DNA from: a candidate division FCPU426 bacterium
Lineage (GTDB): Bacteria > Oederibacteriota > Muellerivitia > Muellerivitales > Muellerivitaceae
Assembly: GCA_030041545.1 (NCBI GenBank)
Contig: JASHNQ010000017.1
Span: forward strand, 1-33,241
Length of the DNA stretch: 33,241 nt
Reading direction: 5' to 3'
The position numbers and the translations under genes are program-made. The notes beneath the pieces were generated by a model. The model had not been told where the DNA came from and made no database searches. It saw only the letters and a program-made list of their open reading frames with translations. Below are positions 1 through 33,241 of this stretch, piece by piece. The first letter of the stretch is position 1, and the number at the start of each line of letters is the position of its first letter.

Positions 1-135
1 GATTTCCCCACATATTTGAACCAGTGTCTGCTCACGGTCCTTTTGCCGGAATATCTTTTCCCGGTACTTCACTGGAAAAACAAAATGGTAGTGGATTTGA
101 TAGGCGTTGTGCGCCGATTTTCGGACCGTTCGCAT
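1..135 (-). CDS. tnpA: IS200/IS605-family (Y1, REP-associated-type) transposase, 5' part, cut by the window edge
   Basis: Only the first 45 codons are visible; the rest lies beyond base 1. The translation reads MRTVRKSAHNAYQ, then IHYHFVFPVKYREKIF. This is the hallmark N-terminus of the HUH/Y1 single-strand transposases, where a Y-H-(F/L)-V-(F/W)-x-x-K-Y-R segment forms the first beta strand. The HUH histidines and the catalytic tyrosine are out of view, so activity cannot be judged. The ATG at 135 has a GGAG just upstream, though the spacing is short. The reading frame stays open further upstream, into the hairpin at 162-181, but has no ATG there. A perfect palindrome about 27 bases upstream fits the subterminal hairpin this family uses as its DNA recognition structure. 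Whether it is an IS or a domesticated REP transposase cannot be told here. Confidence 0.8.
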   Translation of the reverse strand, partial: MRTVRKSAHNAYQIHYHFVFPVKYREKIFRQKDREQTLVQICGEI

Positions 136-161
136 CCACTCCAGGCTAACGGATAAGGTAA

Positions 162-181
162 CCTCGCGGCAAGCCGCGAGG
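162..181. repeat. Perfect palindrome, likely transposon-end or REP hairpin
   Basis: CCTCGCGGC, two bases AA, then GCCGCGAGG: a 9-bp perfect stem directly upstream of the IS200-like transposase start. Y1 transposases recognise such subterminal hairpins in single-stranded DNA. The flanking TTAATT on the transposase strand could hold a cleavage tetranucleotide, but the other end of the element is outside the window, so the boundaries are inferred. Confidence 0.6.
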
Positions 182-199
182 AATTAAGCTAGTTAAAGC

Positions 200-242
200 C
201 ATATATGACGCATTGACAAAAGAGTCATATATGACGTATTAT
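200..242 (+). promoter_or_regulatory. Sigma-70-like promoter overlapped by a direct and inverted repeat operator
   Basis: A consensus -35 TTGACA at 213-218 is followed after 18 bases by TATTAT at 237-242. The elements sit inside two near-identical 15-base copies of CATATATGACGYATT (200-214 and 226-240). ATATATGAC at 201-209 also forms an inverted repeat with GTCATATAT at 224-232. This layout is typical of a repressor-controlled promoter. It fires rightward, away from the transposase and toward the HTH gene pair starting at 686, with more than 400 bases of leader. The regulator and the exact transcript are inferred. Confidence 0.5.
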
Positions 243-310
243 TAAACCACGGCAGGGGGAAGGTTTGGTGACTTTATGCTTTGATAATCCCGACATCCTT
301 TAAATGGAGC

Positions 311-362
311 CCACGGGCGTAGCCCGTGGCCTGTCCTCCGTAGCTCAAAGAGCGAAGGAGGA
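311..362. repeat. Two stacked hairpins in a gene-free leader
   Basis: CCACGGGC-GTA-GCCCGTGG (311-329) is a perfect 8-bp stem with a 3-base loop. Immediately after, TCCTCC (334-339) pairs with GGAGGA (357-362) around an inner GCTC-AAA-GAGC stem, with a symmetric 3x3 internal loop. They lie about 60-110 bases downstream of the promoter at 200-242. No poly-T follows, so they are not typical intrinsic terminators. REP-type repeats or structured RNA are both possible. The whole 136-685 stretch has no convincing gene. Confidence 0.5.
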
Positions 363-416
363 TACCAGGGCGAAGGCGGATGGATAGGGCAATCATCGAA
401 GATTTGAATTGAAAAT

Positions 417-600
417 ACCGAAGTCCGCAAAGGAACGGAGCAACCCTTTAAGGCGCTGATAGCCGGATCACTTGGGTTTTCCAAAATCTAAATGGCGCAA
501 AGCGTAAAACGCCTGACGGCCTGGATCACTTGGTAACCCGAAATCCTCAATGGTTAGAGGCGGCTTTAAAGAGACTCGACGGCCTGGACCATCGGTTGAC
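417..600. repeat. Decayed ~60-bp tandem repeat, about three units
   Basis: GGATCACTTGG occurs at 465-475 and 523-533, and a weaker form GGACCATCGG at 586-595. A linked CCGAARTCCKCAAWGG-like block recurs near 417, 479 and 536. Read on the minus strand, the units encode a ~20-residue pattern (DFGLPSDPGRQA, DFGKPSDPAISA), but the frame breaks near 470-484. It is therefore either a remnant of a repeat-protein gene or a noncoding repeat. No start, stop or neighbour supports a live gene. Confidence 0.4.
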
Positions 601-685
601 TTGAGAAATAGATAATGAAAACAACTAGACAGACCAAGAACTTTGAAACCCAAACCCGGCTGAATCCGCTTGAGGAGTTTAAAAA

Positions 686-991
686 ATGGAGTATAAGCCG
701 TCAAAATTCATTGATGAATTTTGTGATAGCGTCATGGACGCCAAAGAGTGGGAAGCATATAGGATTCTGTATAAGAAGTTTTTGAAGGAAGAGGACCAAA
801 GCGGCCAATTTAAGGCCCTGATAACGGGCGAAAAAAGGACGCTTAAAATCGAATTCTACATGTCAAAGAAGTTGGGCTTTCTCTTTGCACTGATAGGATA
901 CATTAGCCGCCCAGGGGAGCCGAGAAAAGCGGTGGCAGACGCACTAAAAGAGCAGTTGGAATTAATAAAGGAATTGGAGGAATCACCATGA
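686..991 (+). CDS. Small protein upstream of an HTH regulator; putative HigB/Gp49-like toxin
   Basis: A 101-residue basic protein with GAGGAG 8 bases before the ATG. It overlaps the next gene by ATGA, so the two are translationally coupled. The order (small unknown protein first, Xre-type HTH second) is that of HigBA toxin-antitoxin modules. The second half, with a beta-rich LKIEFYMSKKLGFLFALIGY segment and then a helix of K/A/E residues, can be laid over the C-terminal part of Gp49/RelE-fold toxins. The usual arginine- and lysine-rich active-site pattern (for example a GFxKKxxKTP motif) is replaced by GYISRPGEPRKA. Toxin assignment therefore rests on context and a weak fold resemblance. The gene is more AT-rich than the chromosomal genes to its right, suggesting acquisition. 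Confidence 0.7.
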   Translation: MEYKPSKFIDEFCDSVMDAKEWEAYRILYKKFLKEEDQSGQFKALITGEKRTLKIEFYMSKKLGFLFALIGYISRPGEPRKAVADALKEQLELIKELEESP

Positions 992-1320
992 AGACCTTGG
1001 TGAATAAAAAGAAGTTTGGCGACCTTTTTCTTAGCGAGAAAGAACACATTGAAAACATCAAAAAGAAGAGGCCGGAGCTATTCAAGTTAATTGAAAACCC
1101 GACGCCAAAAGCACGTCTGGCGACAAATATTTATATCCTGCGTACCTCTAAGAAGATTACACAAAAGGATATTGCTGATAAAGCGCATATCGGCTTAAAA
1201 ACTTTTCAGCGTATTGAAACAGCACAACCGGATTCGAATCCGACACAAGATGTAATTGAAGGACTTGCCAAAGCTCTAAAAGTTGATATTCAAGAGCTTT
1301 ATAAACATGTAGAGATTTAA
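988..1320 (+). CDS. Xre-family HTH protein, probable antitoxin/autorepressor
   Basis: 110 residues with a classic helix-turn-helix of the Cro/C1 type at about residues 46-106: ITQKDIADKAHIGLKTFQRI, then LAKALKVDIQELYK. About 40 charged residues precede the HTH. The start overlaps the stop of the preceding gene (ATGA), and a strong terminator follows about 70 bases after the stop, so this is the last gene of a two-gene unit. In HigBA-type modules such a protein neutralises the toxin and represses its own promoter. The repeat-overlapped promoter at 200-242 is a candidate operator, but it is far upstream. It could also be a stand-alone phage-type regulator. HTH assignment is certain; the antitoxin role is inferred. 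Confidence 0.85.
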   Translation: MKTLVNKKKFGDLFLSEKEHIENIKKKRPELFKLIENPTPKARLATNIYILRTSKKITQKDIADKAHIGLKTFQRIETAQPDSNPTQDVIEGLAKALKVDIQELYKHVEI

Positions 1321-1390
1321 AATATTTATTCTTGGGATGGGGAAGTGAAAAAGGGCTGAAATTTGATTGTAGAAAAAGTAGCTGAAATTG

Positions 1391-1434
1391 AACCCCGTGA
1401 AGACAGAGTAATGTTTTCACGGGGTTTTTATTTT
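1391..1434 (+). terminator. Rho-independent terminator of the HTH gene pair
   Basis: AACCCCGTGAA (1391-1401) pairs perfectly with TTCACGGGGTT (1416-1426), 11 bp around a 14-base loop, followed directly by TTTATTTT. This is the clearest intrinsic terminator in the window. Confidence 0.88.
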
Positions 1435-1587
1435 CGGCTGATCCATCGGAAACAGTCATTTGTTGGACCAAGGCCAGCCAGAGCGCCTTTTCTACTAGGT
1501 CCGGCCCACCCCCTTTAAGGGTTTTGGGGTATTCCGGTCGGTCAACCGAAATAGGGCTTTCTCGCTGATGAGCCAGTTGGTTCCCAC

Positions 1588-1769
1588 TTTTTTGAGACTC
1601 TCAAAATCCATGCCCCGGGAGGCCGGGCTATCCCCCTGGCTTTTTGAGACTCTCAAAAACCGGTTCTTGGGAGGGGACTGGGTTATACGCCGTTTTTGGG
1701 GGATTCTCAAAATCCATGCCCCAGGAGGCCGGGCTACCCCTGGCTTTTTGAGACTCTCAAAAAGCCAGG
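1588..1769. repeat. Clustered palindromic repeats with a duplicated ~60-bp unit
   Basis: The palindrome TTTTGAGACTCTCAAAA occurs three times (within 1588-1606, 1641-1659 and 1745-1763), plus a half copy at 1701-1715. A ~60-bp unit is directly repeated at 1599-1659 and 1705-1763 with one substitution and two single-base indels. The last palindrome extends to a perfect 15-bp stem around a single C (1739-1769). No gene is evident from 1321 to 1949; these repeats, the terminator and the hairpin at 1809-1853 fill it. Function unknown; a REP or mobile-repeat cluster is the simplest reading. Confidence 0.65.
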
Positions 1770-1808
1770 TGGTGTATCAGTTTCATTTCAGCACCAACAT
1801 CTAGACAC

Positions 1809-1853
1809 CCCTCAACCTGCCCTCTCCCTTGAGGGGAGAAGGCGGGGTGAGGG
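1809..1853. repeat. REP-like long hairpin
   Basis: An imperfect palindrome: CCCTCA pairs with TGAGGG at the ends and CCTCTCCC pairs with GGGGAGA-type bases around a TTGA loop. C-rich/G-rich inverted repeats of this look are dispersed in many bacterial genomes. It sits downstream of gcvP (about 100 bases past the stop), where it could also stabilise or end the transcript. No T-tract follows on either strand. Confidence 0.45.
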
Positions 1854-1949
1854 TGAAGCTGGATTGGTTCATTCAAACTCAGACACTACCGGAAGCCGGT
1901 CTCCATTGAGGGGGGAGGATCCGCGGAGGTTTTGTTAGGGTCCCTAAAC

Positions 1950-4676
1950 CTATTTTTTGACGAGCTTGGGTTCCTTGACGGCCTTCACTTCATCCAGCCG
2001 GGATACGGGCGTGGTGTAGGGGGCGTTCTTGAAGACGTCCGGGTTGGTTTCCATCTCGGTCCTGATCTTCACCATGGCGTCCACGAACTCGTCGAGGGTC
2101 TTCCTGGTCTCGGTTTCCGTGGGCTCCACCATGATGGACTCGGGCACCACCAGCGGGAAATAAATGGTGGGCGGGTGGTAGTTGAAGTCGATGAGGCGCT
2201 TGGCGATATCCAGCGCCGAGATGCCGTATTTTTTCTTCAAGGGCTCGGCGGTCAGGACGAACTCGTGCTTGCAGACGCGGTCGTAGGCCACCGGGTAGTG
2301 GTTCTTGAGGCGCGCCAAAAGGTAATTGGCGTTCAAGGTGGCGACGCGGCCCACCCGCTCCAGGCCCTCCTTGCCGTTCCTCTTGCAATAAGCCAAAGCC
2401 CTCAACAGCACCCCGAAATTGCCCACGTTGCCCTTCATGCGCCCGATGGACTGGGGTGATCCCCCCTTCAGGTAATACCGGTTCCCCTCCTTGCCGACAC
2501 GGGGTTCAGGTAAATAAGGCTCCAGCGCCTTCGTGCAGCCCACCGGCCCCGATCCCGGACCTCCACCCCCATGCGGCGTGGAAAAGGTCTTGTGAAGGTT
2601 CAAGTGCACCAGGTCGAACCCCATGTCCGCGGGCCGGCAAATGCCAACGATGGCGTTCATGTTGGCGCCGTCGTAGTAAAGAAGCCCGCCCGCCTCGTGC
2701 ACCAATTGGGCGACTTCCAGAATATGTTCCTCGAAAAGGCCCAGGGTGCTGGGGTTGGTGAGCATCAAAACCGCCGTGTCCTTCCCCAGTTTGGCCCTCA
2801 AGGCCTCCAGGTCCATGTTGCCCCGGCTGTCCGTGGGGATGGAGACGGTCTTCCAGCCGGCCATGGTGGCCGAGGCCGGGTTGGTGCCGTGGGCCGAGTC
2901 CGGCACGATCACGTTGACGCGCTGGTGCTCGCCTTTGTCGGCGAAGTAGCGCTTGGCCATCAAAAGGGCCGTCAGTTCACCGTGGGCCCCGGCGGCGGGC
3001 TGTAACGTAAGCGCATGGCAGCCGGTGATTTCCTTGAGCCAGGTCTCCAGGTCGAACATGACCTGGAGCGCCCCTTGCGCCTCGTCCTCGCGCTGGGCCG
3101 GGTGCAGGTTGGCCCAGGCGTCGGCGAAGGCGATTTCCTCGTGCACCTTGGGGTTGTATTTCATGGTGCAGGAGCCCAGCGGGTAGAACCCGTTGTCGAT
3201 GCAGAAATTCTTGCGGGCCAGCTCGGTGTAGTAGCGCACCAGGTCCACTTCCGGATGGGCCTCGATCTTGGCTGGCGGCCGGACCGCCACCCATGAGGGA
3301 AGCTGGGTCGGTTTCTGGTGAACTTTTTCCACATGGCCCTTGGTGGAGAACTCCTCGCAGGCCGAGATGAAGGATTCCATGTCGTCCAGGCTGGTCAGCT
3401 CGGTGCAGGCCACCAGCGCGCAGTCCTTGAACTCCGGGTAGTCGGCGGAAAGGTCGTAGGGCGCCACCAGGCCCCATTCGGCCAGGAAATCCGCGAACCC
3501 CGGGGAGGGGGGCCGCACCACGAACTCGTTGGAGTAGCGGGCGGTTTCCACCTTGAACCCGGGGATCTTTTGGATTTCGGTGGCGAGGACGTGGGCCGAG
3601 GCCGCGCCGTCCTTGGCCGCCTGCTGGGCCCCGGCCCCGCCCTTGAAGTAAAGCCAGGCCGAGGCGAAGTTGGCCATGAGCGACTGGGTGGTGCAGACGT
3701 TGGAGGCCGCCCTTTCGCGGCGGATATGCTGCTCGCGGGCCTGGAAGGTGAGAACGCAGGCGGCCTTGCCGTTGCGGTCGACCGTCTCGCCCACGATGCG
3801 GCCCGGCATCTGGCGGATGTCCCCGAAACGGGCGGTGAGGAACCCCGCGTGGGGCCCGCCGAAGGAAAGGATGTTGCCGAAGGACTGGGCGGACCCCGCG
3901 CACACGTCCGCGCCCAGGGACCCGGGCGAGGGGAGGAGCGCCAGGTTCATGGCCTCGGCCACGGCCACCACCAGGTAGGAATTTTTTTCCTTGCAGATCT
4001 TGGAAATGGCCGCCAAGTCCTCGATGGTGCCCAGGAAATTGGGGTACTGGACCACCACCACCGAATTGGGCCAAAGGTCGGCCTTGAGCTGGTCCAGGTC
4101 GGTTTCCGTGCCCTTGAGCCCGATCTCGCGGATCTGATGGCCTTGGGGATTCAGGTAGGTCTGGATGGTCTGGCGGTACTCGGGATGCGCGCCCCGGGAG
4201 ACGTAGACGAAGGCCCCGGATTTTTTGATCCTCAAGGCCAGGAGCACGGCCTCGGCCACGGCCGAGGCCCCGTCGTAAAGCGAGGCGTTGGAAACCTCCA
4301 GGCCGGTCAACTCCACCATGTAGGTCTGGAAGTCAAAGAGGACTTGGAGCGTGCCTTGGGCGATCTCGGGCTGGTAGGGCGTGTAGGAGGTGAGGAACTC
4401 GGGCCGGGTCACCACCGCCTTCACGGCGGCCGGAACCTCGTGCCAGTAAAGGCCAGCCCCCAGGAAGCAGGGCCGGTCGGAGACGGGCTGGTTGTTCTTG
4501 CCGATCATGGAAAACCAGCGCTTGAGCTCGGGTTCGGTGAGGCTGTGGGGAAGGTTGAGGCCGTTCTTGAGGAGGACCGGGGCGGGCACGTCGGCGAAGA
4601 GGTCGTCGAGTTTGGAAACGCCGATGGTCGCCAACATGGCTTTTTCATCAGCTTCGGTTATGGGTATGTACGCCAA
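1950..4676 (-). CDS. gcvP: Glycine dehydrogenase (decarboxylating), GcvPA-GcvPB type fused in one chain
   Basis: P-protein of the glycine cleavage system: PLP-dependent decarboxylation of glycine, transferring aminomethyl to the lipoyl arm of GcvH. Residues 1 to about 440 match the GcvPA subunit (YIPITEADEKAML, IGVSKLDDLF, LTSYTPYQPEIAQGTLQ). The rest matches GcvPB (NFCIDNGFYPLGSCTMKYNP, DSAHGTNPASA). The PLP lysine lies in LNLHKTFSTPHGGGGPGSGP (about residue 696). At 908 residues it is close to the sum of the two split subunits rather than to the ~950 of the classical chain. I chose the TTG at 4676: GGGAG lies 5 bases upstream and the resulting start (M)AYIPITEADEK matches GcvPA N-termini. 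A TTG at 4688 is also in frame. gcvH is 109 bases upstream; gcvT is absent. Cytoplasmic. Confidence 0.96.
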   Translation of the reverse strand: MAYIPITEADEKAMLATIGVSKLDDLFADVPAPVLLKNGLNLPHSLTEPELKRWFSMIGKNNQPVSDRPCFLGAGLYWHEVPAAVKAVVTRPEFLTSYTPYQPEIAQGTLQVLFDFQTYMVELTGLEVSNASLYDGASAVAEAVLLALRIKKSGAFVYVSRGAHPEYRQTIQTYLNPQGHQIREIGLKGTETDLDQLKADLWPNSVVVVQYPNFLGTIEDLAAISKICKEKNSYLVVAVAEAMNLALLPSPGSLGADVCAGSAQSFGNILSFGGPHAGFLTARFGDIRQMPGRIVGETVDRNGKAACVLTFQAREQHIRRERAASNVCTTQSLMANFASAWLYFKGGAGAQQAAKDGAASAHVLATEIQKIPGFKVETARYSNEFVVRPPSPGFADFLAEWGLVAPYDLSADYPEFKDCALVACTELTSLDDMESFISACEEFSTKGHVEKVHQKPTQLPSWVAVRPPAKIEAHPEVDLVRYYTELARKNFCIDNGFYPLGSCTMKYNPKVHEEIAFADAWANLHPAQREDEAQGALQVMFDLETWLKEITGCHALTLQPAAGAHGELTALLMAKRYFADKGEHQRVNVIVPDSAHGTNPASATMAGWKTVSIPTDSRGNMDLEALRAKLGKDTAVLMLTNPSTLGLFEEHILEVAQLVHEAGGLLYYDGANMNAIVGICRPADMGFDLVHLNLHKTFSTPHGGGGPGSGPVGCTKALEPYLPEPRVGKEGNRYYLKGGSPQSIGRMKGNVGNFGVLLRALAYCKRNGKEGLERVGRVATLNANYLLARLKNHYPVAYDRVCKHEFVLTAEPLKKKYGISALDIAKRLIDFNYHPPTIYFPLVVPESIMVEPTETETRKTLDEFVDAMVKIRTEMETNPDVFKNAPYTTPVSRLDEVKAVKEPKLVKK

Positions 4677-4718
4677 ATTGTCTCCCAATTTTGAATTCTT
4701 AATTTTTAATTATGGCGG

Positions 4719-4735
4719 TTTCCCCTTCGGGGAAG
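4719..4735 (-). other. Small hairpin between gcvH and gcvP
   Basis: TTCCCC (4720-4725) and GGGGAA (4729-4734) form a tight stem in the 109-base gcvH-gcvP spacer. A second short inverted repeat, GCTCA-GTT-TGAGC, lies at 4771-4783. With no T-tract on the minus strand, a processing or stability element is more likely than a terminator. Function is not shown by the sequence. Confidence 0.3.
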
Positions 4736-4785
4736 CTTCCATCATTTAAAATTCGGCCCAAAAAGGTATCGCTCAGTTTGAGCCG

Positions 4786-5154
4786 TCAATGGGCCTCAAT
4801 GGTCTTCAAGTACTCTTGCTCCGTCAGGTATTCGTCCAGGGCCTTGGGGTTGTCGAGCTGCACGATGGCGATCCAGCCCGCGCCTTCCGGGTCCTGGTTG
4901 ACGAGGCCCGCCTGGTCCTTGAGCTTGGCGTTGACCTCCACCACCGTACCCGCCGGCGAATAGGCGTCGGCCACGGCCTTCACCGATTCGAGCACGCAGA
5001 GGCTCTGCTTGTCCGCCAGTTTCTTGCCCACCTCGGGTAGTTCCACGAAGACCACGTCGGAAAGCTCGTGGGCCGCGTGCTTGGAGATGCCGATCTTGAC
5101 CTTGCCGCCGCCCAGGTCCTCGTACCATTCGTGGGTCTTGGCGAACTTGCGCAT
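4786..5154 (-). CDS. gcvH: Glycine cleavage system H protein
   Basis: 122 residues, the normal size for lipoyl carrier H-protein (about 125-130). It carries the aminomethyl group between the P, T and L proteins. Family landmarks are visible: AKTHEWYE at the start, GISKHAAHELSDVVFVELPE, and the lipoylation loop CVLESVKAVADAYSPAGT with Lys59 as the modified residue. NQDPEGAGWIAIVQL follows. AGGAG sits 6 bases before the ATG. It lies 99 bases downstream of the AraC-type gene and upstream of gcvP on the same strand, so H and P are probably cotranscribed. A modest promoter can be drawn in the gap (5209-5236). gcvT and a dedicated lpd must be elsewhere. Confidence 0.97.
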   Translation of the reverse strand: MRKFAKTHEWYEDLGGGKVKIGISKHAAHELSDVVFVELPEVGKKLADKQSLCVLESVKAVADAYSPAGTVVEVNAKLKDQAGLVNQDPEGAGWIAIVQLDNPKALDEYLTEQEYLKTIEAH

Positions 5155-5208
5155 GGCGGCTCCTGGGAAAAATGGACGGAAAGGTGTGGAGGGGTGTGGA
5201 ACGGGATG

Positions 5209-5236
5209 AATATATCAAAAAGAAGGAACTTTTCCA
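5209..5236 (-). promoter_or_regulatory. Possible gcvH promoter
   Basis: On the minus strand, TGGAAA (5236-5231) and TATATT (5214-5209) are separated by 16 bases, with the start codon about 55 bases further on. The -10 is good, the -35 matches 4 of 6 consensus bases. Found by eye only. Confidence 0.3.
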
Positions 5237-5253
5237 GTTTTATCCACTGCGTA

Positions 5254-6255
5254 TTACTTGAGCCGCACGCGGTACTTCTTCGGCAGCAACCGGAAGGAAA
5301 GAGCCGGGGGCCCTAGCAGGCTGTTCACGCGGATACGTTGGAATTGATAATTCCGGAAGATGGGGGAAGTGGGCCGGAACCAATTCTTTTTCTTGAACCC
5401 CTCCCGGTAAGACTGGGGCGGCACGCCGTAAACTTCCTTGAACACCCTCGAAAAATGGAAGGGATTCTCGAACCCGATCCGGTTCGCCACTTCCTTGATC
5501 GTCAGTTGGCTTCTCTCCAGCAGGCCCCCCCCATATTCCACTTTCAACAGCCGAGCGCATTCCATGGGGCCTATCCGCAGGTCCTTTTTAAACAGGCGGC
5601 ACAGGTTTTGGGGGGACATGAAAGCCGCGCGGGCCATGTCGGCCAATTTAATCTTCCGCAAAGGCTGATCCCGCACCTTATCCCTCAACCAATAAAGCGC
5701 CCTCTCCACCCCGTCTGAAAGGCCCGGTTCGACCTCCAGTCCGGCCGGTTCCGGGTTTCCGGCATAAAGGTAATACCTCAGCATCAGTTCCACCGTGGGG
5801 CCCAAAACCGGCTGATATTGCCCGCGGCTCAAGGGGGAAAAAGCGAGGACTTGGCGGAACAAATGGAAAAAAAGGTTCTCCGGCGGCAGGCGCCGGTAAA
5901 GGGGCCACCGGTAAGGCGAAGGGGGAGGCCACCCCTTGGGCGGGTCGCCCAGGTGGAAATGGATGAAGGAATGGATCGACCGCTCCGTCCGGGAATAGCG
6001 GTAGGAATCGGTCACGGCCGGGGGCACTAAGAACACCGTGTCCGGCGAGGCCTTGACCGTCCGGGAACCGATTTGGGCGGTCATGGTTCCCGACCTCATC
6101 CAAATAAATTCGTGGCTCCATTGCCGGCGCGGACCGAAGGTCTTGCCGGGAGGTTCGACATTGGTGCCGGCCGCGACGACCGTTACCCGCGGGGAGGATG
6201 GAAAATTCGGTTTTTTAATTATAGATATTCCTTTGATAATTTCAGATATGTCCAT
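5254..6255 (-). CDS. AraC/XylS-family transcriptional regulator
   Basis: 333 residues. The N-terminal half looks like the cupin-type sensor of AraC proteins: WSHEFIWMRSGTMTAQIGSR, then PDTVFLVPPAVTDSY and a SFIHFHLG strand. The C-terminal half has the two helix-turn-helix units: LADMARAAFMSPQNLCRLFK at about 206-225, and LTIKEVANRIGFENPFHFSR followed by VFKEVYGVPPQSYRE. The signature GFENPFHFSRVFKEVYGVPP is very close to the family consensus. About 40 extra basic residues follow the usual end. The effector is unknown. It is divergent from the aspartic-protease-like cluster beginning at 6317 and upstream of gcvH in the same direction, so either could be its target. No clear ribosome site precedes the ATG at 6255. 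Confidence 0.93.
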   Translation of the reverse strand: MDISEIIKGISIIKKPNFPSSPRVTVVAAGTNVEPPGKTFGPRRQWSHEFIWMRSGTMTAQIGSRTVKASPDTVFLVPPAVTDSYRYSRTERSIHSFIHFHLGDPPKGWPPPSPYRWPLYRRLPPENLFFHLFRQVLAFSPLSRGQYQPVLGPTVELMLRYYLYAGNPEPAGLEVEPGLSDGVERALYWLRDKVRDQPLRKIKLADMARAAFMSPQNLCRLFKKDLRIGPMECARLLKVEYGGGLLERSQLTIKEVANRIGFENPFHFSRVFKEVYGVPPQSYREGFKKKNWFRPTSPIFRNYQFQRIRVNSLLGPPALSFRLLPKKYRVRLK

Positions 6256-6261
6256 TTTAAG
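6233..6261 (+). promoter_or_regulatory. Possible promoter for the paralogue operon, overlapping the araC start
   Basis: TTGATA (6233-6238) and TTTAAG (6256-6261) are 17 bases apart and fire rightward toward the gene at 6317. The elements lie across the start codon of the divergent araC-type gene, a layout that would couple the two. The -35 is good; the -10 matches 4 of 6 bases. Confidence 0.3.
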
Positions 6262-6316
6262 GGGGGAACGGCCATACTTCCCATCAAATCAGGAAAATTT
6301 CAAGCGGGGGTTTGCC

Positions 6317-7318
6317 ATGCCGTGGCGTTTAGCCGTGAATCGGAAAAAAATCTTCTATTTTTCTCTTTGGACAATGGTGGCCCAGATGCCCGCAACCGCC
6401 TACCTCCAGGCCGCCTCGGACCCCATTCCGAATGACGCAAAAGAAGTGAATTATTACCTCAGTACGCTTTACGGCGATCACCTTGCCGTGCCCGCTGAAT
6501 TTACGGTTAAAAGCCAGACCTACAAAGGGTGGCTGATCTGGGATACGGGGATCCGGCCCAATAACTGCGACATCCAAATCACGGCGGATTTCTTCCACCG
6601 GCTGGGGTTCCAGCCTAAGAACCAAAGAACGGCCCTGTCGAGCCTTGCCGTTGGTGGTCCCTCCTCCGCGCAGGCGGTTCAATTCAACTACATCGCCAAT
6701 GACGGGATCAGTGATGTGGGGCCCATCCCCATCCATTTGAAATTGGGAAGCCTGGAAGTGGGAAATTTACGGCTCTATACCGACCCCGTCATCGACCGGT
6801 CCTCCAGCGATTGGTACAACCGATTTGACCCGCGTTTCAAGGACGGCCCGGGGGACCGGGTCTTGGGCAACGTGACGTTCCCCTTCATGCAAAAATATTT
6901 GATCAGCATCGATTATCAAAACAAAAAAATTTATTTTCGGCCTCTCGACGCCGAACGCCGCCTTTTTTTCACCCACCCGCCCCTGGCCACCATCCAATGT
7001 GTCATCACCGATGGGATATTCTGCCCCATTGACCTCAACGGCCGGCCGGAGGGTTATGGGCTCTTTGACACCGGGGACCCCCAGGACCTCTTCGATTCCC
7101 CCGTTATCCGCCTTTCGGGGTGGCCTTTTAAAAGCCTCCGGTTGGGCCAGTATGACGTGCTGAAACAGGAACCCGGTTACAAGTGCTCTTTTCGCAAGAA
7201 GATCGGTTTTTTCTCTAGGACTAAATTGGATTTCGCGGCCATCATCGGCAACGACACCTTCCAGGGGCATTTCATTACCATCGACCCGAAGTTGCAAAAA
7301 ATTTACGTTGAAAGATGA
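6317..7318 (+). CDS. Exported two-lobed aspartic-protease-like protein, paralogue 1 (both D-T-G sites intact)
   Basis: 333 residues starting with a signal-like segment (KKIFYFSLWTMVAQMPATA); GGGGG lies 7 bases before the ATG. Retropepsin-type signatures appear twice. Lobe 1 has KGWLIWDTGIRP (Asp76), later VLGNVTFPFMQKYLISIDYQ and NKKIYF. Lobe 2 has DLNGRPEGYGLFDTGD (Asp251), later AAIIGNDTFQGHFITIDP and QKIYVER. Each lobe therefore carries the D-T-G and the hydrophobic-hydrophobic-Gly element of aspartic proteases, joined by an RPLDAERRLFF linker found in all four paralogues. It lacks the extra N-terminal module of paralogues 2 and 3. The reading frame extends upstream to 6038 inside the araC-type gene, but 6317 gives the signal peptide. 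Proteolysis is inferred; substrate unknown. First gene of the tandem array. Confidence 0.85.
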   Translation: MPWRLAVNRKKIFYFSLWTMVAQMPATAYLQAASDPIPNDAKEVNYYLSTLYGDHLAVPAEFTVKSQTYKGWLIWDTGIRPNNCDIQITADFFHRLGFQPKNQRTALSSLAVGGPSSAQAVQFNYIANDGISDVGPIPIHLKLGSLEVGNLRLYTDPVIDRSSSDWYNRFDPRFKDGPGDRVLGNVTFPFMQKYLISIDYQNKKIYFRPLDAERRLFFTHPPLATIQCVITDGIFCPIDLNGRPEGYGLFDTGDPQDLFDSPVIRLSGWPFKSLRLGQYDVLKQEPGYKCSFRKKIGFFSRTKLDFAAIIGNDTFQGHFITIDPKLQKIYVER

Positions 7319-7405
7319 GGACCAGTCCAAACCCACAATGAGGAGGAATGGTTTGAAGAATGATTTGTTATACGGAAGTTCTCTTTTCGACCAGGGATTA
7401 TTGCG

Positions 7406-9133
7406 ATGAAAAGGATGGTCCGGCTGTTCATGCTCCTGCTGGCAACCGGCTGCTGGGCCGAGGTGAACCGGCGACAAGAACTGGTAAAAGCGGAAATTTA
7501 CGGAAACGGCGCCATCTCGGTGGAAGAGGGCCAGGAGACCTTGGCCGAAATCGCTCCAAGGATCTTCCCCATGGGATGGGAACTCCAAAACCTGTCGGTC
7601 GTTAATGGGGCCGACGGCCGAAAAACAATCAGCGGAAATTTCCTGGCGCCCGGAAATGGGGCGGTTATCACCTTGACCGGTTCCATAGCCGAAAGCCAAG
7701 GCGGACTGGACGTCGAATACGATTTTGTGGCTTCAGCGGCCGTCACGGTGGAGGAAGTTGCTTCCTTGATAGAACTTCCGGTTGAATGCTGGCGATCGGC
7801 CAAATATCAACTGGGCCTGCACCGTGGGACGGTCACCCAATCGTTGATCTCCTCATATACCAGTGGCCAAGAATGTTTAAGCGTTATTGGCCCGTCTTCG
7901 GACGGATCAAACCTTTTTTTAGAAATCGACGGGGATAACCGGCTCGCCACTTCCTTCATCGACAACCGCGGTGAGGGGGAGCCAAGCGTCGAATTAAGGC
8001 TGCTTTCGGATAAAACGCTTGACCCGCGGGTTTTGGTCCCGGAGGGGAAAAAAACGATCCGGTTTAAAATTCGTTGTAACCGGATGATCCAAGTAAACCC
8101 GGTGGTCCAGGATGCGAAAAAATCCCTAACCAACCAGCCGCAAAGTTCCAAGGATGATTTTTCCGGGAAAGCCATTCAAAAAGTTGGGGAAAACCAACCG
8201 GCTGGGGGTGTGTCCGGAATAATCGACACGGCCGTCCCCAAGGACGCGGTGGCGGTCCCTTTTCACGCCGAGAAATCCTGGGGCGACTATCAAATATTCT
8301 TGCCCGTTGAAATGGACGTGGCGGATAGGAAATTCGAGGGATGGGTGCAGTTGGATACCAACGTGAAGCCGTATAACATCGACCTCAATATCAGCCAGGA
8401 CCTATTGAACCAATTCCATTTGAGGATTTTACGGGTAAGAAAAGGATACAGCGGCGGCATCGATACCAATAACGGCGATTTCACTTCGGAATTGAATCCC
8501 TATAACGTTATATCGAACGACGATGGGAGTGATGCGGGGAAAGTGGACGTGGAGGTCAAGATCGGGCAGTTGAGAATTCAAAACGCGGTTTTATGTACGG
8601 ACCAATATTTGGAACGCACTTATAAATCCTTCAATGCCTATCCTTTCTTTAAAAATAAAAGGTTGATAGGCGTTTTCCCGCTGTCTTTGTTTAAAAAATA
8701 TTTAACAAGCATCGATTATCCCCATCAAATGATTTACTTCCGGCCCCTGGACTCCGAACGGAGGGCTTTCTTTAGTTCCGGGGAAAAGGAAACGATGGAT
8801 TGTGACTTCACGGATGACGGCGCGCTCATTCCAATTTCCATCAATGGGAAAGTAAGCGGTTCGGGTTTTTTTGACACGGGGGCCAGCATGAACCTCATGG
8901 ATATCTCCCAGGTGGATATTTCCAATTTGCCTTTCACTTCCTATAAGTTGGGCGGTTACGACGTTTTAAAAAACAATCCCGGTTATTACCCTGAGTTTTT
9001 TAAGGCTTTTACCGGGGGTTGGAAACCAAAGAAAATATTCGCGCTGGTGGGGAACGACATTTTTGAGAATATGTTCATCACCGCCGACCCAAGATTCAAC
9101 AAAATTTACATCGAAAGAATAGACGCGAGATGA
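7406..9133 (+). CDS. Exported aspartic-protease-like protein with extra N-terminal module, paralogue 2 (one D-T-G, one D-T-N)
   Basis: 575 residues. A hydrophobic start (RLFMLLLATGCWA) is a signal peptide and may be a lipoprotein signal with Cys14 (LATGC). Residues about 25-235 form a beta-rich module that recurs in paralogue 3 and in the beta-lactamase-like gene at 17783; landmarks are a GW near the start, VIGPSSDGSNLFLEI and IRFKIRCNRM. A low-complexity linker follows. The two-lobed region then has FEGWVQLDTNVKP (Asp317, with Asn in place of Gly) and VSGSGFFDTGASMNLMD (Asp490, a textbook retropepsin DTGA). The elements SLFKKYLTSIDYP and LVGNDIFENMFITADP follow their lobes. AGGGA lies 9 bases before the ATG. 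The Asn change may weaken a pepsin-like pair of aspartates. The gap to paralogue 1 is 87 bases; it overlaps paralogue 3. Confidence 0.85.
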   Translation: MKRMVRLFMLLLATGCWAEVNRRQELVKAEIYGNGAISVEEGQETLAEIAPRIFPMGWELQNLSVVNGADGRKTISGNFLAPGNGAVITLTGSIAESQGGLDVEYDFVASAAVTVEEVASLIELPVECWRSAKYQLGLHRGTVTQSLISSYTSGQECLSVIGPSSDGSNLFLEIDGDNRLATSFIDNRGEGEPSVELRLLSDKTLDPRVLVPEGKKTIRFKIRCNRMIQVNPVVQDAKKSLTNQPQSSKDDFSGKAIQKVGENQPAGGVSGIIDTAVPKDAVAVPFHAEKSWGDYQIFLPVEMDVADRKFEGWVQLDTNVKPYNIDLNISQDLLNQFHLRILRVRKGYSGGIDTNNGDFTSELNPYNVISNDDGSDAGKVDVEVKIGQLRIQNAVLCTDQYLERTYKSFNAYPFFKNKRLIGVFPLSLFKKYLTSIDYPHQMIYFRPLDSERRAFFSSGEKETMDCDFTDDGALIPISINGKVSGSGFFDTGASMNLMDISQVDISNLPFTSYKLGGYDVLKNNPGYYPEFFKAFTGGWKPKKIFALVGNDIFENMFITADPRFNKIYIERIDAR

Positions 9134-10881
9134 CCCATCCCATCACCCGCCGAATCAGGCTGTGGGTATTCCTGGCTTTCTCAGCGCTTTTTCCCGGCGT
9201 CAACGGGGCCGGGGCCCAAGCCGGTCCTGAGCCGTTGCGGGTTCAGGCCTACGACGGGGGTTCCATCTCCATCGAGGACGCCGAGGGAGCTGTGGCTCTC
9301 ATCGAGCCCAAGGTGTTCATCAAGCGTAACGGAATGCCTGTTCCTGTCCCAAAGATCAGGGAACTCAACGGGGATCACATGTTTTTTTTTGAGGGGGATG
9401 GTACGTCAAGCCCTGGCGACTTAAAGGGCTCCTTATTGTCACTCGATGGGGACAAGGTTGAATTAAAAGGCTCGGTGACGCCGGTTAAAAACGGCTTAAA
9501 AATTACTTATTGGATCACGCCCTCGGCGCCGGTGACGGTGGAACGGATTTGCGCTTTGGTGGACTTGGACCGCGCGGATTGGGCCGGCGCCACGGGGTTC
9601 ATCGGGGCTACCCCAGTGACCTTGTCCTCCAGCGCCCTTCAAACCCCGCCGGAATTGCGAAAACCATTGATTCATCTCGGGCCCTCCCTCGATGGGCTTT
9701 GGCTCACTATCAAAGGGAGTTCCGTCCTCGGTTCGGATTTCCAGGATGAGCTTCCTTGGGGCCGGGTGTTGGAACTGGGGCTGGATGCCGCCAAGGTTCC
9801 TTCCGGCGAAACCTTGTGGCAGGCCGGCGTGACCAAAAAATTGGAGTTAACCCTGTCGTTCAACCGCCCCCTCCAACTGGCGTCCCAAACACGGGAAACG
9901 TCCCTTTTCCACCGCCTGAAGGCGGAAATGGCCTGTGGGTATCCGGTACCTCCGGATTCCCAAGTCATTGGGGAAATCGCGGGCTGCGCTGGTTCCGGCT
10001 TGGTCGTTGTTGAAATCATCCCAGCCTGGTTCAAGGTGGAGGATGTGGCAAGGCTTCCCGTCCAGGATAAATTTTTCTACGGCTTTTTGGTTTGGGATAC
10101 GGGGGATTTAAGGGGGGATATCGAATGGACCTTCATGAATCAGGCCCCCCGAAAAATCAATATCGTCACCATTACCAACCAATTCCTGGAAAAGTTGGGG
10201 TTTAAACCGCAAAACGACGGGCGTTTTGAGGTGGGTGCGGCTGGACAAGGCAAGCAAAACGGAACGCTCATTGCGGATACCCCGGCCAGTTCGGTGGGCC
10301 CCGTGAAGGTCCAAGTGAGGGTCGAGGACCTGGCGTATGACAATATGGGTCTAATTGCCGGTAATTTGAGTATTTCCGGGCCTCATTCCGGGAAATTTAA
10401 TTTCGGCGCATTCCCTTATGAACTCATGAAAAATTACATCTTCAGCATGGATTACAAAAATCAAATAATCTACTTGAGGCCCTTGGATTCGGCGCGGCGC
10501 ACCTTTTTCGCGGCAAAACCCCTGGCGGAAATCAGGGAAATTTCCAAGGGAGACGGGGTCCTCTACTTCCCCCTGACCGTCAATGGCCGGTTCCAAGGTA
10601 TCGCCTCCCTCGACACGGGCCATGACTTGACGAGCCTGAACAAAAAGAAGATCAACCTGGACGGCAAACCCGTCACTTCCTTCAAGATAGGCGATTACGA
10701 TCTGATGGGCGCCTATCCGGGTTTTAATCCCCCTTTGGCCGATTATTCGGAATTGGCCCGGACCACCGATAATCCGAATGCGGAGGATATCCTTAGCTGG
10801 CTTGGAAACGACGCTTTTCAAAACCTCTTCGTCACCTTCGACCCGAAGAACAACAAAATTTACATCGAGAGAAATAATTAA
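9130..10881 (+). CDS. Exported aspartic-protease-like protein with extra N-terminal module, paralogue 3 (both D-T-G sites intact)
   Basis: 583 residues; its ATG overlaps the previous stop (ATGA). A Sec signal (LWVFLAFSALFPGVNGAGAQ) is followed by the shared module at about residues 35-255, with the landmarks IEPKVFIK, GLKITYWITP, IHLGPSLDGLWLTI and LELTLSFNRPL. The two-lobed region has FYGFLVWDTGDLRGD (Asp323) and FQGIASLDTGHDLTSLN (Asp495). The matching elements are FPYELMKNYIFSMDYK and LSWLGNDAFQNLFVTFDP, and the linker is RPLDSARRTFF. It is the most complete member: module plus two apparently intact catalytic motifs. Between module and lobe 1 lie residues with no recognised domain. Peptidase activity is inferred from motif spacing; a binding role is possible. 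Confidence 0.85.
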   Translation: MTHPITRRIRLWVFLAFSALFPGVNGAGAQAGPEPLRVQAYDGGSISIEDAEGAVALIEPKVFIKRNGMPVPVPKIRELNGDHMFFFEGDGTSSPGDLKGSLLSLDGDKVELKGSVTPVKNGLKITYWITPSAPVTVERICALVDLDRADWAGATGFIGATPVTLSSSALQTPPELRKPLIHLGPSLDGLWLTIKGSSVLGSDFQDELPWGRVLELGLDAAKVPSGETLWQAGVTKKLELTLSFNRPLQLASQTRETSLFHRLKAEMACGYPVPPDSQVIGEIAGCAGSGLVVVEIIPAWFKVEDVARLPVQDKFFYGFLVWDTGDLRGDIEWTFMNQAPRKINIVTITNQFLEKLGFKPQNDGRFEVGAAGQGKQNGTLIADTPASSVGPVKVQVRVEDLAYDNMGLIAGNLSISGPHSGKFNFGAFPYELMKNYIFSMDYKNQIIYLRPLDSARRTFFAAKPLAEIREISKGDGVLYFPLTVNGRFQGIASLDTGHDLTSLNKKKINLDGKPVTSFKIGDYDLMGAYPGFNPPLADYSELARTTDNPNAEDILSWLGNDAFQNLFVTFDPKNNKIYIERNN

Positions 10882-11897
10882 TGGCGGGAACTTGCTGGTG
10901 GCCCAAAACCTGGTTTTTGTTTTTAGGAATGCTGGCTTTCACGGCGCTGCGCCCCGGGAACGCCGCAGGACAAGCCGCGGCCACCCCTTCGTCTACGGCC
11001 GGACCCAGCCCAATCCAGTCGGCTTACGCCCTGCCCCCGGATGCCCAGGTGATCGACGGCGATTTCAGCGACGGGGATATCCTCATCAAAGCCAGGTTCA
11101 AAATCCACGATTTGGCGAGGATCAACGCCAAAGATGTTACCCAAGATGGCTGGCTCCGATGGGGCATCAGCACCGAATTTCCCGGTTGGCCGACCCAAAA
11201 GTTGGTGGGGATTACGGCCGATTTGGCCGAGAGGCTGGGACTGAACTTCGAACTCGCCAAAAAGTGGGGAATGGAAAATGGGATCTGGATTTCGGACGAC
11301 CACAACAGCGAGATGGGACCCGTGCGAATCCAAATCGACCTGGGCCATGGCGTTACCTGGATGGATCTTCCGATGGTTGCCACGGAACATTTTGACGAAA
11401 GTTTCAAGGACATGAACCAAACGAGACAAGGCGACGACCGGGTCGTCGGGCTTCTTCCCTATGGTTTGTTGGCCCAATACTTGTTCAGCCTGGATTATCA
11501 AAACCAAAAAATCTACCTGAGGCCCTTGGATGCCTCCCGCCGCACCTTTTTCGATAAGAAACCCATTAAGGAGGCTTCGTATAAGGGGTCGGATGATATT
11601 TACCTGCCTGTGACGGTGAACCAAAAGGTCAACGGCTATGCCATTTTGACCACGGAATCTGATTCGACCTACGCGGAAACGCCCGGAAATGAGCCGGTGA
11701 CTTCCTACCGCATCGGCGGTTTTGATTTCATGAAATATGATCCTGGATTAAAACCCTCCGTGAGCAGCATCGACATGCAAGGCTGGGTCCTCCCCCAAGG
11801 CGTCACGGTTGTTGCATGGCTTGAAAATGATTTCCTGAGGGATTTCTTCGTGACGGTCGACCCTAGGAACCAAAAAATTTATTTTGAGAAACCATGA
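10881..11897 (+). CDS. Exported aspartic-protease-like paralogue 4, both catalytic motifs lost
   Basis: 338 residues; the ATG overlaps the preceding TAA (TAATG). A signal peptide (WFLFLGMLAFTALRPGNAA) precedes a short Ala/Pro/Ser stretch. The fold markers of its three neighbours remain: LAERLGLNF, YGLLAQYLFSLDYQNQKIYL, RPLDASRRTFF, VTSYRIGGFDFMKYDPG and VAWLENDFLRDFFVTVDP. Both active-site positions have changed, however: W-D-T-G in lobe 1 is WGIS (DGWLRWGISTEF) and L-D-T-G in lobe 2 is LTTE (GYAILTTESDS). The open frame and well-kept remainder argue against a decaying pseudogene. A binding partner, chaperone or inhibitor-like pseudoenzyme is more likely. Like paralogue 1 it lacks the N-terminal module. 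It is the last gene before the hairpin at 11962-12000. Confidence 0.82.
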   Translation: MAGTCWWPKTWFLFLGMLAFTALRPGNAAGQAAATPSSTAGPSPIQSAYALPPDAQVIDGDFSDGDILIKARFKIHDLARINAKDVTQDGWLRWGISTEFPGWPTQKLVGITADLAERLGLNFELAKKWGMENGIWISDDHNSEMGPVRIQIDLGHGVTWMDLPMVATEHFDESFKDMNQTRQGDDRVVGLLPYGLLAQYLFSLDYQNQKIYLRPLDASRRTFFDKKPIKEASYKGSDDIYLPVTVNQKVNGYAILTTESDSTYAETPGNEPVTSYRIGGFDFMKYDPGLKPSVSSIDMQGWVLPQGVTVVAWLENDFLRDFFVTVDPRNQKIYFEKP

Positions 11898-11961
11898 GGA
11901 CGGCTTTACTGAAAAAATTTCGAGCCAGCCTTATCTCAAAAGGAAAAGGCCGCAGAAAAAA

Positions 11962-12000
11962 CGGAAAAAGCCGCCAAGTCGATTTTTCCGCCGCTTTTTT
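11962..12000 (+). terminator. Likely terminator of the paralogue operon
   Basis: CGGAAAAA (11962-11969) pairs with TTTTTCCG (11983-11990) around 13 bases, and CCGC then TTTTTT follow. It lies 65 bases past the stop of paralogue 4. The 4-base gap between stem and T-run and the A/T-rich stem make it a moderate rather than strong terminator. Confidence 0.5.
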
Positions 12001-12079
12001 AAACTTTTAGTTTAGACACGCGGCCTCATTCCCCGGCAAATCAACCAAACTTCACCCCCTCACACCTCCCAATGGCTGG

Positions 12080-12105
12080 AAATAAGGGTTTTAGCCCCAT
12101 TATTT
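12080..12105 (-). terminator. Hairpin downstream of the TPR gene, possible terminator
   Basis: Minus strand: AAATAA and GGG pair with CCC and TTATTT around CTAAAA, with a bulged T. It is about 50 bases beyond the stop of the TPR gene. The T content after the stem is low, so termination is uncertain. Confidence 0.35.
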
Positions 12106-12157
12106 CGTCGATCGCAATCGGGCGGCACCTCCCCCCTTCCTTTACCAAAGCCAGGCA

Positions 12158-13930
12158 TTATTCAAATTCCGCCCGGACCCGGCGCGCGACCTCCCCGGCC
12201 ACGGCCTTCCAATCGCCGGGCGAGGGCTGGCGGAACAGGACCGCCGCCGGGTACCAGGGGCTGTCGGAGCGGTCCAGCATCCAGCGGAAATCCGGGATCC
12301 AGGGCAGCAGGATCCACACGGGCCTGCCCAGGGCTCCGGCCAAATGGGCCACCGAGGTATCGACCGACACCACCAGGTCCATCTCCTGGATAAGCGCGGC
12401 GGTTTGCGAGAAATCCCCCAGTTCATGGTGATGGTCCCGGATATGGAATTCCGCCAACCGGGACCCGTCGGCCGGCCGGTACTCCTTGTGGAGGGAATGG
12501 AACTCGCAAGGCGACTCCAGCAAGGGCGCCAGGGTTTCCATCGGAAGGCTTCGGTGATGGTCGTTCCGGTTTTCCTTCCACCCGGACCAGGCCAAGCCGA
12601 CCCGGGGGACGGTCTTGGGCCCCAGCCTTCGCCGCCAGGCGGCTTGCCTGCCCGCGTCCACGGACAGGTAGGGAATTCCCGCCGGGATGGTCTTAAGCGT
12701 CGTCCCAAGGGCCAAAGGCAGGCTCAGCATGGGGCAGTGCAGGTCAAAGGCCGGCAGGGGGGCCCAGCTCGGAACCAGCGTGATGTTTCCCGCCAGGGTC
12801 GAAAGCAGGGGGAGCAGGGCCGGCGGCGCCTCCAAAACGACCTTCGCGCCCATTTTCTCAACCAGCGGGAGATAGCGGCAAAACTGGATGGAATCGCCGT
12901 ATCCTTGTTCGGCGTGGACCAGGAGGGTCCGGCCCGCGACCGGTTCCTTCCCCAGCCAAACCGGCCGGCCGTACTCCCGGAATGGTCCCGGGAGAAAACC
13001 CTTCCAGCGCCACTCGTAAAGCGGCCAGCCCTGCGCGTAATCCCCGGTCAGAAGCTTCAACAACGCCTTGTTCCAGTGGGCCTGGGCATAACCGGGCTTC
13101 AACGCGATGGCCCGGTCGTAACTCTCAAGCGCTTTCCCCCACTCATGGAGTTCCTGCAGGGCGGGCCCCCGGTTGTTGTGGGCCTCGGCGTAATCGGGCC
13201 GGAGGGCGAGGGACTGGCCGTAGGCGGCCAAGGCCTCCTCCGGCCGTCCCAGTTCCTTGAGGGCGTTTCCGCGGTTGTTGTGGACTTTGGCGTTGCCGGG
13301 CTGAAGGATGAGCGCGCGCTCGAAGTTTTTCAGCGCCTCCGAGGGCCGCCAGAGTTCCAAAAGAACCACTCCCCGGTTGCCGTAAGCCTTGGCGTAACCG
13401 GGTTGAAGGGCGATGGCCCGGTCGTAACTCTTGAGCGCTTCCCCCCACCTTTTACATTCCTGCAGGGCCACCCCCCGGTTGTAGTAGGCCACGGCATCGC
13501 GGGGGTTCAGCGCGACAGCCCGGTCGTGGCTCCCGATGGCTTCCGGCAGCCGGTGAAGTTCCTTCAGGGCCACCCCCCGGTTGCTGTGGGCCTCGGCGTT
13601 GCCGGGATCCAGCGCGAGGACACGGTCCAAGTCCTGAAGCGCCTCCAGGTGCCTTCCCAAAGCCAAAAGGCCGGCCGCGCGGCAGGAGAGCGCCATTGGT
13701 TGGTTCGGCGCGAGGTCCAGGGACTTCCGGAGTATTTCGACCCCCTCCTCCAGGCTGCCCCGCTGGAGGCGAAGTTGGCCCCAAAGGGCCAAGAGCGTGG
13801 CATTCCCCGGGAACCGGTCCGAAAGATCCTGGAGCAAGGCCTCCGCCTCGGCGAATCGGCTGGATTGGTGCAGCAAGATGGCCTCCCGCACCCGCGCCTC
13901 TTCCCCGGCCGGAAGGTTCAGGGGTTCCAT
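12158..13930 (-). CDS. TPR protein with C-terminal glycosyltransferase-9-like domain
   Basis: 590 residues. Eight to nine tetratricopeptide repeats fill about residues 12-325, five of them nearly canonical 34-mers of the type AEAHNNRGPALQELHEWGKA and SYDRAIALKPGY. The rest resembles the heptosyltransferase/GT9-like C-terminal half found in many TPR proteins: LLVHAEQGYGDSIQFCRYLP, VGLAWSGWKENRNDHHRSLP and VVSVDTSVAHLAGALGRPVW. Such proteins are usually annotated as TPR glycosyltransferases, but the donor and acceptor are unknown. No signal peptide or membrane segment is seen, so it is probably cytoplasmic. I chose the ATG at 13930 (AAGGA upstream); an in-frame GTG at 13963 would add 11 residues. 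It stands alone on the minus strand between two plus-strand operons. Confidence 0.88.
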   Translation of the reverse strand: MEPLNLPAGEEARVREAILLHQSSRFAEAEALLQDLSDRFPGNATLLALWGQLRLQRGSLEEGVEILRKSLDLAPNQPMALSCRAAGLLALGRHLEALQDLDRVLALDPGNAEAHSNRGVALKELHRLPEAIGSHDRAVALNPRDAVAYYNRGVALQECKRWGEALKSYDRAIALQPGYAKAYGNRGVVLLELWRPSEALKNFERALILQPGNAKVHNNRGNALKELGRPEEALAAYGQSLALRPDYAEAHNNRGPALQELHEWGKALESYDRAIALKPGYAQAHWNKALLKLLTGDYAQGWPLYEWRWKGFLPGPFREYGRPVWLGKEPVAGRTLLVHAEQGYGDSIQFCRYLPLVEKMGAKVVLEAPPALLPLLSTLAGNITLVPSWAPLPAFDLHCPMLSLPLALGTTLKTIPAGIPYLSVDAGRQAAWRRRLGPKTVPRVGLAWSGWKENRNDHHRSLPMETLAPLLESPCEFHSLHKEYRPADGSRLAEFHIRDHHHELGDFSQTAALIQEMDLVVSVDTSVAHLAGALGRPVWILLPWIPDFRWMLDRSDSPWYPAAVLFRQPSPGDWKAVAGEVARRVRAEFE

Positions 13931-14103
13931 GGTGAAGTTCCGTCCTTTTCCATGCTCTTCCACCCGCCATAATAGGTGATGCCGGTTACGGAATGTATCA
14001 GTTGGCCTTTTGTATTCTTTTCCCTCAAGGAACCCTCCATAGCCGGCATTTTATCCCCGGCCCCTTCCCTTCGCCTCTCTCCATAAAATTTTTAAAAAAT
14101 CCC

Positions 14104-14138
14104 TTGCGTACTAAGTGTACTAGTTATATTAGTACACT
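14104..14138 (+). promoter_or_regulatory. Promoter with overlapping perfect palindromic operator of the GntR gene
   Basis: AGTGTACTA (14114-14122) and TAGTACACT (14130-14138) form a perfect 9-bp inverted repeat with a 7-base centre. A -10-like TATATT (14125-14130) sits at its middle and TTGCGT (14104-14109) is 15 bases upstream. GTAC-type palindromes fit the YtrA group of GntR repressors. The right arm ends one base before the ATG, so a transcript from this -10 would be nearly leaderless. Autorepression is inferred. Confidence 0.7.
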
Positions 14139-14139
14139 C

Positions 14140-14532
14140 ATGCTCCCATTCACCGTCCAACTCAAGCCGGGCCTGCCCGTTTCCGAGCAGATCCTCTTCG
14201 CGGTCAAAAAGGCCGTGATTAGCGGCCAAATGAAGCCTGGCGACAAATTTCCCTCGGTGCGGCAGATGAGCCTGGAGCTCAAGATCAACCCCAACACCGC
14301 CCACAAGGTGGTGGCGGCCCTGGTGGACGACGGCGTGCTGCAGGTGATGCCCGGTATCGGAACCGTGGTGGCGGCCCCTCCCCCTGGCAGCCCAAAGGAC
14401 CGGGCCCAGTTGCTGGAATCCGACCTGGAAAAGCTGGTGGTGGAGGCCAAAGCCCTGGGCCTTGATTTGAACGAGGTATTGGAAAGTTTGATGAATCATT
14501 GGAAGCGTTTGAGGAAGGAGAAGAAGCCATGA
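14140..14532 (+). CDS. GntR-family repressor, YtrA subfamily
   Basis: 130 residues: a winged HTH (about residues 14-80) and a short C-terminal helical tail instead of a large effector domain, which is the YtrA pattern. Visible family features are PVSEQILFAVKKAVISGQM, KPGDKFPSVRQMSLELKINP and NTAHKVVAALVDDGVLQVMP, ending GIGTVV. YtrA-type regulators normally control the ABC transporter encoded next to them, and here the ATPase gene overlaps the stop codon (ATGA). The ATG at 14140 is preceded directly by the palindrome at 14114-14138 and by no ribosome-binding sequence. The reading frame upstream (from 13993) lacks the family pattern, so the short form is preferred. Confidence 0.92.
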   Translation: MLPFTVQLKPGLPVSEQILFAVKKAVISGQMKPGDKFPSVRQMSLELKINPNTAHKVVAALVDDGVLQVMPGIGTVVAAPPPGSPKDRAQLLESDLEKLVVEAKALGLDLNEVLESLMNHWKRLRKEKKP

Positions 14533-15446
14533 GCGTTATAGAGACAAGAAAATTGACCCGGCGGTTCGGGCCAAAGGAAGCGGTGGCCGGCCTGGACCTG
14601 ACAGTGGAAAGCGGGAGTATTTTCGCCCTCCTGGGCCCCAACGGTGCGGGCAAGACCACCACCTTGAAGACGCTCATGAATATCCTCGATCCCACTTCCG
14701 GGGAAGCCCGGGTTTTGGGGGTCGATTCCCCGCGCCTCGGCCCCCGGGAATTCGCCCAGATCGGCTATGTCTCCGAGAACCAGGAAATACCCCATTGGAT
14801 GAAGGTGGGTGAATTCCTGGATTATTGCAAACCCTTCTATCCCACCTGGGACGGGGCTTTCGCCTCCAGGCTCTTGAAACAATTCGCCCTGGATCCCTCC
14901 CAAAAACTGAAGTCCCTTTCCCGTGGCACGAAAATGAAGGCGGCCTTGGTCTCCTCCCTGGCCTACCGGCCCAAGCTTTTGGTGTTGGACGAGCCCTTCA
15001 GCGGCCTGGATCCCCTGATCCGGGAGGAATTCATCCAGGGCATCCTGGAACTCACCGACCAGGAACAGTGGACCGTGCTCATTTCCTCCCACGACGTGGA
15101 TGAGGTGGAAAAGCTGGCCGATTGGGTGGGGGTCTTGAACGAAGGCCGCCTCTTTCTCTCCGAGCCCCTGGACCGCCTCCAGGGCCGGTTTAAGAAAATG
15201 GCGGTCCGATTGCCCGAATCCATGGCCCTGCCCGACCCCCTGCCCCCTTCCTGGCTGGGAACGGTCAGGGAAGGGGCCGCCCTCCAATTCGTGGAAAGCG
15301 CCTTTGAGGAAGAGGCCACCGAAAAGGGATTGAGGAAGCTCCTCCCCGGCTGCCAATCGGTGTCGGCCACGCCTCTTTCCCTCCGGGAAATCTTCGTCAT
15401 CCTGGCCCGCGACTTCCGCCTGCCCGGCAAGGGAGGCAAATCATGA
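14529..15446 (+). CDS. ABC transporter ATP-binding protein
   Basis: 305 residues. Walker A is GPNGAGKT at 36-43; the Q-loop Gln is Gln85 in SENQEIP; the signature is LSRGTKMK (130-137), a variant of LSGGQ common in YtrB/EcsA-like exporters; Walker B LLVLDEP is at 150-156, followed by FSGLDP and an H-loop SSHD. About 80 residues after the nucleotide-binding domain are the usual extension of this subgroup. The start overlaps the gntR stop, with GGAG upstream. The stop overlaps the permease start (ATGA), so the three proteins are made together. It energises the permease that follows. Substrate unknown. An in-frame ATG at 14499 is possible but less well placed. Confidence 0.95.
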   Translation: MSVIETRKLTRRFGPKEAVAGLDLTVESGSIFALLGPNGAGKTTTLKTLMNILDPTSGEARVLGVDSPRLGPREFAQIGYVSENQEIPHWMKVGEFLDYCKPFYPTWDGAFASRLLKQFALDPSQKLKSLSRGTKMKAALVSSLAYRPKLLVLDEPFSGLDPLIREEFIQGILELTDQEQWTVLISSHDVDEVEKLADWVGVLNEGRLFLSEPLDRLQGRFKKMAVRLPESMALPDPLPPSWLGTVREGAALQFVESAFEEEATEKGLRKLLPGCQSVSATPLSLREIFVILARDFRLPGKGGKS

Positions 15447-17764
15447 ACCTCGTCCTTCACCTCGTTCAAAAAGACGTCCGGCGTTCCAAGTGGTCTTTGG
15501 CCTTCTGGCTTTTCGTGGCCGCCCTTCCGGTGCTTTGGGGCCTCCTGGATGCCTTGCTGTCCGGCAAGGACGCGCATCTTCACGCGGTCTTCCTGAACCT
15601 CTATTTCCGCTCCACCTGGGTCCAGGCCCTGTTAGTGATCCTCATGGCCGGCATCCTGATGCGCGATGAGCTACCGGCCTCCACCACGGCCTTCTGGCTG
15701 ACCCGGCCCATCTCCAAGGGCACCTTGCTTTCGGCCAAGGCGCTTCTCATGGGCTTCTTCCTGGTGCTCCTCCCCATCCTTTCCCAAACCTTCCTGCTGG
15801 CCCTGCAAGGCGCCACGGCGGGGGAACTGGCTTACGCGGCGCTGGAACTAGGCTTCCGGCTTTCCGAATCCATCGTCTTAGCCTGGGTTTTGGCCTCCGT
15901 CCTGCCCCAGAGCTGGTTCCTGGTGGCCGCGGCCCTGGTCTTTCCCTTGCAATGGCTGGCCGGCTGGTGGATCCTGGCCTGGAAGACCCTTAACCTGCAG
16001 GCACCCCCGCCTTTCCGCGCTACGGCCTTGATCGTCACCGATTCCATCGTGGTGGGCGCCCTCACCCTTCTCTTCGGCGCGGGCCTTCTTTTTTACCAAT
16101 ACCAAACCCGCGATACCCGCCGGACGGTTTACATGGGTTTGGCCGCCCTGACCCTTCTTTACTTGGTCCAGCCCCTGTGGAAATGGGACCTTCAAAAGCC
16201 CTCCTTGCCCGTGGAAAAGGCCGATTCGATCAGCCTTTCCCTGGGGCGTCACCGGGTTACGCGGGATGCCGGCGGTTGGGGCAGCCCCCAACCGGTCATG
16301 GATTATTGGGGGGACGTGGAAATCAACGGGCGCGCCCCCGGCGAGGACATCCGCGTGGTGGGTTTAAGCACCTCCCTGGGCCTGCCCGACGGCCATACCT
16401 TGAAGGACGAAGGCTACGACCTTTACGCTAATTCCAATTGGATCGGGCAGCCCGATACCCAGGCCGTGCAGCGACTGCTGGGCCCGGTCAAACTCCTCAA
16501 CCCCGAAAAGGGCTGGTTCCCCACCACCCACCTTCTGACCCTGGACGCCCAATGGTACAGGCGCTTTTTCAACCGGCCGGTGTCCTATTCCGCCGACGCG
16601 TACCTGGTGCGGGTGAAATACCAGGTGGAGGGTGAGATTCCCCTCACGCCCGGCGCGGGGTTCAGGCAGGGTTCCCGCTCCGCCACGATCCTGGACGCCG
16701 CCCCCTCCACCAACGGTTTTGAGGTGAACCTGCAGGACCAAAACCTGGACCTGGCCTTCAAACGTGACCCCGCCGTCCGAAGGTCCGTCTTCATCACCCA
16801 GGACGGGGTGTTCTACCTGCTGGAAAACAAGAAAAGGGGCGAGGCCTTCCTGCCCAATCGCCAGTCCATGAACCTGTCCGTAGACCTGCACGAGGCCAAA
16901 CAGCCCATCCGGCTGGCCAAGGAGACGGTCCAGTTCTCCCCCACCCCCGTGGCGGCTGGCCTCAAGAACCCCCTGGACCAGGACTGGCTGAAGGACGCGG
17001 TTTTGGTGCGCGTGCGCATGGAGCCCTGCGCCGAATTCCACAAGAAGCTGGAGGTGAAGGCTTTCTCCCTCGCCGAAAACGACTGGCCGGCCCAGCCCTA
17101 TGTGCCCATGGCCTTCACCTATGGCCTGGGAATGCCCTCCATCGAAGCCTTTACGGGGAATGTTGCCGACCCAAACGCCCTGCCCCGCATCAGGGGCCGC
17201 AGGCTGGAGTCCAAGGGGAAAACCCTCCTCCTGGACGATTTTGAGCATGGGGATGCGCTCAACAAGCTGAGCGCTTTTTGGTATGCCCTGGCCGACACCC
17301 GCAAGCTGGGGACGGTATTGACCCCCCTTCCTTTCAAGCCCCAGCCGGGCGGCTGTCCCGCCTCCCCCAACTTCGCCGCCCACATCCAGGGGCACTGGGG
17401 CAAGGAACAGTCCCCCTGGCCCTTCGCCTACCTGGGCTGCGGTTTCAATTTGAAATACGATTATGTGGACCTCAGCGACTTCTCGGCCTTCCGTTTTTAC
17501 TCCAAGGGCGACGGAAGGCCCTATGTCCTGAAAGTCGAACGGGCCTCCATTTCCGACTTTGGCTACGAGGAGTCGGGTTTCACGGCGCCCCCGGATTGGA
17601 CCCAAATCACCCTTCCCTTTTCCGGCTTTAACCAACCTCCTTGGGCCAAGCAGGTGCCGCCCGGATGGCAGGACGTGCGGCAGATCGAATTTTCTCCGGA
17701 CGCCTCGATCTTCTCGGACGAGGACTTTGACTTGTGGGTCGATCAAATCGAGCTGGTGAAATAA
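15443..17764 (+). CDS. ABC permease fused to a large exported region with a CIA30/CBM11-like C-terminal domain
   Basis: 773 residues. The first ~245 contain about six hydrophobic segments (for example WSLAFWLFVAALPVLWGLLD, FFLVLLPILSQTFLLAL and VYMGLAALTLLYLVQPLW) as in YtrC/ABC-2-type permeases. About 350 polar, beta-rich residues with no recognised domain follow. From about residue 595 the sequence reads LLLDDFEHGDALNK, FRFYSKGDGRPYVLKVE and PDWTQITLPFSGF, ending FDLWVDQIELVK. This is the pattern of CIA30/CBM11-like galactose-binding folds, which often bind sugars. The permease part is solid, the CIA30-like call good by eye, the middle unknown. Membrane topology suggests the extension is outside the cytoplasm. 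Start overlaps the ATPase stop; the next gene follows after 18 bases. Confidence 0.88.
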   Translation: MNLVLHLVQKDVRRSKWSLAFWLFVAALPVLWGLLDALLSGKDAHLHAVFLNLYFRSTWVQALLVILMAGILMRDELPASTTAFWLTRPISKGTLLSAKALLMGFFLVLLPILSQTFLLALQGATAGELAYAALELGFRLSESIVLAWVLASVLPQSWFLVAAALVFPLQWLAGWWILAWKTLNLQAPPPFRATALIVTDSIVVGALTLLFGAGLLFYQYQTRDTRRTVYMGLAALTLLYLVQPLWKWDLQKPSLPVEKADSISLSLGRHRVTRDAGGWGSPQPVMDYWGDVEINGRAPGEDIRVVGLSTSLGLPDGHTLKDEGYDLYANSNWIGQPDTQAVQRLLGPVKLLNPEKGWFPTTHLLTLDAQWYRRFFNRPVSYSADAYLVRVKYQVEGEIPLTPGAGFRQGSRSATILDAAPSTNGFEVNLQDQNLDLAFKRDPAVRRSVFITQDGVFYLLENKKRGEAFLPNRQSMNLSVDLHEAKQPIRLAKETVQFSPTPVAAGLKNPLDQDWLKDAVLVRVRMEPCAEFHKKLEVKAFSLAENDWPAQPYVPMAFTYGLGMPSIEAFTGNVADPNALPRIRGRRLESKGKTLLLDDFEHGDALNKLSAFWYALADTRKLGTVLTPLPFKPQPGGCPASPNFAAHIQGHWGKEQSPWPFAYLGCGFNLKYDYVDLSDFSAFRFYSKGDGRPYVLKVERASISDFGYEESGFTAPPDWTQITLPFSGFNQPPWAKQVPPGWQDVRQIEFSPDASIFSDEDFDLWVDQIELVK

Positions 17765-17782
17765 ATCGAAAAGGAGAAAGGC

Positions 17783-19852
17783 ATGAAAAAACTTTTATCT
17801 CAAGCCGTTCTATGTTTCTTGCTGGCGGCAGGCCTCAGCCCCGGCTTTTTCTGGGGCTCAACCCAGGAAGACCAGGCCGACCCCCTCACCGTCCAGATCC
17901 AGGAAGCGGGGAAGGTGCGTATCTTCGACGGTCAAAAGGAAATCGGGGATTTCCAGCCCCAAATTTTCCTCAAGGGTTGGAACATTGTCTTCTTCCAAGC
18001 GCCGGGCCCAGGTGAAAAAGCCGACGCCGTGGCCATGCTTCCCGACGGCAGCAAGGTTCTCTATAAGGTTTCGGTAAAAGCCGGCCCTTCCGGGTTGAAA
18101 GTCCACGGCGTCATGACACCCTTGAAGGATATCCAAGTTTTAAGCGGCCGGGTAACGGGATATTTCATGCCGTACCGGGATTGGGACGGCGACACCTATG
18201 ACCTGGGCAGGCGGCGGGCCGCCCTCCCCCACGAGGTGGTTACCAGTGACGGCGGCGTCATCGCCCACGATACCGCACCCCTTGTCCTGGGGCCTTCCCA
18301 CGCCAACGGCCTGACGATGAAATTCACCTCGAAACTCCCGGTCACCTTGCAGGACGTGCGCCAGTGGACGCCGGGTGTTTCGGTCTTTTTCACCAATGAC
18401 AAACCCGGCGGCCAGGTCTGGGATTGGAAGGTCGGTGAAAAGCGGGCCTTTGATTTCACCCTGGCTTTCAACCGTCCATTCGTCGTAAAGGCAGTGACCC
18501 CCCCTAAGGACTTGGAAGTCTTGCGGGCCCAAATGGACCAACTGGTCAAGCCCTATATCGACGGCGGCTGGTGCCCCGGCTTTGCCGTCGGCGTTTTATA
18601 CAAGGGGAAAAAATGGGTCGGCGGTTATGGAACCACTTCCCTGGCGGGAGGCAAAACTCCCGATGGAGACACCGAATACGAGATCGGCTCCATCACCAAG
18701 CTCTTCACCAAGCTGCTCTTTTCCGACATGGTGCACCAAGGAAAAATGGGCCTGGACGACAAGGCCCAGGCTTATCTGCCCAAAGGCGTAACCATGCCTT
18801 CCAAGGACGGCAAGGATATCACCTTGCTCATGCTCTCCAACCACACCTCCCAGCTTCCCCACGACCCGGACGACGTTTCGTGGGGCAACCCCGCCAATAA
18901 TGGGGCGGGGAACTACAGCCTGGACCGCCTTTATGCCTACCTCAACCGGTATAAGCTCACCGCCGATCCCGGCGGCGCTTTCCAATACAGTAATACCGGC
19001 GTGGCCCTCCTGGGCAACTTTGTGGCCCAAAAGAAGGGCATTTCGTGGGCCGATTACCTGCAGCAACGGGTTCTGGACCCGGTGGGGCTGAAGGATACCG
19101 GCGTCACCTGGACCGCGGACGAGCTTTCCCGGGTAGCCCAGGGTCATGCCAGCGATATGGATACCATTCCGTTATGGAAATGGGACAAGTCCGTTTTCAT
19201 GCCGGCTGGAGCCCTGCATTCGACGGTCAACGACCTGTTGAAATTGGCCAACGCCTCCCTGGACGGCAAGGGCCCCTTGTCGGACATCGCTTTCGACGAC
19301 ACCGCCCAGAAGCTGGACTGGGGAGCCCGGGTGGCCCATGAAGGCGGGACCGGGGGGTTCAACACCTCCTTTTTCGTGGACCGGACCCAAAAAGCCGTGG
19401 TGGTGATCCTGGGCAACATCGGTGACGGCGTTACCGGCGAGGTGGCTTACAAGATCCAACAACTCCTCAAAGGTTACCTGCTGGCCGGCGCCGGCCTGCC
19501 CGTCTTCACCCAATTGCCGGCCTCCGAACTTCAGCAATACACCGGAACCTACCACGTGGTCAAAACGCCGAAGGGCTGGCCCATGCCCAAGGAGGATGAC
19601 ACCCTCTTTTTGAAGGACGGGGGCCTGGTGGCCAAGGCCAACAAGGATTGGAACCTGGACATCAAGATCGAACCCCTCGCCAACGGCGATTTTTACGACC
19701 GGCCTCAAAGGGCGGAGATTTCTTTCACCAAGGACGGCCAGGGAACGGTCACGGGCTTTACCTTGCCCTTGTATCCCGATTATGTGGCCGAGAAGGTGGG
19801 TTACCAGGCCCCCAAGGCCAAGATCGATGACGGCATTCCCCCGCCGCCTTGA
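17783..19852 (+). CDS. Exported serine beta-lactamase/esterase-like protein with the shared N-terminal module
   Basis: 689 residues with a signal peptide (LLSQAVLCFLLAAGLSPGFF) and AAGGAG before the ATG. Residues about 34-240 repeat the module of the aspartic-protease-like paralogues: LVLGPSHANGLTMKF and FDFTLAFNRPF line up with IHLGPSLDGLWLTI and LELTLSFNRPL. Next comes a class C beta-lactamase/DD-peptidase-type domain. It has S-x-x-K in GSITKLF (Ser303, Lys306), Y-S-N in QYSNTGVALLGN (Tyr402) and HEGGTGGF (519-526) at the third-motif position. A C-terminal lipocalin-like segment begins LQQYTGTYHV. Proteins of this kind are often esterases or peptidases rather than true lactamases. It is in the ABC operon, so its substrate may relate to what the transporter moves. 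Confidence 0.92.
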   Translation: MKKLLSQAVLCFLLAAGLSPGFFWGSTQEDQADPLTVQIQEAGKVRIFDGQKEIGDFQPQIFLKGWNIVFFQAPGPGEKADAVAMLPDGSKVLYKVSVKAGPSGLKVHGVMTPLKDIQVLSGRVTGYFMPYRDWDGDTYDLGRRRAALPHEVVTSDGGVIAHDTAPLVLGPSHANGLTMKFTSKLPVTLQDVRQWTPGVSVFFTNDKPGGQVWDWKVGEKRAFDFTLAFNRPFVVKAVTPPKDLEVLRAQMDQLVKPYIDGGWCPGFAVGVLYKGKKWVGGYGTTSLAGGKTPDGDTEYEIGSITKLFTKLLFSDMVHQGKMGLDDKAQAYLPKGVTMPSKDGKDITLLMLSNHTSQLPHDPDDVSWGNPANNGAGNYSLDRLYAYLNRYKLTADPGGAFQYSNTGVALLGNFVAQKKGISWADYLQQRVLDPVGLKDTGVTWTADELSRVAQGHASDMDTIPLWKWDKSVFMPAGALHSTVNDLLKLANASLDGKGPLSDIAFDDTAQKLDWGARVAHEGGTGGFNTSFFVDRTQKAVVVILGNIGDGVTGEVAYKIQQLLKGYLLAGAGLPVFTQLPASELQQYTGTYHVVKTPKGWPMPKEDDTLFLKDGGLVAKANKDWNLDIKIEPLANGDFYDRPQRAEISFTKDGQGTVTGFTLPLYPDYVAEKVGYQAPKAKIDDGIPPPP

Positions 19853-19914
19853 GGAAAAACGCGGTTTTTGAAGAAGGGATATGGGAGTTGCATCTGAATG
19901 AAAAGGAGCTTTGT

Positions 19915-22311
19915 ATGGCCGAAACCAAGATATGCGGAAAATGCGGGGCTAAAAACCCGCCTGCCAACAGCTTTTGCGAGCAATGCGGATCCAAGCTGAC
20001 GGCGGCCCCTCCGCCGGAAAAGGACCCCGGCTCCCCCAAAACCCCAGTGTCCTCCGCGGCCCCGGCCAAGCCCCCGAGGCTCTCCGGCGAGCCTGAAACC
20101 GGGAAGCCTGCGAAAGCGGCCGCCCCCGTCGCGCGCTCTCCTTTTTCCATTTCCTGGATGGAGATCGCCTACGCCCTGCTGCTGCTCCTGACGGTTTACA
20201 CGCGTTTCGACCACCTTGGCGATAAGCCCCACCACCACGATGAGAGCATGCATTCCCTCTATTCCTACGAGCTCTTCCATGATGGGAACTACAAATACGA
20301 CCCCATGCTGCACGGGCCTTTCCAATTCCACGGCAACGCCTTGATGTTCTATCTCTTCGGTGTTTCCAACGCCACTTCCCGCTACCTGGCCGCCGCCTTT
20401 GGCGTCTTGACGGTGGCGCTGGCCATGTTCATGGCTCCCTTCCTGGGGCGATGGGGCGCCTTTTTGGCCACGGCCATGATCGTGGCTTCCCCCAGTTTCA
20501 TGTACTTCGACCGCTTCACGCGGGAGGACGCCTATTTCGCCGGCGCCACCTTCCTCATGGTGGTCTTCCTCTTCCGCTTTTACCGCTGGCGCCGGCTTCC
20601 GGACCTTTGGCTGGCCTCGCTGGGTTTCATCACCGCCTATTGCACCTTTGAGGGCATTTTCCTGACCATGGCGGTGATAGGGACCTACCTTTTCATCCGG
20701 CTCCTGCCTTGGGTGGACGTCTTGATCGCGGCCGGGCTCACGGCCCTGGGCATGCTGGCGCGCACCATCCTGGGCGAAAACAACCCCGCCCAATTGCCTA
20801 TTTTCCTGGCCATTCTCGGCGCCGCGCTTCTTTACACCCTTTTCCAGATCCTCGTCCGCTGGCGGGAAAACAGGAGGAAAGGCCGGGGTGAAAGCCCACT
20901 CTGGGACCTGGTCCTGAACCTGGGCTTCGAGAAAATTCGTTGGGAACTGGCGGCCTTCGCCGGTTGGTGGGTCCTGGCCCTGGTCTTTGCCGGTCTATTC
21001 CCAAATTGGGGTGTCAACCTTCCTGGTTTTGTTTCCTTCCTCATGGTGGCGGCCTACTTGACGATCCTCTTCCGTTTCTTCTGGCTGTGGCTCAAGGGCA
21101 TCGCGCCCGCCCTGACCGGCTGTCTGGCCATTTGCGCCATCGTCTTCACCCTTCTCTTTACGACTTTTTTCACCGTGGGGTCCGACCAGCCTGATTTCGC
21201 CTCCCGCTTTTACGGCCTCCTTCATTCCCTTTACATGGGTGCTTACGGCGGCCTGGAATACTGGTGGGGCCAGCACAAGGAACGGAGGGGCAGCGAGCCC
21301 TGGTATTACTACCTGCTCTTGCTTCCGGCCAACGAGATGCTGTCCTTCCTGTTTTCTCTGGCGGCTATGGTCTATTACGGCCTTTTTAAGCGCGAGAACC
21401 TGCCCCTTTTCCTGGCCTATTGGTATGTGGGGTCCCTGGCCCTTTATTCCTGGGCGGGGGAGAAAATGCCCTGGCTGATCCTCCATCCCCTCCTGCCCGC
21501 CCTCCTGTTGTCCGCCTATTTCATGGGCCAGGTCCTGGAATCCCGGCCCGTGACCCAGGCGGGCAAGTCGGCCAAGGCCGCGGCCCTGGTGGTGTTCGCC
21601 CTTTTGTTTTCCTATTCGGTCCATTCGGCCGTCCTCCTGTGCTTCTACCACGAGGCCAACCCCGTGGAGTCCCTGGTTTACGTGCAGACTTCCCCTGAGG
21701 AACGGGAAGTGGAAAGGATCGTCCGGGAAATTTCCTACGGCGAGACCGGAGGGCCCAACCCGGAGGCGCCCGATTCATCCCAGCCTTCCGAAAAAGCCAT
21801 GCACGACGGCCTGGCCTTGACCATCGAGGACAAATGCTCCTGGCCCTATGCCTGGTATTTCCGGGATTTCGCCTTGAGGAACGCCCCCCAAAGCATCACC
21901 GTGGCGGACAACCCCATCATCCTCACCGGCACCGAGGACGACGCCCAGGATTACCCCGTGCTCAGCCAGGCGGGCTACGTCAACCGCAAGTACAAGCTGC
22001 GTATCTGGTGGATCCCCTCCTGGTTCAAAAAGGGCTATCCGGGCACCGAGATGAATTCCGACCTCTTTTTCTCGTGGTTTTTCAGCAACTTCATCCCCCT
22101 CGCCCCGGCCAGGCCCGACATGGTGGATTGGACCGACCTGAAAAATTGGTTCCTGTACCGCCGGGTCTGGTCGGACTTGGGAAGTTACAACATGCGGCTC
22201 TGGGTGCGGAAGGATTTGGCGGAAAAATATAGGTTCACCGAGACCGACCGGCAGGACATCCAGACCGAGTACCCGAAACCCGAACCTACGCCCGAACCCG
22301 GACCGCTTTGA
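19915..22311 (+). CDS. Agl23-like (TIGR03663-type) polytopic membrane protein with N-terminal zinc ribbon
   Basis: 798 residues. The N-terminus has a zinc ribbon (CGKCG, then CEQCG 13 residues later) and a Pro/Ala/Lys linker of about 60 residues. The rest is a multi-spanning protein with the early acidic motif HHHDESMHSLYSYELF, then YKYDPMLHGPFQFHGN and SPSFMYFDRFTREDAYFAG. That order is characteristic of the flippase-associated Agl23 family, relatives of PMT/GT-C glycosyltransferases that act on lipid-linked sugars at the membrane. The acidic first-loop residues are candidates for catalysis. AAGGAG lies 7 bases before the ATG at 19915; the frame is open back to 19849 but that part looks noncoding. 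It follows the beta-lactamase-like gene by 62 bases and probably belongs to its operon. Sugar and acceptor are unknown. Confidence 0.88.
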   Translation: MAETKICGKCGAKNPPANSFCEQCGSKLTAAPPPEKDPGSPKTPVSSAAPAKPPRLSGEPETGKPAKAAAPVARSPFSISWMEIAYALLLLLTVYTRFDHLGDKPHHHDESMHSLYSYELFHDGNYKYDPMLHGPFQFHGNALMFYLFGVSNATSRYLAAAFGVLTVALAMFMAPFLGRWGAFLATAMIVASPSFMYFDRFTREDAYFAGATFLMVVFLFRFYRWRRLPDLWLASLGFITAYCTFEGIFLTMAVIGTYLFIRLLPWVDVLIAAGLTALGMLARTILGENNPAQLPIFLAILGAALLYTLFQILVRWRENRRKGRGESPLWDLVLNLGFEKIRWELAAFAGWWVLALVFAGLFPNWGVNLPGFVSFLMVAAYLTILFRFFWLWLKGIAPALTGCLAICAIVFTLLFTTFFTVGSDQPDFASRFYGLLHSLYMGAYGGLEYWWGQHKERRGSEPWYYYLLLLPANEMLSFLFSLAAMVYYGLFKRENLPLFLAYWYVGSLALYSWAGEKMPWLILHPLLPALLLSAYFMGQVLESRPVTQAGKSAKAAALVVFALLFSYSVHSAVLLCFYHEANPVESLVYVQTSPEEREVERIVREISYGETGGPNPEAPDSSQPSEKAMHDGLALTIEDKCSWPYAWYFRDFALRNAPQSITVADNPIILTGTEDDAQDYPVLSQAGYVNRKYKLRIWWIPSWFKKGYPGTEMNSDLFFSWFFSNFIPLAPARPDMVDWTDLKNWFLYRRVWSDLGSYNMRLWVRKDLAEKYRFTETDRQDIQTEYPKPEPTPEPGPL

Positions 22312-22394
22312 ATGGGGAAGGATCCTATGGCGGGGAAGTGCTTTTTCAGCAACTTTACGGCGAAGTGTTCGGTATAGTCCTTGAGGGGCTGGTC

Positions 22395-22856
22395 ATGGGA
22401 AAGAATCGTTTTTCAAGGATAGCCTTCGCTTTGGCGCTAACGGCCTTTTCATTCTTACCAACAGCTTGCGCTGAAAGACAGGTAGTGATTCCAACGGCGG
22501 AAACGCCATCCCCGCCCGCCTCCTCTCTTGTGGAAAAAACCGAAACGCCGCCGCCCCCAACCCCGGATGCGGTCCAAAAGCAGGAAAAGCCGAGGTTATT
22601 CCTCCTCAGCGATTTATGGTATGGAAACAACTTTTACCAATCCCCTGAAACCAAGGGGGCGGCCACGGACTTGGAAACCTATCGCGCCCAACAACTGGCG
22701 GATTTTAACTCCTTCTTATCCGACACCTGCGCAACGAAGACCCCCCAACTGAAAGGTTTCGACCATTTCCTGAACGCCGTATGGGAAGACGCCGGAAAAT
22801 ACATTTACTTTGGCGCGGGCCTGGTGGGGTATCTGGAAACCCGGCACCCAAAATAA
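22395..22856 (+). CDS. Putative lipoprotein, unknown function
   Basis: 153 residues. KKNR-type start (MGKNRFSR), hydrophobic stretch IAFALALTAFSFLPTAC and a lipobox-like PTAC with Cys26. A Pro/Thr/Glu-rich linker of about 45 residues and then a short folded-looking domain follow (FLLSDLWYGNNFYQSPE, LKGFDHFLNAVWEDAGKY). I do not recognise the domain. GAGGGG precedes the ATG at 22395 by about 7 bases. The frame is open back to 22308, where it would overlap the end of the Agl23-like gene, but the signal peptide defines the likely start. It may be the last gene of the ABC/Agl23 operon; the following methyltransferase starts 70 bases later with its own spacing. Confidence 0.75.
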   Translation: MGKNRFSRIAFALALTAFSFLPTACAERQVVIPTAETPSPPASSLVEKTETPPPPTPDAVQKQEKPRLFLLSDLWYGNNFYQSPETKGAATDLETYRAQQLADFNSFLSDTCATKTPQLKGFDHFLNAVWEDAGKYIYFGAGLVGYLETRHPK

Positions 22857-22926
22857 TTTTTAGGAAGTAAAGCCCCCCACACCGGACCAGGAGTTTTGGT
22901 ATAAAGGTGACCAGGAGGCTTTCAAT

Positions 22927-23763
22927 ATGGATCTTTTCGAATATGAGGATGTAGCCCAAAGTTATGAGCTCTGGACCGATCCCCAGCCCAGGGATTTGAT
23001 CGACTTCCACCTGGGATATGCCAAGGAATACGGCCAAGGCGGCATCCTGGACATCGCTTGTGGCACCGGGGCCGTGACCCTACCCCTCCTTCAGGCCGGA
23101 TATGACGTCACGGGCTTGGACCTTTCCCAGCCTATGCTGGACATCCTGAAAGGCAAACTCGTCCAGCTCTCTGAAAGCCAACGGGCCAAGTGCCGCCTCG
23201 TCCAAGCCGACATGCGGAACTTCCGGTTGGGCCAAACCTTCCCCCTCGCCTTCATTGCCCGCAGCGGCTTCATCCACCTGCCCACGCCCCAGGACCAGCG
23301 GAAAACCCTGTTAAGCATCCATTCCCATCTTTCTGAAAAAGGAATCCTGGTCTTCAACATCTTCGACCCCAACTACGAAATGATTTTCAAGGACCTAAAG
23401 GGCAAGGCCTCCGGCCCCTTCCCGCGCTTTACCTACACCAATGCCAAAAGCAACCAGGAAAAGGTCTTTAACGATTCGGTCCACGACCCGGCAACACAGT
23501 TGGTGGAAGTGCTTTGGACGTGGGAAGAATACGACCCTACGGGAAAACTTGTCTCCCGCCGGGAAAGGACCCTGCGGTGCCGCTGGACCTTCCGCCAGGA
23601 AATGGAATATCTGCTGGAACTAACTGGCTTCAAGGTCCTGAACCTCTACGGAGGCTATGGAAAGGAAGCTTTCAGCCCCGGCATTAAGCATTCCATATGG
23701 GTTTGCCAAAAAAATGAACCTGCTAGGAGCAAGGAGGACACTGGATGGCCCAAGATTGCTTGA
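22927..23763 (+). CDS. Class I SAM-dependent methyltransferase
   Basis: 278 residues. Motif I is ILDIACGTGAVTLPLLQAGY, followed by VTGLDLSQPMLDI (acidic residue binding the SAM ribose) and RLVQADMRNF. Those are the standard signatures of the Methyltransf_25/UbiE-like group. The C-terminal half (RTLRCRWTFRQEMEYLLELT, GFKVLNLYGGY) is typical of small-molecule methyltransferases. The substrate cannot be told from sequence. AGGAGG lies 7 bases before the ATG. Its last 19 bases overlap the start of the HIT-family gene, and it heads a five-gene run (methyltransferase, HIT, GNAT, HAD, Nudix) with almost no gaps. Confidence 0.93.
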   Translation: MDLFEYEDVAQSYELWTDPQPRDLIDFHLGYAKEYGQGGILDIACGTGAVTLPLLQAGYDVTGLDLSQPMLDILKGKLVQLSESQRAKCRLVQADMRNFRLGQTFPLAFIARSGFIHLPTPQDQRKTLLSIHSHLSEKGILVFNIFDPNYEMIFKDLKGKASGPFPRFTYTNAKSNQEKVFNDSVHDPATQLVEVLWTWEEYDPTGKLVSRRERTLRCRWTFRQEMEYLLELTGFKVLNLYGGYGKEAFSPGIKHSIWVCQKNEPARSKEDTGWPKIA

Positions 23764-24179
23764 TCTGTGAAAGGGTTCGATCGGCGAAAGAGGGTAAAAA
23801 CCCTTACTTCATCCACGAGTTCAAGAATTCCTACTTGGTCATCGGCGACCACCAGTATTTCAAGGGATACTCGGTCCTTTTATTGAAGGACCACATCCGG
23901 GAACTTCATGATCTTCCCTCCGCTCGGCAACAAGAACTTTTCTTGGAACTCATGGCTGCGGGCAAAGCCGTCTTCGAGGCCTTCCGGCCCTGGAAGATGA
24001 ATTACTCCTGTTACGGCAATCAAATTCCCCATGTCCATTGGCACATCTTTCCACGTTACGAGTCCGACCCCGACCACCTGCACCAGCCTTGGCTGCATTC
24101 CCCCGATTTTGGGAAACACCCCACCCAAGAATCGGACCGAATCGAGTTGATAGCCCACATCAAAGCGAATTTGAAATGA
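23745..24179 (+). CDS. HIT-family protein (nucleotide hydrolase/transferase)
   Basis: 144 residues. The histidine triad HVHWHIFPR carries His96, His98 and His100; the middle of these histidines is the usual nucleophile that takes the nucleoside monophosphate. An N-terminal CLICER segment could contribute to a zinc or structural site, as in some HIT proteins. HIT enzymes hydrolyse dinucleoside polyphosphates or nucleotide-amines. The start lies inside the end of the methyltransferase gene and the last bases overlap the GNAT start (ATGA), so it is translationally coupled on both sides. The exact substrate is unknown. Confidence 0.94.
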   Translation: MAQDCLICERVRSAKEGKNPYFIHEFKNSYLVIGDHQYFKGYSVLLLKDHIRELHDLPSARQQELFLELMAAGKAVFEAFRPWKMNYSCYGNQIPHVHWHIFPRYESDPDHLHQPWLHSPDFGKHPTQESDRIELIAHIKANLK

Positions 24180-24595
24180 CCATCCGCAAGTTTCGATCTA
24201 CCGATTCAAGTGACATCGCGGGTTTATTGGGCCAACTGGGTTATCCCGCCACCCCTGGCGTTTTCAGGCGGAGGCTCAAGAACCTGGATTCCCAGGGCGA
24301 TTTAATCCTAGTGGCGGTGGAAGATCATCGGGCCGTCGGATTTGTTTCCCTGCACTTGATCCCCATGGTCCATGAGGATGGTTTCCTGGCCCGTGTCACC
24401 GCCTTGGTGGTGGATGAGGAATTCCGGGGTAAAGGCGTAGGCAAAGGGCTTTTGGGAGCGGCCGAAGATTACGCCCGTAAAAGAGGCGCGGTGAAGGCTG
24501 AAATCACCAGCGCGGGTGCCCGAAAAGGGGCCCATAAGTTCCACTTGGGGATGGGATATAAAGAATATCGAAAACGGTTTTTGAAAAGATTTTAA
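24176..24595 (+). CDS. GNAT-family N-acetyltransferase
   Basis: 139 residues. The acetyl-CoA-binding motif A is clear: ARVTALVVDEEFRGKGVGKG followed by LLGAAEDYARKRGA, with the R-G-x-G-x-G/A pattern. Motif B-like residues (HKFHLGMGYKEYRKR) close the fold. The preceding sheet (LILVAVEDHRAVGFVSLHLI) is as expected. It acetylates an unknown amine. The ATG at 24176 overlaps the HIT stop; the frame remains open upstream within the HIT gene, but the fold starts with MTIRKFRSTD. The stop is one base before the HAD gene. Confidence 0.94.
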   Translation: MTIRKFRSTDSSDIAGLLGQLGYPATPGVFRRRLKNLDSQGDLILVAVEDHRAVGFVSLHLIPMVHEDGFLARVTALVVDEEFRGKGVGKGLLGAAEDYARKRGAVKAEITSAGARKGAHKFHLGMGYKEYRKRFLKRF

Positions 24596-24596
24596 G

Positions 24597-25280
24597 ATGA
24601 ATTTGGCTATTTTTGACATTGATGGGACCCTCATCCAATACCACCGCAAAAGGAACGACGGGGCCTACGTGAAGGCTCTTTCGGAAGTCTTCGGCATCGC
24701 CGTGGAGGACAGTTGGAACGGTTACGTTAGTTCGACCGATTCGGGCATCCTCCGGGAAATCTTCCAAAAGCGGCTGGGGAGAAATCTTTTGGACTCCGAT
24801 ATCTCCCGTTTCAAGCAATCCATGGCCCTTTGGCTGGAAAAGGAGTATGGGGAGGAGCCTTTCAACGCCTCTCCCGGCGCGCTGGAAGCATGGGGTGGCC
24901 TTTTGAACCACCCCGAATGGAAAATGGCGGTGGGGACCGGGAATTTCGAGTTCGCGGGACGTTTCAAACTGGCTAGCGCCGGGTTTGAACTGGGGAATAT
25001 ACCGCTGGGAACGGCCGACGATGCCGAAGCTCGTGAGAAAGTCTTGGACGCTTCCCATCATCGGGCCCTTGAAGTTCATGGTTTGGAATGTTTTGAAAAG
25101 ATAGTCTATGTCGGCGACTGGATTTGGGACGTGAAGGCGGCCAGGGCTTTAGGATGGGATTTCATCGGAATTGCCGATGACAAAACGGCTCCGACACTCC
25201 GAAAAGCCGGCGCCGAAACCATCCTTCCGGATTTCAAAAATTTTATTTCCGTCTTAGAAACTTTGCCTGTAATGCCTTAG
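24597..25280 (+). CDS. HAD-superfamily hydrolase (phosphatase-like)
   Basis: 227 residues. Motif I is FDIDGTLIQ (Asp7 nucleophile, Asp9 acid/base); motif II is the Thr in AVGTGNF; motif IV is VGDWIWDVKAARALGWDFIG with the metal-binding Asp pair. A helical cap lies between motif I and II, as in PGP/beta-phosphoglucomutase-like enzymes. Probably a small phosphate-ester phosphatase. It begins one base after the GNAT stop and is followed by the Nudix gene after 11 bases, so all are likely on one mRNA. The substrate is not indicated. Confidence 0.94.
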   Translation: MNLAIFDIDGTLIQYHRKRNDGAYVKALSEVFGIAVEDSWNGYVSSTDSGILREIFQKRLGRNLLDSDISRFKQSMALWLEKEYGEEPFNASPGALEAWGGLLNHPEWKMAVGTGNFEFAGRFKLASAGFELGNIPLGTADDAEAREKVLDASHHRALEVHGLECFEKIVYVGDWIWDVKAARALGWDFIGIADDKTAPTLRKAGAETILPDFKNFISVLETLPVMP

Positions 25281-25291
25281 GAGAATCAAGA

Positions 25292-25759
25292 ATGCCACGG
25301 GCTCCCTACGCGGTTTTGGCGGCTTGTTACCGGAAGGTCATGGAGGGTGTTTTTGCTTATGCCCTATTCAAAAGGTCCGACGCCGGTTACTGGCAGTTGA
25401 TCGCGGGTGGCGGCGAGGACATGGAAACGCCGGAAGAAGCCGTCAAGCGGGAGGCTTTTGAGGAGGCGGGTATTCCCCTCGACCGGAATTACCTTAAATT
25501 GGACACCCACTCTTCCATACCCGTGGACGCTTATCCCGAAGGCCGTAAGGATTGGTCACCGGGCCTTTACGTGGTACCGGGCTATTATTTCGCCGTCGAG
25601 GCGAACCGGGAGGAAATCCGGCTTTCCGCCGAGCACACCGAATATAAATGGGCTTCCTACCCGGAAGCCGGCAAACTGCTCCATTGGCAAAGCGATGTGA
25701 CCGCCCTTTGGGAATTGGAACAACGCCTCCAGCGGGGCGACTTTCACCAAAAAGGATGA
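25292..25759 (+). CDS. Nudix hydrolase
   Basis: 155 residues. The Nudix box runs from Gly39 to Ile61: Gly39, Glu45, then REAFEEAGI, which fits G-x5-E-x7-R-E-U-x-E-E-x-G-U with no missing residue. YWQLIAGG before the box and the downstream HTEYKWASYPEA resemble dihydroneopterin triphosphate/dATP pyrophosphatases, though that is a loose likeness. It hydrolyses a nucleoside diphosphate linked to another group and needs Mg2+. The start (GGAG 8 bases upstream) lies 11 bases after the HAD stop. It ends the five-gene run; the TA operator region follows. Confidence 0.94.
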   Translation: MPRAPYAVLAACYRKVMEGVFAYALFKRSDAGYWQLIAGGGEDMETPEEAVKREAFEEAGIPLDRNYLKLDTHSSIPVDAYPEGRKDWSPGLYVVPGYYFAVEANREEIRLSAEHTEYKWASYPEAGKLLHWQSDVTALWELEQRLQRGDFHQKG

Positions 25760-25829
25760 CCCTTGCCGGCTTCAAATCGGCCCCGCCGGAAGGCCTAACG
25801 CTAAAACCTTTGAATTCGCCTACCGGTTG

Positions 25830-25858
25830 TCTTAAGATTATTTAAGAATATTTCTTAA
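25830..25858 (+). promoter_or_regulatory. Likely operator of the RHH/PIN module
   Basis: TTAAGAA-TAT-TTCTTAA (25842-25858) is a perfect inverted repeat. A further palindrome TCTTAAGA (25830-25837) places a TTAAGA half-site exactly 10 bases before the next one. Repeated half-sites one helical turn apart are what ribbon-helix-helix repressors bind. It lies just before the RHH gene at 25870. Confidence 0.6.
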
Positions 25859-25869
25859 TCGAGGCTTTC

Positions 25870-26091
25870 ATGAAAACCACAACGATCACCATTTCGCTCC
25901 CGAAAGCGATGGGCAAGGAAATGGAAACCGTCGCCAGGGAGGAACACCGCACCTTGAGCGAGCTCCTGCGGGAAACCTTCCGCCAGTACACGGCCTTGAG
26001 AAACCTCAACCGCTTGGCAAAGTCGGGAAAATCCGCCGTGAAAAGGAAAAAACTGACCGAAAGGGATTTCGGCGGTCCTTTTGCGAAGTAA
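25870..26091 (+). CDS. Ribbon-helix-helix antitoxin
   Basis: 73 residues. The N-terminal TTITISLPKAMGKEMETVAR strand-helix followed by HRTLSELLRETFRQY is a CopG/RHH_1 DNA-binding fold. The basic C-terminal tail (KSGKSAVKRKKLTERDFGG) is the usual toxin-binding arm. AT-rich palindromes lie just upstream (25830-25858). The PIN-domain gene overlaps its last 11 bases. It should neutralise the PIN nuclease and repress the operon. Confidence is high for fold and module type. Confidence 0.9.
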   Translation: MKTTTITISLPKAMGKEMETVAREEHRTLSELLRETFRQYTALRNLNRLAKSGKSAVKRKKLTERDFGGPFAK

Positions 26092-26512
26092 AAGTTCGCC
26101 GTTAACCGCCTGCCTGGACGCCAACGTGATGATCTCCGCCATCGCCTTCGGCGGTGTCCCCTTGAGAATCCTATCCCGCCTTCTCAAACGGGAGTTTAGG
26201 CACGCCACCAGCCCGGCACTCATCGCGGAAACTCGCCGCAATTTAATGGGCAAATTGAGTTTGGACGAAACTTACGTCAACCAATACCTCAATGACATTC
26301 TGGCCGTGTCCACGGCGTGCCTTCCCACCGGGAAGTTGGAGGTTCTTGCCTACAAGAAGGACAACGTGGTCCTGGAAACGGCCCTCATGGGCGGATGTGA
26401 CGTGTTGGTTACCGGGGACAAAAAACACCTCTTGCCCCTCAGTCCTTTCCAAGGAATCATCATTGAATCCCCCACCCATTTCTTGAAACGACTCGATTTC
26501 TTGAAAATATAA
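26081..26512 (+). CDS. PIN-domain toxin (TIGR00305/COG1569-type)
   Basis: 143 residues. ACLDANVMISAIAFGGVPLR gives the first metal-binding Asp; TSPALIAETRRNLMGKL gives the conserved Glu; later acidic residues are in KKDNVVLETALMGGCDVLVT and GDKKHLL. The whole follows the 'putative toxin component, PIN family' pattern; such enzymes are Mg2+-dependent RNases. The start codon is TTG at 26081, inside the end of the antitoxin gene; no ATG precedes the catalytic Asp in this frame. The weak start and overlap may keep toxin output below that of the antitoxin. The next methyltransferase gene starts 2 bases after the stop, so read-through from this module may express it. Confidence 0.92.
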   Translation: MRSKSSPLTACLDANVMISAIAFGGVPLRILSRLLKREFRHATSPALIAETRRNLMGKLSLDETYVNQYLNDILAVSTACLPTGKLEVLAYKKDNVVLETALMGGCDVLVTGDKKHLLPLSPFQGIIIESPTHFLKRLDFLKI

Positions 26513-26514
26513 AT

Positions 26515-27132
26515 ATGCCGACTTCAAAAGACATCGTCCGCCGGGGTTATAACCGGATTTCGAGGGACTACAAGGACGACCAAGGGGCGGGGCCGGACGC
26601 AAAATATCACCGATATTGGCTACGGGAAGTTGACAAACGCCTGGAACCAGGCAGCCATATCCTTGAACTGGGTTGCGGCATGGGCGTGCCGGTGGCGCGG
26701 TTCTTTAGCCGGAAACATTCTTATTGGGGAGTGGATATTTCCGACGTCCAAATCCAGCGGGCGAGAAAACTGGTCCCCCGCGCCCGTTTTCAACGCGCCG
26801 ATATGACCCGGTTGAAGTTTAACCCTTCCTCTTTTGCCGCCGTCCTGGCTTTCTATTCCATCATCCACTTGCCCCTGCGCGAGCAAAAACCCCTTTTCAA
26901 AAGGATATTCCGTTGGCTGAAATCCGGCGGAATCTTCCTTTCCATCCTCGGCTGGGGCCGCTGGACTGGCCAGGAAAAAAACTGGTTCGGAGCGCCGATG
27001 TTTTGGAGCCACGTCGATGAGAAAACCTACCATCGGTGGCTCGGGGAAATCGGCTTCAAAGTCATGCGAAAGAGATTGATCCGGGAAGGCAAAGCTGGGC
27101 ACTATCAATTTCTTTGTATGAGACCAAAATGA
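26515..27132 (+). CDS. Class I SAM-dependent methyltransferase
   Basis: 205 residues. Motif I is HILELGCGMGVPVARFFSRK, then SYWGVDISDVQIQRARKLV and RFQRADMTRL. The post-motif AVLAFYSIIHLPLREQKPLF resembles Methyltransf_11/25 members. It is different in detail from the other three methyltransferases in the window. The start is 2 bases after the PIN toxin stop, and its stop overlaps the next GNAT (ATGA). Substrate unknown. Confidence 0.93.
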   Translation: MPTSKDIVRRGYNRISRDYKDDQGAGPDAKYHRYWLREVDKRLEPGSHILELGCGMGVPVARFFSRKHSYWGVDISDVQIQRARKLVPRARFQRADMTRLKFNPSSFAAVLAFYSIIHLPLREQKPLFKRIFRWLKSGGIFLSILGWGRWTGQEKNWFGAPMFWSHVDEKTYHRWLGEIGFKVMRKRLIREGKAGHYQFLCMRPK

Positions 27133-27653
27133 CATCCAGCGTTTCAACGTCCCTGGGGCCCATGGCTGTCGAAAAGGCCGCAGCCGGTGATGAGACGGCC
27201 GTCTTAACCGTCATGCGGGATGCGGCGGCCTGGCTGAAGGAGAGCGGCATCAAACAATGGAGCGGCATGCTCACGCCCAAGGGTGAGGAAGTTGTCCATC
27301 AAAGGGTCAAGGACGGTGTCGCCTACCTCGCCACCCTCAATGGGGAAAAAATGGGGACCGTCACCATCCTTTGGGAGGATTTCCAAATCTGGGATGAAAA
27401 AGGCAGGGATGGCCTTGCCGGCTACATCCACGGACTGGCGATTCTGCGGAAATACTCGGAAAAGAACGTCGGGCGGGTCATCTTGGGTTGGGCCGTGGAC
27501 CGGATCAAAGCCGAGAAATCCCTGGTCCGGCTCGACTGTATGGCGGCGAATCCCCGTTTATGCCGTTATTATGAAGAGGTAGGTTTTCAATACGTGGGGC
27601 AAAAATCTTTTCCAAACGGCTGGAAGTCCAATTTATATGAAATGAAGTTTTAA
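27129..27653 (+). CDS. GNAT-family N-acetyltransferase
   Basis: 174 residues. Central features of the fold are visible: YLATLNGEKMGTVTILWED (strands), AGYIHGLAILRKYSEKNVGR (motif A, here with an unusual K-N-V-G in place of R-G-x-G) and VRLDCMAANPRLCRYYEEVG, then FQYVGQ (motif B). The start overlaps the methyltransferase stop as ATGA. The frame is open upstream, but the fold begins after residue 15. The penicillin-acylase-like gene follows after 18 bases with its own GGAGG. Substrate unknown; a small amine or antibiotic-like molecule is possible. Confidence 0.9.
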   Translation: MTSSVSTSLGPMAVEKAAAGDETAVLTVMRDAAAWLKESGIKQWSGMLTPKGEEVVHQRVKDGVAYLATLNGEKMGTVTILWEDFQIWDEKGRDGLAGYIHGLAILRKYSEKNVGRVILGWAVDRIKAEKSLVRLDCMAANPRLCRYYEEVGFQYVGQKSFPNGWKSNLYEMKF

Positions 27654-27671
27654 TCTTTATGGAGGAATTTT

Positions 27672-29813
27672 ATGTTAAAGCCGTCTTCTAACGAGAAAAG
27701 AACGGCCTGTAAAATCTTGTTGGGTTTGATTTTAGCGGTCGGGTTTTCCTGGGCCCAACCCGCCTCCGTTCCTTCCACCCAAACCCCGGCGGAAATCCTT
27801 TGGGATTCTTGGGGAGTGCCCCATATTTACGCCCCTACCGACACTTCCCTGTTCAAGGCCTTTGGTTGGGCCCAAATGCGCACCCACGGAAAGCTCTTGC
27901 TCCATCTTTACGCTTTGGCCCGGGGAAGGGGCGCGGAATTCTATGGGCCCGATGACCTGGCTTCGGACAGGTCGGTGCGTCTTATGGGCCTCTATTCCAT
28001 CGCGCAAAAATGGTATGCCCAACAGACCCCGGAATTCCGGGCTGATTTGGACGCTTTCGCCGAGGGCATCAACCTTTACGCCAAGGACCACCGCCAGGAA
28101 CTGGATCCCGGCGCCCTAAAAGTCCTGCCGGTGGATGGGGTGGACGTGGTGGCCCATGGCATTCGCTGGATATGGCGTTTCATGGCCGACCACGCCAATA
28201 TCAGGTCCTCCCTGCCCAGCGACGATCTTCCGGGTTCGAATGGCTGGGCCATTGGGCCCTCCCATTCCGCCGATGGCCATGCCATGCTCCTGGCCAATCC
28301 CCACGTCCCCTGGGATGGGGACCGGATGTTTTTGGAGGCCCAACTTAGCGGTCCCGATTACCAGGCCTATGGCGCCACCTGTCCAGGGTTTCCCGTCCTG
28401 TTGATCGCCTTCAACGAAACCCTGGGTTGGACCAACACCTCGAACACCATCAACCCCTGCACCTTGTACGCTCTCATACCGGACGGCCAAGGCTATCGGT
28501 TTGAAGGCCGCCATCGCGCCTTCGCCCAGCGCATCGAAAAAATCAAAATCCTCCAATCCGGCGGCACCTTCAAGACCGAGGATTTCAAGGTGCGGGCCTC
28601 CCTCCAGGGCCCGGTCTTCGAAAATCAGGGAAAGCTTTTTGCCCTTCGGAATGTCGGCCTGCAATGCGGCTCCTTTGCTGGCGGACTGGAAGAGTCTTGG
28701 AAGATGGGCCAGGCCCATAACCTGAAAGAATTCCAAGCGGCCTTGCGGATGATGCAACATCCCTTCGGCAACGTGATCTATGCCGACGCCGAAGGCAATA
28801 TTTTTCTCTTCGACGGCGGCCTGGTTCCAAAGAAAGGCGGGGGTGACACGGGTTTTTGGAGCCGTCCCGTGCCCGGGGACACCGCCTCGGCCCTTTGGAC
28901 CGATTATTGGGATTATGACTCCCTGCCCCACGCCCTAGACCCGCCCTCGGGCTGGGTCCAAAACTCCAACAGCGCGCCTTGGTTCATGACCCTGCCTTTC
29001 CTGGATTGGCGCCGTTATTCCGAGGACATGGCCGACCCCACGGCCTTTCCTAGCTTCCGGGAACAACGGGGCCTGCGGATGCTCACGGAGAGCTCCAAAA
29101 TTTCATTCGACCAGATGGTCGCGGACAAGTTTTCCACCCGCAGCGAACTGGCCGACCGTGTGGTGGGCGACTTGGTCAAGGCCGCCCGCGCCCGGGGCGG
29201 GGAAACCCTGCGGGCGGCCGCCGACGTCCTTTCCGCCTGGGACCGCCAAACCGAGGCTAACAGCCGGGGGGCGGTCCTGTTCGAGGCCTGGGCCAATAAA
29301 GCCTTTGCCTCCGAATGGCCCTTGTCGGTCCCCTTTGACCCCGGCCATTTCCTGGAAACACCCCGTGGCTTCGCCTATCCCGGCCGGGAGGCCCAATTCC
29401 TGGAGGACGCCGCCAAGGAGGTTGTGACCAAATACGGCCGTATGGACGTTGCCTGGGGGGAGGTCCACCGGTACAAGCTCGGTAACTTCGATTTTCCCGG
29501 CAACGAGGGTTCGCCATCCTTGGGGATTTTCAGGTCCGTTTGGTATTGGAAACCGGCGGGCCCGAATCGCACGGCGGCCGCGGGCGGCGACAGCTTTATC
29601 GCGGCGGTTGAGTTTTCGAAGCCCTTGAAGGCCCAGGTGCTCCTGCCCTACGGCAATACCAGTGACCCGGACTCGCCCCATTACGGCGACCAGTTGGAAT
29701 TGGACGCGCAAAAAAAGCTCCGTCCCGCTTGGTTTTACCGCAAGGACGTGGAGGCCCATACGGTGGAGAGGTCGTTGATCCCAGCCGATGGAATAAGGGT
29801 TGAAAAACCTTAA
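27672..29813 (+). CDS. Penicillin acylase-family amidase (exported Ntn hydrolase)
   Basis: 713 residues with a signal peptide (CKILLGLILAVGFSWAQPA). The N-terminal part becomes the alpha chain (ILWDSWGVPHIYAPTDTSLF, FGWAQMRTHGKLLLH). The cleavage and nucleophile site is Gly-Ser in LPGSNGWAIGPSHSADGHAM, with Ser189 as the first residue of the mature beta chain. ANPHVPW (His) and GWTNTSNTIN (Asn region) match other active-site elements. Homologues include acyl-homoserine-lactone acylases and aculeacin acylase as well as penicillin amidases, so the substrate is open. GGAGG lies 7 bases before the ATG. It is cotranscribed with the upstream GNAT gene and ends convergently on the RelE toxin gene. 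Confidence 0.95.
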   Translation: MLKPSSNEKRTACKILLGLILAVGFSWAQPASVPSTQTPAEILWDSWGVPHIYAPTDTSLFKAFGWAQMRTHGKLLLHLYALARGRGAEFYGPDDLASDRSVRLMGLYSIAQKWYAQQTPEFRADLDAFAEGINLYAKDHRQELDPGALKVLPVDGVDVVAHGIRWIWRFMADHANIRSSLPSDDLPGSNGWAIGPSHSADGHAMLLANPHVPWDGDRMFLEAQLSGPDYQAYGATCPGFPVLLIAFNETLGWTNTSNTINPCTLYALIPDGQGYRFEGRHRAFAQRIEKIKILQSGGTFKTEDFKVRASLQGPVFENQGKLFALRNVGLQCGSFAGGLEESWKMGQAHNLKEFQAALRMMQHPFGNVIYADAEGNIFLFDGGLVPKKGGGDTGFWSRPVPGDTASALWTDYWDYDSLPHALDPPSGWVQNSNSAPWFMTLPFLDWRRYSEDMADPTAFPSFREQRGLRMLTESSKISFDQMVADKFSTRSELADRVVGDLVKAARARGGETLRAAADVLSAWDRQTEANSRGAVLFEAWANKAFASEWPLSVPFDPGHFLETPRGFAYPGREAQFLEDAAKEVVTKYGRMDVAWGEVHRYKLGNFDFPGNEGSPSLGIFRSVWYWKPAGPNRTAAAGGDSFIAAVEFSKPLKAQVLLPYGNTSDPDSPHYGDQLELDAQKKLRPAWFYRKDVEAHTVERSLIPADGIRVEKP

Positions 29814-30130
29814 GATTCCAACCCCAACATTGAATCATCCAGTAATCGGGAACCATGGATGATTCTCAGGACATAGACCGTCTTGTTTGAGATTTGAAAG
29901 ATAGTGCGGTAGTCCCCGAAAAGAAGGTGCCGGTGATCCTTGCCGATGGATTCATTTTCCGGAATTAGGGGGCACCTTTGGGGGAATTGTTCCAAATGGG
30001 ATACTTGTTGCTCGACATGGGCAATGAATTTCTTAGCTTCCAAGGGACTGTCTTTTTGGATGAAATCCCAAATGTCCCTTAAATCGTTCTTGGCGGTTTG
30101 GGTGAATTCAACTTGGAATCGAATGGGCAC
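29810..30130 (-). CDS. RelE/ParE-family toxin
   Basis: 106 residues, typical of ParE/RelE. Visible are FTQTAKNDLRDIWDFIQKDS, a helix with KKFIAHVEQQVSHLEQFPQR, then a beta region with HRHLLFGDYRTIFQISN and TVYVLRIIHGSRLLDD. The C-terminal IIHGSR is the usual toxin end; conserved Arg and His residues fit. It is encoded after, and overlapping by 23 bases, a Phd-type antitoxin. Its stop (TTA on the plus strand, 29810-29812) shares bases with the TAA of the penicillin-acylase gene, so the two genes converge with stops inside one TTAA. Whether it poisons gyrase or cleaves mRNA cannot be told. Confidence 0.93.
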   Translation of the reverse strand: MPIRFQVEFTQTAKNDLRDIWDFIQKDSPLEAKKFIAHVEQQVSHLEQFPQRCPLIPENESIGKDHRHLLFGDYRTIFQISNKTVYVLRIIHGSRLLDDSMLGLES

Positions 30131-30392
30131 GCTTGAATTCCTTCAGGAACTCACGGGCGGGGGTGGTCCGCCCGGCGGCCACGTCCCTTTCGGCTTCCAG
30201 GAGCAACCGGGCCAAGTTCAACGCGCTCAACTGTTTCTCATAGGCTTTGGCGTCCATCAGAACGGCGTCGGCTTTTCCATTGACGGTCAAAACAATGGGC
30301 CGGCCTGTTTGGTGGACCTGGCTTAATAGGCTTTTGGTGTTGCGCTTCAAATCGGTGATCGAACGGATGTCTTCGGAGAATTTGATCGTCAT
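30108..30392 (-). CDS. Phd/YefM-family antitoxin
   Basis: 94 residues. KFSEDIRSITDLKRNTKSLL and HQTGRPIVLTVNGKADAVLM are the conserved N-terminal Phd/YefM fold; the C-terminal helix (LLLEAERDVAAGRTTPAREF) would wrap the toxin. It overlaps the toxin gene, whose product it neutralises, and it should also repress the operon. The upstream AT-rich region holds promoter elements and a direct repeat (30411-30452). Two residues before the first helix the start is ATG with GAGGG about 7 bases upstream. Confidence 0.93.
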   Translation of the reverse strand: MTIKFSEDIRSITDLKRNTKSLLSQVHQTGRPIVLTVNGKADAVLMDAKAYEKQLSALNLARLLLEAERDVAAGRTTPAREFLKEFKRAHSIPS

Positions 30393-30410
30393 GCTTTCCC
30401 TCGCGCATCG

Positions 30411-30452
30411 AATTTGATATTTAGTTTAGCATTAAATTTGGATATTCTACAA
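30411..30452 (-). promoter_or_regulatory. Likely promoter/operator of the Phd/RelE module
   Basis: Minus strand -35 TTGTAG (30452-30447) and -10 TAAACT (30428-30423), 18 bases apart. AATTTG(G)ATATT is directly repeated at 30411-30421 and 30435-30446, about 24 bases apart, overlapping these elements as an autoregulatory site would. Confidence 0.4.
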
Positions 30453-30490
30453 GATCTACGGAAATCCGGTAGTGGTTCAGTTTGAACTAA

Positions 30491-30671
30491 GCCGTCATTG
30501 CGAGGCCCAGCCCCAATCGGGGTGAATTGGAACCAGGCTTGTGGTAGTTGGCCTGAATTCGGCCAACCATCCTGGGGCTTTAGCCCCAGGACAATCTCAG
30601 GTTGTTAGCCTAAAACAAACGGCAAAACCTGAGATTCCCACGTCGCAAAGCGAGCCTATCGGAATGACAGC
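30491..30671. repeat. MITE-like element with 13-bp inverted ends and stacked hairpins
   Basis: The ends GCCGTCATTGCGA (30491-30503) and, reversed, GCTGTCATTCCGA (30671-30659) match at 11 of 13 bases. Inside are CCCC-AATC-GGGG (30511-30522), GTTGGCC/GGCCAAC (30547-30567), CCTGGGGCT/AGCCCCAGG (30571-30590) and AATCTCAGGTT/AACCTGAGATT (30593-30636). No coding frame fits. No clear target duplication is seen. The gap 30393-30739 contains this element and the TA promoter, and no gene. Confidence 0.5.
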
Positions 30672-30739
30672 AAACTGTACCACTACGGGAAATCGGCCCA
30701 TGGAAAATGGGGCTAAGCATAAGACCGAGTGAGAAACCT

Positions 30740-31468
30740 ATGGATACCCGAAAAGACGCCTACGGCCAGGAGCTTTGGGCCCACTTCAGGGGCAAAAGGT
30801 CTTACGAACTCATCGAACGCGAGGATGGTTTTTTCGCCTTATCCGGCGGTTCATCCGCTTATTTCCAGGAGTTTAAGAATTGGCCGGTTTACCAAAAAAA
30901 GGCTATCGCTTATGCCAGGGGGAGGGTCTTGGACATTGGCGCCGGCGCGGGCAGGGTCTCGCTCCACCTTCAAAAGAAGGGTTTAAAGGTCACTGCCATG
31001 GATAATTCACCCTTAGCGGCCAAGGTTTGCAAACGCCGGGGAATAAAAAATATCCTAGTGCTTCCCATCGAAAAGTTGGGCAAGCTTGGAAAGGTCCGTT
31101 TTGACACCGTTGTCATGTACGGGAATAATTTCGGTTTGTTCGGAAGTTTCAAAAAAGCAAAACTACTGTTGAGAAAACTCCATCGACTAACGACTCCAGA
31201 GGGGATAATCATCGCCGAGAGCAATGACCCTTACAAGACCGGCAACCCACTGCATCTCTCCTATCAAAAAATGAATCGAAAAAGGGAGAGGATGTCCGGC
31301 CAGTTGAGACTGAGAGTTTGCTTCCGGCGGTATGTGGGCCCTTGGTTTGACTACCTGATCGTATCCAAAAGGGAAATGAAGGAAATCATCCGGGGAACGG
31401 GCTGGAAAGTCGAACATTTCGTGGATTCCGGGAAATCGCCCTATATCGCCATTCTCATCAAGGAGTAG
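30740..31468 (+). CDS. Class I SAM-dependent methyltransferase
   Basis: 242 residues. Motif I is RVLDIGAGAGRVSLHLQKKG with LKVTAMDNSPLAAKVCK after it; the post-motif region RFDTVVMYGNNFGLFGS and GIIIAESNDPYKTGNP are consistent with the Methyltransf_25 fold. The N-terminal 55 residues are unlike the other methyltransferases here. The ATG at 30740 is weakly led (GAG only); an in-frame ATG at 30707 lies in the repeat tail and would add 11 residues. It heads a three-gene group with the next methyltransferase and peptidase E. Substrate unknown. Confidence 0.9.
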   Translation: MDTRKDAYGQELWAHFRGKRSYELIEREDGFFALSGGSSAYFQEFKNWPVYQKKAIAYARGRVLDIGAGAGRVSLHLQKKGLKVTAMDNSPLAAKVCKRRGIKNILVLPIEKLGKLGKVRFDTVVMYGNNFGLFGSFKKAKLLLRKLHRLTTPEGIIIAESNDPYKTGNPLHLSYQKMNRKRERMSGQLRLRVCFRRYVGPWFDYLIVSKREMKEIIRGTGWKVEHFVDSGKSPYIAILIKE

Positions 31469-31510
31469 ATTTCGAAGAGTTATCGATCAAAGACCGGTAG
31501 GCAATTAAAA

Positions 31511-32260
31511 ATGATTTCAAAAAGCCTCATGGACCAATGGAAAAAGGACGAAAAGGCCCCTTTTTCAGGATGGGATTTTTCCTATTTGAAGGGCCGGTGG
31601 GAAGAGGAACAACCGGGCTGGAACTACGAAGCTTTGGCAAGACGCCTGGTGAAGGAATCAAAATCGGTCCTGGACATGGCCACGGGTGGGGGGGAGATAT
31701 TTTCTTCTTTCGCTCCGTTCCAAGGCCGTGCGGTGGGCATCGAGGGCTACCGGCCGAATGTCGCGGTGGCACGCAAAAGATTGCGGCCTTTGGGCGTCAG
31801 CGTCATCGAGGCTTCGGATTCCGGCGTCCTCCCCTTTAAAAATGGGGAATTTGATTTAGTCCTCAACCGCCACGGGGCTTTCATGCCGTCGGAGATAGCC
31901 AGGATTTTGAAAAGGAGAGGCTTATTCTTGACCCAGCAAGTCAGCGGCGATTCTTTAACGGATTTGATGTCTTTTTTCGGAGTCAAACCCCAGTGGCCTG
32001 ATAATGTATTGAAAAAGGTGAAGCGGAAAGTTTTGGAAGCAGGGCTCAAAATAAAAAAAGCCGATGAATGGGCGGGTCAAACAAAATTTTTCGATTTGGG
32101 CGCCCTTGTTTATTTCCTCAAAGCGGTTCCTTGGATTGTGGATGGCTTTAGTATCCGGGCTTACATGCACGAGCTTATGAAACTCCAGAAAATACTCGAA
32201 AAGGAAAAAGTTCTGCGGTTCAAAGCCAAACGTTTTTTCATTTTAGTCGAAAAACCATAA
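31511..32260 (+). CDS. SAM-dependent methyltransferase-like protein
   Basis: 249 residues. Motif I is degenerate (SVLDMATGGGEIFSSFAPFQ, with T-G-G-G in place of G-x-G-x-G), but the ribose-binding acidic residue (AVGIEGYRPNVAVAR) and the VIEASDSGVLPFKNGEFDLV region follow the usual order. Small proteins of this type with DMATGGGE motifs are annotated as methyltransferases. It could bind SAM normally, since only the glycine spacing differs. It starts 42 bases after the previous gene and ends with its stop adjoining the peptidase E region. Substrate unknown. Confidence 0.87.
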   Translation: MISKSLMDQWKKDEKAPFSGWDFSYLKGRWEEEQPGWNYEALARRLVKESKSVLDMATGGGEIFSSFAPFQGRAVGIEGYRPNVAVARKRLRPLGVSVIEASDSGVLPFKNGEFDLVLNRHGAFMPSEIARILKRRGLFLTQQVSGDSLTDLMSFFGVKPQWPDNVLKKVKRKVLEAGLKIKKADEWAGQTKFFDLGALVYFLKAVPWIVDGFSIRAYMHELMKLQKILEKEKVLRFKAKRFFILVEKP

Positions 32261-32275
32261 GTGGAAGAAAACCGC

Positions 32276-32995
32276 ATGAAGAAAACAATAAGCAAAATTC
32301 AAAAACAAATCATCTGCATCGGCGGGAGCGGGTTTGCCAAGGCATCGGAAAAACCCCTTTTGGAAACCTATATCCTGGGGCAATCGGGCCGGAAAAAGCC
32401 GAAGATCTGTTTTGTGGGCACCGCCAGCGGCGATTCGGAAGGCTACCAGCGGATGTTCTACTCCGCTTTCAAGAAACTGGATTGTGTCCCTTCGCACCTA
32501 TCGCTCTTTAAGCCTCCCGTGGGCAGCCTGGAAAAATACGCCTTGTCCAAGGATGTTATCTACGTAGGCGGCGGCAACACCCGCAACCTGCTGGCCCTCT
32601 GGAAGCTTTGGGGCCTCGACCGGATCATGAAAAAAGCCTTTGACAAAGGAATCGTTCTTTCCGGCACCAGCGCGGGCTCCATCTGTTGGTTCGAGGAAGG
32701 AGTAACCGATTCTTGGCCCGGCCGCCTAAATTCCTTGGAGTGCCTGGGATTCCTGAAAGGCAGCAACTGTCCCCACTACGACAGCGAAAAGAACCGGCGG
32801 CCTTCCTACCACCGGCTGCTGGCCCAAAGGAAAATCGGACCCGGTTACGCCGCTGATGACGGCGTGGCGATCCATTACATCAACGGTTCAATCGTTCGCT
32901 TTGTCTCTTCCAGACCGAACGCCCGGGCCTATAAGGTCGGCCTTCAAAAAGGAAAAGTAGTAGAAGAAGCTATTGTCCCGGATTATTTGGGCTAA
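32276..32995 (+). CDS. Peptidase E-like serine peptidase (family S51)
   Basis: 239 residues, close to PepE (about 230). The nucleophile elbow is VLSGTSAGSICWF with Ser132; YVGGGNTRNLLALWK is the conserved S51 strand-loop; NCPHYDSE supplies a His at the expected distance. Family members are cytoplasmic dipeptidases that cleave Asp-X, or cyanophycinase relatives. I use ATG 32276 with GGAAG 9 bases upstream; an in-frame GTG at 32261, immediately after the previous stop, is an alternative adding 5 residues. Last gene of the three-gene group with two methyltransferases. The acid residue of the triad is not assigned. Confidence 0.92.
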   Translation: MKKTISKIQKQIICIGGSGFAKASEKPLLETYILGQSGRKKPKICFVGTASGDSEGYQRMFYSAFKKLDCVPSHLSLFKPPVGSLEKYALSKDVIYVGGGNTRNLLALWKLWGLDRIMKKAFDKGIVLSGTSAGSICWFEEGVTDSWPGRLNSLECLGFLKGSNCPHYDSEKNRRPSYHRLLAQRKIGPGYAADDGVAIHYINGSIVRFVSSRPNARAYKVGLQKGKVVEEAIVPDYLG

Positions 32996-33147
32996 AAGGG
33001 TTTTCCGTTCCTTTAATGACAGTGCCCATGTGAAATCCTATAATCAAAAGTTAGACGCTACTTCTGAAAACAAAAAGGCCATGAAAATCCTGGAAAAATT
33101 GGTAGTTTGAGGTTTGCGAGAACTCAACACCAAACAGGAGGTTTTAC

Positions 33148-33241
33148 ATGGCCCACTCCAATCTACTTCAAATTGTCGCCGCCGGGCAACAGAAAGCGGG
33201 AACACCCCCGGAATTAGAAGGAGTCGAGAAGATGTTGGTTT
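33148..33241 (+). CDS. Start of an unrecognised gene, cut by the window edge
   Basis: AGGAGG lies 6 bases before an ATG and the frame is open for the 31 visible codons (MAHSNLLQIVAAGQQKAG, then TPPELEGVEKMLV). That is a convincing start but too short for a family call. The 150 bases upstream carry no gene I can support. Confidence 0.55.
   Translation, partial: MAHSNLLQIVAAGQQKAGTPPELEGVEKMLV

Follow-up and report, generated by a model that had tools for sequence, protein, structure and literature searches.

A cluster of four exported, two-lobed paralogs

Four head-to-tail open reading frames, here named P1 to P4, form a tight run on the forward strand of the window, that is, the whole stretch of 33,241 nucleotides that was analysed (Table 1). 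Start and stop codons overlap at positions 9130-9133 (P2/P3) and at 10881 (P3/P4), and only 88 nt separate P1 from P2; the genes therefore probably constitute one operon. All four have a coding-type GC3 (0.60-0.68). Over the shared region of approximately 300 amino acids, P2, P3 and P4 are 38, 32 and 31% identical to P1, respectively, and a search of the own genome with P1 retrieved the three other paralogs with E values from 3e-57 to 3e-27. A further match in the same genome, at C30 (E 0.027), was dismissed as chance; it is an unrelated FAD-type protein, MnmG/GidA-like by sequence. Each of the four proteins has a hydrophobic N-terminus and would be located outside the cytoplasm, and P2, which additionally carries the lipobox LATGC, is a probable lipoprotein. 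The divergent AraC-type regulator could control the cluster. Elsewhere in the window four separate small methyltransferase-type genes lie within 10 kb (22927-23763, 26515-27132, 30707-31468 and 31511-32260), accompanied by a penicillin-amidase-family protein (27672-29813) and a peptidase S51 (32261-32995).

Table 1. Features of the P1-P4 cluster and its upstream neighbor
Feature	Position in window	Strand	Basis
AraC-type regulator with a weak match to cupin, 61 bp from P1 and divergently oriented	5254..6255	-	
P1, 333 aa, Sec-type signal and two lobes, DTG/DTG	6317..7318	+	
P1 lobe 1 DTG (D76)	6542..6550	+	
P1 inter-lobe linker RPLDAERRLFF	6938..6970	+	
P1 lobe 2 DTG (D251)	7067..7075	+	
P2, 575 aa, lipobox LATGC, N-terminal module and two lobes, DTN/DTG	7406..9133	+	
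P2 N-terminal module (signal and ~230 aa domain)	7406..8167	+	profile search
P2 lobe 1 motif DTN (D317)	8354..8362	+	
P2 linker RPLDSERRAFF	8741..8773	+	
P2 lobe 2 DTG (D490)	8873..8881	+	
P3, 583 aa, signal, N-terminal module and two lobes, DTG/DTG	9130..10881	+	
P3 N-terminal module	9130..9930	+	
P3 lobe 1 DTG (D323)	10096..10104	+	
P3 linker RPLDSARRTFF	10477..10509	+	
P3 lobe 2 DTG (D495)	10612..10620	+	
P4, 338 aa, signal and two lobes, both catalytic Asp lost (putative pseudo-protease)	10881..11897	+	
P4 lobe 1 site, GIS replacing DTG	11163..11171	+	alignment
P4 linker RPLDASRRTFF	11520..11552	+	
P4 lobe 2 site, TTE replacing DTG	11649..11657	+	alignment

The family is present in two of the 45 genomes of the phylum, and L007, from another genus of the same organism family, is the single homolog. 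In the alignment of the five members, the first active-site position is occupied by DTG in P1, P3 and L007, DTN in P2 and GIS in P4, and the second by DTG in P1, P2 and P3, DSG in L007 and TTE in P4. The full D-T/S-G pair is present in P1, P3 and L007, P2 has a modified first motif and P4 has none. The residue following DTG is irregular (I, D, D, H, T, N) instead of S, T or A. All four paralogs share the invariant inter-lobe linker IY[FL]RPLDxxRRxFF. P4 is an intact open reading frame in which signal, linker and tail are conserved, and it therefore looks like a maintained pseudo-protease, not a decaying gene; as an aspartic protease it is almost certainly inactive. Since the sites of both P2 and P4 are changed, the cluster appears to tolerate loss of catalysis.

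These results modify the first-pass annotation, made from the sequence alone, in several respects. Its tandem array of four exported proteins agrees with the four adjacent forward-strand reading frames, the identities between paralogs and the hydrophobic N-termini, and the RPLD-x-x-RR-x-FF linker, which it considered common to all four, is indeed invariant. The D-T-G-type sites that it placed in both halves of each protein are found in P1 and P3, but not in P2 (DTN/DTG) and P4 (GIS/TTE). The view that all four are aspartic proteases is not supported, as P4 is without both Asp residues and the first motif of P2 is changed.

Predicted fold, internal repeat and psi-loops

The AlphaFold2 model of P1, calculated with the three paralogs in the alignment, has a pLDDT of 72 and a pTM of 0.74. 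When the model was compared with the PDB using Foldseek, 50 of the 50 matches listed were bilobed structures of the pepsin family (E values between 2.6e-7 and 7e-6, probability 1.00); pepsins, plasmepsins, renin and cathepsin D ranked first among them, and the alignments span both lobes. The model thus suggests that each lobe belongs to the right fold class, but because the TM-scores are only 0.38-0.46 (about 0.42) with an rmsd of about 9 A, the relative placement of the lobes is uncertain. The full-length model of P2 was poor (pLDDT 50), and pepsins still came first in Foldseek (E 8e-5). Matches of that model outside the lobes, to the YidC periplasmic domain and galactose mutarotase, were weak (E about 0.6) and were not used. 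Structure prediction with a fold search, proposed in the first-pass annotation as a check, thus put pepsin-family bilobed structures first for P1 and also for the poor P2 model. Its description of two-lobed, pepsin-like proteins gains support both from this and from the profile homology of the lobes to retropepsin-like Asp_protease_2 domains (see below).

The same annotation had recognised two similar halves in each protein. A match was indeed obtained when lobe 1 was compared with lobe 2 as profiles (P = 1e-3; all of 60 shuffles scored lower), but it is confined to 28 C-terminal columns (G..F....ID....KIY), and taken alone the match within the P1-P4 family is modest evidence for a repeat. The two lobes of the bilobed relatives described below match at a probability of 98.5%, and it is through these relatives that the internal repeat becomes convincing.

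The psi-loops were compared with a fixed pattern, a hydrophobic-Gly element 12 residues before the Asp/Asn of the tail. By this pattern the element is present in lobe 1 of 19 and in lobe 2 of 18 of the 20 bilobed relatives. Lobe 2 of the window family has it in four of the five members, with Glu for Gly in P4. In lobe 1 the canonical hydrophobic-hydrophobic-Gly is found at -12 in none of the five; relative to the Asp of IDYxxxxIY, this position is occupied by Pro in four members and by Thr in P1, and the hydrophobic-Gly (hhG) is shifted three residues earlier, to -15. A rearranged lobe 1 psi-loop beside a canonical lobe 2 psi-loop, as judged by this pattern, is a new feature. Psi-loops are unlike in the two lobes of pepsin and alike in retropepsins, and the indispensable Asp is that of the C-lobe (PMC11313796). 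The parallel to pepsin is suggestive and is not evidence of descent.

Relatives of the lobes and of the N-terminal module

No Pfam or NCBIfam model passes for P1-P4. The best PF13650 score, that of P2, is 12.8 bits against a cut-off of 24.3, and the family is therefore filed as a divergent relative, not as a member of PF13650. Single-sequence searches of the PDB gave no match, and the four-paralog profile gave a weak one to ApRick (E 1.1). The key lead was provided by a scan of genome contigs, in which one locus was found, L011 of a Flavobacteriaceae MAG. It encodes an Asp_protease_2 lobe, a further lobe that Pfam does not detect and a PDZ domain, and the second lobe is followed by IYFKPLRRHQRPFY, which is equivalent to the RPLD-RR-FF linker. 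The linker of the window family corresponds to the conserved tail of a Bacteroidota-type lobe (IYFKPLRRHQRPFY, IHLTPNSHYRDLF).

The five-member window family was then aligned by hhalign with 12 bilobed proteins, seven from Bacteroidota and five others, including L022 from the same organism family as the window. The match (probability 98.1, E 1e-13, 251 columns) is colinear over both lobes with both DTG sites in register. Its score of 104.7 compares with 19.6 for the best of 60 column shuffles and 15.4 for the reversed profile, and the result is unchanged without L022; single lobes match the bilobed set with probabilities of 92.8 and 94.5. A blind run of the window-family profile over 395 Bacteroidota genomes yielded nine matches (E 4.7e-6 to 5.4e-4), all of them two-lobed Asp_protease_2 proteins and L011 among them. 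The other eight have PF13650, with 139-153 aa between their two D[TS]G sites, and both lobes pass Pfam in seven. Searched against the PDB without its PDZ tail (with the tail, PDZ matches swamp the result), the Bacteroidota profile matched 9iy9 over both lobes (residues 165-418, E 4e-15); weaker matches (1e-5 to 1e-2) were to retropepsins, Ddi1, ApRick and pepsins. In the structure 9iy9, an 'Exported protein' of 420 aa, two retropepsin-like lobes likewise come after an N-terminal part; it was reached only through the Bacteroidota profile and the likeness covers the lobes. A literature search yielded no paper on 9iy9 or on the bacterial bilobed proteins as a group, and relatives of the family looked for on plasmids and viral contigs were not found either.

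Both the fold class of P1-P4 and their homology to bilobed clan AA proteins are, then, very likely. Judged by profile comparison, P1-P4 are a far-diverged branch of a bilobed bacterial kind that is already known, poorly studied and common in Bacteroidota. Like the Bacteroidota two-lobed PF13650 proteins (L011, L039-L044, L074-L082), they are exported and have two colinear retropepsin-like lobes; most have a pair of D[TS]G sites, and in both groups a Pro/Asn..R..F element comes after the IDY/FDY..KIYL tail. The Bacteroidota proteins often have a C-terminal PDZ domain, which the window family lacks. In addition, the window family differs from them in being invisible to PF13650, in its shifted lobe 1 psi-loop, in the optional N-terminal module, in losses of catalytic residues and in its four copies. 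The first-pass annotation knew of no fused-retropepsin family with this linker. The branch had indeed gone unrecognised; bilobed proteins are, however, widespread in Bacteroidota, 9iy9 has been solved and the linker is a lobe tail. Two side observations concern the same domain. L022 (769-2316), from another genus of the window's organism family, is a membrane-anchored two-lobed retropepsin-like protein fused with a TPM domain (two D-T-G, PF13650 and PF04536), and two genomes of one family of the phylum (G008 and G009; L012-L037) have an unusual number of Asp_protease_2 matches, ten and seven, mostly short single-lobe open reading frames.

P2, P3 and L007 share an N-terminal domain of approximately 230 aa that is separate from the lobes. 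It has eight occurrences in the own genome and is present in seven of the 45 genomes of the phylum, either alone or joined to beta-lactamase-family serine hydrolases, alpha/beta hydrolases and long Pfam-less proteins. In the window it is also found at 17807-18499 (+), within the open reading frame of a beta-lactamase-family serine hydrolase (17783-19852). The module itself has no Pfam match, and a profile search of the PDB was empty. Every partner with a Pfam match is a hydrolase, which is mild evidence that P2 and P3 act as hydrolases too. The attachment of the module to serine hydrolases as well is new, as is the occurrence of a seemingly conserved pseudo-protease in the cluster. Three proteins of 900-1000 aa (L090:7-2982, L091:433-3171 and L092:212-3217) consist of the module and a remainder without Pfam match and may represent an undescribed hydrolase class. 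The 466-aa protein L087:347-1747 combines the module with a C-terminal part without Pfam match.

Origin, function and significance

Pepsins of family A1, including the bacterial shewasins, also have two lobes per chain, one Asp in each and unequal psi-loops (PMC2761423, PMC4814920). A1 structures top the Foldseek ranking and eukaryotic A1 enzymes are exported, as the window proteins are, so that a true pepsin homolog, acquired for instance from a eukaryote, was considered. However, no A1 structure in the PDB was matched by P1 or by the four-paralog profile up to E 10, and the sequence profiles point instead to bacterial Asp_protease_2 proteins. An A1 origin was rejected because sequence links to A1 are absent, and we regard it as highly improbable. 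Bacterial A1 homologs, moreover, are without signal peptides (PMC2761423), whereas the window proteins have them. ApRick/APRc (PMC4140852) and the Rlo proteins (PMC12239564) have the same clan AA lobe, but one per chain. Retropepsins of family A2 likewise have one lobe per chain and act as dimers; each P1-P4 chain has two.

The fusion itself could have taken place within the phylum, from two single-lobed retropepsin-like domains and without homology to the Bacteroidota fusion. Single-lobed Asp_protease_2 proteins are available there, up to ten per genome, and lobe 1 is not closer to lobe 1 of the Bacteroidota proteins (88.1) than to their lobe 2 (89.0). Lobe 2, on the other hand, matches lobe 2 slightly better, both lobes match the single-lobed proteins of the phylum less (24.8 and 51.8) than they match Bacteroidota lobes, and they are too diverged from each other for a recent duplication. 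An independent fusion thus seems unlikely. Catalytically dead pepsin-fold proteins exist as rigid binding scaffolds, and the whole family might similarly have ceased to be proteolytic, its lobes binding peptides or other ligands and the DTG motifs of P1, P3 and L007 being structural remnants. P4 keeps linker, tail and signal without a catalytic Asp, P2 has DTN, the psi-loop Gly of lobe 1 is replaced by Pro or Thr in all five members, and the residue after DTG is irregular, all of which fits a scaffold. Yet P1, P3 and L007 are mutually only about 30% identical and have still kept both Asp-Thr/Ser-Gly triplets, four of the five members have a canonical psi-loop in lobe 2, and the N-terminal module sits elsewhere on hydrolases wherever a Pfam match exists; a purely binding role for the family is accordingly rather doubtful.

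The cluster is probably best explained as a set of exported, single-chain, bilobed aspartic-peptidase-like proteins of clan AA fold that diverged from tandem Asp_protease_2 proteins and arose by lineage-specific expansion. In P1, P3 and L007 each lobe would supply one Asp to a pepsin-style active site, so that peptides could be cut outside the cytoplasm without dimerisation. That P1 and P3 do act as single-chain aspartic peptidases is somewhat to reasonably likely. P2 would be a lipoprotein with a degraded lobe 1 motif, for which the Plasmodium HAP, pepsin-like and bilobed with Asp32 of its N-lobe site replaced by His (PMC11313796), is a precedent, although HAP is a eukaryotic A1 protein and P2 instead keeps the Asp and changes the Gly. 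P4 would be a conserved pseudo-protease that may act as a partner in binding or regulation, and the accessory module of P2 and P3 probably serves targeting, surface attachment or substrate binding.

Bacterial homologs with two lobes are directly relevant to the unsettled matter of how a single-lobed ancestor gave rise to two-lobed pepsin (PMC2761423). Many bilobed proteins of the retropepsin-like type occur in Bacteroidota, and the P1-P4 family adds a case in which the lobes diverge from each other and copies lose catalytic residues. A family missed by Pfam and NCBIfam is now supplied, and so is an N-terminal module found repeatedly on exported hydrolases within a single phylum. As a speculation of rather low probability, the once-alike retropepsin-type lobes may have differentiated, with rearrangement of the lobe 1 psi-loop, in parallel to pepsin and independently of it, and active, half-degraded and pseudo-protease copies may be co-expressed and cooperate extracellularly. 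If this is true, the differentiation of the lobes would mirror, in a living family, the origin proposed for pepsin.
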